From Antrihabitans auranticaus (GTDB lineage: Bacteria; Actinomycetota; Actinomycetes; Mycobacteriales; Mycobacteriaceae): DNA of 64,000 nt. Numbering within the stretch: the first letter of the stretch is position 1; each line of letters begins with the position of its first letter. A program made the translations under genes and the position numbers. Below, piece after piece: positions 1 to 64,000 of this stretch. The stretch lies in assembly GCF_016481275.1 (NCBI RefSeq), contig NZ_JAEMNW010000007.1, forward strand, positions 186,001 to 250,000, in the 5' to 3' direction. The notes under the pieces were generated by a model. That model did no database searches, was not told where the DNA came from, and saw only the letters and a list, made by a program, of their open reading frames with translations.

Positions 1-22
1 CCGGGTATGCAACAGTGTGAAT

Positions 23-205
23 ATGTCCGACGACAGCGAGGCGCACTGGTGGTTCTGTGTCGAGCATCAGAAGCCCGAGCACGGGAATGTCTGTGGCTCA
101 CGCAATCGGCTCGGTCCTTTTCCCGACGAGGCGACGGCAGCGCGTGCTCCCGAGATAGCCAGGGAACGCACTGCCGCCGCCGACCGGTACGACGAAGAGG
201 GTTAG
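23..205 (+). CDS. Small conserved actinobacterial protein of unknown function
   Basis: A 60-residue acidic, soluble protein with the pattern WWFCVEHQ, then a second Cys and NRLGPF, followed by an Ala/Glu-rich helix. I recognise this as a small family found widely in actinobacteria, with paired Cys/His near the N-terminus and a short charged C-terminal helix. Its function is not known. ATG at 23 was chosen; a GTG six bases upstream (17) is equally possible, as neither has a clear Shine-Dalgarno. It faces the DUF4393 gene convergently, 12 bp away. No catalytic motif or membrane segment is visible. Confidence 0.6.
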   Translation: MSDDSEAHWWFCVEHQKPEHGNVCGSRNRLGPFPDEATAARAPEIARERTAAADRYDEEG

Positions 206-217
206 CCGGCAACGACT

Positions 218-1072
218 TCAGGACGTGGGTTTCGGTCGCTCGCGCTGCTCGGGGACCTGGAACTGATACGTGTCCGGGTCGGCGGCGGTCCACAATTCCT
301 GTCCGAGGTCGCTGATCGTCAGGGTGTGTTTGACGTGTTTAGGCGAGCGGAAAGTCAGCTTCGCGCCCATGCCGATCTTGGCCTTGGCGGTCTCGTCGGC
401 TTTCTCGATTTCCTCGTAGGTCTCGAGAATTTCGTACTGCTCGCGAAGCGTCTCGTCCTCGGGGCCGATGTCGACCAAGCCCAGTGCCTCCAGGTGGGAC
501 ACGTATGACGTCACGGCGTCCGGTCGACGCACCCCCGCCTCGGTGCCGATCGTCGTCGCGTAGTCGAGCACATGCCGTTCGACGCCACCGGGAGGTCCGA
601 CGCCGACGTTGATCAGCGGGCTGACGCGACCGTCGGACAACGCGTTCAGTATCCGGACCTCGTCGGGGACCAGTTGCAGCAACAGGCGCTTGAAGTTGGC
701 TTCCGCCGCCTGCCGTGGACTTTGCCGGACGGATCGTTCGAGCAGTTCGTGCAGCATCGATCGCACCGACATCGTCGGATCCGGTGGGGCTGTGAATGTT
801 TCGTCGTCGCGTTCAGCCGCCCCCGGATACAGCGACGACGCGGTTGAACTGCGCTCGTCGGAAAGCAGAACGTCGCGAAGTACCGACTCGGTCAGGGCGA
901 TCGGGCGCCGAATCAACCCGATGGGCGTCATCCGTCCCGCGAACGCCAAACCGTCGATCGGGAGATGGCGAAGTCTGCGCGATGCACTCTCCAGCGCGCC
1001 GGCCAGGCTGCGCGTCGCGGTCACGACGGGTAGCGGGCGTAGTTCGTGCGGACCCGACTTCTCCTGGGCCAT
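218..1072 (-). CDS. DUF4393 (Abi-alpha-like) domain protein
   Basis: A 284-residue soluble protein. The N-terminal 100 residues are basic and resemble a linker. Residues ~100-275 carry a helical domain with an ANFKRLLLQLVPDEVRILNALSDG stretch, followed by a winged-helix-like segment (YVSHLEALGLVDIG) typical of DUF4393, also called the Abi-alpha family. Some distant members have been linked to abortive phage infection, but actinobacterial members like this one are uncharacterised chromosomal genes. It is co-directional with the DUF445 gene 31 bp upstream, so the two may be co-transcribed. The domain call is from sequence pattern; a defence role is only inference. Confidence 0.6.
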   Translation of the reverse strand: MAQEKSGPHELRPLPVVTATRSLAGALESASRRLRHLPIDGLAFAGRMTPIGLIRRPIALTESVLRDVLLSDERSSTASSLYPGAAERDDETFTAPPDPTMSVRSMLHELLERSVRQSPRQAAEANFKRLLLQLVPDEVRILNALSDGRVSPLINVGVGPPGGVERHVLDYATTIGTEAGVRRPDAVTSYVSHLEALGLVDIGPEDETLREQYEILETYEEIEKADETAKAKIGMGAKLTFRSPKHVKHTLTISDLGQELWTAADPDTYQFQVPEQRERPKPTS

Positions 1073-1103
1073 GATTCGTCCTTCCCTCGAGCACTCGGAT
1101 GAG

Positions 1104-2342
1104 TTATCCCGCCCAGACCTGGATCACGACGTCCTGCAGGAGGCCGGCGAAGGCGCCCAAAACCGCACCCGTCGAGATCAGTGCCCATTCGTCTTGCTGG
1201 AACGCGGGACGCAGCACCTGCTCGAACTCTTCGGGCGGAAGCTCCCGCAGGCGGTCGGCGAGTAGGTGTTCGAGGTCCAGTGCTTCTGCGATGTAGTCCT
1301 CGGCGTTCGACATCGTCTCAGCGAGTGTGTTCATGACCCGTTCGGCCATGATCGTCCGCATTTTGTCGAAGTTTTCTGTTCCCGCAAGCGTTTTCACGAC
1401 AGGTCGGGCGATGCCGAGTTCGTCGTCGATCATTCTGCCGATGTGGTTGTCGAGAATCAGATAGAAGCGATCGGATTTCGGCCCGCGCAACATGGTCTCG
1501 ATAATTCCGTGCGGAGTCAGTACTTCTTCGGCGATGAGTTTGGCGAGTTCGGTGGACGCTTCGTCCTGATACTTCAGAAACAGTCCCTGCCAGGTGAATA
1601 GTCCGAGGTACTTCTTCGGACGCTTCGGATTGAACAGCAGGCCTTTGATGCAGAAAGCGTCCGTGGCCCAGCCGTTCAACGCACCCATCACCGGGTTCAC
1701 GATCGGCGAATGCAGAATGAGGTAGAAGACCAACTGCAGTATGCCGATGAAGAATCCGGCGACGAGTCCGAAGCGCCTGATGAACGCCCACTCGCGCTTG
1801 CCTGCCTGGCGGAAGATCCGCTGCAGGATGGTCTTGTCGTACACGAGCTTTCGGGTTGTGAGCGACTTCAGATCGAGAACGTCGTCGACATTCTCCCGCA
1901 CGTCGACCATGATCTGTTCGATTGCGCCGGGTGCCCGCTCGCGCATGCGTGCAATAAGGCGATCCTTGACGATGCCGGGCATGTTTCCCCAGAGTTCCGG
2001 CTGAATTGTGGCTGCGGTTTCCTGGGTTATCGCGTCCATCGAATCGAGTAGCGGCTGCTTGATCTCGGCGAGCAGTTTGTCGGGGTCGACGCGTGACCAC
2101 ACGTCGGCGGGAGTAATGAGTTCGCCCACCATTTTGTTGGTCGCCACGCTCGTCATGTGTGCGGCCCGCATCGGGATGATGCCTTGCCACCCGATCGGAA
2201 TCGGGCCGATGTGGAAACCTTTGAAATCGATCGGTTTGAACATCATTTCGATTGCGGCAATCTTCGTGACCCAACCGATCAAAGCCGCGAGTAACACTAC
2301 GCAGGTGTATGGAATCCAGTGCTCGAGAAATTCGGTCAGCAT
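1104..2342 (-). CDS. DUF445 family membrane protein
   Basis: A 412-residue protein. A membrane segment lies at residues ~8-32, a second in the middle (GLVAGFFIGILQLVFYLIL) and a third at the C-terminus (GAVLGAFAGLLQDVVIQ). Between them are long amphipathic helical stretches with the glycine/asparagine motifs of DUF445 (YjiN-like) proteins, such as GALNGWATDAFCIKGLLFNPKRPKK. The family is found in many bacterial envelopes and has no established biochemical role. ATG 2342 was chosen because it begins immediately before the first membrane helix; the frame stays open far upstream only as out-of-frame coding in the marR region. Confidence 0.8.
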   Translation of the reverse strand: MLTEFLEHWIPYTCVVLLAALIGWVTKIAAIEMMFKPIDFKGFHIGPIPIGWQGIIPMRAAHMTSVATNKMVGELITPADVWSRVDPDKLLAEIKQPLLDSMDAITQETAATIQPELWGNMPGIVKDRLIARMRERAPGAIEQIMVDVRENVDDVLDLKSLTTRKLVYDKTILQRIFRQAGKREWAFIRRFGLVAGFFIGILQLVFYLILHSPIVNPVMGALNGWATDAFCIKGLLFNPKRPKKYLGLFTWQGLFLKYQDEASTELAKLIAEEVLTPHGIIETMLRGPKSDRFYLILDNHIGRMIDDELGIARPVVKTLAGTENFDKMRTIMAERVMNTLAETMSNAEDYIAEALDLEHLLADRLRELPPEEFEQVLRPAFQQDEWALISTGAVLGAFAGLLQDVVIQVWAG

Positions 2343-2440
2343 GTGGTCGGGCTGCCTTTCCGTCGCGGGCCGCGGGGTCTGGGGGGCTCGCGCCGATCTT
2401 GGAATGCCCGTACCGGATGGATCGCAAACGTGGGCAGCGC

Positions 2441-2887
2441 CTAGCGGTCGTCGTCGTCGACGATCTCGCGCAAGACGCTGAGGAACGTCTCGTACCGCTC
2501 CGCGCCGATGCGGTCGCGCCATCGATCTTCGACTGCGGCGATGGCGTTGTGCATGGCCGCGACGATGTCGTCGCCCCGCGGCGTGCGCACGAGGAGCTTG
2601 GCGCGTCGATCGGCCGGATCGGGAACGATGTCGACGAAGCCGCCGTGCGAAAGCTGCATCGCGATCTGGCCGAGGCCCTGCTTTGTCACTTGCAGTCGCG
2701 TGGCGAGATCGCTCACCCGGCCACCGGTAGTGGGTAGCGAGTCGAGCAACCGCAGCTGCGCAGCCTGCATCGGCCGACTCGGACGTGCCGCGGATTTCTC
2801 GGACTCCTCGCGCAGTCGCCTCGTCGCCATGTGCAGGAGGTATGCGGCGTGTGTCGGCCCCGCTGCGTCGACGTTGACGTCTGGCAT
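2441..2887 (-). CDS. MarR family transcriptional regulator
   Basis: A 148-residue dimeric winged-helix repressor of the MarR type. The recognition helix region reads VSDLATRLQVTKQGLGQIAMQL, and the wing carries the family signature DPADRRAKLL, followed by a C-terminal dimerisation helix. It diverges from the phosphotransferase at 2943. The 55-bp gap holds two overlapping palindromes that are good operator candidates, so autoregulation and control of the divergent gene are likely. The ligand cannot be told from sequence. Confidence 0.85.
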   Translation of the reverse strand: MPDVNVDAAGPTHAAYLLHMATRRLREESEKSAARPSRPMQAAQLRLLDSLPTTGGRVSDLATRLQVTKQGLGQIAMQLSHGGFVDIVPDPADRRAKLLVRTPRGDDIVAAMHNAIAAVEDRWRDRIGAERYETFLSVLREIVDDDDR

Positions 2888-2895
2888 GGTGTGAC

Positions 2896-2924
2896 CTTGT
2901 CTCGATAGACAAGTAACGTTACTT
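2896..2924. promoter_or_regulatory. Overlapping palindromes, probable MarR operator
   Basis: Two inverted repeats lie in the 55-bp divergent gap. CTTGTCT-CGAT-AGACAAG (2896-2913) has 7-bp perfect arms. AAGTAACGTTACTT (2911-2924) is a perfect 14-bp palindrome sharing three bases with the first. MarR dimers bind palindromes of this size, and the sites overlap the expected promoter position of both flanking genes. Binding itself is inferred. Confidence 0.6.
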
Positions 2925-2942
2925 TACTACGCTGGAGGCTCA

Positions 2943-4103
2943 ATGGTCGACGTGGACGCGCCGGACTGGCTGCGCCGCGTTGCGCGTAGTGACCTGACCA
3001 CCGCTGTCGCGGCGGCGGTCGGCGATCCGCATTGCGAGGTGACGTCGTGGCGAATCGAGAGCGTCGACTACCGCTTCGGCTCTCCGACGACGGGCGGGAT
3101 GTGGCGCCTGCGTGGCGAGGCGAGCAGTAGGGGGTGTACCCGGTCCTGGTCGATCTTCGTCAAGCTCGTGCGGTCCTACCGACTGTGGCCGCTGTATCCG
3201 ACGCTGCCGCAGGAGATCCGGAACAGTCCGCGCATCGACGTGGCGTGGCGATATGAGGCGGATGTGTACGGCTGGGCGGCACTTTCGGCAGCGCTGCCGA
3301 CCGGCGTGCATTTGCCCGAAGTGCGTCTCGTTCAACAACTTTCCGCCGACGAGGTCGCACTGTGGCTCGAAGACGTTCGGGTCGCGGAGGCGCGGTGGGA
3401 CTTGCCGACCTTCGAATCGGCGGCAGAACTGCTCGGCCTGCTCGGTGCGCGCCTGACGACCGCGGATGCGCTGCCACCGTCGGCGTCGCGAGTTCCCGGT
3501 GAAGTAGTCCGGTTGCATTACGACACAAGACTTTCCGTAGCGGTGCTGCCGGTGTTGCGCAGTGCCGAACTGTGGCGGCATCCGCTCGTCGCCGAGGCGG
3601 CCGATGGTCGTTTGCGAGTGGACATGCTCGAACTCGCGGGACGACTCCCGGCGTTGCTCGACGCGCTCGACGAGCTACCGCAGGTCTTCGGCCATGGCGA
3701 CGCGAGCCCGCAGAACCTACTCGTTCCCGCCGGCGATTCGAGGGCATTCGTCGCTATCGATTGGTCGTTGGGCGGGCTCGCGGCCGTCGGCTACGACCTC
3801 GGGCAACTACTGGTTGGCTTGGCGCACGCTGGTGAGCTGCCGACGTCGGACCTCGGCGGTATCAGGCAGGCAATCGTTCGCGCGCACACTGCGGGACTGG
3901 CCGCCGGCGGCATTGCAGTGAGCGAAGGCGAAGTGCGCCTCGGGCTCGACGCCGGTCTCGTGGTGCGGAGCGCGTTCGCGGCGCTGCCGCTGGAGCGCCT
4001 GCGCGAGCCGGTCACCGCCGAATTGACGGCGTTGTTCGCCGACCGTGTGCGACTGACGCGCTATCTCGTAGATCTCGGCCTGGCACTGAAAGGCAAACCA
4101 TGA
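2943..4103 (+). CDS. Aminoglycoside phosphotransferase (APH)-fold kinase
   Basis: A 386-residue protein with the choline/aminoglycoside-kinase fold. The catalytic loop reads FGHGDASPQNLL (His251-Gly-Asp253), followed by the metal-binding AIDWSLGG and a GYDLGQLL helix, in the standard order. The N-terminal lobe has a plausible nucleotide-binding Lys in FVKLVRSYRLWPLYPTLP. Substrate is unknown; actinobacterial members phosphorylate antibiotics, sugars or amino alcohols, and many have no assigned substrate. It is transcribed divergently from the marR gene and overlaps the downstream PPOX remnant by 4 bp (ATGA). Confidence 0.75.
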   Translation: MVDVDAPDWLRRVARSDLTTAVAAAVGDPHCEVTSWRIESVDYRFGSPTTGGMWRLRGEASSRGCTRSWSIFVKLVRSYRLWPLYPTLPQEIRNSPRIDVAWRYEADVYGWAALSAALPTGVHLPEVRLVQQLSADEVALWLEDVRVAEARWDLPTFESAAELLGLLGARLTTADALPPSASRVPGEVVRLHYDTRLSVAVLPVLRSAELWRHPLVAEAADGRLRVDMLELAGRLPALLDALDELPQVFGHGDASPQNLLVPAGDSRAFVAIDWSLGGLAAVGYDLGQLLVGLAHAGELPTSDLGGIRQAIVRAHTAGLAAGGIAVSEGEVRLGLDAGLVVRSAFAALPLERLREPVTAELTALFADRVRLTRYLVDLGLALKGKP

Positions 4104-4488
4104 CCAGCGCAGTATTCGCACCGATTCGGCGGCAACGGACCATCCTGCTTGAGACCCGGAAACGGGACGGATCGTGGATTGCCACTCCTGTGGCACCGGC
4201 CGTCGCCGGCGACCGGCTGCTCGTCGGAACCTTCACGGGCGCATGGAAGGCCAAGCGCATAGCCAACTTCCCCGAGGTTGCGGGTCGCCCTGCACGTTTC
4301 GCGGGAAGGTGACCGGTCCGCGAGTTCTCGCGACTGCGCGCCTGCTCGAAAGCGTGGAGGCAGCTTCGGCATATCGCACGCTGCGCCGCCGCTTTCCCTT
4401 AGTCTACGGCGTCCTGGTGCCGATCGAGTTGCGGTTGCGGCGGGCGACGGGGTTGTACTACGAACTGGTACTGAGCAGTGTTCAGTGA
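4100..4488 (+). pseudogene. Frameshifted PPOX-class flavin/F420-dependent oxidoreductase
   Basis: The first frame (4100-4312) reads TILLETRKRDGSWIATPV...GDRLLVGTFTGAWKAKRIANFPEV, the N-terminal half of the split-barrel PPOX family. The second half continues in a different frame from about 4285 (SPCTFRGKVTGPRVLATARLLE...) to a stop at 4486-4488. Restoring one base near 4286 would join FPEV-AG-x-PCTFRGK with the family's normal spacing. The start overlaps the upstream kinase stop (ATGA), as an intact operon gene would. It could be a genuine pseudogene or a single-base sequencing error. Confidence 0.65.
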
Positions 4489-4492
4489 ACAC
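4478..4492. promoter_or_regulatory. Inverted repeat upstream of lipase gene
   Basis: GTGTTC-AGT-GAACAC has perfect 6-bp arms with a 3-bp spacer. It overlaps the end of the PPOX remnant and lies 53 bp before the lipase ATG. It looks like a dimeric repressor site. The cognate regulator is unknown. Confidence 0.4.
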
Positions 4493-4545
4493 CTGTACTC
4501 TGCTAGCATCCGTTTGACACCAGACCGTTTCAGATTGGGTAGCGA

Positions 4546-5919
4546 ATGACAGTCAATGCCGACGTCGAATTCCCAGCTCAACCCCCGCGCGCCAAGCGGC
4601 GGCGCCCGTTGCTTCCGGGGGACGACCCGTTCTACGTGGCTCCGAAAGGTTTCGCAGCCGCGCCCGCAGGGGCGATCCTGCGGAGCCGGGAGATCGAGCT
4701 TGCGCTTTTGGGCCTTGTGCCGCAGAAGATTTCGGCCTGGCAACTGCTGTACCGGACCTGCGACCTCAACGGCGTGCCCGAAGCTGCCGTGACAACTGTG
4801 CTGCTGCCCAGCGATGCGGACCCGAGCGAGCCGCGGCCGATCGTGGCCTACCAGTGCGCGATCGACGCGATCTCGGCGCGCTGCTTTCCCTCGTACTCGT
4901 TCCAGCGCGGATCGCGGGCGTTCGGTTCGGTCCCGGCACTCGAACTGCTCGTCATCGCCAGCGCATTGCGCCGGGGCTGGGCGGTATCGGTCGCCGATCA
5001 CGAGGGCGTGCACGGCTACTTCGGGGCTCCACGTGAACCCGGCTACCGTGCCCTCGACGGGGTTCGTGCGGCACTGGCATTCGAGCCGCTCGGCCTGGAT
5101 CCGCTGACGAAGGTCGGCCTGTGGGGCTACAGCGGCGGCGGAATGGCGACCTCCTGGGCGGCCGAGATGGCGACCGAATACGCACCTGAACTGGATATCG
5201 TCGGCGCCTCGCTCGGGTCATCGGTCGGTGACCCCGGTGAGACGTTCATCAGGCTGAACGGCACGTTCCATTCGGGGCTGCCCGCAATCGTCGTTGCGGC
5301 GTTGCGGCACCTGTACCCGGGGCTGGAACGCGTCATGCAGGAGCATGTCGACGAGGCGGGCCGCCGTCGGCTCGATCTGTGCGAAAAGCTCCCGACCGTC
5401 GCGGCAATCCTGAAATTCGCGGGCGACGACTTCGACAACTACACCGATCTTCCGATCGCCGACGTCCTGGCGATGCCGGAGGTCCTCGAGGTGTTCGACG
5501 ACATTCGGCTCGGGATGCGCACGCCGGCCGTCCCGCTGTTGATGGTGCAAAGCGTGAACGACCAGATCATCAACGTCGAGGACGTCGACGGTCAAGCGCG
5601 GCGATACTCCGACGGCGGTGCCCACGTCACCTACGTGCGCGACCGCTGGAGTGAACACATCACCTTGATGATTCTTGCCGCACCGACGGTCCTGGATTGG
5701 CTGTCGGACCGATTCGACGGCAAACCACTTCCGAAGGCGCACACGCGCACGGTGCGTTCGATTGCGCTCAAACCGTCGTCGCTGTCCGGGTTCGCGGCGT
5801 TGGCGGCCGCGGCAGGGCGGGTCATCGCAGGCCGACCGGTGCGGTCGGCACGGCCGCCGCGCTTCGCGGATGGCGCTCTCGCACGACGTCTTTCGACGTG
5901 GATGCGAGAGGCCTCCTAA
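4546..5919 (+). CDS. Secretory-lipase family (LIP) alpha/beta-hydrolase
   Basis: A 457-residue hydrolase. The nucleophile elbow is GYSGGG with Ser196. An acid candidate lies in MVQSVNDQIINVED, and a His in WSEHITL about 25 residues later, the order expected for the LIP (PF03583-type) family. Such enzymes in mycobacteria and rhodococci hydrolyse acylglycerols or other esters. No signal peptide is seen; the N-terminus is basic and proline-rich (PPRAKRRRPLLPGDDPFY), so export would need another route. It ends exactly one base before the convergent fprB stop codon. Confidence 0.8.
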   Translation: MTVNADVEFPAQPPRAKRRRPLLPGDDPFYVAPKGFAAAPAGAILRSREIELALLGLVPQKISAWQLLYRTCDLNGVPEAAVTTVLLPSDADPSEPRPIVAYQCAIDAISARCFPSYSFQRGSRAFGSVPALELLVIASALRRGWAVSVADHEGVHGYFGAPREPGYRALDGVRAALAFEPLGLDPLTKVGLWGYSGGGMATSWAAEMATEYAPELDIVGASLGSSVGDPGETFIRLNGTFHSGLPAIVVAALRHLYPGLERVMQEHVDEAGRRRLDLCEKLPTVAAILKFAGDDFDNYTDLPIADVLAMPEVLEVFDDIRLGMRTPAVPLLMVQSVNDQIINVEDVDGQARRYSDGGAHVTYVRDRWSEHITLMILAAPTVLDWLSDRFDGKPLPKAHTRTVRSIALKPSSLSGFAALAAAAGRVIAGRPVRSARPPRFADGALARRLSTWMREAS

Positions 5920-7605
5920 CTAGATGCGAGCAGCGACAGCTGCCGCGAGCCGCTTCGGTAGGCGCGGGCGGGGGACGCTCGCGACTACCGCTGCAAACGA
6001 GGCGCGATCGGTGATCTTGTCTCGCACACGGTTCTGCGCGACGCCGCGCTCGAGCTCGACGCGATCGATCGCGTTCCAGCCGGCTCGGTCGACGGTGGCC
6101 GGTTGCAGAGCGCGAATCGTTCGAGGCAATTGCGCCGCAGCGTATTTCGGTGCGTTGAGCAGACCCGCGTTGTAGTCGTCGACGAGCGCGTTGACGGTCT
6201 CCTGTGCACAGGATTTGTTGGTGCCTATGAAGCCGGACGGCCCACGTTTGATCCAGCCGACGGCGTACGTGCCGGGTGTGTTCTGCACCCGGCCCCCTTC
6301 GTTCGGGATGACGCCCGCACGATCGTCGAACGGCAGGCCCGCAACGGGTACGCCTCTGTAGCCGATCGATGTGAGGACGAGTCCGGTAGCGAGAGTGTCG
6401 AGTTCGCCCGTTGCGGTGATCGCCACGTTGCCGTCCGCGCTCACCGTAAGGGAATTGCGTGCGAACTCGACGCCGACCACGTTGTCGTCGCCGAGGATCT
6501 GGGTCGGAGCGGCCAAGTAGCGCAGCGTGATTCGTTTCCGACCGGGCGTCGGAGTGCCGGCCTGGGCCTCCCGGAGCATCGCGATCTTCTGTGCGGTGCT
6601 GTGGTCGAGTGCTGTCTCGTCTGCTTCGATATCGCCTTCGACGACGATGTCGATATCCGGTTCGGCGAGGAGGCCCGAAAACTCGGGCACCGTGAACGCC
6701 GATTGTGCGGGTCCGCGGCGGCCGACGATCACGACCTCTTCGATCTTGCTCTCGCGCAAAGCTTTCAGTGCGTGCGCAGCGATGTCCGTGCGGGCGAGCT
6801 TCGCAGGATCCGATGTCAGAATCCGGGCGGCATCGAGGGCGACGTTGCCGTTGCCGATGATGACCACCCGGCGCTGCGAGAGGTCGAACGTCGCGCCCGC
6901 GTGGTCGGGATGCCCGTTGTACCAGGCGACGAAATCGGTCGCCGAGACACAGCCGGACAGTTCTTCGCCCGGGATGCCGAGGCGGCGATCCGACGACGCG
7001 CCGACCGCGTAGACGACGGCGTGGTGGTGCGACAACAGTTCGTCGTGCGAGATGTCCGTGCCTACCTCGACATTGAGGTAGTACTCGAACCCGCGCTGGT
7101 CGGCGATGGTGTCGAACAGGCGGGTGACCTGCTTCGTCTTCTGATGGTCCGGCGCGACGCCGGCACGGACGAGTCCGTGCGGGGTCGGCAGTCGGTCGAA
7201 CACGTTGACCTGCACACCGGGCTGAGTCAGCAATTCGTCGGCGGCGTACATCGCCGACGGACCCGAACCGATGATCGCAACGCGAAGCGGCTCGATGTCA
7301 CGCCTGGCTGCGGGCGCCGGGATGACCGGCGCAAGCAGCCGGCGTGGCCGGTCTTCCTTGTAGAAGTCCGCGTTGATCGAGAGGTAGCGCTCCTGCGACT
7401 CTTGGAGCTTGGTGTGCGGAACGATTGCGTCGACCGGGCACGCCGAAACGCAGGCACCGCAATCCACGCACGATGCGGGATCGATGTACACCATTTCGGC
7501 GGTCAGGAAGTCCGGCTCGTCCGGCGTGGGATGGATGCAGTTGACCGGGCACGCGTACGCGCACGAGGCGTCACTACAGCATGGCTGAGTTACGACGTGG
7601 GGCAT
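5920..7605 (-). CDS. fprB: FprB-type ferredoxin-NADP reductase with N-terminal ferredoxin domain
   Basis: A 561-residue fusion. The N-terminal ~70 residues form a 2x4Fe-4S/7Fe ferredoxin, with Cys at 9, 15, 19 and 23 plus the second cluster CVDCGACVSACP. Residues ~105-550 are an adrenodoxin-reductase-like FAD/NAD(P) domain, with the FAD-binding VAIIGSGPSAMYAA and NADP-binding VVIIGNGNVALDAAR motifs. It passes electrons between NADPH and ferredoxin-dependent oxygenases. The gene lies 39 bp downstream of an AurF-like diiron gene on the same strand, the same pair as Rv0885/Rv0886 (fprB) of M. tuberculosis, so it probably feeds that enzyme. Confidence 0.88.
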   Translation of the reverse strand: MPHVVTQPCCSDASCAYACPVNCIHPTPDEPDFLTAEMVYIDPASCVDCGACVSACPVDAIVPHTKLQESQERYLSINADFYKEDRPRRLLAPVIPAPAARRDIEPLRVAIIGSGPSAMYAADELLTQPGVQVNVFDRLPTPHGLVRAGVAPDHQKTKQVTRLFDTIADQRGFEYYLNVEVGTDISHDELLSHHHAVVYAVGASSDRRLGIPGEELSGCVSATDFVAWYNGHPDHAGATFDLSQRRVVIIGNGNVALDAARILTSDPAKLARTDIAAHALKALRESKIEEVVIVGRRGPAQSAFTVPEFSGLLAEPDIDIVVEGDIEADETALDHSTAQKIAMLREAQAGTPTPGRKRITLRYLAAPTQILGDDNVVGVEFARNSLTVSADGNVAITATGELDTLATGLVLTSIGYRGVPVAGLPFDDRAGVIPNEGGRVQNTPGTYAVGWIKRGPSGFIGTNKSCAQETVNALVDDYNAGLLNAPKYAAAQLPRTIRALQPATVDRAGWNAIDRVELERGVAQNRVRDKITDRASFAAVVASVPRPRLPKRLAAAVAARI

Positions 7606-7644
7606 GGGAAACCGTTCTGGGCTGTTGTCTGCGCGACTTTGCGG

Positions 7645-8643
7645 TCACGCGGATTTGAGGGCCGCAACACGGCTGGGTTCGCTGCGGTAACGGGAAACCT
7701 TGCCGTCGATCTTGAGCAGTTTCCACACCCGGCGCGAGATCGGGTTCATGAGACCGATTTCCTCTGCCAGCATGCGCACGTCCGCGTAGTAGTCACGCAG
7801 CGTCTGGCGCGATTCCGGGGCGTCCCAGAACAGTTCCTTCTTGACCGACTTCGGGATGTCGAATTCTTTCCAGAACGACGGCGGCGGGATGACGATGAAG
7901 TCGCCGAGCACACGCATGATGACGGGAAAGCCGAGCGAAAGCGTGAACTTGCTGACCGCGTTGAGCTCCGGCACGTGCTGGCGCAGGAACTGGTGCGCGA
8001 ACGAGATGTGGCGGGCTTCCTCGGCAACGTGAATGCGCATGACGCCACCCATGATCGGGTGGATCTCTTCGCCGGAGCGCAGGATCGCTTTCTGAATGTG
8101 GTCGATCGGCTCTTCACCGGCGAGCACGCCCACGAAGAACACGGTGGGCAGGAAAGCGCCGGCGAGCGGAACGAACGGTGCGAGCCACTTCATCAGGGGG
8201 CGGCCACCCGGCACGTCCATGCCGATGCGGTTCACCATCTCCTGGAACATCAGGGTGTGGTTGCACTCTTCGATGACCTCGTGCGTGCAGTAGCGGGCCT
8301 CCGGGTTGTTGTTCCCGAGGCGGTAGACGTACTGCATGACGCCGTTGATCAGGATGGTTTCGAACTGCAGGCCAACCTTCGCGACGTTGGCCTGGCGCCA
8401 CATTCCGATCGCGATCTTCTTCTCGTCCGGCAGGGCCAGGTACCACGGGTGCTTACCGAGCGGGTCGCCCGACTCAGGCAGGATCCAGCGGCGATCGTTG
8501 GGGGTTACCGCGAACTCCGGCGCTTCCCAGTCGATGTCGACGAAGGGATCGAAGTGGCGGTGCACGGAACCCTCGGACAGCATTTTCAGGGTTTCGTCGT
8601 AAGACTGACCCGAAGGCGTGCTGGCCACGGTCGAGAGAGACAT
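7645..8643 (-). CDS. AurF-like diiron N-oxygenase family protein
   Basis: A 332-residue ferritin-like diiron protein of the p-aminobenzoate N-oxygenase (AurF, PF11583) family. Iron ligands are visible in two E-x-x-H repeats, EVIEECNHTLMF and HVAEEARHISFA, on separate helices, with a hydrophobic helix LAPFVPLAGAFLPTVFFVGVLAG between them. The substrate is unknown. It is the counterpart of Rv0885 and is followed by fprB, a likely electron donor. The 230-bp gap upstream contains GTTGTCAAC (an odd palindrome) and AT-rich promoter-like sequence shared with the divergent DGPF/ECF operon. Confidence 0.8.
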   Translation of the reverse strand: MSLSTVASTPSGQSYDETLKMLSEGSVHRHFDPFVDIDWEAPEFAVTPNDRRWILPESGDPLGKHPWYLALPDEKKIAIGMWRQANVAKVGLQFETILINGVMQYVYRLGNNNPEARYCTHEVIEECNHTLMFQEMVNRIGMDVPGGRPLMKWLAPFVPLAGAFLPTVFFVGVLAGEEPIDHIQKAILRSGEEIHPIMGGVMRIHVAEEARHISFAHQFLRQHVPELNAVSKFTLSLGFPVIMRVLGDFIVIPPPSFWKEFDIPKSVKKELFWDAPESRQTLRDYYADVRMLAEEIGLMNPISRRVWKLLKIDGKVSRYRSEPSRVAALKSA

Positions 8644-8873
8644 CGTTGACTCCTGTCGGTGGTGTGGAACAACCCCTGCCCTCCTGTACGCGTCGCTGAC
8701 AATGGAGGGCCTGTTGTCAACTTAACTGTAACTGTGGGTCTCGACAACGTCAAACGTATCAATGCTCATTGTCTAAATCGAATGGTCAAGCATGTAGAAA
8801 TCGCGTGACCCACTCCGAGGTGTCGGGTAGAAGGGGCTTACGAGAGCCTCTCGGTACCGGAAGGACGAGACAG

Positions 8874-9245
8874 ATGAAGTACTTGCTGCTGGCGTACACG
8901 AGCAAGGACGCATGGGACACGATCGACGTGACAAGTGCGGAATTTCAGGCGACGTGCCAGTTCTACGAGGACATCGGCAAGGAACTGACGGAGACGGGCG
9001 AGTTCGTCAGCACCGAAGGCCTTGCCCATCCAGCACTGGCGCAGACCATTCGGAAGAACCCGGACGGGCTCGTCGTCAGCGACGGACCCTACGCGGAGAT
9101 CAAGGAGGTTCTGGCGAGCTACGCGATCGTCGACTGCGAGAGCCACGACCGGGCGATGGAAATTGCCAAGCGCGTCGCCGATGCGGTCGGTGACACGATC
9201 GAGGTCCGCCCGATCATGTCCGGCCCGCCGGAACCGAACGCCTGA
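8874..9245 (+). CDS. DGPF (YCII-related) domain protein, ECF42 partner
   Basis: A 123-residue protein beginning MKYLLLAYTSKDAWD and containing VSDGPYAEIKEVLASY, the DGPF motif of the YCII-related family, with the family's ferredoxin-like fold length. These proteins are the hallmark partners of ECF42 sigma factors, and the sigma gene follows after 3 bp. ATG 8874 was chosen over earlier in-frame starts because of GGAAGGA about 9 bp upstream and because the domain begins here. TGTCGG at 8821-8826 resembles the TGTCGA -35 element reported for ECF42 promoters, so the operon may be autoregulated. The biochemical role is unknown. Confidence 0.85.
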   Translation: MKYLLLAYTSKDAWDTIDVTSAEFQATCQFYEDIGKELTETGEFVSTEGLAHPALAQTIRKNPDGLVVSDGPYAEIKEVLASYAIVDCESHDRAMEIAKRVADAVGDTIEVRPIMSGPPEPNA

Positions 9246-9248
9246 CAA

Positions 9249-10499
9249 GTGCGCACAACCGACCGCATCGAGTACCTGCTGCGCGACCTCGCGCCGCAGG
9301 TGCTCGGCGCGGTCTATCGGCGCTACGGACATTTCGACGTCGCGGAGGACGCGGTACAGGAGGCACTCCTCGTCGCCGCGCAGCAATGGCCGGCCGACGG
9401 GGTGCCCGAAGATCCGCGGCCGTGGCTGATCAGAATCGCGTCGCGAAAGATGATCGATCAACTCCGCAGCGATCGATCGCGACGCGAGCGCGAGGATGCC
9501 GATGCGCTGCAGGTTCCGGTCGGCCGGACATTCGCGCGCGCTCCCGACGACGAAGCGCCCGTAGACGATTCGCTGCTGCTGTTGATTCTGTGTTGCCATC
9601 CTGCGCTGACCAGGGCATCGCAGGTCGCGCTGACGTTGCGCGCTGTCGGCGGCTTGACGACCGCGGAGATCGCGCACGCTCTGCTCGTGCCGGAATCGAC
9701 CATGGGCCAACGGATCAGCCGGGCAAAGCAGACGATCAAGAAGGCCGGGGCGACGTTTGCGATGCCACCGGTTGCCGATCGTGGTGAGCGCCTCGATGCC
9801 GTCATGCAGGTCTTGTACCTGATCTTCAACGAGGGCTACACGAGCACCTCGGGCGCAGACCTGCATCGCGTCGAACTTTCCGCTGAGGCAATTCGACTGA
9901 CCCGCATACTGTTTCACGCGGTGCCAGGTGACGGCGAAGTCGCCGGGTTGCTGTCTCTGATGCTGTCGACCGATGCGCGCCGCGCCGCGCGGACGACCGC
10001 CGGCGGTGCCCTGGTACCGATGGCAGAGCAGGACCGCACGCTCTGGGACAGCGCCGCGATCGCCGAGGGAGCCGAGCTCGTGACGGCCGCGATGAAACGA
10101 AAACCGTTGGGACCCTATCAGTTGCAGGCAGCCATCGCTGCGGTGCACAACGAGGCCGAGGTGTCGGACGACACCGACTGGGTGCAGATCCTGGGTCTGT
10201 ACGGACTGCTCGAGCAGCTTGCCCCCAATCCGATCGTCACGCTCAATCGAGCGGTTGCCCTGGCCATGGTGCGCGGTCCGAACGAGGCGCTCGACCTCGT
10301 TGCCTCGCTCGGTTCCGACGAGCGAATCGCCGACCACCACCGGTTCGCGGCGGTGCGCGCGCACCTGCACGACATGGCCGGCGACCGAACTGCCGCGGCC
10401 GGACTTTATCGGGAAGCGGCGCGTGCGACCACGAGCATTCCGGAACAGCGATACCTGCTCGGCCGGGCCGCTCGGCTCGAGGCACCCCAACATGACTGA
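9249..10499 (+). CDS. ECF42-group RNA polymerase sigma factor with C-terminal TPR extension
   Basis: A 416-residue ECF sigma factor. Region 2 runs over residues ~12-80 (YGHFDVAEDAVQEALLVAAQQW, then RPWLIRIASRKMIDQLR). Region 4 is at ~110-165, with the helix-turn-helix LTTAEIAHALLVPESTMGQRISRAK. A ~240-residue helical C-terminal extension follows, containing GLYGLLEQLAPNPIVTLNRAVALA and RRAARTTAGGALVPMAEQDR, typical of ECF42, which lacks an anti-sigma factor and uses this extension for control. The start is GTG, 3 bp after the DGPF gene. Its last codons overlap dinB by 8 bp, linking the polymerase to this regulon. Confidence 0.88.
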   Translation: MRTTDRIEYLLRDLAPQVLGAVYRRYGHFDVAEDAVQEALLVAAQQWPADGVPEDPRPWLIRIASRKMIDQLRSDRSRREREDADALQVPVGRTFARAPDDEAPVDDSLLLLILCCHPALTRASQVALTLRAVGGLTTAEIAHALLVPESTMGQRISRAKQTIKKAGATFAMPPVADRGERLDAVMQVLYLIFNEGYTSTSGADLHRVELSAEAIRLTRILFHAVPGDGEVAGLLSLMLSTDARRAARTTAGGALVPMAEQDRTLWDSAAIAEGAELVTAAMKRKPLGPYQLQAAIAAVHNEAEVSDDTDWVQILGLYGLLEQLAPNPIVTLNRAVALAMVRGPNEALDLVASLGSDERIADHHRFAAVRAHLHDMAGDRTAAAGLYREAARATTSIPEQRYLLGRAARLEAPQHD

Positions 10500-11532
10500 C
10501 TGGATTTTGCACGTCGATCTCGACCAGTTCCTGGCAGCGGTCGAAAAGCGGCGCCGACCCGAATTACGTACGGTCCCGGTCATCGTCGGCGGTGCGGGTG
10601 ACCCGACGCGTTCCCGGCAGGTGGTTGCCTGTGCGTCCTACGAGGCGCGAGCCTTCGGCGTTCATGCGGGAATGCCCTTGCGCGCAGCCGCTAAGAAGTG
10701 CCCGGACGCGGTTTTCCTGGCTAACGATTCGCCGGCCTACGAGGCGGCATCGGCGCAGGTCATGGACCTGCTGCGCACCCTGCCGGTACAGGTCGAGGTG
10801 TGGGGTTGGGACGAGGCGTTCGCGGGCGCGGAGACCGACGACCCGGAAGCTCTGGCAACCACGATCAGGACTGTTCTTGGCGAACAAGCCCAGCTGTCGT
10901 GCTCGGTCGGCATCGGCGACAACAAACTGCGCGCCAAGATGGCGACGGGCTACGCCAAGCCTGCGGGAATCTACCGGGTCACCGCTGCCGAGTGGAACGG
11001 TCTGCTGGCGGACCGCCCGACGTCGGCGCTGTGGGGGATCGGTTCCCGCACGGCCGCGCGATTGACGGAATTGGGAATCACCACGGTTGGCCAGCTGGCG
11101 AGCGCCGAACCAAACCTGCTGGCAACGGCATTCGGGCCGACGACCGGTCCGTGGCTGCTCCGGTTGGGCCGGGGCGAAGGCGAGACGGCGATCAGGACCG
11201 AACCGTGGGAAGCGCGTTCGCGCAGCAAGGTGAAGACCTTCCCGGCAGACCTCACCGAACGCGGCGAGATGCAGGAGGCGCTCACGGGGATTGCACGCGC
11301 AGTCGCAGCTGAGGTCGTTGCCGCCGACCGGGTTGTCGAACGCGTCGCGGTGACGGTTCGCACGGCGTCGTTCTACACCCGGACCAAGATCATGAAGCTC
11401 GCGACACCGACGACCGACATCGACACGATTGCCGAGGCGGCGCTGGTGGTTCTCGATCGATTCGAGGTCCACCGGCCCGTGCGACTGCTCGGCGTCAGGG
11501 TCGAACTGGTTGCGCGGCGCGAGCGCAGCTGA
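10492..11532 (+). CDS. dinB: DNA polymerase IV (Y-family)
   Basis: A 346-residue Y-family translesion polymerase. The palm starts WILHVDLDQF with catalytic Asp9. The second acidic pair is in VEVWGWDEAF, where the usual SIDEA is replaced by GWDEA, keeping Asp-Glu. The finger motif ACASYEARAFGVHAGMPLRAA and the helix-hairpin-helix thumb LWGIGSRTAARLTELGITTVGQLA follow, then a little-finger domain. There is no obvious C-terminal beta-clamp motif, as in the short mycobacterial DinP type. The ATG lies inside the ECF42 gene, so expression with the sigma factor is likely. Confidence 0.88.
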   Translation: MTDWILHVDLDQFLAAVEKRRRPELRTVPVIVGGAGDPTRSRQVVACASYEARAFGVHAGMPLRAAAKKCPDAVFLANDSPAYEAASAQVMDLLRTLPVQVEVWGWDEAFAGAETDDPEALATTIRTVLGEQAQLSCSVGIGDNKLRAKMATGYAKPAGIYRVTAAEWNGLLADRPTSALWGIGSRTAARLTELGITTVGQLASAEPNLLATAFGPTTGPWLLRLGRGEGETAIRTEPWEARSRSKVKTFPADLTERGEMQEALTGIARAVAAEVVAADRVVERVAVTVRTASFYTRTKIMKLATPTTDIDTIAEAALVVLDRFEVHRPVRLLGVRVELVARRERS

Positions 11533-11554
11533 TTGCGCAGAAATCTTCCGATCG

Positions 11555-13153
11555 TCACTCGCGACCCCGATCCCGCTTCTGCACGGGTCCGCGCGCTGCA
11601 GGCCAGGCGGCGACGAGTGTCCGATCGTCTGTCAGTCCGGGAACGTCGACGTTGATGATCTCGGCGAAGACATGCTCGTGCGGTCGAGTTGCGGTCACCG
11701 TTGCCAGTTGGGCAGCGACGGTGCGTTCCGCGCCGCGAAAGATGTCGGCCATGCCGTCTGTCATCAGCACGACGGCCGTATCCCGTGACCGCAGCGCCGA
11801 CCCAGAGGACATCTGGTTGACATCACGGGGAAGGGCCCAGGTCACATTGCTGACGATCGGTCCCACCTTCTGCGAGTTGTTCGTTGCCCAATCGATCACG
11901 CCCGTGCGGTCGTCGACGAAAACGAGGTCCGAATCGCCGACCGTCGCCCAGAACACCGGGTACCGACCGCCAGTCTCCGGCCCGAGTGCGACGACGATCA
12001 GCGTGCAGGACGGGTCGGTGTTCGTCTTCTGCGTCGGGGTCAAGCTCGCGAAACCGTCGATCTTTGCAAGTTGCTCGATGGGGCGCCCCCGCATTTCACG
12101 GGCCACGGTTTCGACCAGATGCCGGCTGAACCGCGCCCACTCCGCCGGGTCGAGTGTGGGGCGCCCCCGCGCAGGCAAGTTCTCCTGCAGAGTCGAGACG
12201 GCGACCTCGACCGCGATCTTCGACGCGATGTGGGAGTTGACCGACGAGCCGACGCCGTCGGCGATCGCGAGGAATGCCCAGCCGTCGTCGGGCCAGCTCG
12301 CGATGGCATAGGAGTCCTCGCGAATCCGCCCGTAGGTGGAATGCGAGAGGCCGACCTGGCTGGCGGCGTAGGTCTCGAACTGCCCGGCTGTGCCGCGGTC
12401 CACGGTCAGCCCGCTCGATCCGGACGTTGTCCGCTGCCCGAGCCGGGTGGGCGGTGCGGTCGGCGGCACGCGAGCGGACCGAACCGGCGAGTACTCCGCC
12501 ACAGCAGTGGGGCGCGCGGCCCACAGATAGATCAGCGCGGCGCTGATGATCGACGACAGGACGAGCCACAGCACGAGGGGCCAACGCGCGATCGGGTCGC
12601 CGCCGGACGCGGTCGTTGTTGGGCCGGCATGGTCGGCCGGCTCGGTGCCGATGTCGGTGGCAATGGTGAAAACCTTGTCCGACAACTGAATTACGACAAT
12701 CACGTCGTCCTCGATACGCAGCACGGCGATCGGCGTCTTGCCTTGGGTATCGAAGTCGAGTTGGCCGTTTGCGGGCAGAACCGCCTTCTCGCCGAGGTTC
12801 GGCAGGCGCGCCTGGCCGGGCGCGCAGACCACGAACTCCTGATCGCCGAACCGCGTTCGCTCACGCGGCGGGTCGCTTTGCGGCTCGGCGCCGTCGAGCG
12901 CGCAGGCTTCGGCGAGGCGGCGATCCGACTTGCCGAGGGTGAGCGCAATTTCGCGGGACACCGCGACCGGATCCAGTTCCATAGCGGGCGTGGGTTCCGG
13001 GGTTGCAGGTTCGGCGACGATGGGCGACGCTGTACCGCCGTCGTTTCGTGCAGCCGTCCACCACGTGAGAGCGGCGAACATGGCCACCGCCAGGATCGCC
13101 AGGATCGGCAATACCCGACGCAGTCCGCGGCCTCCAGCAGTCCCGAGCGGCAT
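11555..13153 (-). CDS. Membrane-anchored PP2C-type Ser/Thr phosphatase
   Basis: A 532-residue protein. Transmembrane helices lie at ~11-33 and ~189-212, enclosing an extracytoplasmic segment of about 155 residues. The cytoplasmic C-terminal half (~265-525) is a PPM domain with FLAIADGVGSS, DPSCTLIVVAL, WATVGDSDLVFV, AVVLMTDGMADIF and TDDRTLVAAW, covering the metal-binding Asp residues. Unlike the mycobacterial PstP, which has one C-terminal helix, the anchor is N-terminal with an outside loop that could sense a signal. A Ser/Thr kinase gene lies two genes upstream on the same strand, so the pair may act on shared substrates. Confidence 0.8.
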   Translation of the reverse strand: MPLGTAGGRGLRRVLPILAILAVAMFAALTWWTAARNDGGTASPIVAEPATPEPTPAMELDPVAVSREIALTLGKSDRRLAEACALDGAEPQSDPPRERTRFGDQEFVVCAPGQARLPNLGEKAVLPANGQLDFDTQGKTPIAVLRIEDDVIVVIQLSDKVFTIATDIGTEPADHAGPTTTASGGDPIARWPLVLWLVLSSIISAALIYLWAARPTAVAEYSPVRSARVPPTAPPTRLGQRTTSGSSGLTVDRGTAGQFETYAASQVGLSHSTYGRIREDSYAIASWPDDGWAFLAIADGVGSSVNSHIASKIAVEVAVSTLQENLPARGRPTLDPAEWARFSRHLVETVAREMRGRPIEQLAKIDGFASLTPTQKTNTDPSCTLIVVALGPETGGRYPVFWATVGDSDLVFVDDRTGVIDWATNNSQKVGPIVSNVTWALPRDVNQMSSGSALRSRDTAVVLMTDGMADIFRGAERTVAAQLATVTATRPHEHVFAEIINVDVPGLTDDRTLVAAWPAARGPVQKRDRGRE

Positions 13154-13193
13154 CGCTCAATTCTCTGCCGCGAGGTGCGCGAATGGTCCGAAA

Positions 13194-14189
13194 TCAGGCC
13201 TTGAGGCGACCGAAAGTTCGCAGTCCGGCGACCGTGTCGGCGAGTGTCTCACGCGTATCCCTGTAATGGATGCCGAGTTCCCGCTTGCTCGGTTCGTCGT
13301 CGGACGGCGGCATGTGGGTGTAGTACTGCATCCCAGCTTCGGTTACCGGGGTCTGGAACGGCACGAACCGGTCGACGATGTCGGCGATCTTGCCCAGACC
13401 GCGCAGCAAGGTATCGGGCACCGGCACCGACCGCACGGTCGTGTCGGTGACGTCGGAGAGCATGGCCGCGATCTCGTCGACGTCCAGGCGCGGTCCGCCT
13501 GCCATGTAGCGACGTGGGCCCATGCCCGGCTCGAGTAGCGCGGCATGCAGGTTCGCGAGATCGCGGACGTCGACGACCGTCCACCCCGCGTTGCGGCCGG
13601 GAATGACGCCCATCTGCACTGCTGCCGAGACGCCGTCGGCGGCCTCGCCGAACTGGTCGCCGACCGGTGGGCCGAGGACCATGCCCGGATACGTGATCGA
13701 GACGGGAGCCCCCGCGTCCTGCAATCCGCGTGCGTACGTTTCGACGGCTGCCTTCGAGCGTCCGTAGCCGTCCGTGCCGCCTGCAACAGGCAGATCCGCG
13801 CGGAACTCGTCGATCTCGGGGGTGAAGATGGCGGTGATGCTCGAGACGTGGACGATGGGGTCGAGCCCGAGTTCGACGGCGGTGCCGAGGACGTTGCGCG
13901 CGCCGTCGAGGTTCGTCGTCAGCATCCGCTCGGCCTGGCGCGGATCGGTCGCGACGAGTGCGGCGCAGTGCACCAGCGCGTCGCAGCCGTCGAGGGCGGC
14001 TTCGACCGACGCCTTGTCGGTGATGTCGCCGACCGCGTAGCTGCCTGGATCGACGCCGAGTTTCGCGACACTCGTACCGAGGCGAAGCGGATCGCGGACG
14101 AGAAACCGTACCTCGTGTCCTGCGTCGACGACGGCCTTGGCGGTCCAGCCGCCGACGAACCCGGTCCCACCGGTCACTAGTACGCGCAT
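13194..14189 (-). CDS. NAD(P)-dependent epimerase/dehydratase-like SDR
   Basis: A 331-residue extended short-chain dehydrogenase. The nucleotide-binding motif is VLVTGGTGFVGGWTAKAVV, and the catalytic Tyr-Lys pair is in DGYGRSKAAVE, after the Ser-rich IVHVSSITAIF strand. It resembles the dihydroflavonol-4-reductase/3-beta-HSD-like group. Substrate is unknown. It lies between the phosphatase and the kinase on the same strand, 40 bp and 34 bp from them, so the three may form one transcription unit. Confidence 0.8.
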   Translation of the reverse strand: MRVLVTGGTGFVGGWTAKAVVDAGHEVRFLVRDPLRLGTSVAKLGVDPGSYAVGDITDKASVEAALDGCDALVHCAALVATDPRQAERMLTTNLDGARNVLGTAVELGLDPIVHVSSITAIFTPEIDEFRADLPVAGGTDGYGRSKAAVETYARGLQDAGAPVSITYPGMVLGPPVGDQFGEAADGVSAAVQMGVIPGRNAGWTVVDVRDLANLHAALLEPGMGPRRYMAGGPRLDVDEIAAMLSDVTDTTVRSVPVPDTLLRGLGKIADIVDRFVPFQTPVTEAGMQYYTHMPPSDDEPSKRELGIHYRDTRETLADTVAGLRTFGRLKA

Positions 14190-14223
14190 GCCGAAAAACC
14201 TACTCGCTGCACGAATCAGGCGG

Positions 14224-15945
14224 TCAGCTACTCACGATCGCGGCCATTCCCGGCGCGAGCACGTCGGCCAAGTCCGACCACGGCACCGTGACGACGACCA
14301 GGCCGACCGCATGCGGACCGACCTGACCGTCGGTGAAATGCAACTCCATCCCCGCAGGCGTCGCGAGCCAGTTGGCGAAATTGTCCATGGTCGGTTCGAT
14401 CCCCAACTCGAAGAAGTCGGGTCCCGCAGCAGTCTCGGGAAGCAGTTGCGCCGCCTGCTCCGATAACACCGCGAGCCCGGCGTCGGTGTCGGTGAACAAG
14501 TCGTCGAGTGTGATCGGCTCGCCTGAATCGCCGTTGACCACGATCGTCGCGAGCAATGGCGACGGATGAGCGCCGGGCGGGTCGGCGTTCCACGAGGTGA
14601 GCAAGAGGCCGCTGACGACATGGTCCCCGATGTGGGTCACCGCGCTGTCGCCGCCGACGAGCGTGAACGCCTCGTCGCCGTAGCCGTCGATCTGGTCCTG
14701 CAGCGCCGAGCGCATGGATTCGTTGAATTCGGCTGCGACAGCAGGGTTCCCACCCTCGATATGCGGAATCGTCACGTCGTAGGTTGCGGTCGAGGTGCTG
14801 CCCTGGACACGCTGTGCTGTCTCGCGGTAGCGGGCCGACGGCGGGTTTTCGGTAGTCGGGGCTGTCGTGGCTGGGGAACCGGAAGCCTGGGCTGTCGTGC
14901 GCGGGGCCGCCGTGCTGTCGGACGACCGGGCGGCGAGGGCCACGCCGGTTCCAACGGCCGCGACCACCGCGACGGCCGCGACGCCGGCCAGCACCTTCCG
15001 AGTGTTCGAACGTTTCTTCACCGGCTCGCTGTATGCCGGCGCGATGACGGTCGGACCGGGTGCGCGTCTGGGCGGTTCGGGCTCCGGAATCGGCGCGAGC
15101 GGCACGGCCAATGCAGCTGCGGCGGCGCCGGCAAGTTCACGGCAGGAGTCGAAGCGCTGCGCAGGATTCTTCGCCAGTGCGCGGGCGATCACCGCATCGA
15201 TCGCGGGCGGCAGCGTCGGGACGGACTCGGTCGCCCTCGGTGGTGGCGCGACCAAGTGGGCTTTGATCACCGCCAGCGGGTTCTCCCGCGGGAACGGAGT
15301 GTGGCCCGTGAGCATCTCGAAGAGGGTGCAGCCGAGCGCATAGACGTCGGCACGGTGATCGACAGCGTGCCCCTCGAGCTGTTCGGGCGCGGCGTAGGCG
15401 ATCGTCGCCAGAACGTCCCCGGTTTCGGTGAAGTGCCGTGTCTCGTCGATTGCGCGGGCGATGCCGAAGTCTGTGATGAGCGCGCGTTCGCCGGTCGGTT
15501 CGTCGGGCGCCCTGGTGACGAGGATGTTCGCGGGCTTCACATCACGATGCAGCAGACCGAAGCGGTGTGCGTGATCGAGCCCCTTGGCCGCGTCGGCGAT
15601 GATGCTGACGACTCGGCGGCCCGGCAGTGCGCGCGGACCGATCGAGACGAGTTCGGCGACATCGGTGCCGTCGATGAACTGCATCGCGATCCACAGCTGA
15701 CCGCCCTCGACGCCGCGGTCGTGCACGGCGACCACGTTCGGATGGTGCATGCGAGCTGCCACGTCGGCTTCACGCTCGAACCGCGCACGAAACGTCGAGC
15801 TCGTGCCGTAGTCGGCGCTGAGCAGTTTCAGGGCGTCGGACCGTGGCAGGCGTGGATGCTTCGCCAGATACACCGACCCCATACCGCCGCGGCCGAGCAT
15901 GCGTTCGATCGTGTAACCCGCAAAGACCGAACCGGGTTGGAGCAT
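14224..15945 (-). CDS. Transmembrane Ser/Thr protein kinase with DUF3298-like sensor domain
   Basis: A 573-residue Pkn-type kinase. The catalytic domain (~10-270) has LGRGGMGSVYLA, ATP-binding Lys40, LLHRDVKPANIL, ITDFGIARA and YAAPEQL, so it should be active. A Pro/Arg-rich linker leads to one transmembrane helix (~316-337), then an extracellular domain with VTIPHIEGGNP and VVNGDSGEPITLDDLF. This is the DUF3298/RsiV-like fold known to sense envelope stress or lysozyme in other proteins. ATG 15945 was chosen over an upstream in-frame start at 16011, since the domain starts at once and GGGGTG precedes it. A PP2C phosphatase gene lies downstream. Confidence 0.85.
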   Translation of the reverse strand: MLQPGSVFAGYTIERMLGRGGMGSVYLAKHPRLPRSDALKLLSADYGTSSTFRARFEREADVAARMHHPNVVAVHDRGVEGGQLWIAMQFIDGTDVAELVSIGPRALPGRRVVSIIADAAKGLDHAHRFGLLHRDVKPANILVTRAPDEPTGERALITDFGIARAIDETRHFTETGDVLATIAYAAPEQLEGHAVDHRADVYALGCTLFEMLTGHTPFPRENPLAVIKAHLVAPPPRATESVPTLPPAIDAVIARALAKNPAQRFDSCRELAGAAAAALAVPLAPIPEPEPPRRAPGPTVIAPAYSEPVKKRSNTRKVLAGVAAVAVVAAVGTGVALAARSSDSTAAPRTTAQASGSPATTAPTTENPPSARYRETAQRVQGSTSTATYDVTIPHIEGGNPAVAAEFNESMRSALQDQIDGYGDEAFTLVGGDSAVTHIGDHVVSGLLLTSWNADPPGAHPSPLLATIVVNGDSGEPITLDDLFTDTDAGLAVLSEQAAQLLPETAAGPDFFELGIEPTMDNFANWLATPAGMELHFTDGQVGPHAVGLVVVTVPWSDLADVLAPGMAAIVSS

Positions 15946-16025
15946 CACCCCGCGAGGGTAGCGCAGCGGTCGCGCGCTATGTTCGGGTGCAGGCGAGCGT
16001 GCCGAACTCACGAAAGAGGATGCGA

Positions 16026-17000
16026 ATGCGCGCGATTGCGGTAACCAGGCTCGACGGTCCGTCCGCTGTGGAGGTCGTCGATATCGACGAACCGGCCGGC
16101 GACGGACTTGTTGTCATCGACGTACATGCAGCCGGTGTCGCGTTCCCCGACGCGCTGCTCACCCGCGGTCTCTACCAGTACAAGCCGCCGCCGCCGTTCG
16201 TGCCGGGCAGCGAGGTCGCGGGGATCGTCCGGTCCGCGCCCGCCGGTGCATCCGTCAAGGCGGGCGACCGCGTTGTCGCGATCTCGGGTCTCGGCGGTGG
16301 TATGGCCGAAGTTGCTGCGCTGCAACCGAACCTGGTGTTCCCGCTGCCGGACAACGTCTCGCTCGAAGCGGGCGCCGGTTTGCTGTTCAACGACCTGACC
16401 GTGCACTTTGCGTTGCGCACCCGCGGCGGACTGAAAGACGGTGAGACCGTGCTGGTGCACGGCGCGGCCGGCGGCATCGGCACGTCTGTGTTGCGGCTCG
16501 CGCCCGCCCTCGGCGCGGGCCGAACGATCGCCGTCGTCAGCACAGAGGAGAAGGCAGAGACAGCCCGTGCCGCCGGCGCCACCGATGTGGTCCTCACCGA
16601 TGGCTGGCTCGCTGCTGTCAAGGAGCTGACCGGTGGCCGCGGCGTCGACATCGTCGTCGACCCCGTCGGCGGCGACCGCTTCACCGACAGCATTCGCTCG
16701 TTGACTCGTTCGGGGCGCGTTCTGGTGCTGGGCTTCACTGCGGGCGACATCCCGAGCGTCAAGGTCAACAGACTCTTGCTGAACAACGTCGACGTTCGCG
16801 GCGTCGGCTGGGGTGCCTGGTTCATGTCCGATCCCGGCTACCTCGCCGAGCAGTGGGCGGAGGTCGGGCCACTGCTCGAGTCCGGCAAGATTCCGGCACC
16901 GGAACCGGTCGTCTACCCGCTCGACGCGGCGGCCGAGGCGATCGCGTCGCTCGAAAACCGTACTGCGAAAGGCAAAGTCGTACTCCGCGTCCGGAGCTGA
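16026..17000 (+). CDS. NADPH:quinone oxidoreductase-like medium-chain dehydrogenase
   Basis: A 324-residue zinc-free MDR protein. The N-terminal GroES-like domain reads DIDEPAGDGLVVIDVHAAGVAFPDALLTRGLYQ, with no catalytic Cys. The Rossmann motif is VLVHGAAGGIGTSVLRLA, and GGRGVDIVVDPVGGDRF is typical of quinone reductase/zeta-crystallin types. ATG 16026 is preferred over 16020 because AAAGAGGA sits 6-13 bp upstream. It diverges from the kinase gene. The substrate is unknown. Confidence 0.8.
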   Translation: MRAIAVTRLDGPSAVEVVDIDEPAGDGLVVIDVHAAGVAFPDALLTRGLYQYKPPPPFVPGSEVAGIVRSAPAGASVKAGDRVVAISGLGGGMAEVAALQPNLVFPLPDNVSLEAGAGLLFNDLTVHFALRTRGGLKDGETVLVHGAAGGIGTSVLRLAPALGAGRTIAVVSTEEKAETARAAGATDVVLTDGWLAAVKELTGGRGVDIVVDPVGGDRFTDSIRSLTRSGRVLVLGFTAGDIPSVKVNRLLLNNVDVRGVGWGAWFMSDPGYLAEQWAEVGPLLESGKIPAPEPVVYPLDAAAEAIASLENRTAKGKVVLRVRS

Positions 17001-17002
17001 GG

Positions 17003-18097
17003 ATGGCCGATGTCGTCGCGAACCGCGTTCTGAACCGGACGCTGCTCGATCGTCAGCAGTTGCTGCGGCGCTGCGACCTGACCGTCCACGAACTCGTCGA
17101 TCATCTCGTGGGGTTGCAGGCCCAGGACGTGGTCCCGCCGTTCATCGCACTGTGGAGTCGCATCGACGGTTTCGACCCCGCGGTGGTCTCAGCTGCGTTG
17201 GACGACCGGGCGCTCGTGCGAATTACGTTGATGCGCGGGACGATTCACCTGGTATCTGCGGCCGACGCACGTCGGATCGCCCCGCACATACAACCTGAGC
17301 TCGAGAAGATTCCGTTCCGCAAGGGATTCTTCTTCGGCGCCACGGTCGGGATGGACATCGACGACGTTCGGGCGCGCGGTGAGCGCCTGCTCGGTGCTGA
17401 ACCGGTCACCGCGGCGGAGCTGCGCAAGCGCGCGGCGGCGGAGTGGCCCGACCGCGACAGCCAGGCGACGCTGCAAGCGCTCCTCTACCTGCTGCCGGTG
17501 CTGCAGACGCCACCACGGGGCAAGTGGAAATCCAACAATCGGCCGACGTGGTCGCGGATCGAATCCTGGCTCGGACAGCCACAGGACCGCTCGTACCCGG
17601 TCGACGACCTCATCCTGCGTTACCTGCGCGCGTTCGGTCCGGCAAGCACCATGGACATGCAGACGTGGTCGAAGCTGGTCGGCCTCAAAGAGGTTGTCGA
17701 CCGGCTCGGTGAGCAGCTGCGCACCTATACCGACGAGCACGGCAGAACCCTGTACGACGTCGCCGACGGCGTACTGGCCGACCCCGAAACCCCCGCACCT
17801 GTCCGCTATCTCGGCTGGTACGACAACGCGCTGCTGTCGCACAAGGATCGGACGCGGATCATGCCGCCCGATCTCGCGGTCACGCCGAAGTCGATGGCAA
17901 CCAACATGTCTGCCGTTCTCGTCGACGGATTCGTCGCCGGCCTCTACAAGATCTCGAGTTCCCGTGACACGGCTACTTTGACCCTTTCCCTCGGCGCGAA
18001 GCTGCCCCGACGGACCATCGCGGCGCTGGAGGACGAAGGACTGGCGCTCGTGCGGTTCCTCGAACCGGACAAGTCGCCTGCGTTCGAGATCGAGTAG
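17003..18097 (+). CDS. Winged-helix DNA-binding domain protein (HTH_42/YcaQ-AlkZ-like)
   Basis: A 364-residue protein beginning MADVVANRVLNRTLLDRQQLL, with DLTVHELVDHLVGLQAQD, RGTIHLVSAADARR and VDGFVAGLYKI. These are hallmarks of the HTH_42 family, which includes the DNA glycosylases AlkZ and YcaQ. Their QxQ-type catalytic motif matches GLQAQD at ~48-53, so a base-excision role on crosslinked or bulky lesions is possible but unproven for this actinobacterial branch. The gene begins 2 bp after the quinone reductase stop, which suggests co-transcription. Confidence 0.75.
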   Translation: MADVVANRVLNRTLLDRQQLLRRCDLTVHELVDHLVGLQAQDVVPPFIALWSRIDGFDPAVVSAALDDRALVRITLMRGTIHLVSAADARRIAPHIQPELEKIPFRKGFFFGATVGMDIDDVRARGERLLGAEPVTAAELRKRAAAEWPDRDSQATLQALLYLLPVLQTPPRGKWKSNNRPTWSRIESWLGQPQDRSYPVDDLILRYLRAFGPASTMDMQTWSKLVGLKEVVDRLGEQLRTYTDEHGRTLYDVADGVLADPETPAPVRYLGWYDNALLSHKDRTRIMPPDLAVTPKSMATNMSAVLVDGFVAGLYKISSSRDTATLTLSLGAKLPRRTIAALEDEGLALVRFLEPDKSPAFEIE

Positions 18098-18117
18098 CTG
18101 TCGGTACAGTTTCGGTT

Positions 18118-18642
18118 GTGCGAAAACACGGGCGGGTATTGGCCGCGATCACGCTCGCTGTGCTCGTGGCGGGCTGCGGCGGTAACGACGGCGATGCCCA
18201 GCCCGAAGACTCACCGCGCGCCAGCCAGAAGGTTTCGCCGATCGGTCCGTTCTTCGGTGAGTGTGGTTCGGCCACCGATGACGAGGTCGCGCAGGCCTTC
18301 TCGGTGCCGGCGTTCAGCAAGATCACCCGAAACTCGGTCGGCTGCGTCTGGGAGGTCGGCGGCAGCAGCGGTCCGAGCGTCAGCTTCTCCTGGTATCGCG
18401 GCAGTCCGATCGAACGCGAGGCGACCGGTTCGGACCGCATCGGTAGGCCGCCGGAGTGGATCGAGATCCAGGGTCAGAAAGCGTTCGTCGGCTCGATCCC
18501 CGGTGAGCTCTGCGAGGTCGGCGTGCAGTACGGCGACGACTTCTTCCACTGGTCGGTGACGGTCGGCCTCAGCACGGGCTTCGTCGACACGTGCGACGTC
18601 GCGAAGAAGCTTGCCGACCTGACCGCATCGAGGACCGAATGA
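18118..18642 (+). CDS. DUF3558 lipoprotein
   Basis: A 174-residue predicted lipoprotein. A basic N-terminus and hydrophobic stretch end in the lipobox LVAGC, giving lipidated Cys20, followed by a Gly/Asp-rich linker. The domain (~40-165) carries paired Cys at CGSATDDEV...VGCVW and CEVGVQ...DTCDVA, typical of DUF3558, a mycobacterial/nocardial envelope family of unknown function. The start is GTG. The next gene, a paralogue, overlaps it by 4 bp (ATGA). Confidence 0.8.
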   Translation: MRKHGRVLAAITLAVLVAGCGGNDGDAQPEDSPRASQKVSPIGPFFGECGSATDDEVAQAFSVPAFSKITRNSVGCVWEVGGSSGPSVSFSWYRGSPIEREATGSDRIGRPPEWIEIQGQKAFVGSIPGELCEVGVQYGDDFFHWSVTVGLSTGFVDTCDVAKKLADLTASRTE

Positions 18643-19175
18643 GATCCCTGTCCCGTGTACTTCTTGCCGCGATCACGCTCGCCGGGCTTGCCGTCGGGTG
18701 CGGTAACGACGTCAAGGAACCGCAGATATCGAATGCGACGGTCCGCAACGGCAGCGAGCTGAAATTCCGTGACGCCCTCCAGGAATGCCAGACCGTGTCG
18801 CTGGACCAGATCGCCGAGGTCGTCGGCGGCAATTCGGCGTCGCAGAGTTTCTACGGCGCGATCTGCCGCTTCACCGTCGGCGGCCAGGTCGGGTCGGTCG
18901 AGGTCACCTTCAACTGGTTCGAAAGCGGATCGCTCGAGGGGGAGCGGACAGCGCTGGAGAAGCTCGGCTACGACTTCTCCGACGTCAGCGTGCAGAGCTG
19001 GAAGGCAGTGCAGGCGCAGCCGCCGAACGATCCGGACTCCTGTGGCGTCACCGCGCGGGCGCCGGACGCGGGCGTCGTGGGGTGGTGGGTGCAGTATCGC
19101 CCCGGCTCGGCGCACCCGGATCCGTGCACTACGGCGATCGACCTACTGAAATTGACCCTCAACGTTGCCCGTTAG
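18639..19175 (+). CDS. DUF3558-like lipoprotein, tandem paralogue
   Basis: A 178-residue predicted lipoprotein, with hydrophobic leader RVLLAAITLAGLAVGC and lipidated Cys21. The mature domain has CQTVSLDQIAEVV, ICRFTVGG, SCGVTA and a final PCTTAIDL Cys, matching the Cys layout of the preceding protein. The leader DNA (GCGATCACGCTCGC then GGTAACGACG) is nearly the same as in the upstream gene, so this is a tandem duplication. ATG 18639 overlaps the upstream stop. It lies just before the str operon leader. Confidence 0.75.
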   Translation: MRSLSRVLLAAITLAGLAVGCGNDVKEPQISNATVRNGSELKFRDALQECQTVSLDQIAEVVGGNSASQSFYGAICRFTVGGQVGSVEVTFNWFESGSLEGERTALEKLGYDFSDVSVQSWKAVQAQPPNDPDSCGVTARAPDAGVVGWWVQYRPGSAHPDPCTTAIDLLKLTLNVAR

Positions 19176-19264
19176 CCCGCGCGGCGGCCGCGTCGTGAAT
19201 GCGCAGGTAGAATCGGTGTGTCGGCAACGCCGCCACGTGGGTTGCGTAGCAAATTCGAGCCACT

Positions 19265-19294
19265 TTGACCACGCGGCGCGCCGACAGGTAAGGT
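19265..19294 (+). promoter_or_regulatory. Predicted str operon promoter
   Basis: TTGACC (19265-19270) and TAAGGT (19289-19294) are separated by 18 bp and match SigA-type -35 and TANNNT -10 elements. The site lies about 230 bp before rpsL and points toward it. Confidence 0.6.
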
Positions 19295-19303
19295 GGATCG
19301 CTG

Positions 19304-19323
19304 TGCCCGGAAGCATGCGGGCA
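19304..19323 (+). other. Leader hairpin 1 of rpsL transcript
   Basis: TGCCCG-gaagcatg-CGGGCA forms a perfect 6-bp stem with an 8-nt loop, starting right at the predicted transcription start. It could protect the 5' end of the mRNA or take part in regulation. Confidence 0.4.
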
Positions 19324-19408
19324 GCTTGTGTGCAATGTTTAGGCCAGCGAGAGCGGCTGACGATCTAGTCGTGCCCCGAAGCTGGCTTTTGCGCTGTGCG
19401 CGACACGC

Positions 19409-19431
19409 CCGACCTCGGGACACGAGGTCGG
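19409..19431 (+). other. Leader hairpin 2 of rpsL transcript
   Basis: CCGACCTCG-ggaca-CGAGGTCGG is a perfect 9-bp stem with a 5-nt loop in the middle of the leader. No T-run follows, so it is not a classic terminator. It may be an attenuation, processing or protein-binding element. Confidence 0.5.
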
Positions 19432-19522
19432 ACGACCGCTAGACGACGAACTGCTCCACCGCTCAGCTCCAAACACGTTCGACCACAAGACGTTTCAGTA
19501 CCGATTAGAGGAAAGCCGGTCT

Positions 19523-19897
19523 ATGCCAACCATCAACCAGCTGGTCCGAAAGGGCCGCACCGACAAGGTCGCGAAGCTCAAGACCGCGGCCCTGAAGGGC
19601 AGCCCCCAGCGCCGCGGCGTGTGCACTCGCGTGTACACAACCACCCCCAAGAAGCCCAACTCGGCGCTTCGTAAGGTCGCGCGTGTTCGCCTGACCAGCG
19701 CTGTCGAGGTCACGGCCTACATCCCAGGTGAAGGCCACAACCTCCAGGAGCACTCGATGGTGCTCGTGCGTGGCGGTCGTGTGAAGGACCTCCCCGGTGT
19801 TCGCTACAAGATCATCCGCGGTTCGCTCGATACCCAGGGCGTGAAGAACCGCAAGCAGGCTCGCAGCCGCTACGGCGCCAAGAAGGAGAAGAGCTGA
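19523..19897 (+). CDS. rpsL: 30S ribosomal protein S12
   Basis: A 124-residue S12, full length. It starts [12 protein letters not shown] and carries the decoding-centre loops [13 protein letters not shown] and [13 protein letters not shown]. Lys43 and Lys88, the residues where streptomycin-resistance substitutions usually arise, are both unaltered, so this copy is of the sensitive type. It is the first gene of the str operon, one base before rpsG, behind a long structured leader. Confidence 0.98.
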
Positions 19898-19898
19898 T

Positions 19899-20369
19899 AT
19901 GCCACGCAAGGGACCCGCACCCAAGCGTCCGCTGATCAACGACCCGGTCTACGGGTCGCCGCTGGTTACTCAGCTGGTCAACAAGATCCTGCTCGACGGC
20001 AAGAAGTCGACGGCCGAGCGCATCGTCTACGGCGCGCTCGAGCAAGCCCGCGAGAAGACCGGCACGGATCCGGTCGTCACCCTCAAGCGTGCGCTCGACA
20101 ACGTCCGGCCCGCGCTCGAAGTGAAGAGCCGTCGCGTCGGTGGCGCGACCTACCAGGTTCCGGTCGAGGTTCGTCCGGGCCGGTCGAACACGCTGGCACT
20201 GCGCTGGCTCGTCACGTTCTCGCGCGCGCGTCGTGAGAAGACCATGGTCGAGCGTCTCGCCAACGAGCTGCTCGACGCCAGCAACGGTCTGGGCGCGTCG
20301 GTCAAGCGTCGCGAAGACACGCACAAGATGGCTGACGCCAACAAGGCATTCGCGCACTACCGCTGGTGA
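19899..20369 (+). CDS. rpsG: 30S ribosomal protein S7
   Basis: A 156-residue S7, the standard length, starting [11 protein letters not shown]. It contains the 16S rRNA-binding segments [20 protein letters not shown] and [18 protein letters not shown]7 nucleates assembly of the small-subunit head and autoregulates the str operon in E. coli. It follows rpsL by one base. A short stem-loop lies between it and fusA. Confidence 0.98.
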
Positions 20370-20379
20370 CTCGGAGCCC

Positions 20380-20396
20380 GCTCCGCCCAGCGGAGC
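20380..20396 (+). other. Intercistronic stem-loop between rpsG and fusA
   Basis: GCTCCGC-CCA-GCGGAGC is a perfect 7-bp stem with a 3-nt loop, 11 bp after the rpsG stop. There is no T-run, so it looks more like an mRNA processing or translational-control element than a terminator. An upstream GGAGC (20373-20377) could pair alternatively with GCTCC. Confidence 0.4.
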
Positions 20397-20450
20397 GAGG
20401 CCTTCGAACGAATACAGCTTTTAGTCCAACGATTCCCGAAGGGAATGATC

Positions 20451-22553
20451 GTGGCACAGGACGTGCTCACCGACCTGAACAAGGTCCGCAACATCGGCAT
20501 CATGGCCCACATCGATGCAGGCAAGACCACCACAACCGAACGCATCCTCTTTTACACCGGTATCAGCTACAAGATCGGTGAAGTTCACGATGGCGCAGCC
20601 ACGATGGACTGGATGGAGCAGGAGCAGGAACGCGGCATCACGATCACGTCTGCCGCGACCACATGCTTCTGGAACGACAACCAGATCAACATCATCGATA
20701 CGCCCGGCCACGTCGACTTCACGGTCGAGGTCGAGCGGTCGCTGCGTGTCCTCGACGGTGCAGTTGCCGTCTTCGACGGTAAAGAAGGCGTCGAGCCGCA
20801 GTCCGAGCAGGTGTGGCGGCAGGCCGACAAGTACGACGTTCCGCGCATCTGTTTCGTCAACAAGATGGACAAGCTCGGCGCGGACTTCTACTTCACCGTG
20901 AAGACCATCAAGGAGCGCCTCGGCGCGAAGCCACTCGTCATCCAGTTGCCGATCGGCGCTGAGGACACCTTCGAAGGCATCGTCGACCTGGTCGAGATGA
21001 ACGCCAAGGTGTGGCGCGGCGAGACGAAGCTCGGTGAGAAGTACGAGGTCGTCGCGATTCCGGAAGAGCTCGCCGAGTTGGCTGAGCAGTACCGGACCGA
21101 ACTGCTCGAGACCGTTGCCGAGTCCGACGAAGAGCTGCTGGAAAAGCACTTCGGTGGCGAGGAACTGACGATCGAAGAGGTCAAGGCTGCCATCCGCAAG
21201 ATGACGGTTGCCTCCGAGCTGTACCCCGTGCTCTGCGGTTCGGCGTTCAAGAACAAGGGCGTTCAGCCTATGCTCGACGCCGTCATCGATTACCTGCCTT
21301 CGCCCCTGGACGTCGAGGCCACCACCGGCCACGTGCCCGACCACGAAGACCAGCTGATCACCCGCAAGCCGAGCGCTGAGGAGCCCTTCTCCGGGCTGGC
21401 GTTCAAGGTTGCGACGCACCCGTTCTTCGGCAAGCTGACCTACGTCCGCGTGTACTCGGGCAAGGTCGACTCCGGCTCCCAGGTCATCAACTCGACCAAG
21501 GGCAAGAAGGAGCGTCTGGGCAAGCTCTTCCAGATGCACTCCAACAAGGAGAATCCGGTTGCCACCGCGAGCGCCGGCCACATCTACGCCGTGATCGGTC
21601 TGAAGGACACCACGACCGGTGACACGTTGTCGGATCCGCAGAATCAGATCGTCCTCGAGTCGATGACGTTCCCGGACCCGGTCATCAACGTCTCCATCGA
21701 GCCGAAGACCAAGTCCGACCAGGAGAAGCTCGGTACGGCCATCCAGAAGCTGGCCGAAGAAGACCCGACCTTCTCGGTCAAGTTGGACGAAGAGACCGGC
21801 CAGACCGTCATCGGCGGTATGGGCGAGCTCCACCTCGACATCCTCGTCGACCGCATGCGTCGCGAATTCAAGGTCGAGGCCAACGTCGGTAAGCCGCAGG
21901 TTGCTTACCGCGAGACCATCACCAAGCTGGTCGAGAAGCACTCGTACACCCACAAGAAGCAGACGGGTGGTTCGGGTCAGTTCGCCAAGGTGATCATCAA
22001 CGTCGAGCCGTTCCACGGCGAAGACGGGTCGCACTACGAATTCGAGAACAAGGTCACCGGTGGTCGCGTGCCGAAGGAGTACATCGGCTCCGTCGACGCT
22101 GGTGCTCAGGACGCGATGCAGTACGGCGTGCTCGCCGGCTACCCGCTGGTGGACGTCAAGGTGACTCTCGTCGACGGTGCTTACCACGACGTCGACTCGT
22201 CCGAAATGGCCTTCAAGATCGCCGGCTCCGCCGCGTTCAAGGAAGCTGCTCGCAAGGCCGGTCCGGTGATCCTCGAGCCGATGATGTCGGTGGAGGTCAC
22301 CACACCCGAGGCATACATGGGTGATGTGATCGGCGACCTCAACTCCCGCCGTGGCCAGATTCAGGCCATGGAGGAACGCAGTGGTGCTCGTGTCGTCAAG
22401 GCACTTGTTCCGCTGTCGGAGATGTTCGGCTACATCGGAGACCTTCGGTCGAAGACCCAGGGCCGGGCGAACTACTCCATGGTGTTCGATTCCTACGCAG
22501 AGGTTCCCAGCAACGTCTCGAAGGAAATCATCGCTAAGGCGACGGGCGAGTAA
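20451..22553 (+). CDS. fusA: Elongation factor G
   Basis: A 700-residue translocase GTPase. G1 is [14 protein letters not shown]2 lies in [12 protein letters not shown]3 is DTPGHVDF, and G4 is NKMDK. Domains II-V follow, including [14 protein letters not shown] and the C-terminal domain with [14 protein letters not shown]. It catalyses ribosome translocation and, with RRF, recycling. GTG 20451 was chosen (giving [12 protein letters not shown]) because GAAGGGA sits 6-7 bp before it. The ATG at 20445 would overlap that site. Confidence 0.97.
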
Positions 22554-22667
22554 GCGAAGCGAGCTCGCCTCAACGGCGCAGCGGAATAGTTCCGGCGCTA
22601 GCACGACCAAGAAATATCCGTACTGCTGCAAACTGCAAGCAACCAATAAGTCCAGGAGGACACCACA

Positions 22668-23858
22668 GTGGCGAAGGCGAAGTTCGAGCGGACGAAGCCG
22701 CACGTCAACATCGGGACCATCGGTCACGTTGACCACGGCAAAACGACTCTGACCGCGGCTATCACCAAGGTCCTGCACGACAAGTACCCGACCCTCAACG
22801 CAGCCTTCGCGTTCGATCAGATCGACAAGGCTCCGGAAGAGAAGGCTCGTGGTATCACGATCAACATCTCGCACGTCGAGTACCAGACCGAGAAGCGTCA
22901 CTACGCGCACGTCGACGCCCCCGGCCACGCGGACTACATCAAGAACATGATCACCGGTGCCGCCCAGATGGACGGCGCAATCCTGGTGGTTGCCGCAACC
23001 GACGGCCCGATGCCGCAGACGCGTGAGCACGTGCTGCTCGCACGCCAGGTCGGTGTGCCTTACATCTTGGTCGCGCTGAACAAGGCCGACATGGTCGACG
23101 ACGACGAGATCATCGAACTCGTCGAGATGGAGGTTCGTGAACTCCTCGCTGCACAGGAGTTCGACGAGGACGCCCCCGTCATCAAGGTGTCGGCACTGAA
23201 GGCACTCGAGGGTGACCCGGAGTGGGCCAAGTCGATCGAAGAGCTGATGCAGGCTGTCGACGACTCCATCCCGGACCCGGTCCGTGAGACCGAGAAGCCG
23301 TTCCTCATGCCCGTCGAGGACGTTTTCACGATCACCGGTCGTGGCACCGTCGTCACCGGTCGTATCGAGCGCGGCATCGTCAACGTGAACCAGGAAGTTG
23401 AGATCGTCGGCATCAAGGAAAAGTCCACGAAGACGACCGTCACCGGTATCGAGATGTTCCGCAAGCTTCTCGACCAGGGACAGGCGGGCGACAACGTCGG
23501 TCTGCTGGTCCGTGGTATCAAGCGCGAAGATGTCGAGCGTGGCCAGGTTGTCGTCAAGATCGGCACCACCACCCCGCACACCGAGTTCGAGGGCCAGGCG
23601 TACATCCTGAACAAGGAAGAGGGCGGCCGCCACACGCCGTTCTTCAACAACTACCGCCCGCAGTTCTACTTCCGTACGACTGACGTGACGGGCGTTGTGA
23701 CCCTGCCCGAGGGCACCGAGATGGTTATGCCCGGTGACAACACCGAGATGACCGTCAAGCTGATCCAGCCGGTCGCCATGGACGAGGGCCTCCGTTTCGC
23801 GATCCGTGAAGGTGGCCGCACCGTCGGCGCCGGTCGCGTCACGAAGATCATCAAGTAA
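22668..23858 (+). CDS. tuf: Elongation factor Tu
   Basis: A 396-residue EF-Tu. It shows G1 GHVDHGKT, G2 [16 protein letters not shown]3 DAPGHADY and G4 NKADM, then the beta-barrel domains with [13 protein letters not shown] and the C-terminal GRVTKIIK. It brings aminoacyl-tRNA to the ribosome. The GTG start is preceded by a strong AGGAGGA (22654-22660). It is separated from fusA by 114 bp and ends the operon at a strong hairpin. The S10 operon does not follow directly, unlike in many bacteria. Confidence 0.98.
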
Positions 23859-23873
23859 CACCTGCTGCAACGC

Positions 23874-23914
23874 GCCAACGGCGCCGGTTTCCTTCGGGGG
23901 CCGGCGCCGTTGGC
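23874..23914 (+). terminator. Strong hairpin terminator after tuf
   Basis: GCCAACGGCGCCGG and CCGGCGCCGTTGGC form a perfect 14-bp stem with a 13-nt loop, 15 bp after the tuf stop. Only a short T-rich stretch follows, as is usual for actinobacterial intrinsic terminators. Confidence 0.8.
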
Positions 23915-23916
23915 GT

Positions 23917-23969
23917 CTTCGCACATCTTGCTGGTACTTCGCAGGTCTTGCAGGTGGCCACATCTTGTG
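23917..23969. repeat. Short imperfect direct repeats after tuf terminator
   Basis: CTTCGCACATCTTGC (23917-23931) and CTTCGCAGGTCTTGC (23937-23951) differ at two bases with a 20-bp period. A third partial copy CCACATCTTGT is at 23959-23969. They lie between the tuf terminator and the end of the convergent AbiEi-like gene. No function is evident. Confidence 0.45.
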
Positions 23970-23994
23970 TGAAGTGCCGGAAAGTTGTGCGAAG

Positions 23995-24966
23995 TCACAC
24001 GCGAGGAGTCGGGGTCCAGGTCCCGATGCGCCTGCTGCAGCGCGCGATGCCGGCTGCCGACCGGATTCGGGCAACGAGCCGGGCGGCGTCCTCCAGGTCG
24101 TCCCACGTGATGCGGACGACGATCCAACCGAGCGCGCGAAGCCTGTCTTCCCGAACCTTCTCGGCGATGACGACCGCTTCCGGTGTGCGCTTACCGCGCA
24201 GCTCCGCCTGGTACTTCACCATGCCGTCGAACTCGACGATCACGCCGAGTTCCTCGATCAAGAAGTCGACGCGTGCAACCCACTCGCCGTCTGGGCCGAA
24301 GACGTTGGCCTGCAGTTCAGGTGTCGGAAGACCGCCTCGGAACAGGGCAACCCGAGTGCGCGATTCGCCGACGCTTTCGCTTCTGCCGTCCAGGAATTCC
24401 ACGACCTTTGCCGCCGCGCGGCGGCCCGGCCGACGGCGGGCACGCTGCAGATGTTCGCGCAGTTCGGCTGTCGTCGTCAGCCCCTGGTGCAGCGCAGAAT
24501 CTCCCGCTACGACTGCCTGTTCGAACGGCTCGGAGCGGGCGAGGTCGATCACGGTTCGTGGTGGAGTCGTCAATCGGATGCCGTCGACGACGGTTATCTC
24601 GTCCGGCTCCAGATGCGATGAGTGCACGACTATCTTCTTGCCCATTCGTCCCCCGTTTGTTCTGTCGCGTGTCAGATGTACCCGGCTCAGCGATATTTCC
24701 CAGGTCTGGAGTCCGTGCACCATCGCCGACGACGCGTTGCTGACGACCGCAGAAGTCGACGTTGTAGCGCACACAGCCTGAACAAGCAGGACATGACGAT
24801 CGGTCCGGGTCAGATCGACCCCTGTGAGCGGTACGTAGTGACCACGGGCGAGGTGGCGCAGCTCTCCGTTTCGGCACATCCGTCTGAGATCGACGTCGGT
24901 CAGTCCGCTAGCCAGAGCGTCGCGACGTGAAATTGGTTGCGGTAGGTCCACTTTGCGATCATGCAT
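23995..24966 (-). CDS. AbiEi-type wHTH / DUF559-like nuclease-fold protein
   Basis: A 323-residue protein. Residues ~10-60 form an N-terminal wHTH of the AbiEi antitoxin type (ISRRDALASGLTDVDLRRMCRNGELRHLARGHY). The C-terminal part (~215-310) has VDFLIEELGVIVEFDGMVKY and EKVREDRLRALGWIVVRITWDDL, the layout of DUF559/very-short-patch-repair-like endonuclease folds with acidic active-site candidates. Such single-gene proteins are common in actinobacteria and rarely have an AbiEii toxin beside them; none is visible here. ATG 24966 (MHDRKVDLPQP) was chosen because the domain begins here; the frame is open to 25074. Confidence 0.65.
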   Translation of the reverse strand: MHDRKVDLPQPISRRDALASGLTDVDLRRMCRNGELRHLARGHYVPLTGVDLTRTDRHVLLVQAVCATTSTSAVVSNASSAMVHGLQTWEISLSRVHLTRDRTNGGRMGKKIVVHSSHLEPDEITVVDGIRLTTPPRTVIDLARSEPFEQAVVAGDSALHQGLTTTAELREHLQRARRRPGRRAAAKVVEFLDGRSESVGESRTRVALFRGGLPTPELQANVFGPDGEWVARVDFLIEELGVIVEFDGMVKYQAELRGKRTPEAVVIAEKVREDRLRALGWIVVRITWDDLEDAARLVARIRSAAGIARCSRRIGTWTPTPRV

Positions 24967-25002
24967 GCTGTGGCACTCGCCGCGAAGGGCCAAATATTCA
25001 CC

Positions 25003-25062
25003 TGTGGACAACTCGTGCCCTGTGCATAAGTTCAGGTACAACCGTCCAGGTCTTCTTCCACA
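25003..25062. other. Cluster of DnaA-box-like sequences
   Basis: TGTGGACAA at 25003-25011 is the exact reverse complement of the DnaA box TTGTCCACA. TGTGCATAA at 25021-25029 matches TTATGCACA on the other strand. TCTTCCACA at 25054-25062 is a two-mismatch match. They lie in the non-coding gap upstream of the AbiEi-like gene. No other origin features are present, so this is at most a DnaA-binding or titration site. Confidence 0.25.
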
Positions 25063-25138
25063 ACGTGCATTCACTTCACACAGGCTGCGGCTAGCTGCGG
25101 CGTCTGCGAGGTGGCAAGACGGTCTGCGAAGAACGCGA

Positions 25139-25771
25139 TCACCCGAGTTGGGTCAGCCCCGCCGCAAGCAGTTGGGCGACGCCTCCGAGGTCGTCGTTGT
25201 GCAATCTCGCCATGCCGTCCATTGCGCGCAGGCGATCACCGCTTGCGGCGGCGAACATGGCAGAGACCCACGCTGTTGCGCAGGCGTGCAGGGTGCGCGC
25301 CTCGACGGGATGTGGGGTGCTCGAGGTGAGCAAGCGAACGGTGAGTTCGTGGAGCTGTCGCCGCAGCCGACGCATCTGTGCACGCACGTCGGGGTGGGTT
25401 TCGGCCTCGCGCCACAGGATCACCCGCAGCACCGGGGAGGTGTGCCCGCGGAGATTCAACGCGGTGTCGAGGTTGACCAAGCTCTTCGCGGGATCGCCGG
25501 GAGCAACGAGCGATCCGAGATCGGCGATCGGCTCGTCGGGCAACCGTTCGCCGATCAGCGCGGTGAGGATCGCTTCCTTGGTCGGGAAGTAGTAGAAGAC
25601 GAGCCCCTTGGGAACCCGCGCTTCGGAGGCAACCGCTCCCGTCGACGTGGCATCGAATCCGCCTGTGGCAAACAGCTTTTCGGCAGCATCGAGAATCAGC
25701 TGGCGGGCGTCGCCATCCACTTTCGCGCTGCGCCGTCGACGGGGGCGGGCCCCCGAGTCGCGGATCGACAT
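25139..25771 (-). CDS. TetR/AcrR family transcriptional regulator
   Basis: A 210-residue regulator. The N-terminal DNA-binding domain (~20-66) reads ARQLILDAAEKLFATGGFDATSTGAVASEARVPKGLVFYYFPTKEAIL, the TetR signature. The rest is a helical ligand-binding domain. ATG 25771 starts the recognisable domain. It is 5 bp downstream of the SPW-repeat gene on the same strand, so the two are probably co-transcribed and may share the palindrome at 26188. The ligand is unknown. Confidence 0.85.
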   Translation of the reverse strand: MSIRDSGARPRRRRSAKVDGDARQLILDAAEKLFATGGFDATSTGAVASEARVPKGLVFYYFPTKEAILTALIGERLPDEPIADLGSLVAPGDPAKSLVNLDTALNLRGHTSPVLRVILWREAETHPDVRAQMRRLRRQLHELTVRLLTSSTPHPVEARTLHACATAWVSAMFAAASGDRLRAMDGMARLHNDDLGGVAQLLAAGLTQLG

Positions 25772-25776
25772 TCGTA

Positions 25777-26139
25777 CTAGTGATGCGTCGCGAGACCGCC
25801 ACGATGCAGCTTGGCATTGATCTCCGGGAGAGCGGCGACCGCGACAACGACAGTCAGTACGCCGACCACCCACGCGGTCCAGGCTGCGGACCTGAACCCG
25901 TCGTAGCTCATGACCCACGGTGACACGAACAGCAGCACGCCGAAGAGTCCCATCGCGTAGTCGGACAGCGACAGTTCCGTGACGTAGATCTGCGCGAGTC
26001 CCGCCGCGGCGATCAGTACGCCGAGCACGATCAACGACCACCTGCCGTTGCTGTTGACGTCGACCCAGATCGGTGACAGCGCAGCGAACGCGCCGAATAC
26101 GACGGCCAGGTAGTCCTGTAGACGACTTTCTTCGAACAT
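25777..26139 (-). CDS. SPW-repeat membrane protein
   Basis: A 120-residue integral membrane protein with four hydrophobic helices. It has two copies of the S-P-x-W motif, SPIWVDVNSNGRW near residue 22 and SPWVMSYDGFRSAAWTAW near residue 73, defining the SPW family (PF03779). Its function is unknown; members occur in actinobacterial and other membranes. It lies directly before the tetR gene on the same strand and diverges from the SDR gene at 26284. Confidence 0.8.
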   Translation of the reverse strand: MFEESRLQDYLAVVFGAFAALSPIWVDVNSNGRWSLIVLGVLIAAAGLAQIYVTELSLSDYAMGLFGVLLFVSPWVMSYDGFRSAAWTAWVVGVLTVVVAVAALPEINAKLHRGGLATHH

Positions 26140-26187
26140 GTCGAGCCTCCTCGAGACGGATTTTGTCCTACCTTCGGTATAGCTCTG

Positions 26188-26205
26188 ATTGACCGGTCGA
26201 TCAAT
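26188..26205. promoter_or_regulatory. TetR-type palindrome between SPW and SDR genes
   Basis: ATTGACCGGTCGATCAAT pairs at 7 of 9 positions and resembles TTGACCGGTCAA-type TetR operators. It lies 48 bp upstream of the SPW-tetR unit and 78 bp upstream of the divergent SDR gene, so it could control both. Confidence 0.5.
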
Positions 26206-26283
26206 AACGATTTCGCACCGCCTTTTCGCTGTCGGCGCGCCGCTCTGCGCCTAAGGTCGACCATCGAGAGAAGGAGTCGAGCG

Positions 26284-26994
26284 ATGACGGAATCGATAAC
26301 GGGTAAAACAGCATTGGTGACCGGCGGAACGGGCGGGCTCGGCAGCGCGGTTGTGACGAAGCTGCTCGACGAAGGCTGGCGGGTCGTTGTGCCGTGGATC
26401 GTCGAAAAGGAGCTCGAACGGTTGCCCGAACATGCGGGCCTCGAGCTGATCAAGGCCGACATGTTCGACGAGACGAGCGTCGCGGAAGTCGCCCAGCTCG
26501 CGGGCGGTCGCGAGGACGCGCCGCTGCAAGCCGTCGCCAACCTCGTCGGCGGGTTCGCGATGGGCGGCAAGGTTCATCAGACGCCGATCGACGAGTTCGA
26601 AAGGTTACTCCGGCTGAACCTGCGTTCGACCTATCTGACGACGCATGCGGCTCTGCCCTACCTCATCGAGGCCGGTGGTGGATCGGTCGTCGCGGTCTCC
26701 ACGAAAGCCGCATTCGAGCCGTTCTCGGGCGCCGCCGGTTACATCACGTCCAAGGCTGCGGTCTGGGCGTTGGTGACGGCGTTGGCCGTCGAGTACAAGG
26801 CTGACGGTGTGCGCGTCAACGCGATCCTGCCATCGGTGATCGACACGCCTGGCAATCGGTCGAGCCAGCCGAATGCGAATCGCAAGGGGTGGGTCACGCC
26901 ACAGGCAATCGCGGAAGTGATTTCGTTCCTCTTCAGCGACGCTTCAGCGACGATTACCGGTGCCCAGGTGCCGGTTCCGGGTGTGGGAGCATGA
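26284..26994 (+). CDS. Classical short-chain dehydrogenase/reductase
   Basis: A 236-residue SDR. The coenzyme motif is ALVTGGTGGLGSAVV, and the catalytic Ser-Tyr-Lys lie in VVAVSTKAAF and GYITSKAAV, with an NLVGG-type NNAG equivalent. The substrate is unknown. It lacks the N-terminal insertion that marks mycofactocin-coupled SDRs, unlike the SDR at 43190. It ends 4 bp before the ferredoxin reductase gene. An SDR (Rv0687) followed by a ferredoxin reductase (Rv0688) also lies between tuf and mft in M. tuberculosis. Confidence 0.82.
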   Translation: MTESITGKTALVTGGTGGLGSAVVTKLLDEGWRVVVPWIVEKELERLPEHAGLELIKADMFDETSVAEVAQLAGGREDAPLQAVANLVGGFAMGGKVHQTPIDEFERLLRLNLRSTYLTTHAALPYLIEAGGGSVVAVSTKAAFEPFSGAAGYITSKAAVWALVTALAVEYKADGVRVNAILPSVIDTPGNRSSQPNANRKGWVTPQAIAEVISFLFSDASATITGAQVPVPGVGA

Positions 26995-26998
26995 CTGC

Positions 26999-28201
26999 GT
27001 GAGTAATGGTGAACAACGTGTCGTGATCGTCGGCGCGGGTCTGTCGGGTCTGAAGACCGCTGAGGAACTACGTCGCGCCGGCTTCGACGGGGAAATCGTG
27101 CTGCTCGGCGAGGAGAACCACCTCCCGTACGATCGGCCGCCGCTGTCGAAGGACGTGGTCCGCGGCGAGCGTGACGATACGACGCTCAAGCCTGCGGAGT
27201 TCTTCGCGGACAAGAAGATCGAGTTGCAGCTCGGTGCGGCAGCAGCGGGCGTCGATACCGCTGACAAGACGGTGAAGCTGGTCGACGGGTCCGAGGTGAG
27301 CTTCGACCAGCTCATCATCGCGACCGGTCTCACACCGCGACGGCTGCCGGGACTTCCTGAGCTCACCGGTGTACATGTGCTGCGTTCGCTGAACGATTCG
27401 TTGACCTTGCGTGCGGAACTCGAGCCCGGCAAACGTGCGCTGATCGTCGGTGCAGGCTTCATCGGCTGCGAACTCGCCGCGAGCTTCCGGACGACCGGCG
27501 TCGACGTCCTCCTCGTGGAACCACAGCCCACCCCGCTGGCCTCTGTGCTCGGCGAGCAGGTCGGCCGGCTCGTCGCGCGGATGCATCGCGACGAAGGCGT
27601 CGACCTGCGCTGTGGCACGGGCCTGAAGACGCTGGTCGGAGACGATTCCGGCCGCGTGACCACCGCTGTGCTGAGCGACGACACCGAGATCAAGGTCGAC
27701 GTCGTTGTGCTCGGCGTCGGCTCGGTTCCGGTCACGGAGTGGCTGAAGGATTCGGGCATCGAACTTGCCGAACCGTCCCAGGGCGGCGGCGTGCTTGCTG
27801 ACGAGGTCGGCCGGACCAACGTCGAGGGTGTCTGGGCGGTCGGCGACGTCGCGTCGTGGCTCCACAGCACGGGCTCGCAGAAACGTGTCGAGCACTGGTC
27901 GAACGCAGGTGACCAGGCCAAGCTGCTCGCCAAGGCGTTCACGGGAGTCGAAAGCAGCGGTCCGGCCGCTGTGCCGTACTTCTGGAGCGACCAGTACGAC
28001 ATCAAGATCCAGGCGCTCGGCACGCCGCTCGCATCGGACACGGTCCACCTCGTCGAGGATGACGGCAGAAAGTTTCTCGCGTACTACTCGCGCGACGGCG
28101 TCCTGACCGGCGTAGTCGGCGGCGGGTTGCCCGCGAAGGTGATGAAGACGCGGGCAAAGCTGACCGTCGAGTCGCCGATCGGGGAGCTGCTCGGCTCGTG
28201 A
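26999..28201 (+). CDS. NAD(P)H:ferredoxin reductase, rhodocoxin-reductase type
   Basis: A 400-residue FAD-dependent pyridine nucleotide-disulphide oxidoreductase-family protein without redox cysteines. It has VVIVGAGLSGLKTAEEL for FAD, RALIVGAGFIGCELA for NAD(P), and VEGVWAVGDVASW for FAD. It is of the putidaredoxin/rhodocoxin reductase type, which reduces 2Fe-2S ferredoxins serving P450s or other oxygenases. The start is GTG at 26999, 4 bp after the SDR. It corresponds by position to Rv0688 in M. tuberculosis. No ferredoxin gene is adjacent. Confidence 0.85.
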   Translation: MSNGEQRVVIVGAGLSGLKTAEELRRAGFDGEIVLLGEENHLPYDRPPLSKDVVRGERDDTTLKPAEFFADKKIELQLGAAAAGVDTADKTVKLVDGSEVSFDQLIIATGLTPRRLPGLPELTGVHVLRSLNDSLTLRAELEPGKRALIVGAGFIGCELAASFRTTGVDVLLVEPQPTPLASVLGEQVGRLVARMHRDEGVDLRCGTGLKTLVGDDSGRVTTAVLSDDTEIKVDVVVLGVGSVPVTEWLKDSGIELAEPSQGGGVLADEVGRTNVEGVWAVGDVASWLHSTGSQKRVEHWSNAGDQAKLLAKAFTGVESSGPAAVPYFWSDQYDIKIQALGTPLASDTVHLVEDDGRKFLAYYSRDGVLTGVVGGGLPAKVMKTRAKLTVESPIGELLGS

Positions 28202-28974
28202 TCGTTGCGTTGATCGACTCCGGTTTCGGGCTGCTGCCCACGGCCGCCTGGCTGCGCAAGCTGCGGCCGGAGCTCGATTTGCTGTTGTTGCTCGATCCGG
28301 ACGGTCGGCCGTGGGGTCCGAAGACCGAGGAATGGGTGACCGAACGGGTCCTGGCGACTGCCGACGACGCGGTGAGCCGTGGTGCGGAAGTGATTGTGCT
28401 GCCGTGTAATACGGCGACGGTGACGGCCGTGGCCGCCGTGCGCGCCCGGCTTGGCGATGACATCCCGGTAATCGGAACCGTACCCGCGATCAAACCTGCG
28501 GCGGCAGTGTGTTCGTCGGTCGCGATCTGGGCGACGGCGGCGACAACCGCGAGCGCGTACCAGGCCGACTTGATCGCGCAGTTCGGAAACGGCGCGGAAG
28601 TTGTGGGTGTCGCGTGCCATGGCCTCGCAGACTCGATCGATCGCGGCGACGTCGCGGCCGCGCGCGCTGCCATTGCCGCTGCCGCGGAGTTGACGCCGGA
28701 CCGCGTCGAGGGCGTCGTCCTCGGCTGTACGCACTACCCGTTGATGGTCGACGAGATCGTGGCCGCCCTGCCAGCCGGCGTCAAACTTTTCGACAGCGCC
28801 GAAGCGGTCGCCGCGCAGACGTTGCGCCGCATCGACGCGCTCGGTCGCCCAGTCGCGGGCACCGGCTCGGTGCGGGTGGTGCTGAGTGGTCGCCCAGGTG
28901 AGTTGCCGGAAAGTGCGGCCGCGTTCGAGAGCGGCCGGCAGTTGCTCGGAGCGCATCCGCATGACGGCCGCTGA
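28198..28974 (+). CDS. Asp/Glu racemase-family protein (MurI-like)
   Basis: A 258-residue protein with the two catalytic cysteines of the aspartate/glutamate racemase family, in VIVLPCNTATVTA and VVLGCTHYPL, and the N-terminal IDSGFGLLPTA matching the DSGxGG loop. Glutamate racemase supplies D-Glu for peptidoglycan. However, the loop has FGLLP instead of the usual GGLTV, and the protein may be a paralogue rather than the main MurI. The GTG start overlaps the reductase stop by 4 bp (GTGA). Confidence 0.7.
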   Translation: MIVALIDSGFGLLPTAAWLRKLRPELDLLLLLDPDGRPWGPKTEEWVTERVLATADDAVSRGAEVIVLPCNTATVTAVAAVRARLGDDIPVIGTVPAIKPAAAVCSSVAIWATAATTASAYQADLIAQFGNGAEVVGVACHGLADSIDRGDVAAARAAIAAAAELTPDRVEGVVLGCTHYPLMVDEIVAALPAGVKLFDSAEAVAAQTLRRIDALGRPVAGTGSVRVVLSGRPGELPESAAAFESGRQLLGAHPHDGR

Positions 28975-29680
28975 CGTCGCTGCCGACCTCGCCGCGGTTG
29001 CCGACCCCGCCGACGCGGTCTTTCTGCAGCGCTTCTTCAAGACGGGCCCCGGCCAGTACGGCGAGGGTGACGTGTTTCTCGGGGTCCGGGTACCGGCGAC
29101 TCGCAAGGTCGTGAAGCTGTACAACGATCTGCCGCTCGATCAGGTCGACGTCCTGCTCGACAGCGAAGTACACGAGCATCGGTTGGCCGCTCTGCTCATT
29201 CTCAACGTGCAGTACGCAAAGGCGGCCAAGAAGTCGGACGTCGATGCACAGAAAAAAATCGTCGATCTGTATCTCGCGGCGCTACGACGCGGTCGGGTCA
29301 ACAACTGGGACCTCGTCGACTCTTCGGCCGAAAACATCATCGGCCCTTGGCTTTTCGATAAGTCGCAGGATCTGTTGTTCGAGCTGGCGGCGGGGGAGAG
29401 CCTATGGGAGCGGCGCGTTGCGCTGTTGTCGACCTTCGCGTTCATCAAACGTGGCGACGCGACGGTGACCTTCGACGTCGCGGAACGACTGCTCTCCGAC
29501 CGTGCGGACCTGATCCAGAAGGCGCTCGGCTGGATGCTGCGGGAAGTCGGCAAGAAGATCGACCGCGGCTTGCTCGAAACGTTCCTCGACACGCACGCGA
29601 GTGCGATGGGACGGACCGCATTGAGCTATGCGACGGAACATTTCGACCCGGAAACCCGGAAAGCGCTACGCGCGCGCTAG
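28961..29680 (+). CDS. DNA alkylation repair protein (AlkD-like)
   Basis: A 239-residue HEAT-repeat DNA glycosylase of the AlkD family. It has FLGVRVPATRKVVKLY, VNNWDLVDSSAENIIG (the conserved NWDLVD active-site segment) and IQKALGWMLREVGKK. AlkD removes N3- and N7-alkylpurines by contacting the DNA backbone. ATG 28961 overlaps the end of the racemase gene by 14 bp. Its stop shares bases with the convergent kshB stop (CTAG). Confidence 0.82.
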   Translation: MTAADVAADLAAVADPADAVFLQRFFKTGPGQYGEGDVFLGVRVPATRKVVKLYNDLPLDQVDVLLDSEVHEHRLAALLILNVQYAKAAKKSDVDAQKKIVDLYLAALRRGRVNNWDLVDSSAENIIGPWLFDKSQDLLFELAAGESLWERRVALLSTFAFIKRGDATVTFDVAERLLSDRADLIQKALGWMLREVGKKIDRGLLETFLDTHASAMGRTALSYATEHFDPETRKALRAR

Positions 29681-30732
29681 TACTCGATTTTGACGGTGTC
29701 GGTGATCGGGTGCGCCTGGCAGCCGAGGATGTAGCCGCTCTCGATGTCTTCGGGGTCGAGAATTTCGCAGTTGTCCATCTCGACCTTGCCTTCGAGGACG
29801 GTGCACGCGCACGACCCGCACTCGCCTTCCTGGCATGAGTAGGGCACGTCGATGCCCTTCGCCAGCATGATGTCGACGAGGGTCTGTTTGCGCGGCCACC
29901 GCAGGAGGTGCTTTTCGCCGTCGAGTTCGACTTCGACCGTGGCGGCGTCGGCTTGGTCTGCCTCGGTCAGTTCGACCGGTGCGGAGTCGATGAAGGGGTC
30001 GCCCGCGAGAGAATTGAAGACCTCCGCGTGGACGTGGTTGCGTGGCACGCCCAGGCCGTCGAGCGCGTGATGGACGACGTCCATGAACGCCGCCGGACCG
30101 CACATGAAGGCCTGGTATTCGACGTACGGCGCAGCGGCTGTGGCGAGTTGTTCGGCAGTCGGCAAGCCCTGCAGAGTCTCGAGCCAGTGGACGACGACGA
30201 GCCGGGTCGGATGCTGCGTGACGAGAGTCCTGAGTTCGTCGGCGAAGATGACGCTCTTCTCGTCGCGGTTCGCGTAGAAGAGAACGACCTTCCCGCTGCC
30301 CTGAGACAGTGCGGACTTGAGGATCGAGATCACGGGGGTGATGCCGCTGCCGGCCGCGAACAGAGCGAAGTCGTCGTCGAGCGTTTTCGGCGTGAAGTGG
30401 CCGGATGGCGGCAGCACTTCGACGGTGTCGCCGATCGTGATGTTGTCGCAGACCCAGTTCGACCCATAGCCGTCGGCGGTCCGCTTGACGGTCACCTTCG
30501 GCTGATCGTCGGTGAACGGAGAGCTGGCCAGCGAGTAGCAGCGCGCGACCGATCCGGTGCGGTCGCTGGGAATGCGCAGCGTGAGGAACTGACCGGGTTT
30601 GTAGGCGAACTTCTCTTTGAGCTCGTCAGGAACGGCGAAGACGACCGACCGCGAGTCGTGTGTTTCCTCGATGACGCCGGACACTGTCAGCACGACCGAA
30701 CGCGAGCCGTGCGGAACGTCAACGGTGGTCAT
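29677..30732 (-). CDS. kshB: 3-ketosteroid 9-alpha-monooxygenase reductase component KshB
   Basis: A 351-residue reductase with an FAD domain (FLTLRIPSDRTGSVARCYSLAS), an NAD domain (LFAAGSGITPVISILK, FMCGPAAFMD) and a C-terminal plant-type 2Fe-2S ferredoxin domain with Cys in SCQEGECGSCACTV plus a fourth at LGCQ. This order and the SERTGSVARCYSL-like motif match KshB, which passes electrons from NADH to the Rieske oxygenase KshA in steroid ring opening. kshA is not in this window. A perfect KstR operator 37 bp upstream supports the steroid role. Confidence 0.85.
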   Translation of the reverse strand: MTTVDVPHGSRSVVLTVSGVIEETHDSRSVVFAVPDELKEKFAYKPGQFLTLRIPSDRTGSVARCYSLASSPFTDDQPKVTVKRTADGYGSNWVCDNITIGDTVEVLPPSGHFTPKTLDDDFALFAAGSGITPVISILKSALSQGSGKVVLFYANRDEKSVIFADELRTLVTQHPTRLVVVHWLETLQGLPTAEQLATAAAPYVEYQAFMCGPAAFMDVVHHALDGLGVPRNHVHAEVFNSLAGDPFIDSAPVELTEADQADAATVEVELDGEKHLLRWPRKQTLVDIMLAKGIDVPYSCQEGECGSCACTVLEGKVEMDNCEILDPEDIESGYILGCQAHPITDTVKIEY

Positions 30733-30768
30733 GGGGGAACGGATCCTCTCGACGCAGGTTCAGCAAAG

Positions 30769-30782
30769 TAGAACGTGTTCTA
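30769..30782. promoter_or_regulatory. KstR-type operator upstream of kshB
   Basis: TAGAAC-GT-GTTCTA is a perfect palindrome matching the established KstR consensus TnnAACnnGTTnnA of the cholesterol-catabolism regulon. It lies 36 bp upstream of kshB and just after the stop of the preceding tetR gene. Confidence 0.8.
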
Positions 30783-30791
30783 GTTTCGATG

Positions 30792-31433
30792 CTACGTGGA
30801 CGACTGCTGCCGGACAAGTTGCGTCTCCAAACCGGCGATCATCGTCTCGACCGTGAACTGGTAGAAGTACTTGCCGCTGAGGTCGGCCATGTGCTTTGTC
30901 GCGCGTTCCAGAGATTTCGGGAGGTCCTGGGGGAGTTCCCGCGACGTGTTGGTCACTCTGCTGCGGCCGAAGAGATAGGTGTGCATCGTCGCGTAAGCGG
31001 CGAGCACGTTGCGTGCGGAGAAACCCGCGTCGAACAGGATCTCCATGATCGCGTCGATAAGATCGAGCTGCTTGCGCAGCATTCGTTCCATCAGGACCTC
31101 GCCGAGGCCGGGATGTTTCCGGAGCTTGTGATCGATCTGGTCGATCAGCGTCCGCAATCGTTCCTGCCACGTGCCCTCGTCGGGGTCGGGGACGCGGATG
31201 CCGGAGAGCGCTGCAGAGACCACGAGGTCGAGCAGCTCGCTCTTGTCTGCGACGTAGTAGTAGGGCGCCATCGGCGAGACGCCGAGTTCGCGCGACAGGC
31301 GTCGCATCGACAGCTTGTCGACGCCGTCGACCCGGACCACGCGCAGTGCTGCCTCGACGATCTCGGCCTCGGACAACGAACCGTTGGCACCGCCCGGCGC
31401 ACGCGGGGCTCGGTCTGCGCTGGGTTGGTTCAT
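30792..31433 (-). CDS. TetR family transcriptional regulator
   Basis: A 213-residue TetR protein. The DNA-binding domain (~20-68) reads SEAEIVEAALRVVRVDGVDKLSMRRLSRELGVSPMAPYYYVADKSELL, and the C-terminal part is of the TetR_C type that includes tetracycline-repressor-like sensors. It is downstream of mftR (53 bp) and upstream of kshB on the same strand. It does not look like KstR itself. Its ligand and targets are unknown. Confidence 0.82.
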   Translation of the reverse strand: MNQPSADRAPRAPGGANGSLSEAEIVEAALRVVRVDGVDKLSMRRLSRELGVSPMAPYYYVADKSELLDLVVSAALSGIRVPDPDEGTWQERLRTLIDQIDHKLRKHPGLGEVLMERMLRKQLDLIDAIMEILFDAGFSARNVLAAYATMHTYLFGRSRVTNTSRELPQDLPKSLERATKHMADLSGKYFYQFTVETMIAGLETQLVRQQSST

Positions 31434-31486
31434 GTCGGTAATGCGCTCCGCGGGTCTCGAAAAAGTACGTCGAATCTCTGTGCAGT

Positions 31487-32116
31487 CTAGGTGCCCGTGT
31501 GCGGGGCGGATGCCACCAGTCCGTTCAAGCCGTCCTGCAACGCCGCCGCGCCTTGCGTCAGGAGGTCGGGTAGGGACAGTCCATCGTCGGAGAGCCACTG
31601 CTCGTAGGCGGCCACCGCCACTCCGAGGAGCAGCCAGCCGGCAGTGCGCGGACCGTGATCGGTCGGCTTGCTGCCGGTTCGCCGGGCGACGTACTCGGCG
31701 ACAACCGTCCGCCATCCGCCGTACATCACCATCGAATAGCCCTGGAGCGCGGGAACCGTGAGAATCAGCTCCATCCGCTTGCGGTGGGTGGCCGCCTGGT
31801 CCGCCGGGAAGGTGTTGAACTCGAGCAGCGCCGTGGTGAGTCCTTCGGCGAGCGGAATCGAGGACGGTAGCTCGGCCAACTGTGTGCGCATCTCCGCGAG
31901 GTGAACGTCGAAGTCGCCCCAGGGCACGGCGTTCTTCGAGGGGAAGTAGCGAAAGAAGGTGCGGCGCGCGATACCGGCTGCCGCCGCAATGTCGTCGATG
32001 CTCGTGTCGTCGAAGCCGTTGGCCGCGAACAGTTCGATTCCGACCGCGCTGATCTGGTCCTTGGTCGTCGCTGGGCGACGCCCGACGCGGATCGCGGGCT
32101 CCGTGTGAGTCATCAC
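31487..32116 (-). CDS. mftR: Mycofactocin system transcriptional regulator MftR
   Basis: A 209-residue TetR regulator. RVGRRPATTKDQISAVGIELFAANGFDDTSIDDIAAAAGIARRTFFRYFPSKNAVPWGDFD is the characteristic MftR N-terminal domain, with the FFRYFPSKN and PWGDFD signature. In M. smegmatis MftR represses the mft operon and is released by long-chain acyl-CoAs. Here it is divergent from mno rather than adjacent to mftA. The 165-bp gap holds CACCGAACGGTG and the first copy of the 16-bp locus motif. Confidence 0.88.
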   Translation of the reverse strand: MMTHTEPAIRVGRRPATTKDQISAVGIELFAANGFDDTSIDDIAAAAGIARRTFFRYFPSKNAVPWGDFDVHLAEMRTQLAELPSSIPLAEGLTTALLEFNTFPADQAATHRKRMELILTVPALQGYSMVMYGGWRTVVAEYVARRTGSKPTDHGPRTAGWLLLGVAVAAYEQWLSDDGLSLPDLLTQGAAALQDGLNGLVASAPHTGT

Positions 32117-32141
32117 CGTTCCTCCTTCTCAGCAGCGTACT

Positions 32142-32153
32142 CACCGAACGGTG
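32142..32153. promoter_or_regulatory. Palindrome at the mftR start, candidate MftR autoregulatory site
   Basis: CACCG-AA-CGGTG is an inverted repeat 26 bp upstream of the mftR ATG. A second half-site CACCGTTC (32114-32121) overlaps the mftR start codon and is inverted relative to GAACGGTG (32146-32153). The core CCGTTCGG on the other strand is identical to the core of the motif before mftA. Confidence 0.45.
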
Positions 32154-32163
32154 GTGGACCGCC

Positions 32164-32179
32164 CTACCCGATCGGACAG
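32164..32179. promoter_or_regulatory. Locus-wide 16-bp palindrome, copy 1 (before mno)
   Basis: CTACCCGATCGGACAG, extended on both sides by matches (CC before, TT after) to the copies at 36152 and 40284. It ends 102 bp before the mno GTG. Such an upstream position suits an activator such as MnoR; MftR is the alternative. Confidence 0.65.
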
Positions 32180-32281
32180 TTCGTGCGCCGCGTCCGGACG
32201 GTTGTGCCTCGAACGTCTTCCCAGTCGGTTCACCGCAACCGAGAGTGAGTTACACCACACCGCTCGAACGAGGAGAACACA

Positions 32282-33553
32282 GTGGCAATAGAACTGAACC
32301 AGATCTGGGACTTTCCGATCAAGGAGTTCCATCCCTTCCCACGCGCTCTGCTCGGCGTGGGCGCACACGACATCATCGGCGTCGAAGCAAAGAACTTGGG
32401 CTTCAAGCGTTCTCTGCTCATGACGACCGGTCTCCGCGGTTCCGGCATCATCGAGGAACTGATCGGCAAGATCGAGTACCAGGGCGTCGAGGTCGTGCTC
32501 TACGACAAGGTCGAGTCGAACCCCAAGGACTACAACGTGATGGAGGCGGCCGCGCTCTATCAGAAAGAGAAGTGCGACAGCGTCATTTCGATCGGCGGAG
32601 GCTCGAGCCACGACGCCGCGAAGGGCGCGCGTGTCGTCATCGCGCACGACGGCCGCAACATCAACGAGTTCGAGGGATTCGCGAAGTCCACGAACAAGGA
32701 GAACCCACCCCACATCGCTGTATCTACCACCGCGGGAACAGGTTCGGAGACGTCGTGGGCCTACGTCATCACCGACACCTCCGATATGGACCACCCGCAC
32801 AAATGGGTGGGCTTCGACGAGGCCACGATCGTCACCGTCGCTATCGACGACCCGCTGCTGTATTACAGCTGCCCGCAACACTTCACGGCATTCTGCGGCT
32901 TCGACGTGCTCGCGCACGGCAGTGAGCCGTACGTGTCCCGGCTGGACTTCGCCCCGTCGCTCGGCAACGCGATCTACTCGATCAAACTTGTCGCCGAGAA
33001 CCTGCGTGAAGCTGTGTACGAGCCGCGGAACCTGAAGGCCCGCGAAGGCATGATGAACGCGCAATACATTGCGGGACAGGCCTTCAACTCCGGTGGGCTC
33101 GGCATCGTCCACTCGATCTCGCACGCCGTCAGCGCGTTCTTCGACAGCCATCACGGTCTCAACAACGCAATTGCGTTGCCGCGCGTCTGGGAATACAACC
33201 TGCCGTCGCGCTACGAGCGCTACGCCGAAATCGCCACGGCGATGGGGGTCGACACGCGAAACATGACGACAGTACAAGCGGCCGACGCGGCGGTGGAAGC
33301 TGCGATCCGACTTGCGAAAGACGTTGGCATTCCGGACAACTTCGGCCAGGTGCGCACCGACTCGTACGCCAAGAACCAGATGAACACCAAGAAGTACGAG
33401 GGTCGCGGCGATGTGATCAAGGGCGACGAGAAGACGGTTCGCTCGATATCCGAACACATCCAGGACGACTGGTGCACGCCGGGTAATCCGCGCGAGGTGA
33501 CCGTCGAGTCGATGATTCCCGTGGTGCACCACGCGATCAACGAATCCTACTGA
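32282..33553 (+). CDS. mno: NDMA-dependent methanol/alcohol dehydrogenase (Mno/ThcE family)
   Basis: A 423-residue iron-containing (type III) alcohol dehydrogenase. It has the NAD-binding SVISIGGGSSHDAAKGA, TTAGTGSETSWAYVITD and the metal-binding His block HSISHAVSAFFDSHHGLNNA. The N-terminus MAIELNQIWDFPIKEFHPFPRALLGVGAHD is characteristic of the nitrosoaniline-dependent methanol oxidoreductases of Amycolatopsis, Rhodococcus (ThcE) and mycobacteria. These keep NAD tightly bound and need mycofactocin as the exchangeable electron acceptor. The GTG start has GAGGAG 8 bp upstream. It heads the mno-moxR-VWA unit. Confidence 0.92.
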   Translation: MAIELNQIWDFPIKEFHPFPRALLGVGAHDIIGVEAKNLGFKRSLLMTTGLRGSGIIEELIGKIEYQGVEVVLYDKVESNPKDYNVMEAAALYQKEKCDSVISIGGGSSHDAAKGARVVIAHDGRNINEFEGFAKSTNKENPPHIAVSTTAGTGSETSWAYVITDTSDMDHPHKWVGFDEATIVTVAIDDPLLYYSCPQHFTAFCGFDVLAHGSEPYVSRLDFAPSLGNAIYSIKLVAENLREAVYEPRNLKAREGMMNAQYIAGQAFNSGGLGIVHSISHAVSAFFDSHHGLNNAIALPRVWEYNLPSRYERYAEIATAMGVDTRNMTTVQAADAAVEAAIRLAKDVGIPDNFGQVRTDSYAKNQMNTKKYEGRGDVIKGDEKTVRSISEHIQDDWCTPGNPREVTVESMIPVVHHAINESY

Positions 33554-33570
33554 GAGAGAAGGGCGACCCA

Positions 33571-34632
33571 GTGCACAGTGTGGCAGTGGTAGAAGCTGAA
33601 ACCAGCAACAGCGCAGGTGTTTTCACCGACGGAAAGGACGTCGCGGCAGCACTGCGGGAGTACGACTACATTGCCGACGACGACCTCGCGACGGTAGTTC
33701 ATCTCGCCACGGCACTGGATCGCCCGCTCTTGCTCGAAGGACCCGCCGGCGTGGGGAAGACCGAACTGGCAAAGGCTTTGGCGAAAGCGTCGAACAGACG
33801 GCTCGTGCGACTGCAGTGCTACGAAGGTCTCGACGACAGCCGCGCGCTCTACGAGTGGGACTACGCCAAACAGCTGCTGCACGTGCAGATGCTGCGCGAC
33901 CGGATCAGCGGTGAGCTGGCAGATTTCGCGACGACGGCGCAGGCAGCAACGCATCTCGCCGCGCAGGACTTCGGGCTGTACTCCGAAGCCTTTCTCGCGG
34001 TGCGACCACTCCTCGACTCGGTGCTGTCTGCCGAACCGGTCGTGTTGCTGGTCGACGAGGTCGATCGCACCGAGGAGTCGATGGAGGCGCTGCTGCTCGA
34101 GGTGCTGGCCGAGCGGCAGGTCACCGTTCCGGAGGTCGGAACGTTCACGGCCCGCACCACACCATGGGTTGTGTTGACCTCCAACGACACCCGGGAACTG
34201 TCCGCCGCGTTGAAACGGCGGTGCTTGCATTTTCATCTAGGGTATCCAAGCCCGACGCGTGAGCGGGAGATTGTCGCCGCTCGCGCTCCGGAGGTCGAGG
34301 ACGGTCTCGTCGGCGGTGTGGTGGCTTTGGCGTCGTCGTTGCGCGAACTTCCGCTACGGAAGGCGCCGTCGATCTCCGAGGTGATCGACGCGGCGCGGGC
34401 GGCCGCTGTCCTGCAGCGAACCGGCTGCGGCGCCGACCAGACGCGCCGGATTCTGCTCACTACGTTGTTGAAATACACGAGCGACCTGGACCTCGCGCTG
34501 GCGGACGCCACGGTGCAACCCGAGGCTGAGCGACAACCACGTGCGACGGTTGCCGCGCGTCCGGCCAACACGACGACGGCGGCCTTCCGCGGTCATGGCG
34601 GCAGGGATCGTGGTGGCATCTCTCGGAAGTAG
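33571..34632 (+). CDS. MoxR-type AAA+ ATPase
   Basis: A 353-residue ATPase. Walker A is LLLEGPAGVGKTELAKALA, Walker B is VVLLVDEVDRTE, and sensor 1 (VVLTSNDTRELSAALKRR) is followed by the arginine finger region. The C-terminal lid is followed by a low-complexity tail. MoxR proteins act as chaperones with VWA partners to mature or activate metalloenzymes. It is 17 bp after mno and overlaps the VWA gene, so it probably matures Mno or the second iron-type dehydrogenase. An AAA/VWA pair also follows mno in M. smegmatis. Confidence 0.88.
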   Translation: MHSVAVVEAETSNSAGVFTDGKDVAAALREYDYIADDDLATVVHLATALDRPLLLEGPAGVGKTELAKALAKASNRRLVRLQCYEGLDDSRALYEWDYAKQLLHVQMLRDRISGELADFATTAQAATHLAAQDFGLYSEAFLAVRPLLDSVLSAEPVVLLVDEVDRTEESMEALLLEVLAERQVTVPEVGTFTARTTPWVVLTSNDTRELSAALKRRCLHFHLGYPSPTREREIVAARAPEVEDGLVGGVVALASSLRELPLRKAPSISEVIDAARAAAVLQRTGCGADQTRRILLTTLLKYTSDLDLALADATVQPEAERQPRATVAARPANTTTAAFRGHGGRDRGGISRK

Positions 34633-36139
34633 TAGCAGCGGTTCGATCGAACGCAGTGTGCTCGACGTCGTCGCCGTCGCGTTCGCGGGCACGCTGCGCA
34701 GGAACGGTCTGGCGTTGTCGCCGGCAGAGACCATCGAGGTTCGGCGGGCGGTGGCGCTGATCGGTGCTGTAGACCGCGATGCCCTGCGCGCCGGGCTGCG
34801 CGCAACCTGCGCCAAGTACGCGCACGAACAGGTGGCGTTCGATCGGGGTTTCGACGAGTTCTTCGGTGCCGCAAGGGTTGTGGGGAAGCGCAGCGAAACG
34901 GCTACGATACGAGCACTCTTCGCCGAAGGCTTGCCGGAAGCGCTGGATCTCGATGGTGATTCGAGTGTTGCGCGATACGCCGAATACAACGAGCGAGCCG
35001 CGGAGGTCGGCGATTACTTCGACACACCGGACGCCGAGAAGGGCTTCAACCCGCATAAGGACGACGACGACATCAGTCTCAGCACCAGTGACGGCAGCCT
35101 GTCGGTCGACACCGATTCCGACACCGGCCGGCGTGGTGTGAGCTACACCGTCGAAGTAGACAGGGCAGGGGCGTCGGAGGTCGGCGAGCTCGCGAACGCG
35201 ACTGCCGGCGCGGTCGCCGGATCGCTGCGCTGGGACGATCCGGCGGGCATCCTCGCCTGGCTCGACGCCTATGACCCGCGGCGAACCTACAGCGACGCAT
35301 CTGACGACGAACTGTTGTCCGAAGCGCAGTTGCACCGGCTGGTGGAGGCGGTCGAAGCCTTCGTCGAAGCGCTTGCCCAAGCCGGTATCGCGCGGCCGAC
35401 GACAGAGCCGACCGAGCCGGCGTCGCAGACCTCGGGCACCCGGACCGATGTCGAGCGGGCCTGTCACGAGGTACTTCGACGAATGCGCGGCGCGCCCCGG
35501 CCGACCGTTCGGGCGCACCGGCGCGGGCGGCTCGATATGCGGGCGACGGCGCGCGCAAGCATGCACACCGACGGCGTGCCGTTTCGGTTGTTGATCCGCA
35601 CACCTCGCCCCGAGCGGGTCCGGCTGCTGATCCTTGCGGACGTGTCGCTCTCGGTGCGTCCGGTCACGGCGTTCACGCTGCGGCTGGCGCAAACCCTGCA
35701 TCGACGGGTCGGTCGCTGCCGGGTGCTTGCGTTCGTGGACCGGCCCGTCGATGTCACCGACATCTTGCTGCGCAGTTCCGGCGACGACGCCCTTGCGGCG
35801 GTGCTCGCCTGTCCCGAACTCGACCTGCAGGCTTCGAGCGACTACGGAAAAGTGTTCTCGGAGTTGGCAGCTGGAAGCAACGACGTCAACAACCGGACCT
35901 CCGTTCTGATCGTCGGCGACGGTCGGAGCAACGGATTGGACGCACACGCGGACCAGCTCGCTTCGCTGCGCCGCCGCGTGCACCGGCTCGCGTGGGTGAC
36001 GCCCGAACCGCCCCGCTACTGGCCGCAGGCATCGTGCGCGATGCCCGAGTATGCGCCGCTGTGCGACGGCGTCGTGGTCGCCCGCGATCCCGCCGAACTG
36101 GTCGCCCGCGCGCGCGACCTGGGGAACGCGCTGCGGTAA
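34595..36139 (+). CDS. VWA domain (CoxE-like) protein, MoxR partner
   Basis: A 514-residue protein. The N-terminal 280 residues are helical and acidic (DKDDDDISLSTSDGSLSVDTDSD-like stretch near residues 150-170). Residues ~315-505 form a CoxE-type von Willebrand A domain with LILADVSLSVRPVTAFTLRLAQ, where DVSLS replaces DxSxS, and TSVLIVGDGRSN. Together with MoxR it is expected to form a chaperone for a metallo-dehydrogenase. ATG 34595 overlaps moxR by 38 bp; the exact start is uncertain. It ends 12 bp before the second copy of the locus motif. Confidence 0.78.
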   Translation: MAAGIVVASLGSSSSGSIERSVLDVVAVAFAGTLRRNGLALSPAETIEVRRAVALIGAVDRDALRAGLRATCAKYAHEQVAFDRGFDEFFGAARVVGKRSETATIRALFAEGLPEALDLDGDSSVARYAEYNERAAEVGDYFDTPDAEKGFNPHKDDDDISLSTSDGSLSVDTDSDTGRRGVSYTVEVDRAGASEVGELANATAGAVAGSLRWDDPAGILAWLDAYDPRRTYSDASDDELLSEAQLHRLVEAVEAFVEALAQAGIARPTTEPTEPASQTSGTRTDVERACHEVLRRMRGAPRPTVRAHRRGRLDMRATARASMHTDGVPFRLLIRTPRPERVRLLILADVSLSVRPVTAFTLRLAQTLHRRVGRCRVLAFVDRPVDVTDILLRSSGDDALAAVLACPELDLQASSDYGKVFSELAAGSNDVNNRTSVLIVGDGRSNGLDAHADQLASLRRRVHRLAWVTPEPPRYWPQASCAMPEYAPLCDGVVVARDPAELVARARDLGNALR

Positions 36140-36151
36140 GCACACGGGTAC

Positions 36152-36167
36152 CTACCCGATCGGGCAG
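36152..36167. promoter_or_regulatory. Locus-wide 16-bp palindrome, copy 2 (before second dehydrogenase)
   Basis: CTACCCGATCGGGCAG contains the perfect 10-bp palindrome CCCGATCGGG and differs from copy 1 at one base. It lies in the 87-bp gap after the VWA gene and ends 59 bp before the dehydrogenase GTG. TACGGT at 36215-36220 is a possible -10, which would make the transcript nearly leaderless. Confidence 0.65.
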
Positions 36168-36226
36168 GTTGCGGGCCTGTCCTTCGGTGGGTGCGCCACA
36201 GCGGACCTGCGACGTACGGTAAGAAG

Positions 36227-37429
36227 GTGCCGATTCCAGCGCCCGCGCTGATAGATCACCCGTACAACGGCCGCGATGTCCCGCGGACGGTCAAGTTCCA
36301 TGCTCCCGAAATCGTCTTCGGCATCGGGTCGATGCAAGAGGCGGCGCATGCGGCACTGCGACTCGGTGCCGCGCGACCGCTGTTGGTGACCGACAGCGGG
36401 CTGATCGACGCAGGTTGGGTCGCGGAGTTGCTCGGCTACCTCCGTGATCGCGGTCTGGATGCGACGGTCTGGAGCGGCCTGACCCCGAATCCGAAGGAAC
36501 ACGAAATCGCGGCGGGCCACGAGGTCTACCGCGATCACGGGTGCGATGTGCTCATTGCGCTGGGTGGCGGGTCGGTCATCGATGCGGCGAAGGGCGTCGC
36601 GGTTCTTGCTGCCAACGGCGGCAACATCCTGGACTACGAGGGTGTCGACCGAGCGACCAAACCGATTCCGCCGCTCGTGATGGTTCCGTCTACGTCGGGT
36701 ACCGGCGCGGATGTGTCGCAGTTCTGCATCGTCACCGACACCGCCCGTGGCACCAAGATCACCATTCTCGGCAGGTCTCTCGTCCCGGACGTCACCGTGA
36801 TCGATCCACGTTTGCTGACCACGATGCCGGACTGGTTGAACGCCGCGACCGGACTCGACGCGCTGACACACGGCATCGAGGCGTACGTGTCGCTTGCACA
36901 CAATCCGCTCACCGACCCACATGCCCTGCGGGCGGTCGGCATGGTGACACAGACGCTGGCGTCGACAATCGACGATCCGGTGAACATGACTTTCCGCAGC
37001 ATCATGGCGCAGGCCGCGTTGGAAGCGGGCCTGGCTTTCACGAACGCGATTCTCGGTGCGGCCCATGCAATGAGCCACCAGGTCGGCGGCCTGCTCGACC
37101 TCCCGCACGGCGTGATCAACGGCATCCTGCTGCCGCACGTGATTCGGTTCAACGCCGACGCGGATCCGCGGCCGTACGTCGCGATCGCGGCGAGCATCGG
37201 TCTCGACGAACATCGTGGCAGTGCGGCGGAGGCTGCACTTGCCGTTGCGGATCGAGTCGAGACTCTGGCTCGTGCGGTCGGAGTTCCGCGCACCCTGTCG
37301 GAAATCGGTGTGCGCGAAGCGGATCTGAGCAAGCTCGCACAATTCGCATTGCGTGACGCGTGTATGGCGACGAATCCGCGATCTGCGACTCACGCCGAGA
37401 TGATCGAGTTGTTCCGGACCGCGCTGTGA
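36227..37429 (+). CDS. Iron-containing alcohol dehydrogenase (1,3-propanediol dehydrogenase-like)
   Basis: A 400-residue type III dehydrogenase with VLIALGGGSVIDAAKGVA, MVPSTSGTGADVSQFCIV and metal-ligand helices LDALTHGIEAYVS and HAMSHQVGGLLDLPHGVING. It is about 25 residues shorter than Mno and has the typical butanol/propanediol dehydrogenase layout, so it is a second enzyme rather than a duplicate. GTG 36227 was preferred over GTG 36191 because the later start leaves the motif at 36152 and a -10-like TACGGT in non-coding DNA. An equivalent gene accompanies mno and mnoSR in M. smegmatis. It overlaps mnoS by 4 bp. Confidence 0.82.
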   Translation: MPIPAPALIDHPYNGRDVPRTVKFHAPEIVFGIGSMQEAAHAALRLGAARPLLVTDSGLIDAGWVAELLGYLRDRGLDATVWSGLTPNPKEHEIAAGHEVYRDHGCDVLIALGGGSVIDAAKGVAVLAANGGNILDYEGVDRATKPIPPLVMVPSTSGTGADVSQFCIVTDTARGTKITILGRSLVPDVTVIDPRLLTTMPDWLNAATGLDALTHGIEAYVSLAHNPLTDPHALRAVGMVTQTLASTIDDPVNMTFRSIMAQAALEAGLAFTNAILGAAHAMSHQVGGLLDLPHGVINGILLPHVIRFNADADPRPYVAIAASIGLDEHRGSAAEAALAVADRVETLARAVGVPRTLSEIGVREADLSKLAQFALRDACMATNPRSATHAEMIELFRTAL

Positions 37430-38760
37430 GCCACGAACGGTCGTCCGAACCGAGTCTGCCGGATTTGTCTGTCCTGACCGGGCTGCGATCGAGCAAGAGC
37501 ACCTTCTACCCGCAATATCGCGGCGCTGCCGAACGGTTGGAGCGTGTTGTCCATGCGCTGGAACTGATTTCGCGCGCATTGGTGCGAACGGTGGAAGGTC
37601 CCGAGACGCTGGTGTGCGCGGTGGCGGAAGCAGCACGGGCGCATTTGAGCGCGCGGTGGGTGGCGTTCGCTTTGACCGACGGTGCGCTGCCCGATGCCGG
37701 TATGCGACGCCTCGTCCTGGGACCCGACGGGACGCCGTTCCTCGTCGACGAACTCGAAGGCCCGCCGCTGCCGGACATGGTGCTCGAGTGCCTCGACGAC
37801 ATCAGGCTCTCCGGTGCGCGGTCGGAGCGACCGATCCTGCGCCCGCACTACGCGTTCGTACCGCTCGTGCTCGACGGCGGTGTGGTCGGCGCGATCGCGT
37901 GCTGGTCGCCCGAGGACCGGTTGCTCGATGCGACGGATGGGTCGGTGCTGAGCATTCTCGCCAGTCAAACTGCTGTGGCGCTGCAGAATTCGGCGCTATA
38001 CCAACGAAGCACGACGGCGTACACGCAGCTGCGCCGTACCGCTGCCGACCTCGCGGTCCGCAACGCCGAACTGCAATCGACCCAGAAGCAACTCGGTGCG
38101 GCCTACCGCCAGCAGGTGCTCGACGACGAGCGACACCGCATTGCGCGGGAGTTGCACGACAGCGTCACGCAGGCGGTGTTGTCGGCAGGTATGCAGATAG
38201 AGGTGTGCCGCCGCGATATTCCGGACGCGGAACGAACCGAAAGACTGGATCTCGCAAAGGAAATGACGCGTCGTGCCGTCGAGCAGTTGCGGTCGGCGAT
38301 CTACGCGCTCAACAACGCGGAGGATTCGGCGCGGGAAACGTTGCCCGGCATGCTCGATCAGCTGAGCATCGTGCACATGCCGGACGAGCTGAAGGTCGAT
38401 TTGCACATCGAAGGGCCGCCGGCGGAACTTGCGCCGGACATCGAGCACGCGCTGTTGCGGATTGCGGGTGAGGCACTGTTCAACACGGCGGTCCACGCGC
38501 ATGCGACGTGCGCGGAGTTGCGGCTGGTGTACGGCGGCGATTCGGTGACGCTGTCGGTTGCCGACGATGGCGACGGCGAGCCGGCTCGATTGCGGTCGAT
38601 GCTCCGCGCTGCCGAAAGCGCCGATGTCGATGGTCATCACCGCGGTTTGGTCAACATGGCCACCCGTTGCCGCGAACTCGGCGGCGACTTTTCGGTCCGC
38701 AAGTCCCGTCTAGGCGGTGTGCGAGTGGCCGCTACCATCCCGACGAAAGAAATCTCATGA
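37426..38760 (+). CDS. mnoS: GAF-domain sensor histidine kinase MnoS
   Basis: A 444-residue soluble sensor kinase. Residues ~40-200 form a GAF domain (VAFALTDG...VPLVLDGGVVGAIACW...ILASQTAVALQN). A coiled coil follows, then the HisKA_3 box DDERHRIARELHDSVTQAVL with phosphorylated His244. The HATPase domain has LRIAGEALFNTAVHAHA and SVADDGDGE. No membrane segment is seen, so it senses a cytoplasmic cue, plausibly an alcohol or diol. The GTG start overlaps the dehydrogenase stop by 4 bp, and the regulator gene overlaps its stop (ATGA). This order matches the mnoSR system of M. smegmatis. Confidence 0.82.
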   Translation: MSHERSSEPSLPDLSVLTGLRSSKSTFYPQYRGAAERLERVVHALELISRALVRTVEGPETLVCAVAEAARAHLSARWVAFALTDGALPDAGMRRLVLGPDGTPFLVDELEGPPLPDMVLECLDDIRLSGARSERPILRPHYAFVPLVLDGGVVGAIACWSPEDRLLDATDGSVLSILASQTAVALQNSALYQRSTTAYTQLRRTAADLAVRNAELQSTQKQLGAAYRQQVLDDERHRIARELHDSVTQAVLSAGMQIEVCRRDIPDAERTERLDLAKEMTRRAVEQLRSAIYALNNAEDSARETLPGMLDQLSIVHMPDELKVDLHIEGPPAELAPDIEHALLRIAGEALFNTAVHAHATCAELRLVYGGDSVTLSVADDGDGEPARLRSMLRAAESADVDGHHRGLVNMATRCRELGGDFSVRKSRLGGVRVAATIPTKEIS

Positions 38761-39410
38761 CCCAGACCCGACAGTCGACAGTGCGCATCCTCCTCGTCGA
38801 CGACCACGCGATTCTGCGAGAAGGTCTGCGGTCGGTCCTGGATCGAGAAACCGACCTCCGAGTCGTCGGCGAGGCGAGCAGTCGCGAGGAAGCTCAGACC
38901 GTCGCAGCGCGCTTGGCGCCGGACGTCGTCGTCATCGATCTCAAGCTGTCGGCGGGATCGGACTACGAGGGACTTGCGTTGTGCAAGGCGCTGGCGAAAT
39001 CGCATCCCCAGATGGGCCTGCTGGTGCTGACGACTTTCCTCGATGAACGCCTGGTCGTGGAGGCCGTCCATTCGGGCGCGCGCGGCTATGTGGTCAAGGA
39101 CGTCGACACGACCGAGCTGGTTCGCGCGATTCGGGCGGTGTCGCGCGGTGAGAGCGCGTTCGATTCCCGGACCGCGTCGGCTGTGGTCAGGTCCATCAAC
39201 GGCGCCGGTTCACGGCCCGAGCAACTGACCGATCGCGAAGTCGAAGTCCTGGGCTTCCTTGCAAAGGGTCTGTCCAACAGCGGAATCGGTGAGAAGTTGT
39301 TCATCTCGCCGACGACGGTCAAGTTTCATGTCAGCAACATCATGCGCAAGCTCGACGTCGCCCGCCGCGCGGAGGCGGTCTATGCGGCGAGCAAGCTGGG
39401 GCTGATCTGA
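38757..39410 (+). CDS. mnoR: NarL/LuxR-type response regulator MnoR
   Basis: A 217-residue response regulator. The receiver domain has the acidic pair Asp15-Asp16 and the phosphoacceptor Asp61 in VVVIDLKLS, a Thr in VLTTFLDER and Lys in GYVVKDVD. The C-terminal LuxR helix-turn-helix (~155-210) reads LTDREVEVLGFLAKGLSNSGIGEKLFISPTTVKFHVSNIMRKL. It is coupled to mnoS. The three 16-bp palindromes before mno, the second dehydrogenase and mftA are natural candidates for its binding sites. Confidence 0.83.
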   Translation: MTQTRQSTVRILLVDDHAILREGLRSVLDRETDLRVVGEASSREEAQTVAARLAPDVVVIDLKLSAGSDYEGLALCKALAKSHPQMGLLVLTTFLDERLVVEAVHSGARGYVVKDVDTTELVRAIRAVSRGESAFDSRTASAVVRSINGAGSRPEQLTDREVEVLGFLAKGLSNSGIGEKLFISPTTVKFHVSNIMRKLDVARRAEAVYAASKLGLI

Positions 39411-39419
39411 GCGACCGCG

Positions 39420-40226
39420 TCAAAGGTCGAGCACCAACCATCCGCCGTGGTATTCGGTGACCGCGAAGCGGCACCCGACGGTGTCGCCCATCGCGCGCAA
39501 GGCTTCGACATCGAACGTCCGGACGTGGCCATGGCAGGCGGTCGGCGTGGTCTCGAACGGCACCGCCACGACAACGCGTCGGCGCGCGACACGCACCGCC
39601 TCGGCAAGAATCAACGCGCCAGTCGCGGTATCTACGTGCTCGAGCAAATGGATCGCGGTGACCGTGTCGGCGTGGTTGTCCGGCAGCGGTACCGACGCTG
39701 CATCGCACGCCAAAGTGTCTAGACTGCAATCCAATTCCGGAGCGACCCGCGCGAGCAACCGCATCGTCGACGCGCAGATATCGGTCGCCGTCACGGTCAG
39801 CCCCGTACGGGCCAAACGAATCGCAAAGAATCCGAAGCACGATCCGAGATCGACAACGCTCGCGCCGGCGACGAGCTGTTCGGCCCGCTCGTGTACCGGG
39901 CTGAAGGCAGCAGCTCCGGAAAGTAAGTCCTGCAGCGAATTCCGGTAGAACTCGGCCCACGCGCACACTGGATCGTCGACGGTGGACCTGATCAACCCGA
40001 CCATGACCGCCTCGAAGTCCGACCTCTGTTCCAACGCGAGCTCGTCGGCGACTCGAATCGCCAGGCCGTCCGACAGGTCGCCGGGCCGCAGCGCGTGCCG
40101 CACGGTCAGGCGCCGCCGTCCGCGCGTTGCGGTGATCGTCCGTGACCGGACGCCGCCGAGTCGAACTACCTCTACGTGGTCGCCGTGCCACCGTCCTGGT
40201 GGGCTCGGCGCGATCGGATCGAGCAT
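39420..40226 (-). CDS. mftM: SAM-dependent methyltransferase, probable MftM (mycofactocin oligosaccharide)
   Basis: A 268-residue class I methyltransferase. Motif I is VVDLGSCFGFFAIRLA, followed by TVTATDIC and AIHLLEHVDTATGALILAEAVRVARRRVVVAVP. It has an N-terminal extension of about 120 residues. It lies between mnoR and mftA, convergent with mnoR (9 bp) and divergent from mftA. Mycofactocins in mycobacteria carry a 2-O-methyl group on the glucose chain added by MftM, and both the family and position fit that role here. The name rests partly on context. An alternative is an unrelated small-molecule methyltransferase. Confidence 0.65.
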   Translation of the reverse strand: MLDPIAPSPPGRWHGDHVEVVRLGGVRSRTITATRGRRRLTVRHALRPGDLSDGLAIRVADELALEQRSDFEAVMVGLIRSTVDDPVCAWAEFYRNSLQDLLSGAAAFSPVHERAEQLVAGASVVDLGSCFGFFAIRLARTGLTVTATDICASTMRLLARVAPELDCSLDTLACDAASVPLPDNHADTVTAIHLLEHVDTATGALILAEAVRVARRRVVVAVPFETTPTACHGHVRTFDVEALRAMGDTVGCRFAVTEYHGGWLVLDL

Positions 40227-40283
40227 GTTTCGACGGTATGCGCGAAGTCCCGAAACCGGACCCGGCGGTGGCAGGGGCGTGAC

Positions 40284-40299
40284 CTGCCCGTTCGGACAG
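40284..40299. promoter_or_regulatory. Locus-wide 16-bp palindrome, copy 3 (before mftA)
   Basis: CTGCCCGTTCGGACAG differs from copy 1 at two bases, with the same CC before and TT after. It ends 103 bp before the mftA ATG, almost the same distance as copy 1 from mno (102 bp). A -10-like TATTAA is at 40359-40364, placing the motif well upstream of the start point. It also lies upstream of the divergent methyltransferase gene. Confidence 0.65.
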
Positions 40300-40402
40300 T
40301 TTTACGACCCACCCCTAGCGCGGACGCTGCCGATGTGCCATTCTGCACTCGATGCCAATATTAAGTGAAGCGCATCACACCGACCCCCGGAAGGAGCATC
40401 CG

Positions 40403-40495
40403 ATGTCCGAGCCCCTAGAGGTAACCGAAGAAGAACTCGTCACCGAGACCCTCGTCGAAGAGGTCTCGATCGACGGCATGTGCGGCGTCTACTGA
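40403..40495 (+). CDS. mftA: Mycofactocin precursor peptide MftA
   Basis: A 30-residue ribosomal precursor beginning [17 protein letters not shown], acidic, and ending in the invariant IDGMCGVY. Val29 and Tyr30 are the residues that MftC decarboxylates and crosslinks to form the core of the cofactor. The leader is bound by MftB. GGAAGGAG lies 6 bp before the ATG. It is the first gene of the mftABCD-SDR-EFG operon and is preceded by copy 3 of the locus palindrome. Confidence 0.96.
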
Positions 40496-40511
40496 GCTTC
40501 TGGAGCCGATG

Positions 40512-40793
40512 ATGTCTGCACTCGATCTCGACACGGCCTGGCGGTTGCACCCGAAGGTCGCGCTGCGCCCCGAACCCTTCGGTGCGCTGTTGTATCACTT
40601 CGGAACGCGCAAATTGTCGTTCCTCAAGAACACGACGATCGTCGAGATCGTGCAGGCATTGCCCAATCATGCCGATGCGCGCTCGGCCATCCGCTCAGCC
40701 GGAGTGCCGGACGCCGCGTTACCGACCTACGCGGATGCGCTTGGCACGCTGGCTGATTCACACATGATCGTTCACGCCGAGGAGGCATTGTGA
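40512..40793 (+). CDS. mftB: Mycofactocin chaperone MftB (RiPP recognition element)
   Basis: A 93-residue PqqD-like RRE protein (LDTAWRLHPKVALRPEPFGALLYHFGTRKLSFLKN, then a helical C-terminal part). It binds the MftA leader and presents it to MftC. ATG 40512 is preferred to the adjacent ATG 40509 because GGAG lies 6 bp upstream. It lies 16 bp after mftA and overlaps mftC by 4 bp (GTGA). Confidence 0.93.
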   Translation: MSALDLDTAWRLHPKVALRPEPFGALLYHFGTRKLSFLKNTTIVEIVQALPNHADARSAIRSAGVPDAALPTYADALGTLADSHMIVHAEEAL

Positions 40794-41995
40794 CATCCAC
40801 ACTCGTTCGGCCGGCGCGGCTGGTCGATCAGTTCGAACTCGGGCTCGACGCGCCGATCTGCCTGACGTGGGAGTTGACCTACGCCTGCAACCTCTCGTGT
40901 GTGCACTGTCTCTCGTCGTCTGGCCGCCGCGACCCTCGCGAACTGTCCACCGAGCAGTGCAAGGCCGTCATCGACGAACTGCAGAAGATGCAGGTCTTCT
41001 ACGTCAACATCGGCGGCGGCGAACCTACGGTGCGCTCGGATTTCTGGGAGCTCGTCGACTACGCGACGGCCCATCAGGTCGGTGTGAAGTTCTCCACCAA
41101 CGGCGTCCGGCTCGATAAGTCGGCTGCAGCCAGGTTGGCAGACTCCGATTACGTCGACGTCCAGATTTCGCTCGACGGTGCTACCGCGGAGGTCAACGAC
41201 GCTGTCCGCGGACCCGGCTCGTTCGCGATGGCGATCCGCGCGCTGGAGAACCTCGCCGAGGCCGGCTTCAGGGACGCGAAGATCTCCGTGGTCGTGACGC
41301 GGCACAATGTGTCACAGCTCGACGACTTCAAGGCGCTCGCCGACAAGTACGGTGCGACACTGCGTATTACGCGGCTACGCCCGTCCGGTCGCGGCGCCGA
41401 CGTGTGGGACGAACTGCACCCCACCGCCGCGCAGCAGCGCGAACTCTACGACTGGCTGGTGGGCAACGGCGACCGGGTGTTGACCGGCGACTCGTTCTTT
41501 CACCTGTCCGCCTACGGCAACGCGCTGCCCGGTTTGAACCTCTGCGGAGCCGGCCGGGTCGTCTGCCTGATAGATCCCGTCGGTGACGTGTACGCGTGCC
41601 CGTTCGCGATCCACGAACAGTTCCTGGCCGGGAATGTGCTGTCGGACGGCGGCTTTGCGCACGTATGGCAGCACTCGGACCTCTTCACCGAACTGCGGTC
41701 CCCGCAGACCGGCGGCGCGTGCACGAAATGCAACCATTTCGACTCCTGCCGGGGCGGCTGCATGGCGGCCAAGTTCTTCACCGGTCTGCCGATGGATGGG
41801 CCCGACCCTGAATGCGTGCTCGGTAACGGGGAGTCGGCGCTGAACGCGGCCGGCGAGATCCCCAAATCGAGCGTGGACCACTCCCGGACCGGCGAGCGCA
41901 AGGTCGCGCGCAAATCGGTTCCACTGACCCTGATGATGCGACCACCGGCAAAGATCTGTGACGAAAACCCGCTCACGGGAATGACTAAGGAATAA
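40790..41995 (+). CDS. mftC: Mycofactocin radical SAM maturase MftC
   Basis: A 401-residue radical SAM enzyme. The SAM-cluster motif CNLSCVHC has Cys33, Cys37 and Cys40. VNIGGGEPTVR is the GGE motif. The SPASM domain has LCGAGRVVCLIDPVGDVYACPF and CTKCNHFDSCRGGC for auxiliary 4Fe-4S clusters. MftC oxidatively decarboxylates the C-terminal Tyr of MftA and forms the Val-Tyr carbon crosslink. The GTG start overlaps mftB. Confidence 0.95.
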   Translation: MTSTLVRPARLVDQFELGLDAPICLTWELTYACNLSCVHCLSSSGRRDPRELSTEQCKAVIDELQKMQVFYVNIGGGEPTVRSDFWELVDYATAHQVGVKFSTNGVRLDKSAAARLADSDYVDVQISLDGATAEVNDAVRGPGSFAMAIRALENLAEAGFRDAKISVVVTRHNVSQLDDFKALADKYGATLRITRLRPSGRGADVWDELHPTAAQQRELYDWLVGNGDRVLTGDSFFHLSAYGNALPGLNLCGAGRVVCLIDPVGDVYACPFAIHEQFLAGNVLSDGGFAHVWQHSDLFTELRSPQTGGACTKCNHFDSCRGGCMAAKFFTGLPMDGPDPECVLGNGESALNAAGEIPKSSVDHSRTGERKVARKSVPLTLMMRPPAKICDENPLTGMTKE

Positions 41996-41997
41996 AA

Positions 41998-43179
41998 GTG
42001 GCTACCAATCCCTGGTTCGAAACGGTCGCGGAGGCGCAGCGGCGCGCCAAGAAGCGACTTCCCAAATCGGTCTACGCGGCGTTGCTCGCAGGATCCGAAC
42101 GCGGTACGACGCTCGACGACAACACGGGCGCATTCGCCGAACTCGGCTTCGCGCCGCACGTGTGCGGTCTGTCCGACAAGCGGGACATGTCGACAACCGT
42201 ACTGGGACAGCCGATCTCGCTGCCGGTCATCATCTCGCCGACCGGTGTGCAGGCTGTCCACCCCGACGGCGAGGTCGCCGTTGCGCGCGCTGCCGCCGCC
42301 CGCGGCACCGCGATCGGGTTGAGCTCGTTCGCGAGCAAGTCGATCGAAGACGTGATCGCAGCCAATCCGCAGACCTTCTTCCAAATGTATTGGGCCGGTG
42401 ACCGAGACGGCATTCTCGCGCGGATGGAGCGTGCCCGCGCGGCGGGTGCGGTCGGTCTCATCGTCACCCTCGACTGGTCCTTCTCGCAGGGACGCGATTG
42501 GGGTTCGCCCGAGATCCCCGAGAAGATGGATCTCAAGACGATGATCAAGTTCGGCCCCGAGGCGCTCGCGCGGCCGCGGTGGCTGCGGGAATTCGCCAAG
42601 ACGCGACGCATCCCGGATCTGACTGCGCCCAACTTCGTCCTGCCGGGAAATACGCCACCGACCTTCTTCGGGGCGTACGGCGAATGGATGCAGACGCCAC
42701 TGCCTTCGTGGGAAGACGTCGCATGGCTGCGGGAGCAGTGGGGCGGTCCGTTCATGCTCAAGGGTGTCTGCCGTGTCGACGATGCCAAACGTGCTGTGGA
42801 TGCGGGTGTTTCGGCGATCTCGGTATCCAATCACGGCGGCAACAACCTTGACGGCACACCGGCGCCGATCCGAGCGCTGCCCGCCGTCGCGGCGGCCGTG
42901 GGTGACCAGATCGAGGTCGTCCTGGACGGCGGTATTCGCCGCGGCAGCGACGTCGTGAAGGCCGTCGCACTCGGTGCGCGTGCGGTGATGATCGGCCGTG
43001 CGTACCTGTGGGGCCTCTCGGCCAACGGCCAGGCCGGAGTCGAGAACGTTCTCGACATCCTGCGTGGCGGAATCGATTCCGCGCTACTCGGTCTCGGTCG
43101 ATCGTCCATCCACGAGTTGACACCCGCCGACCTGGTGATCCAACCCGGGTTCGCAAGGGCACTCGGCACCGAAAGCTGA
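41998..43179 (+). CDS. mftD: Pre-mycofactocin synthase MftD
   Basis: A 393-residue FMN-dependent alpha-hydroxyacid oxidase-like enzyme. It has LPVIISPTGVQAVHPDGEVAVARAAA, the catalytic His in SVSNHGGNNLDG, and the FMN-phosphate segment VVLDGGIRRGSDVVKA...GRAYLWG. MftD deaminates the cyclised aminopyrrolidinone to give pre-mycofactocin, the redox-active form. The start is GTG, 2 bp after mftC. Confidence 0.95.
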   Translation: MATNPWFETVAEAQRRAKKRLPKSVYAALLAGSERGTTLDDNTGAFAELGFAPHVCGLSDKRDMSTTVLGQPISLPVIISPTGVQAVHPDGEVAVARAAAARGTAIGLSSFASKSIEDVIAANPQTFFQMYWAGDRDGILARMERARAAGAVGLIVTLDWSFSQGRDWGSPEIPEKMDLKTMIKFGPEALARPRWLREFAKTRRIPDLTAPNFVLPGNTPPTFFGAYGEWMQTPLPSWEDVAWLREQWGGPFMLKGVCRVDDAKRAVDAGVSAISVSNHGGNNLDGTPAPIRALPAVAAAVGDQIEVVLDGGIRRGSDVVKAVALGARAVMIGRAYLWGLSANGQAGVENVLDILRGGIDSALLGLGRSSIHELTPADLVIQPGFARALGTES

Positions 43180-43189
43180 AGGAGAAAAG

Positions 43190-44002
43190 ATGGGCCAGAT
43201 CGAGGGCAGAGTCGCCTTCATCACCGGCGCCGCACGCGGGCAGGGACGCAATCATGCGGTGCGCCTTGCCCGCGAAGGTGCCGACATCATCGCGGTGGAT
43301 ATCTGCGGACCGGTCTCGTCCGACAGCGGATATCCACCCGCGAATGCTGAAGATCTGGAGCTCACCAAGAAGCTCGTCGAGGCCGAGGGGCGGAGCATCC
43401 TCGTCGCCGAAGCGGACGTCCGCGACAGTGTGGCGTTGCGCGCGGTCGTCGACGAGGGTGTGGCCCGGTTCGGCAGGTTGGACATCGTCATCGCCAATGC
43501 CGGAATCTGTAATTGGTCGCGATTCTGGGAGATGCCGGACGAGCAGTGGGACACGCTCATCGACATCAACCTGACCGGTGTCTGGAAGACGCTGAAGGCA
43601 GCGGTCCCTGCGATGATCGAAGCGGGCAACGGTGGCTCGATCATCAACGTCAGCTCGGTCGCCGGACTCAAGGCGCTGCCGGGGCAGATCCACTACTCGG
43701 CCGCGAAGCACGGCATAGTGGGCCTCACCAACAGCGCCGCGATAGAACTGGGCGAGTTCAGGATTCGAGTGAACTCCATTCACCCCTACGGTGTCGATAC
43801 GCCGATGGGAACAGATCCGAACTCGCTGAAGATGCTGAAGAAGCATCCGCGATACTTCGCCTCGTTCGCATCGATTCTCACCGATCACCCACTCGCCGAA
43901 ACCGACGACGTCTCGGACGCGGTGCTGTGGCTCGCAAGCGACGCATCGCGAACCGTCACCGGAACCCAGTTGGCACTCGACATGGGAGCGAGCAAGGTTT
44001 AG
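43190..44002 (+). CDS. Mycofactocin-coupled SDR family oxidoreductase
   Basis: A 270-residue SDR. The coenzyme motif is VAFITGAARGQGRNHAVRLA, and after the second strand it carries the extra segment DICGPVSSDSGYPPANAEDLELTKKLVE that marks the mycofactocin-coupled SDR family (TIGR03971 type). The catalytic residues are in IINVSSVAG and HYSAAKHG. Such enzymes hold NAD(H) without free exchange and pass electrons to mycofactocin. The gene is inside the operon between mftD and mftE, which in many genomes are adjacent. Its stop overlaps the mftE start by one base. Confidence 0.92.
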   Translation: MGQIEGRVAFITGAARGQGRNHAVRLAREGADIIAVDICGPVSSDSGYPPANAEDLELTKKLVEAEGRSILVAEADVRDSVALRAVVDEGVARFGRLDIVIANAGICNWSRFWEMPDEQWDTLIDINLTGVWKTLKAAVPAMIEAGNGGSIINVSSVAGLKALPGQIHYSAAKHGIVGLTNSAAIELGEFRIRVNSIHPYGVDTPMGTDPNSLKMLKKHPRYFASFASILTDHPLAETDDVSDAVLWLASDASRTVTGTQLALDMGASKV

Positions 44003-44685
44003 TGGCGCACCTGGCGCAACAGACGTGGACGGCGATCGAGCCGGGGTCGGTGACGGTTGCCGTCCCGGTCGGTTCGATCGAACAACACGGCCCGCACTTG
44101 CCGCTCGACACGGATACGGTGATCGCTCGCGCCGTCACCGAGTCGCTCGCCGGAGTGCTCGCCGCGCCTGCGATCGCTTACGGCGCGAGCGGCGAACACG
44201 AGCAGTTTCCTGGAACCGTGTCGATCGGCAGAGAAGCACTGGAGCTACTGCTGCTCGAGTACGGCAGATCGGCGTGCCGGTGGGCCGCTCGACTTCTGTT
44301 CGTGAACGGTCACGGCGGCAACGCCGAAGCAGTGTCCACGGCGGTGACCCGCCTGCGATACGAAGGCCGCGACGTCGCCTGGCTTCCATGTGCTGTCCCC
44401 GGCGCGGACGCGCACGCCGGCCGGACCGAGACGTCCTTGATGCTCCACATCGCGCCCGCTGCGGTGCGCATGGAAAGGGTGACCCGCGGTAACACCGATC
44501 CGATCGGCGAGCTCCTCCCGCGGCTGCGTTCGGAGGGCGTTCGGGCACTGTCCGCGAACGGAATTCTCGGCGATCCCGCGGGCGCGAGCGCTGCCGAGGG
44601 TGAGCAGATGTTCGAGGGTCTAATTGCTCGATTCGAGGCCGCGATCGGCCTTTGGCGACCGAATCGGGCTGGGATGCTCGTTTAA
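44002..44685 (+). CDS. mftE: Mycofactocin peptidase MftE (creatininase family)
   Basis: A 227-residue metal-dependent amidohydrolase. Ligands are in [29 protein letters not shown] and [13 protein letters not shown]. MftE cleaves the modified MftA after Gly28, releasing the 3-amino-5-(p-hydroxybenzyl)-4,4-dimethylpyrrolidinone (AHDP) core for MftD. The GTG start at 44002 shares a base with the preceding stop. It is followed by an unusually AT-rich 89-bp gap before mftF. Confidence 0.92.
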
Positions 44686-44696
44686 AGCGGAGGCTT

Positions 44697-44730
44697 GACC
44701 GTTTTGTTATATACCGAGGGTCCTTTTTTT
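44697..44730 (+). other. AT-rich segment with T7 tract between mftE and mftF
   Basis: GACC (44697-44700) can pair with GGTC (44719-44722) around TTTTGTTATATACC, followed directly by seven T residues (44724-44730). The stem is only 4 bp, so it is weak as a terminator, but the composition is unlike the rest of the operon. TTATATA could also serve as a -10 element for internal initiation toward mftF. Confidence 0.3.
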
Positions 44731-44774
44731 GCGCAGTGTTACACGGCACCCACAAATTTGAATACCATCGCCTG

Positions 44775-46172
44775 ATGCGCCAAGGCCGACTGCCCGATGG
44801 ATTCGGGGTGCGCATCGATCCCAGTGTGCGGGCTTACCGCGGTGGTCGCGTCCTGATCGGGGGTTCGCCGCCGCGGGTGGTGACACTTGCTCCCAGTGCC
44901 GCCGCGATGATCGGTGACGGGTTCCTCGAGGTCACCGATCCGAAGACTGCCGTTGTCGCGCGCCGCCTCCTCGATTCGGGCGTCGGAAATCCGCGCCCGA
45001 TGCTGCTGCCGTCCACGGACGCGGTCACCGTCATCGTGCCGCTCCGCAACAATGTCGGCGGTCTCGACCGACTGCTCTCGGCTCTCCGCGGACACAAGGT
45101 GATCGTGGTCGACGACGGCTCCGACGTTCCCGTCCGCGTACCGCCCGTCGGCGCATCGCGCTGCAGTGTCACGGTCATCCGGCACGAGGTCCCCCGTGGA
45201 CCCGCCGCCGCGCGCAACACCGGTATGAGGGCTGCGGCAACGGAGTTCGTGGCGTTTCTGGACTCCGACGTCGTACCTCGCAGCGGGTGGCTCGAGGTCA
45301 TGCTCGGGCACTTCAGCGACCCGGCCGTCGCGCTGGTCGCGCCGCGCATAGTTGCGCTCGACCCCGAGTCGAACGATCTCGCGCGCTACGAGCACACGCG
45401 GTCGTCGTTGGACCTCGGTCGGCGCGAAGCAGCCGTTCGACCGCGCACCGCGGTCTCCTACGTGCCGAGCGCGGCGATGCTCGTGCGGCGGTCCGTCCTG
45501 CTCGACGAGGGCGGCTTCGACGAGACGATGCACGTTGCCGAGGACGTCGACCTGTGCTGGCGCCTGGAACAGGCCGGCTGGCGTCTGCGTTACGAGCCTG
45601 CCGCCCATGTTGCGCACGATCACCGCGTGTCTTTCGGACAGTGGTTCAATCGCAAGCAGTTCTACGGAACCGGCGCGGCTCCGCTCGCCGCGCGGCACGA
45701 AGGCAAGGTCGCGCCCCTCTACATCTCGCGGTGGACCGTCGCTGCGGTGGTTCTGCTCGCGACTCTGAGTCGGCTCGGCTTCGTCGGGGCGATCGCAACC
45801 ATGGCCGTCGCGTTGTTCCGGCTGCGAAAAGTGTTCTCGGAACTCGATCAACCGACGAGGGTGGCCGCGATCTTCGTGGCCCGCGGGTTCGCTGCCGGAC
45901 TGTGGCAATTGGCCTCGGCAATGTGCCGCCACTACTGGCCGGTCACGCTGCTGGCGGTGATCTTCTCGAGCCGAATACGACAGATAGCGATGGCCATGGC
46001 GGTCGCCGAGGGCTTCGCCGACTGGTGGACCCATCGCGAGGCTGGTGGCCTGGATCCCGTGCGCTACATCGCATTCAAGCGAATCGACGATATTGCCTAC
46101 GGCACCGGATTGTGGAAGGGCGCGATCAAGTCGCGCAGTGTCGAGGCACTCAAGCCGACCTTCGGCGGTTGA
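44775..46172 (+). CDS. mftF: Mycofactocin glycosyltransferase MftF
   Basis: A 465-residue family 2 glycosyltransferase. The N-terminal domain starts [20 protein letters not shown], as MftF proteins do. The GT-A domain (~85-310) has [32 protein letters not shown] and a C-terminal [14 protein letters not shown]. Hydrophobic segments at ~318-350 and ~375-400 suggest membrane attachment. MftF adds the beta-1,4-glucose chain of mature mycofactocins. ATG 44775 fits the family's N-terminus; a frame extension to 44652 would overlap mftE and adds no conserved sequence. Confidence 0.9.
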
Positions 46173-47557
46173 CCGAACTACTGACAGCTGACGTCGTTGT
46201 CGTCGGTGGCGGCAGTGCCGGGTGCGTCCTGGCAGCGCGGTTGAGTGCAGATCCGGCCAGAACCGTTTTGCTCATCGAAGCAGGCCCTGCGCCTGCGACG
46301 TGGCCACCGGCACTGCTGGACCCGCACACCCTGCCGATCGGGGCCGGCTCGGAATGGGCACATCACTACTCGGTCGCGCTGACCGGGCAACGCGCGGGAG
46401 TCATTGCGCGGGGCCGTGTTCTGGGTGGATCCGGTGCAGTGAACGGCGCGTATTTCATGCGTGGACTGCCCGCCGACTTCGCAAGGTGGGGAAGCGATCT
46501 GTGGACCTACGACGCCGTTCTGCCGTACTTTCGCGCGCTGGAATCCGACCATGATTTCGCCGACGAGTACCACGGTGGCGTGGGGCCGATGCCGGTCCGT
46601 CGCCAGACCACCGAGCAACTCACGCGGATCAGCGCGGAGTTCGCCGATGCCGCCGTCCGGTCGGGTTTCGCCGACGTTGCCGACAAGAACAACCCTGTCT
46701 CCGACGGTGTCGGACCGGTGCCACTCAACGTCGATGATCGAGGCCGGGTCAACACGGCGCTCGCGTATCTCGGGGAGCGTCGCACCAATCTCCGAATTCT
46801 CGACCGCACGACGGCCCACCGGCTCCTCTTTGCACACGGCGCCGCGATCGGCGTCGAGGTCGAACGCGACGGTACGCTCGCGACCATCGGCGCCGACCGA
46901 ATCGTTCTCAGCGCCGGAGCCATCGAAACTCCGGCGCTCCTGCTGCGGTCCGGCGTCGGCGATCCGCTCGCATCGCGTTCGCTCGGCATCCCGGTCGTAC
47001 ACGAACTGACCGGAGTCGGCGCGCGATTCTGGGACCACCCGGAGGTGAACCTTCCGTACGTGGACGCCGCACAGGAGGCCGTGAAAGTCCCGATCCTCCA
47101 GGTCGTGCTGAACGTCGATGACATCGAAATCAGGCCGTACACAGCACCTTTCGGTGTGGGCGTCACTCATATGCGCCCCGAGGCGAGGGGCACTGTCCGC
47201 TTGCGCAGTGCCGATCCGCAGATACCTCCGGTCGTGTCGTACAACTACTTGGCGACAGCGCGGGACCGCAACACGATGCGGAAGGCCGTCGACGTTGCGG
47301 GTGCGCTACTCGCCGTCGACATCGACTCGACCGACGAGTGGCTCGTCGACCATCTCGGTACGTCACAGCACACCGCGGGCACGTGTCGCATGGGTCCGGC
47401 GAGCGAGGGCGAATCGGTTGTGGACGACAGATGCCGCGTACACGGCCTCGATGGCCTCTCGATCGTCGACGCATCGATCATCCCGTCGCCCATCAGTCGC
47501 GGCATTCATGCGACGGTCGTGATGCTCGCGGAGCGGGCGGTGGAATTTCTGGGGTAG
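46169..47557 (+). CDS. mftG: Mycofactocin-associated GMC oxidoreductase MftG
   Basis: A 462-residue FAD enzyme of the glucose-methanol-choline family. The FAD motif [54 protein letters not shown] and active-site His in [11 protein letters not shown] are all present. MftG is shorter than most GMC enzymes and has been shown to pass electrons from reduced mycofactocin toward the respiratory chain. The start is TTG at 46169, overlapping the mftF stop (TTGA). It ends the operon. Confidence 0.9.
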
Positions 47558-47605
47558 CCCCATTCGGGGGTAGTTGGGTGTGGTCCGCGCCACTATTTTG
47601 GACTC

Positions 47606-49234
47606 ATGGACCTCAGCATTCCGAGCTATGCAAACGGGCTCTCCGACACGCCCCTTCTCGGCGACACGATCGGCGACAACTTCGATCGCACGGTCGCAGC
47701 ATTCCCGGACCGCGATGCGCTCGTCGACCGGCCGACCGGTCGCCGCTGGACCTACCGCGAACTCGCTGCCGAAGTCGACGCGCTCGCACTCGGATTCCTC
47801 GGTGCCGGAATCGGAAAGGGCGACCGCGTGGGTATCTGGTCGCCGAACTGTGCGGAGTGGGTCTTCGTCCAATACGCGACCGCGAAGATCGGCGCGATCC
47901 TCGTCAACATCAATCCGGCCTACCGCTCGCACGAGTTGGAGTACGTGCTCAACCAGGCCGGCATCAAGCTGCTGGTGTCGGCCGCTGCATTCAAGACGTC
48001 GAACTACGTTGACATGATCGAGCAGATCCGGCCGAAGTGCGCAGACCTGAGTAACGTCGTGGTGCTCGGTACCGACGATTGGACCGCACTGCACGACTCG
48101 GGCCGGGGCGGCGACGCGGGTAAGCTTGCCGTCGCCCAGGCGGAACTGTCGACCGACGACGCGATCAACATTCAATATACCTCCGGCACAACGGGATTCC
48201 CGAAGGGCGCGACGCTCTCGCACCACAACATCCTGAACAACGGCTTCTTCGTCGGCGAACTGTGCAGCTATACCGAGAACGATCGCGTGTGTATTCCGGT
48301 GCCGTTCTACCACTGCTTCGGGATGGTCATGGGCAACCTTGCGTGCACGTCGCACGGCGCGGCGATGGTGATCCCGGCGCCGTCGTTCGAGCCGAAAGCG
48401 ACGCTCGAAGCGGTCGCGGCCGAGCGGTGCACCTCGCTGTACGGAGTGCCGACGATGTTCATCGGGGAACTCGCCGAACCGGATTTCGAGTCCTACGACC
48501 TGTCGAGCCTCCGCACCGGAATCATGGCGGGTTCGCCGTGCCCCGTGGAGGTGATGAAGCAGGTCATCGAGCGGATGGGCATGGCTGAGGTGTCGATCTG
48601 CTACGGCATGACCGAGACCTCGCCGGTTTCCACGCAGACCCGCGCCAACGACACGATCGACCAGCGGACCGCGACCGTCGGCCGGGTCGGACCGCATCTC
48701 GAAGTCAAGATCGTCGATCCCGCAACGGGTTTGACGGTGCCGCGCGGTGAACCCGGTGAGGTGTGCACGCGCGGGTACTCGGTGATGCTCGGCTACTGGA
48801 ACAACGCCGAAAAGACCGCCGAGGCGATCGACGCAGCCCGGTGGATGCACACCGGTGACATCGGCGTGATGGATTCCGACGACTATGTGGCTATCACCGG
48901 CCGCATCAAAGACATGGTGATCAGGGGCGGCGAGAACGTCTATCCGCGTGAGATCGAGGAGTTTCTCTACACGCATCCGGACGTCCTCGACGCGCAGGTG
49001 ATCGGGGTGCCGGACGCGAAGTACGGCGAGGAACTGATGGCCTGGATCCGGATGCGGGAAGGTGCGGAACCGCTGGATGCCGAGCGGGTCAAGGACTTCT
49101 GCACGGGAAAGCTTGCGCACTACAAGATTCCGCGGTACGTCCACATCGTCGACGAGTTCCCCATGACCATCACCGGCAAGATCCGCAAGGTCGAGATGCG
49201 CGAGAAGTCGCTCGCGCTGATCGACAACGCGTGA
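47606..49234 (+). CDS. AMP-binding acyl-CoA synthetase (FadD-type)
   Basis: A 542-residue adenylate-forming enzyme. P-loop-like [27 protein letters not shown], the hinge [30 protein letters not shown] and the C-terminal Lys in [11 protein letters not shown] are all intact. It makes acyl-CoA from a fatty acid, ATP and CoA; the chain length cannot be read from sequence. It begins 48 bp after mftG on the same strand. MftR in M. smegmatis responds to long-chain acyl-CoA, so a product of this enzyme could feed back on the locus. Confidence 0.88.
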
Positions 49235-49249
49235 GTTAGCGGGCGCGTC

Positions 49250-50914
49250 ATGTCCGGACAGCAGCCCCTGCGACCGGAGATCGCGCTGTCCTGGCAGCGG
49301 TCGATGCAGAACGGCGTCGATCCCGGCAGTCCGGTCGCGACCGATCCTGTTCCCGAACTCGACAGGGCAGATCGGCTGTTGCGGGCCGCGCAACCGGTGC
49401 TCGACGAAGTCGCCGAGCAGATCGCCGGGACCGGCTTCTGCGTATTGCTCGTCGACCGCGATTGCCGAACGGTGGCAAGGCTGTTCGACGGCAATGCGGT
49501 CGAGCGGCACATGGAACGGATCGGTGCTGTCCTCGGCGCGCGGTTCGGCGAGGACGAAGTCGGTACTACCGCCCTCGGCACGCCGTTGGAAGTGGGCAAG
49601 GCGATCGTTGTGAACGGTGCCGAGCACTTTCTCGAGCGGTTCAAGGATCTCAGTTGCTACGGGCACCCGATCGTGCATCCGGTGACCCGTCGTGTCGAGG
49701 GCATTCTCGATATGACAGGTATTGCGTCGCAAGCAAATCCACTCTTCGCGCCGTTCCTTGCGCGCGCGGCGAAAGACATCGAACGGCGGATACTCGAGGG
49801 CTCGCGGATTTCGCAGCAGCGGCTCGTCGATGCCTTCCAGCGAGTCCTGCCACAGCGCAACCTCGCCGTCGCCGCGATCAGCGAGGACATGCTGCTGAGC
49901 AACCGCGTCGCGCACGATCTGCTGGACGCTACCGATCATGCCGCGCTCAGAGATCTCGCGGCAGACCTCCGGTCCGACCAGTCGCGAACGGTCGACCTGC
50001 TGCTCGCGTCGGGGGAGCCTGCGCACGTTCGAATCGACCGGGTGGCGGGAGCCGAAGGTGGCGCGCTGTTCCAGGTGCTGGCCACGGACCGCACACGGAC
50101 CCCGATCGCACGAAAGGCCGATGTGTCGCGACCGGTTGGGGACCGGATCGCTGTCGCGCTGCGGGCGTTGCGCGATTCGCGCGAGCCGGTCGCGATCAGC
50201 GGCGAGCCTGGGACCGGCCGCACGGCAGCGGTCCGCGATCTTGCCGGTGCCGAACCATTACGGACCGTCGACGCGATCGGGATTGCACTGCACGGCGTCG
50301 ACGAATGGGTCCGCGCGTTGTGCGAACTCGTCCGTGACGATCGGGGCGTGCTCGCGATCGAAAACGTGCAACTCGTCGCCGAGTCGACACTGCCGTTGCT
50401 GACCGAGCTGGTGTCGTCGCCGGCGGGTCCGCGAATAGTGTTGACCAGCAATGCGATCGACGACCTGCCGATCGCGACCGCCGCTCTTGTGGGACGTTGT
50501 CCCGGACGTGTGCAACTCCCCGCGCTGCGCCAGCGCACCGGTGAACTCGCCGAGATCGTGCAGAACATGCTCGACGGCATCGAACCCGGTGTCCGGCTCA
50601 CACCCAGCGCACTCGAAGCGCTCGTCGCCGCCGAATGGCCGGGCAACCTGAGTGAGCTCGCAGTGGTCCTGCGTACCGCGTTCGCCGCGAGATCGAGCAA
50701 TCGAATCGACGTGACCGACCTGCCCGAGGCCTACCGAACCTCTGCACGGGTCCGGCGGCTGGCGGGCAGGGAGCGCGCCGAGCGGCAGGCGATCGCCGAT
50801 GCACTGCACGAATGCGGCGGTAACAAGGTCCATGCGGCGGCCAAACTCGGCATCAGCCGCAGCACCCTCTACACGCGGATGCGTGCTCTGGATGTCCGGA
50901 ACTTGAACAGTTAG
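49250..50914 (+). CDS. GAF-AAA-Fis transcriptional regulator lacking the GAFTGA loop
   Basis: A 554-residue AcoR/MimR-like regulator. It has an N-terminal GAF domain (~55-190), a central degenerate AAA domain with SGEPGTGRTAAVRDL as Walker A and LAIENVQLV replacing Walker B, and a C-terminal Fis helix-turn-helix (RQAIADALHECGGNKVHAAAKLGISRSTLYTRM). The sigma-54 contact loop GAFTGA is absent, fitting a phylum that lacks sigma-54. Such proteins activate alcohol, acetoin and alkane genes in actinobacteria. It precedes aldehyde and alcohol dehydrogenase genes, its likely targets. Confidence 0.82.
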   Translation: MSGQQPLRPEIALSWQRSMQNGVDPGSPVATDPVPELDRADRLLRAAQPVLDEVAEQIAGTGFCVLLVDRDCRTVARLFDGNAVERHMERIGAVLGARFGEDEVGTTALGTPLEVGKAIVVNGAEHFLERFKDLSCYGHPIVHPVTRRVEGILDMTGIASQANPLFAPFLARAAKDIERRILEGSRISQQRLVDAFQRVLPQRNLAVAAISEDMLLSNRVAHDLLDATDHAALRDLAADLRSDQSRTVDLLLASGEPAHVRIDRVAGAEGGALFQVLATDRTRTPIARKADVSRPVGDRIAVALRALRDSREPVAISGEPGTGRTAAVRDLAGAEPLRTVDAIGIALHGVDEWVRALCELVRDDRGVLAIENVQLVAESTLPLLTELVSSPAGPRIVLTSNAIDDLPIATAALVGRCPGRVQLPALRQRTGELAEIVQNMLDGIEPGVRLTPSALEALVAAEWPGNLSELAVVLRTAFAARSSNRIDVTDLPEAYRTSARVRRLAGRERAERQAIADALHECGGNKVHAAAKLGISRSTLYTRMRALDVRNLNS

Positions 50915-50996
50915 CACCCCCTCGATCGGCGAAGTATGGCTTGCGTCACACCACTACTTCGAGGAGTTTCCGAGGACGGCGGTTGCCGAAAGCGCA

Positions 50997-52466
50997 GTGT
51001 CCACTCCGGTCCGCGAGTTTCTTCGCGGACCGAAAAAGCTTCTGATCGATGGCAATTGGGTCGACGCCGCATCCGGGCGGACGTTCTCCACCTACGATCC
51101 GGCGACCGGCGACCAGCTCACCGAGGTCGCGCACGGCGAGCGTGCGGACGTCGATCGTGCTGTCCGAGCAGCCCGCAATGCGTTCGAGGGCTGGGCATCG
51201 CTCAAGCCCAACGAGCGCGAGCGACTGCTCTGGCGGGTCGGCGACATTCTGTCCGAGCGTGCCGCCGAGTTCGGTGAGCTCGAGGCGCTCGACAACGGCA
51301 AGTCCGCCGCGATCGCCACAGCGGTCGACGTGGGCTGGTCGGCGGACATCTTCCGCTACTACGCGGGCTGGGCGACCAAGATCGAAGGCTCGACGGTCAA
51401 CGTCTCGATGCCGTTCGCGCCCGGTGCCGAGTTCCACGCCTACACACTTCGCGAGCCGGTCGGCGTATGCGGCCTGATCGTGCCGTGGAACTTCCCGCTG
51501 CTGATGGCCGCGTTCAAGCTCGGCCCAGCGTTGGCGACGGGCAACACGGTGATCCTCAAGCCGGCCGAGCAGACGCCGCTGACCGCGCTGCTTTTGGGAG
51601 AAGTGTTCCAGGAAGCGGGATTCCCGCCCGGGGTCGTCAACATCATCACCGGGTTCGGCGAAGCGGGAGCGGCACTCTCGGGCCACGACGAGGTCGACAA
51701 GGTGGCGTTCACGGGATCGACCGAGGTCGGCAAGAAGATCGTCGATGCCGCAAAGGGCAACCTGAAGAAGGTCTCGCTCGAACTCGGCGGCAAGAGCGCG
51801 AACATCGTGTTCGCCGATGCGGATTTCGACGCAGCCGTCGAAGGCTCACTGAACGCCTGGCTCTTCAACCACGGGCAGTGCTGCGTCGCAGGCACACGTC
51901 TCTTCGTCGAAGACTCGATCTTCGAGAAGTTCACAGAGGCAGTCGCACACGCGGCGAGTCAGGTCAAGATCGGACCCGGCCTCGACCCGGCGACTCAGCT
52001 CGGACCGCTGATCTCGCAGGAGCAGTTCGACAAGGTATCGGGCTATCTGCGGGAGGGCATCGCCGAAGGTGCCCGCGCACTGACCGGCGGTAAGCGGTGG
52101 GGAGACAGCGGCTACTTCGTCGAGCCGACGGTCTTCGTCGATGTCGAACCCGAGTTCAGCATCGTGCGCGAGGAGATCTTCGGACCGGTCGTTGCGGCGA
52201 TGCCGTTCAGCGCGTCCGACGACATCGCGGCCCTTGCGAACGATTCGATCTACGGTCTCGCCGCCGGAATCTGGACTCGCGACCTCTCGAAGGCCCACCG
52301 CACGGCACGCAGGTTGCACGCCGGATCCGTGTGGATCAACCAGTACAACGGCTTCGACACGGCGATGCCGTTCGGTGGCTACAAGCAGTCCGGCTGGGGG
52401 CGCGAACTCGGCGCGACAGCGATCGATCTCTACACCCAGACCAAAGCCGTAAACGTCGCTCTCTGA
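50997..52466 (+). CDS. NAD(P)-dependent aldehyde dehydrogenase
   Basis: A 489-residue ALDH of the class 1/2-like group (ALDH1/phenylacetaldehyde or betaine aldehyde type). The NAD-binding VPWNFPLLMAAFKLGPALATGN, the catalytic Glu in SLELGGKSAN and the catalytic Cys in NHGQCCVAGTR are all present. It oxidises an aldehyde to the acid, probably the product of the NDMA-type alcohol dehydrogenase 15 bp downstream. GTG 50997 was taken as start. The substrate is not readable from sequence. Confidence 0.88.
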   Translation: MSTPVREFLRGPKKLLIDGNWVDAASGRTFSTYDPATGDQLTEVAHGERADVDRAVRAARNAFEGWASLKPNERERLLWRVGDILSERAAEFGELEALDNGKSAAIATAVDVGWSADIFRYYAGWATKIEGSTVNVSMPFAPGAEFHAYTLREPVGVCGLIVPWNFPLLMAAFKLGPALATGNTVILKPAEQTPLTALLLGEVFQEAGFPPGVVNIITGFGEAGAALSGHDEVDKVAFTGSTEVGKKIVDAAKGNLKKVSLELGGKSANIVFADADFDAAVEGSLNAWLFNHGQCCVAGTRLFVEDSIFEKFTEAVAHAASQVKIGPGLDPATQLGPLISQEQFDKVSGYLREGIAEGARALTGGKRWGDSGYFVEPTVFVDVEPEFSIVREEIFGPVVAAMPFSASDDIAALANDSIYGLAAGIWTRDLSKAHRTARRLHAGSVWINQYNGFDTAMPFGGYKQSGWGRELGATAIDLYTQTKAVNVAL

Positions 52467-52481
52467 GATTGGAGTCAGCTC

Positions 52482-53591
52482 ATGAAGACCACTGCAGCAG
52501 TACTTTTGGAAGCCGGCAAGCCGTTCGAACTGATGGAGCTCGAACTCGACGGCCCAGGCCCGGGCGAAGTGTTGATCAAGTACACGGCGGCCGGTCTGTG
52601 TCACTCGGACCTGCATCTCACCGATGGGGATCTGCCGCCTCGCTATCCGATCGTGGGCGGCCACGAAGGCTCCGGAATCATCGAAGAGATCGGGCCCGGC
52701 GTCACGAAGGTGAAGCCCGGCGACCACGTCGTCTGCAGCTTCATCCCGAACTGCGGCACGTGCCGTTACTGCTCGACCGGGCGCCAGAACCTGTGCGACA
52801 TGGGTGCCACCATTCTCGACGGCTGCATGCCCGACGGTTCGTTCCGGTTCCATTCCAAGGGAACAGATTTCGGCGCCATGTGCATGCTGGGCACGTTTGC
52901 CGAGCGGGCCACGATCTCGCAGCACTCGGTCGTGAAGATCGACGACTGGCTGCCGTTGGAGACGGCTGTACTCGTCGGGTGCGGTGTGCCTTCCGGCTGG
53001 GGGACCGCGGTCTATGCCGGCGATGTCCGGGCCGGTGACACCGTGGTGATCTATGGCATCGGCGGCCTCGGCATCAACGCCGTGCAGGGCGCGGTGCACG
53101 CCGGTGCCAAGTACGTCGTTGTCGTCGATCCGCTGGAATTCAAGCGCACGACCGCACTCAAGTTCGGCGCGACGCATGCATTCGCCGATGCCGCGAGCGC
53201 GCAGGAGAAGATCACCGAGCTGACGTGGGGCCAGGGCGCGGATGCGGCGTTGATTCTCGTCGGAACCGTCGATGAAGACGTGGTCACCAACGCCGCGGCC
53301 GCGATCGGCAAGGGCGGACGGGTGGTCATCACCGGCCTCGCCAATCCGGAGAAGCTGACCGTGCATGTGTCCGGCACCGATCTCACGCTGAACGAGAAGA
53401 CGATTCGCGGCACCCTGTTCGGTTCGTCGAATCCGCAGTACGACATCGTGCGCCTGCTGCGCCTCTACGACGCGGGTCAGTTGAAGCTCGACGAACTGGT
53501 GACGACCACCTACCGCCTCGAGGACGTCAACCAGGGCTATCAGGATCTGCGCGACGGCAAGAACATCCGCGGGGTCATCGTGCACAGCTGA
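52482..53591 (+). CDS. NDMA-dependent zinc alcohol dehydrogenase (Rxyl_3153 family)
   Basis: A 369-residue zinc MDR dehydrogenase. Catalytic zinc ligands are Cys40 and His61-Glu62 (GLCHSDLH, GGHEGSG). The structural zinc loop is CGTCRYCSTGRQNLC, and the Rossmann motif is VVIYGIGGLGINAVQGA. The insertion DMGATILDGCMPDGSFRFHSKGTDFG and the overall pattern match the nitrosoaniline-dependent alcohol dehydrogenases (TIGR03989 type), whose NAD stays bound and whose natural acceptor is mycofactocin. It would thus be a third or fourth client of the cofactor made at the adjacent locus. Confidence 0.85.
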   Translation: MKTTAAVLLEAGKPFELMELELDGPGPGEVLIKYTAAGLCHSDLHLTDGDLPPRYPIVGGHEGSGIIEEIGPGVTKVKPGDHVVCSFIPNCGTCRYCSTGRQNLCDMGATILDGCMPDGSFRFHSKGTDFGAMCMLGTFAERATISQHSVVKIDDWLPLETAVLVGCGVPSGWGTAVYAGDVRAGDTVVIYGIGGLGINAVQGAVHAGAKYVVVVDPLEFKRTTALKFGATHAFADAASAQEKITELTWGQGADAALILVGTVDEDVVTNAAAAIGKGGRVVITGLANPEKLTVHVSGTDLTLNEKTIRGTLFGSSNPQYDIVRLLRLYDAGQLKLDELVTTTYRLEDVNQGYQDLRDGKNIRGVIVHS

Positions 53592-53631
53592 CGGCGTGGT
53601 GAGCGTGACCCGCGTTACAGTAGGAGGTGAA

Positions 53632-53652
53632 ATGGGAAGTGGCCACGAGTGA
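53632..53652 (+). CDS. Six-codon leader peptide coupled to the downstream regulator
   Basis: ATG GGA AGT GGC CAC GAG TGA encodes MGSGHE. It has the best Shine-Dalgarno in the area, AGGAGGTGA (53622-53630), 4 bp before its ATG when counted from AGGAGG. Its stop overlaps the GTG of the next gene (GTGA). That GTG is 21 bp from the Shine-Dalgarno and has no other, so translation of the regulator is probably coupled to this leader. Confidence 0.45.
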   Translation: MGSGHE

Positions 53653-54920
53653 CGGAACCGGCGATGCGCGGCAACCCCTGGGTGGCGTTGCGCCCAGGGG
53701 ATGATGTCGCGGCGTTGGCAAGCAGGGTGCACTCCGCGCATCAGATGTTCGTGGAGCATGCCGATTACGTGGAAGTCCGTTCCGTCGTTCGTGATTCGTG
53801 GCTGCGGAGCCGGAGTAGCGGTGTCGATCCGGACCGCTCCACCGGGTCGAGCCCACTCAGCGGGCTCGAGCTGGAGCGGTATCGCAGCACCCATCCCATG
53901 GCACTCGTGCGGCCGGTCGTCCGGAAGCTGCTCGTCGAGGATGCGGCCGACACCGGTCTGCTCATCGCGATCAGCGACGCCAAGGGCAGGCTGTTGTGGG
54001 TCGAAGGCGACACCGCCGCCAAGGATCGTGCACTCAGCATGAACTTCGCCGAGGGCGCGGACTGGAGCGAAGGCAGCGCCGGCACCAACGCCCCCGGCAC
54101 CGCACTCGCGCTCGATCATTCCGTGCAGATTTTCGGCGCCGAGCACTTCAGCCGGGTCGTGCACGAATGGAGTTGCACCGCTGCTCCCGTGCACGATCCG
54201 AACACCGGCCGAATTCTCGGCGCGATCGACATCACCGGTGGCCCACGGGTGGCGATCCCGGAGGTCCTGTCCTTGATCAGGGCGACCGTGGCCGCGGCGG
54301 AGTCGGAGTTGCGCTTCCACGTGATCGGCCAGCCCCTCGATTCCGGCACCCGGCTCGAACTCCTCGGCGCCAGACCCGCTCTGGTGCGTGATGGCGACCG
54401 AATTCCGTTGTCGCGCAGACATGCCGAGATTCTTGTCCTGCTCATCGAACACCCCGAGGGTATGAGCGGCGAGCATATCGCGGTGCTGTTGGACGAGAAC
54501 GAACTCGACCCGGTGACCGTACGAGCCGAGATCTCGCGGTTGCGCAAGATTCTCGGCGCCGACGTGGTCGGTTCGCGGCCCTACCGGCTGCACGGCCATG
54601 TTGCGTCGGATGTCGGGGAGGTCCGGGCGGGGCTCGAGCGCGGCGATGCGCGCGCGGCCCTGGGTTCGTACTCCGGTCCGTTGCTGCCGTTCTCCGATGC
54701 GCCGGGGGTCTACCGGGTTCGCGAGGAACTGCGCACCCGGGTGCAGGCAGCGCTGCTGCGGTCCGGGGACGCGTCGTTGCTGCGCCGCTGGACGGAGTCT
54801 GCAGACGGCCGTGACGACTCGGCTGTGTGGTCGGCATACTTGTCCACCCTTGACCGGGGTTCGTCGCTCTACGCGCAAGTGAAGGCCCAAATAGCGCTGC
54901 TCGATCGTGAGCTTGGCTGA
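53649..54920 (+). CDS. GAF domain regulator with C-terminal winged helix
   Basis: A 423-residue transcription factor. The N-terminus resembles the AcoR/MimR N-domain (SWLRSRSSGVDPD). A GAF-like domain follows (~85-235, with WSEGSAGTNAPGTAL and HDPNTGRILGAIDITG). Instead of AAA and Fis domains it carries a winged helix (~260-320, PLSRRHAEILVLLIEHPEGMSGEHIAVLL...VRAEISRLRKIL), a family common next to acetaldehyde dehydrogenase genes in rhodococci and mycobacteria. It probably controls the downstream aldehyde dehydrogenase. GTG 53649 is the only start available after an in-frame stop at 53628. Confidence 0.8.
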   Translation: MTEPAMRGNPWVALRPGDDVAALASRVHSAHQMFVEHADYVEVRSVVRDSWLRSRSSGVDPDRSTGSSPLSGLELERYRSTHPMALVRPVVRKLLVEDAADTGLLIAISDAKGRLLWVEGDTAAKDRALSMNFAEGADWSEGSAGTNAPGTALALDHSVQIFGAEHFSRVVHEWSCTAAPVHDPNTGRILGAIDITGGPRVAIPEVLSLIRATVAAAESELRFHVIGQPLDSGTRLELLGARPALVRDGDRIPLSRRHAEILVLLIEHPEGMSGEHIAVLLDENELDPVTVRAEISRLRKILGADVVGSRPYRLHGHVASDVGEVRAGLERGDARAALGSYSGPLLPFSDAPGVYRVREELRTRVQAALLRSGDASLLRRWTESADGRDDSAVWSAYLSTLDRGSSLYAQVKAQIALLDRELG

Positions 54921-54971
54921 GCGTCGGAACGCAACCGGGCCTGACCCGCCGAACCTCTCAGCTCAGGCGCA

Positions 54972-54986
54972 ACGTTGTTGCAACGT
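54972..54986. promoter_or_regulatory. Inverted repeat upstream of second aldehyde dehydrogenase
   Basis: ACGTTG-TTG-CAACGT has perfect 6-bp arms and lies 58 bp before the aldehyde dehydrogenase ATG. It is a candidate site for the GAF regulator encoded just upstream. Confidence 0.4.
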
Positions 54987-55044
54987 CTGGTTCCTAGTGT
55001 TCTGAATCACAGCAGGAAAGTGTTCAACGACAGGAGCTAGTCGA

Positions 55045-56568
<1,524 letters not shown>

Positions 56569-56588
56569 TCCAGAGAGAGGGTGCGGCT

Positions 56589-57110
56589 GTGAATGCCCCA
56601 CCGCGCATAGTGACCACCGCCGGGGCGGCAGAGCTCCTTCGCCGTCTCGGCGGTATCCACGGCCCGCTGATGATGCATCAGTCGGGCGGCTGTTGTGACG
56701 GGTCGTCGCCGATGTGTTATCCGTTGGGGGACTTCATCGTCGGCGACCGCGACGTACTGCTCGGCATTCTCGACCTGCGCCTCGGCGTAGGGGAGGTGCC
56801 CGAGTCCGAGCCCGAAGGTGGCGACGCTGTCGCCGTCTGGATTTCGGGTTCGCAGTTCGACGCGTGGAAACACACTCAGCTCGTACTCGACTCCGTCCCC
56901 GGGCGCGGATCGGGTTTCAGTCTCGAGTCGCCCGAAGGAAAGCGGTTCCTCAGTAGAGGGCGCGTCTTCACGCCCGAGGAACTAGAGGCACTGTCGGACA
57001 CGCCCCCCGTCCTCGGTGCCGAATACGAGACGGGAACAAGGCCTCCCATTCCTAGTGTTCCGCTCGTAGTCGCAGAGGCCGAGGACGCCTGCCCCGTTCC
57101 CCTGCGATAG
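56589..57110 (+). CDS. DUF779 protein, partner of aldehyde dehydrogenase
   Basis: A 173-residue protein. Residues ~5-115 are the DUF779 domain with LRRLGGIHGPLMMHQSGGCCDGSSPMCYP, whose paired Cys and His may bind metal, and FQLDAWKHTQL-like QFDAWKHTQLVLDSVPGRGSGFSLES. The last 50 residues are an acidic extension not found in most members. The family nearly always follows acetaldehyde dehydrogenase genes; its role is unknown. The GTG start is 20 bp after the dehydrogenase stop. Confidence 0.85.
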   Translation: MNAPPRIVTTAGAAELLRRLGGIHGPLMMHQSGGCCDGSSPMCYPLGDFIVGDRDVLLGILDLRLGVGEVPESEPEGGDAVAVWISGSQFDAWKHTQLVLDSVPGRGSGFSLESPEGKRFLSRGRVFTPEELEALSDTPPVLGAEYETGTRPPIPSVPLVVAEAEDACPVPLR

Positions 57111-57114
57111 CTGT

Positions 57115-57702
57115 CTAGGACAGCGCGGAAAGCGCCATTCTCCGAAGGACCGATCTGGTCTGGGCGGGGGTGGCGCTTTTTGCGCTGTAGGGCGTCGAGT
57201 TGATGAGCCCGAAGACGGCGTGCGCCTGCACGCGCGCGTCCGGTTCGCTGAGGGCTGTGTCGGTTTCCTGCAGGACGCCGACCCATAACTCGACGTACTG
57301 CCGCTGCGACCGCCGCACCTGTCGGCGCGCGGCGGTCGGGAGATTCTCGAGATCGCGGTCCTGAATCCGAATCAGGTCCGGTTCGCCCAGTGCGAAGTCC
57401 AAGTGGAAGTCGACCAGTGACTCCAGGGCCCCCGCCGGCGAATCGGCTTGCGCGACAACATCGGTTCCGCCGTCGAACAGTCGCTGGCTGATCCCGACCA
57501 GCAACTCGACGAGCAGCGCCTCCTTGTTCGGGAAATGGCGGTACACCGCCGGGCCGCTGATCCCCGCAGCCGCGCCGAGATCGTCCAGGCGCACACCCAG
57601 GAAGCCGCGTTCCGCGATGAGGCGAGCACCCTCGCGGATCAGCGCAACTCGCCGGTCTGCCTTCATCTGCTCACGTTTGGTGAGCGTCGTCTCGGTTGTC
57701 AT
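57115..57702 (-). CDS. TetR regulator of the leucine/acyl-CoA carboxylase operon
   Basis: A 195-residue TetR protein. Its DNA-binding domain is [47 protein letters not shown]. It diverges from accD1, the position held by Rv2506 relative to the accD1 cluster in M. tuberculosis, and so probably represses that operon in response to an acyl-CoA intermediate. The 82-bp gap between the genes is AT-rich with inverted repeats. Confidence 0.82.
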
Positions 57703-57725
57703 CTCACCTCCGCGCTGGACATCTC

Positions 57726-57769
57726 AGTTAATACAGATTATCTTAGATTTCAGTTATTGGCCATTAACT
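57726..57769. promoter_or_regulatory. AT-rich divergent operator/promoter region, tetR-accD1
   Basis: AGTTAAT (57726-57732) and ATTAACT (57763-57769) are inverted repeats 30 bp apart. TCAGTTA occurs twice as a direct repeat. AGATTATCT (57736-57744) is a small odd palindrome. This is among the most AT-rich stretches of the window and probably carries both promoters and the TetR site. Confidence 0.5.
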
Positions 57770-57784
57770 CATAAGGGTGGCGGT

Positions 57785-59371
57785 ATGGCGATCAGTACAG
57801 AGGTCGGCACGAGGAATCGGGCCGAGCACGTGGCGCTGGTGGACGAACTTCGCGAGAAGCTGAGGGTTGCTGCGCTCGGCGGGCCGGAGAAGGCGCGGGA
57901 GCGTCATGTCGGTCGCGGAAAGCTGCTGCCGCGTGACCGGGTGATTCAGTTGCTGGACGCAGGCAGTCCGTTCCTCGAGTTGGCCCCCTTGGCAGCCGAC
58001 GGCATGTACGACGACGAGTGTCCGGGAGCGAGCGTCATCGCGGGCATCGGCCGCGTGTCGGGCCGTGAGTGCGTCATCGTGGCCAACGACGCCACCGTGA
58101 AGGGCGGCACGTACTACCCGATCACGGTCAAGAAGCATTTGCGCGCACAGGAAATCGCATTGCAGAACCATCTGCCGTGCATCTACCTCGTCGACTCGGG
58201 CGGTGCTTTCCTCCCGCGGCAGGACGACGTGTTTCCCGACCGCGAGCACTTCGGTCGCATCTTCTTCAACCAGGCAAATCTCAGCGCCAAGGGCATTCCG
58301 CAGATCGCCGCGGTCATGGGGTCGTGCACCGCCGGCGGCGCGTACGTCCCCGCGATGAGCGACGAAGCCGTGATCGTCCGCAACCAGGGCACGATCTTCC
58401 TGGGCGGTCCGCCACTGGTGAAGGCGGCGACCGGTGAAGTGGTCACCGCGGAAGAACTCGGCGGCGGCGATCTGCACTCCAAGATCTCGGGAGTCACGGA
58501 CCATCTCGCCGAAGACGACCAGGATGCCCTGCGTATCGTGCGCCGCATCGTCGCGACCTTCGGGCCGCGCAGCCCCCGGCCCTGGGACACCCTGCTGCCG
58601 CGCGACGCGATCGCACCGCAGACCGAGTTGTACGACGTCGTCCCGACGGATCTGCGCACCCCCTACGACGTTCGTGAGGTCATCACGCGGATCGTCGATG
58701 CTGGTGAGTTCCAGGAGTTCAAAGCCGAGTACGGCAAGACTCTGGTCACCGGGTTCGCGCACATCCACGGCCATCCGGTCGGCATCATCGCGAACAACGG
58801 AGTGCTGTTCGGCGAATCTGCAATGAAGGGCGCACATTTCATCGAGCTGTGCGACAAGCGCAGCACGCCGCTGATCTTCCTGCAGAACATCACTGGCTTC
58901 ATGGTCGGTCGCGACTACGAGGCCGGCGGCATCGCCAAGCACGGCGCGAAGATGGTCACTGCCGTCGCAACCGCGCGGGTGCCGAAGCTGACCGTCGTGA
59001 TCGGCGGCTCCTACGGTGCCGGCAACTACTCGATGTGCGGCCGCGCGTACTCGCCGCGGTTCCTGTGGATGTGGCCGAACGCGCGCATCTCGGTGATGGG
59101 CGGCGAGCAGGCGGCGTCGGTTCTCTCGACGGTGCGCAGCGATCAACTCGACAGCCAGGGCAAGCCCTGGTCGGCCGACGAAGAAGAGGCGTTCAAAGCA
59201 CCCATTCGCGATCAGTACGAAGCCCAAGGCAACCCGTACTACTCGACGGCGCGGCTGTGGGACGACGGCGTCATAGACCCGGCCGACACGAGAACTGTTC
59301 TCGGACTGGCACTTTCCGTATGCGCGCAAGCGCCGATCGAGCCGGTCTCCTACGGCGTATTCAGGATGTGA
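57785..59371 (+). CDS. accD1: Acyl-CoA carboxylase beta (carboxyltransferase) subunit AccD1
   Basis: A 528-residue biotin-dependent carboxyltransferase with two crotonase-fold halves. It has [68 protein letters not shown] and the second-half [25 protein letters not shown]. This layout matches 3-methylcrotonyl-CoA carboxylase beta subunits. With AccA1 it carboxylates 3-methylcrotonyl-CoA in leucine breakdown. ATG 57785 was chosen since the domain begins soon after. Confidence 0.92.
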
Positions 59372-59410
59372 GCGCTGTGCCGAATTTGCTCGCGGCGGAC
59401 CTGTCGTCCG

Positions 59411-59456
59411 CTCCTCGCTCCGTTCCTCGCTGCGCTGCGGTACTCGCTGCGATGCT
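59411..59456. repeat. CTCGCT-rich short repeat between accD1 and accA1
   Basis: CTCGCT recurs at 59414, 59426 and 59443 within TCCTCGCTCCGTTCCTCGCT and its continuation with CTGCG repeats. The 103-bp gap is unusual for this tight operon. It resembles low-complexity C/T/G interspersed elements found between genes in rhodococci and nocardiae. No coding potential is seen. Confidence 0.45.
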
Positions 59457-59474
59457 CCGAAAGGTCCCCCGCTC

Positions 59475-61499
59475 GTGACAACGATAGATACGGTCCTGGT
59501 TGCCAACCGCGGCGAAATCGCGGTCCGGGTGATCCGCACTCTCAAGGCGATGGGCATCCGGTCGGTCGCGGTGTACAGCGAAGCCGACGCTGGTGCGCGG
59601 CACGTTCGCGAGGCCGACGTCGCGGTTCTGCTCGGTCCTGCCGCAGCGCGCGAGAGCTACCTCGACATCGACAAGGTCGTCGCGGCCGCCAAGCGAACCG
59701 GCGCGCAAGCGGTGCACCCGGGCTACGGCTTCCTGTCCGAGAACTCCCGGTTCGCCGCGGCCCTCGATGCCGCGGGCATCGCGTTCATCGGCCCGCCGAC
59801 CCGCGCGATCGACGTCATGGGCGACAAGATCACCGCAAAGAACGCGGTGGCAGAATTCGGCGTACCGATCGTGCCGGGCATCGCCAAGCCCGGTCTCACC
59901 GACGCGGAACTCATCGCGGCGGCCGAAGACATCGGCTACCCGGTTTTGGTCAAGCCGTCCGCCGGTGGCGGCGGCAAGGGCATGCGCCTCGTCGAAGAAC
60001 CCGACATGCTCGCCGAGGCCCTCGCCAGCGCGCGTCGTGAGGCAGCGTCCTCGTTCGGCGACGACACCCTGTTCCTCGAACGTTTCGTATTGCGCCCCAG
60101 GCATATCGAGGTGCAGGTTCTCGCCGACCAGTACGGCCACGTCATCCATCTCGGTGAACGCGAATGCAGTCTGCAGCGCCGTCATCAGAAGGTGATCGAA
60201 GAAGCGCCGTCGCCGTTGCTCGACGAGAAGACCCGCGCCCGCATCGGCGAAGCCGCGTGCAACACCGCACGCAGCGTCGACTACACCGGCGCCGGAACGG
60301 TCGAGTTCATCGTGTCCGCCGACAGCCCGGACGAGTTCTTCTTCATGGAGATGAACACCCGACTCCAGGTCGAGCATCCGGTGACCGAGATGGTCACCGG
60401 CATCGACCTCGTGGAGTGGCAGGTCCGGATCGCGGCCGGGGAAAAGCTGACGATCGGCCAGGACGACGTCACGATGACCGGTCACGCGATCGAGGCCCGC
60501 GTCTACGCCGAGGACCCGTCGCGGGATTTCCTGCCGACCGGCGGGACTGTGCTCGAACTGGTCGAGCCGACCGGCAACGGTGTCCGGGTGGATTCCGGAC
60601 TGTTCCGCGGGACCGCCGTCGGCAGCGACTACGACCCGATGCTCTCGAAGGTCATCGTCCATGCCGACGACCGTCGTGGCGCGCTCCGCAAACTCGATCG
60701 CGCACTGGCCGGCACCGCCGTCCTCGGTGTCGTGACCAACATCGAATTCGCGCGGTTCCTGCTCGCGGATCCGGATGTCGAAGCAGGGCGTCTCGACACC
60801 GGACTGCTCGATCGGCGCGTCGCCGATTTCGTGGCCGCCGAGGTCCCCAGCGACGTCTTCATGGCCGCCGGTGTGTACCGCTGGCTACAGGGATGGTGTG
60901 GCGTCGAGACCGCCGACCCGTGGGCCGTGCCGTCGGGCTGGCGCGTCAGCGGACGGGCACGGAGCGCGTTCCGATTGTCGACGCCGACGCTGACCGGGCA
61001 CGTGTTCATTGCGGGCAGCCCGACCGATGCGACCGTTGCGATAGAGGACGGCGAATCTCACTCGCTCGCTGCCGATCTCGACGGAACGCGGTTGTCGGTC
61101 ACGATCGACGGGCTGCGTGCCACCTACGTCGTCGTCGAGGAGGACGGCCACATCTGGCTCGCCGGAGCAACGGGAGTGTTCCTCGTCCGCGAGCTGGAAG
61201 AAGTCAACGTCCGCGTCGGCGACGTCCACGCGGGCCAGGCCGAAATCACCAGCCCGATGCCCGGCGCGGTCATCGCGGTCAACGTCGAGAACGGTGCCGA
61301 GGTCACAGCCGGAACCGCGATCGTCGTCGTCGAGGCTATGAAGATGGAGCACGCGCTGCGCGCCCCGATCGACGGCACCGTCGAACTTCTGGTCGGCGCC
61401 GCCGACCAGGTCAAGGTCGACCAGGTACTTGCCCGGATCGTTCCACCTGCGGACGAAAATTCAACCAGCACAGCACAAGACAAGGATGCCGACCGATGA
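59475..61499 (+). CDS. accA1: Acyl-CoA carboxylase alpha (biotin carboxylase/BCCP) subunit AccA1
   Basis: A 674-residue subunit. The N-terminal biotin carboxylase domain ([56 protein letters not shown]) is followed by a BT domain and a C-terminal biotinyl domain with [11 protein letters not shown], where the second-last Lys of MKM is biotinylated. It supplies carboxy-biotin to AccD1. The GTG start lies 103 bp after accD1, across the repeat element, and its stop overlaps fadE19. Confidence 0.93.
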
Positions 61500-62659
61500 C
61501 CGACACATTCGCTGCGGGGCTGCTGCCCGAGGAGTACCAGGACCTGATCAAGTCGGTCCGCGACTTCGCTCAGACCGTCGTTGCGCCCGTCGCGGCCGAG
61601 CACGACGCCAATCACACGTTCCCGTACAAGGTCATCGAAGGCATGGGTGACATGGGCCTGTTCGGCCTGCCGTTCCCCGAGGAGTTCGGCGGCATGGGCG
61701 GGGACTACTTCGCGCTGTGCCTCGCGCTGGAAGAACTCGGCAAAATCGACCAGAGCGTGGCGATGACCCTCGAAGCCGGTGTCTCGCTCGGTGCGATGCC
61801 GATCTACCGCTTCGGCAACGACGCGCAGAAGCAAGAGTGGCTGCCGCAGTTGACAAGCGGCAAGGCGCTGGCCGGCTTCGGGCTCACCGAACCCGGCGGC
61901 GGCAGCGATGCCGGCGCGACCAAAACCACAGCCCGCCTCGACAGCGAAGAGTGGATCATCAACGGAAGCAAGCAGTTCATCACCAACACGGGCACCGACA
62001 TCTCCCGCCTCGTCACAGCGACCGCGGTGACCGGAACGCTCGAAGGTGGGCACAAGGAAATCTCGAGCATCCTGGTCCCGACGGGCACCCCGGGGTACAC
62101 CGTCGAGCCTGCCTACAACAAGGTCGGTTGGAACGCCTCCGACACACACCCGTTGACGTTCCAGGACGTGCGCGTGCCCGAAGAGAATCTGCTCGGCGAG
62201 CGCGGCCGTGGGTATGCCAACTTCCTGCAGATTCTCGACGAGGGGCGCATCGCGATCTCGGCGGTCGGCGCCGGAGTCGCGCAGGGTTGCGTCGACGAAT
62301 GCGTGAAGTACGCGAAGGAGCGCGAAGCCTTCGGCAAGACGATCGGCCGCTACCAGGCGATCGCGTTCAAGATCGCGCGCATGGAGGTCCGCGCACACGT
62401 GGCGCGGACTGCGTACTACGACGCGGCCGCACTCATGTTGGCGGGAAAGCCCTTCAAGAAGCAGGCCTCGATCGCGAAGATCGTCTCCAGCGAAGCCGCG
62501 ATGGACAACGCCCGCGACGCCACGCAGATTTTCGGTGGCTACGGGTTCATGAACGAATACCCTGTCGCTCGGCACTACCGCGACAGCAAGATCCTGGAGA
62601 TCGGTGAAGGCACCACGGAGGTTCAGTTGATGTTGATCGCGCGGGACGCCGGACTGTGA
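61496..62659 (+). CDS. fadE19: Acyl-CoA dehydrogenase FadE19 (isovaleryl/2-methylbutyryl-CoA type)
   Basis: A 387-residue flavoprotein with [42 protein letters not shown] and [42 protein letters not shown], the full acyl-CoA dehydrogenase signature. It is expected to oxidise a branched short acyl-CoA from leucine or isoleucine, passing electrons to ETF. ATG 61496 overlaps the accA1 stop by 4 bp. Confidence 0.9.
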
Positions 62660-63138
62660 CACAGCCCAAGAAAATCACCCAACGCGGGTTGTGGTTCGAG
62701 GAGTTCGAGACCGACGTCGTCTACGAGCACCGCCCCGGCCGCACGATCACCGAAGCCGACAACGTCTTCTTCACGACGCTGACGATGAATACCCAAGCGC
62801 TGCATTTGGATGCGGCGTTCAGCGATGCGTTGCCGCCGTTCAACAAGCGTCTCGTGAACTCGATGTTCACGCTGTCGACGCTCGTCGGTCTGTCGGTCGC
62901 GCAACTGACCCAGGGCACCATCGTGGGCAATCTCGGTTTCTCCGAGGTTGCGTTCCCGAAGCCGCTGTTCCACGGGGACACGATGTATGCCGAAACAGTC
63001 GTGACCGAGAAGCGGGAATCCAAGTCGCGGCCGGGGGAGGGCATAGTGACTTTTGCCCACACCGCACGCAATCAGCACGGCGACGTCGTCGCGCTGGCAG
63101 TGCGCAAGACCCTTGTGAGAAAGGCGCCGGTTCAGTGA
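62656..63138 (+). CDS. MaoC-like hydratase (Rv2499c-type)
   Basis: A 160-residue hot-dog fold hydratase. Its sequence FEEFETDVVYEHRPGRTITEADNVFFTTLTMNTQALHLD contains the (R)-hydratase 2 motif with catalytic Asp and His. It is the counterpart of Rv2499c and probably hydrates an unsaturated branched or itaconyl/methylglutaconyl-type CoA in the pathway. The GTG start overlaps fadE19, and the next start overlaps its stop. Confidence 0.87.
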   Translation: MTQPKKITQRGLWFEEFETDVVYEHRPGRTITEADNVFFTTLTMNTQALHLDAAFSDALPPFNKRLVNSMFTLSTLVGLSVAQLTQGTIVGNLGFSEVAFPKPLFHGDTMYAETVVTEKRESKSRPGEGIVTFAHTARNQHGDVVALAVRKTLVRKAPVQ

Positions 63139-63956
63139 GTTGGATTCCGCCAGGCCCCGCATGGTTGTTCTGCCCAGCCGATCGGCCGGAGCGTTTCGCG
63201 AAGGCAGCGGGCGTCGCCGACGTCGTCATCCTCGACCTCGAGGACGGCGTCGCACCGGCACACAAGCCCGCCGCCCGGCAGGCGCTGATCGACACCCCGC
63301 TCGATCCGGCGCGGACCGTCGTCCGCCTCAACAGTGCGAGCACCGACGAACTGGAACTCGACCTCGCCGCACTGCGCAAGACCGAGTACCCGACCGTCAT
63401 GCTCGCCAAATGCGAATCGGCGGAACAGGTTCGCTCGCTCGCGCCGCGTGAGGTGATTGCGCTCATCGAGTCGCCGCTCGGCGCGCTCGCCGTGGTCGAC
63501 ATCGCGCACGCCGCCAACACGGTCGGCCTCATGTGGGGCGCGGAAGATCTGGTTGCAGGCCTCGGCGGAACGGGCAGTCGTGGGCCGGACGGGCTGTACC
63601 GGCACGTCGCGCAGGAGGTGCGCTCGACGTCGTTGCTCGCCGCGAAGGCGCATGGCAGGTTTGCACTCGACGCGGTTTTCGTCGACATCAAGAATCTCGA
63701 CGCGCTCGCCGTCGAGACCGCAGACGCCGTGGGCGTTGGCTTCGACGGCAAGGTCGCAATTCACCCGACTCAGGTCGGAGTCATCCGAAACGCATACGCG
63801 CCCGCCCCCGCCGAGTTGGACTGGGCGACGCGCGTGGTCGCCGCTGCGGAGTCGGAGCGTGGCGTGTTCGCGTTCGAAGGAAAGATGGTCGACGCGCCGG
63901 TACTTCGACATGCTGAGCAGATCGTTCGCCGCGCAACTGCTGCTGCCGAGAAGTAA
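63135..63956 (+). CDS. citE: CitE-like beta-hydroxyacyl-CoA lyase
   Basis: A 273-residue HpcH/HpaI aldolase-family enzyme. It shows FCPADRPERFAKA, VVILDLEDGVAPAHKPAARQAL, ALIESPLGALAVVDIA, WGAEDLVAGLGG with Mg-binding Glu/Asp, and KVAIHPTQVGVIR. It is the counterpart of Rv2498c of M. tuberculosis, which cleaves (R)-3-hydroxy-3-methylglutaryl- and citramalyl-CoA-type substrates in leucine and itaconate breakdown rather than citryl-CoA. The GTG start overlaps the maoC stop by 4 bp. Confidence 0.88.
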   Translation: MSWIPPGPAWLFCPADRPERFAKAAGVADVVILDLEDGVAPAHKPAARQALIDTPLDPARTVVRLNSASTDELELDLAALRKTEYPTVMLAKCESAEQVRSLAPREVIALIESPLGALAVVDIAHAANTVGLMWGAEDLVAGLGGTGSRGPDGLYRHVAQEVRSTSLLAAKAHGRFALDAVFVDIKNLDALAVETADAVGVGFDGKVAIHPTQVGVIRNAYAPAPAELDWATRVVAAAESERGVFAFEGKMVDAPVLRHAEQIVRRATAAAEK

Positions 63957-63967
63957 CAGGAGGATCG

Positions 63968-64000
63968 ATGACCGAACCGCAATGGGTGCCGACCGCCGAC
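63968..64000 (+). CDS. Start of next operon gene, truncated by window edge
   Basis: ATG 63968 follows a strong ACAGGAGGA Shine-Dalgarno and opens the frame MTEPQWVPTAD to the window end. In M. tuberculosis the gene after citE in this cluster encodes the E1-alpha subunit of the branched-chain 2-oxoacid dehydrogenase (bkdA/pdhA), which would fit here. Eleven codons are too few to identify it by sequence. Confidence 0.55.
   Translation, partial: MTEPQWVPTAD

Follow-up and report, generated by a model that had tools for sequence, protein, structure and literature searches.

Three palindromic dyads in the mno-mft locus of Antrihabitans auranticaus as candidate operators of the response regulator MnoR

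Genes and palindromes of the locus

The window, a stretch of 64,000 nucleotides from Antrihabitans auranticaus, contains a locus with the gene order mftR (reverse strand), mno, madB, madC, adh2, mnoS, mnoR, mftM (reverse strand), mftA, mftB, mftC, mftD, an SDR gene and mftF (Table 1). The best NCBIfam model for adh2 is ErcA, which with 468.5 bits stays under its cut-off of 550. The mnoR product is the sole match above the cut-off of the MadR model (NF047785) in its own genome, and it is encoded between the second and the third of the palindromes described below. The methyltransferase adjoining mftA is MftM, and the third palindrome therefore sits between two divergent cofactor units.

Table 1. 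Annotated genes and predicted regulatory sites of the locus, in coordinates of the window
Feature	Position	Strand	Basis
mftR, TetR-type repressor	31487..32113	-	TIGR03968, 282.5 bits (cut-off 224.9)
MnoR box 1 (predicted, 20-bp dyad), mftR/mno gap	32162..32181	.	16-mer at 32164-32179; 26.2 bits
Weaker second half-site CGGACGGTT, 3' of box 1	32195..32203	+	Right-half element at +22, kept in 44 aligned mno promoters; read in sequence
mno, NDMA-dependent methanol dehydrogenase	32282..33553	+	TIGR04266, 961 bits (cut-off 625)
madB (AAA ATPase) and madC (VWA protein)	33571..36139	+	NF047784, 512.2 bits, and NF047783, 729.8 bits, both above cut-off
MnoR box 2 (predicted), upstream of adh2-mnoS-mnoR	36150..36169	.	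33.6 bits; 11-bp arms, 91% complementary
Weaker second element, 3' of box 2	36176..36192	+	Left-half element at +24, kept in 46 aligned adh2 promoters; here displaced by about one base
adh2, second iron-type dehydrogenase	36227..37429	+	Fe-ADH Pfam domains; start codon picked by eye
mnoS (MadS), sensor kinase	37426..38760	+	NF047786, 620.3 bits (cut-off 500)
mnoR (MadR), response regulator, presumed box reader	38757..39410	+	NF047785, 350.8 bits (cut-off 300); receiver and GerE/LuxR domains
mftM, mycofactocin oligosaccharide methyltransferase	39420..40226	-	NF041255, 349.6 bits (cut-off 200)
MnoR box 3 (predicted), divergent mftM/mftA gap	40282..40301	.	26.4 bits
MftR operator O_mft (predicted)	40336..40362	+	39.9 bits; no other strong match in the window (next best 6.2); resembles the footprinted M. 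smegmatis operator as given in the available text of PMC8728441
mftA, mycofactocin precursor	40403..40495	+	TIGR03969, 49.9 bits (cut-off 25)
mftB and mftC	40509..41995	+	TIGR03967, 110.2 bits, and TIGR03962, 663.8 bits

An earlier note on this DNA had described three near-identical 16-mers at 32164, 36152 and 40284, and both a pattern search and a reading of the sequence find them there. Pairwise comparison gives 1, 2 and 3 differing positions, as had been claimed, and all of the copies are placed in non-coding gaps: copy 1 between the divergent mftR and mno, copy 2 between madC and adh2, and copy 3 between the divergent mftM and mftA. The distances to the start codons, 102 bp from copy 1 to mno and 103 bp from copy 3 to mftA, are also correct, while copy 2 lies 59 bp from the likely GTG of adh2 at 36227. 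The description needs adjustment in two respects. The flanks given as common to all copies, CC before and TT after, are found at copy 1 only, copy 2 having AC and GT and copy 3 AC and TT. Furthermore, all three dyads are present, but the 16-mers are imperfect as palindromes.

Sites were scored with a symmetric box matrix whose training set comprised adh2 and mno sites of relatives only (see below) and left out mftA sites. Apart from the three boxes no site in the window scores above 10 bits, the next best having 9.1. A further core inside a DUF445 gene, which had been pointed out previously, does exist (starts 2189-2190), and scores -8.5 bits, the three boxes having 26.2, 33.6 and 26.4. The full motif was said to be confined to the locus; indeed, exact matches to CTRCCCGWTCGGRCAG in the 6.5 Mb genome are the three copies only.

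It might be argued that three such matches arise by chance in GC-rich DNA, and words with at most two mismatches to the 16-mer are in fact common in the genome (52 forward and 37 for the reversed control). However, all three exact genome matches are intergenic, they lie within 8.1 kb, and relatives have such sites at the same promoters, which makes a chance origin so improbable that it is rejected. In the window, 14 matches with at most three mismatches are found where 5.93 are expected, and this number was reached in 0/100 shuffles. The search of the whole genome used the pattern, while the matrix was run on the window and on five of the seven listed one-mismatch sites. These five (L004-L008) score 8.6-17.1 bits and are located inside open frames of 248-690 codons; they are therefore probably coding.

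A conserved dyad and the regulator that may read it

The comparison with relatives is based on the best 80 listed loci encoding MnoR/MadR relatives, each with up to 10 kb per side, from Rhodococcus, Rhodococcoides, Mycolicibacterium, Mycobacterium, Williamsia, Antrihabitans, Tsukamurella and Tomitella. De novo motif discovery in 250 bp upstream, run separately for each promoter class, converged on one dyad, found as ACCTACCCGATCGGGTAGGT at adh2 (67 non-redundant promoters), as ACCTGCCCGATCGGGCAGTT at mno (45) and as CCTACCCGATCGGACGGTTT at mftA (35), all from these best 80 listed loci. The conserved unit is thus a 20-bp dyad, ACCTACCCGATCGGGTAGGT, with ACC...GGT ends. The earlier note had proposed a scan of related genomes for the motif before mno and mftA, and in the same best 80 listed loci the dyad is conserved at both: a box of at least 10 bits is found at 58/59 mno promoters, which belong to the training set, and at 47/50 mftA promoters, which do not (0/500 shuffles). 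At adh2, also in the training set, 69 of the 80 promoters have such a box and 11 have no box of 10 bits, and upstream of mftM it occurs in 28/68. In distant relatives belonging to a different family of the class (L183-L185) the boxes are only weak, with 10.9-17.4 bits; a plasmid search added little. The dyad is a real, conserved regulatory motif.

Dubey and Jain are said to have described MnoSR of Mycobacterium smegmatis, and the MnoR sequence at mno, in 2019. In this orthologous system MnoR is phosphorylated by MnoS. According to the available text of PMC11303327, the M. smegmatis regulator binds a sequence of the mno promoter with a Kd of 2.37 uM by thermophoresis, while the Kd is 11.7 with two mismatches and no binding was seen with four; the gel shifts were ambiguous. 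The same source describes MnoSR as a positive control system needed for mno and MSMEG_6239, and reports a single occurrence of the MnoR sequence in the M. smegmatis genome, 137 bp upstream of mno (PMC11303327). The locus studied here is similar with regard to the regulator family, the combination of mno and a second dehydrogenase, and a palindrome upstream of mno, the control being positive in M. smegmatis as far as that text goes (PMC11303327). The dyads are likened to the published site by regulator, genes and position, not by letters. A further difference is that the M. smegmatis site is given as present once per genome, at mno, while the window has three boxes, one of them at mftM/mftA (PMC11303327, available text). 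The terms 'mft' and 'mycofactocin' are absent from the main text of that paper as available, and, as judged from search listings, no report of MnoR control of mft genes was found in the open-licence literature.

The form of the dyad can also be compared with that of a known class of sites. NarL-type sites have a 7-2-7 arrangement. The likeness consists in a GerE/LuxR response regulator, two 7-bp arms, a 2-bp centre and weaker elements nearby, but the letters of the dyad differ, and 7-2-7 binding by MnoR is a prediction.

MnoR had been the preferred reader of the palindromes in the earlier note, with MftR as the alternative. The family was surveyed through 201 genomes, sampled evenly from a larger group; of these, 84 carry MadR (83 above the curated cut-off), 158 MftC and 153 MftR. 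The strict 20-mer ACCTRYCCGWWCGGRYAGKT is present in 53/84 genomes with MadR, and hence absent from 31 of them, compared with 0/117 without MadR (Fisher p = 6e-27, kinship ignored), and its reversed control pattern matched 0/201 genomes. The strict dyad thus tracks MadR/MnoR, and the preference for MnoR is supported by this distribution. MftR, a TetR-type regulator, would bind the palindromes if box 1 were an autoregulated TetR operator; box 1 does sit between the divergent mftR and mno, and palindromes are what TetR regulators bind. However, the strict dyad occurs in 0/74 genomes that carry MftR and no MadR, yet in 2/5 that have MadR and no MftR, and the presence of mftR is tracked by another element, O_mft, and not by the dyad. 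The footprinted MftR operator is also a different palindrome, T-N2-GGCA-N5-TGCC-N2-A in the available text of PMC8728441, and this is found separately at 40336-40362. Recognition of the dyads by MftR is accordingly considered highly improbable and is rejected. The three palindromes are best read, on comparative evidence, as operators of MnoR (NCBIfam MadR).

Two predicted operators at mftA

MftR is the described regulator of the mycofactocin genes, and its repression is relieved by long-chain acyl-CoA (PMC8728441, available text). A matrix for O_mft, trained on mftA promoters of MadR-minus genomes and applied to the window, gives a strong match only at 40336 and none at the three dyads. Among 80 mftA promoters fetched in the genome survey, O_mft is present in 74/76 with mftR in the genome and in 0/4 without. 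Of the 52 named linked loci, among the loci listed, 37 have O_mft together with an mftR in the locus, 13 have neither and two have O_mft only. The window thus resembles the published system in having O_mft at mftA, but the dyads belong to another palindrome and another regulator and are unexplained by O_mft (PMC8728441, as available). In 41 non-redundant promoters with both elements the spacing from box to O_mft is 62-65 bp (28), 41-42 bp (6), 52-54 bp (6) or 28 bp (1). These clusters follow genera and therefore represent few independent events. Helical phasing of the two sites is suggestive but was set aside, as the period test peaks near 11.5 and not 10.5.

The proposal of one switch for both cofactor and enzymes holds where the mft genes lie within 10 kb of mnoR, but is not general. 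With mft within 10 kb of madR, a box of at least 10 bits is found at mftA in 52/56 rows, or 51/54 distinct loci, among the loci listed; the first count includes L169 and L170, which duplicate L059 and L071, the second drops them, and both leave out 28 loci without an mftA found. Where MadR is present, but mft is farther off, on another contig or in a second cluster, the count is 11/36, in a group that takes in two clusters whose distances to madR are 12.6 and 16 kb (G136, G139) and in which contig ends may hide linkage in some genomes. Non-adjacent mft in MadR genomes has an mftA box in 0/4 in g4 and 0/6 in g30. Without MadR the box is found in 4/41 fetched mft genomes among the matches listed, with 20.0 bits in L123 and 11.8-12.6 bits in L099, L110 and L122; most of these genomes (37/41) have none but retain O_mft. 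Four other MadR-minus loci (L114, L129, L128, L172) display a degraded dyad at the usual distance from O_mft, O_mft itself being kept, as read by anchoring on O_mft beside linked loci of similar promoter, e.g., L037, L049 and L016. Considering only the 80 mftA promoters from the genome survey, three of which are linked loci, the box occurs in 13/39 with MadR versus 4/41 without (p = 0.014). MadR presence is thus only a modest predictor of an mftA box, and the cofactor link therefore tracks gene neighbourhood plus regulator.

Genomes with two mft clusters display the same dependence on position. The madR-side copy has a box of 25.0 bits in Williamsia serinedens (G062; L078), 30.0 bits in W. maris (G119; L067) and 27.1 bits in A. 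stalagmiti (G042; L170), while the other copies (L144, L152 and L168) have none. In the two Williamsia genomes O_mft is found only at the other copy, while A. stalagmiti has it at both. Three more genomes (G024, G050, G067) have a strict dyad some 0.6 kb upstream of the madR-side mftC, and their other copies (L173-L175) are without a box. The congener A. stalactiti (G015, L059/L169) has MadR and no mftA box; its boxes are at adh2 and, weaker, at mno, and it has neither mftR nor O_mft.

Box 3 might be an MnoR site that serves only the divergent mftM, with mftA under MftR alone. It is closer to mftM than to mftA, and a box precedes mftM without an adjoining mft cluster in L053, L055-L058 and L075, which are Mycolicibacterium-type (the neighbourhood was read for L056), and in the M. 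smegmatis-like genome G268. In many linked Rhodococcus loci, however, mftM and mftA are separated by mftR and the box is nevertheless found at mftA, some 63 bp away from O_mft, and the linked mftA copies of the two Williamsia genomes have the box without O_mft. A role of box 3 restricted to mftM is therefore regarded as unlikely. G268, the sole carrier of the exact M. smegmatis O_mft 27-mer among 297 genomes in a genus search, has boxes at mno (19.8 bits), adh2 (34.7 bits, a perfect palindrome) and mftM (20.5 bits), and none at mftA. In its mno promoter the box starts at -133, and a hairpin ends exactly at the published -137. Ten other mno promoters of Mycolicibacterium type have kept the box but not the hairpin.

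A proposed MnoR circuit for enzymes and cofactor

Taken together, the dyads are very probably MnoR/MadR operators that would activate mno-madB-madC, adh2-mnoS-mnoR, mftM and mftA onward together, as far as sequence comparison can tell. In the proposed mechanism an alcohol-related signal, itself an assumption, would lead MnoS to phosphorylate MnoR, and an MnoR dimer would bind the dyad, in which two 7-bp arms flank a 2-bp centre within the 20-bp consensus, upstream of each promoter. The first unit, presumably mno-madB-madC, would be activated via box 1 and the weaker second element. The second, adh2-mnoS-mnoR, would be activated via box 2 and its weaker element, giving positive autoregulation. 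As mnoS has a box of its own (at least 10 bits) in only 1/80 of the best 80 listed loci, box 2 would in addition raise the amount of the regulator. Box 3 would serve the cofactor genes in both directions, towards mftM and towards mftA and the genes that follow it, and at mftA the MnoR input would be combined with that of MftR, whose predicted repressor site is located some 63 bp downstream.

Control of the enzymes by MnoR is already known; what appears to be new is that this control would also reach the cofactor genes, next to a second operator and with a lineage pattern. Mycofactocin serves alcohol oxidation and responds to ethanol, according to the available text of PMC7491314. Mycofactocin synthesis may constitute a two-input node, where an MnoR alcohol signal and an MftR acyl-CoA signal meet at neighbouring operators of preserved spacing, the inputs being divided where mft is duplicated; the case for and against this view is about evenly balanced. 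In the two Williamsia genomes the mno-side copy has the MnoR box only and the other copy O_mft only, and one cofactor would therefore be made from two separately controlled gene sets.

If true, an MnoR operator at mftM/mftA would offer Rhodococcus-type bacteria a simple route linking alcohol to the supply of the cofactor. Reading the dyads as MnoR sites also distinguishes, as a prediction, lineages with this route from those without it, the M. smegmatis-like genome without an mftA box being an example of the latter. The three copies of the site probably let one alcohol-related regulator co-induce the alcohol-oxidising enzymes, itself and their cofactor.

mftR as a possible additional target

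In many relatives mftR, the gene of a TetR-type repressor, sits between mftM and mftA, whereas in the window it adjoins mno instead, 9 kb away from mftA. Box 1, a palindrome (dyad) and putative operator of the response regulator MnoR (MadR), is found 48 bp from the mftR start codon on its 5' side, and MnoR might for this reason act on the repressor gene too.

Features in the window and in a plasmid record
Feature	Record	Coordinates
mftR and box 1	window	31487-32181
Acyl-CoA ligase-like and regulator-like genes after mftF	window	47606-50914
mno-madBC-adh2-kinase genes	NZ_LR134451.1	37246-43504

The C-terminus of the regulator-like gene product is similar to DhaR/NtrC-type activators.

Dyads in relatives

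Six genomes (G024, G050, G067, G062, G119, and G042) have two mycofactocin clusters each, with the dyad only at the madR-near one. At four loci (L062, L084, L085, and L186) two adjacent weak boxes, spaced by about 20 bp, are found 5' of mftA.

Some MadR genomes also contain high-scoring dyads, at 27-33 bits, that lie a long way from madR (L190-L193, L189/L194, and L197/L198). These recur at the same place across several genomes, for instance 3' of an aminotransferase-like frame in G134, G165, G122, and G097, and are possible candidates for extra regulon members.

Similar genes on a plasmid

A 416-kb Tsukamurella plasmid record, NZ_LR134451.1, carries mno-madBC-adh2-kinase genes resembling those of the window (76% identity, 52% query coverage), and this locus may thus be mobile via plasmids.
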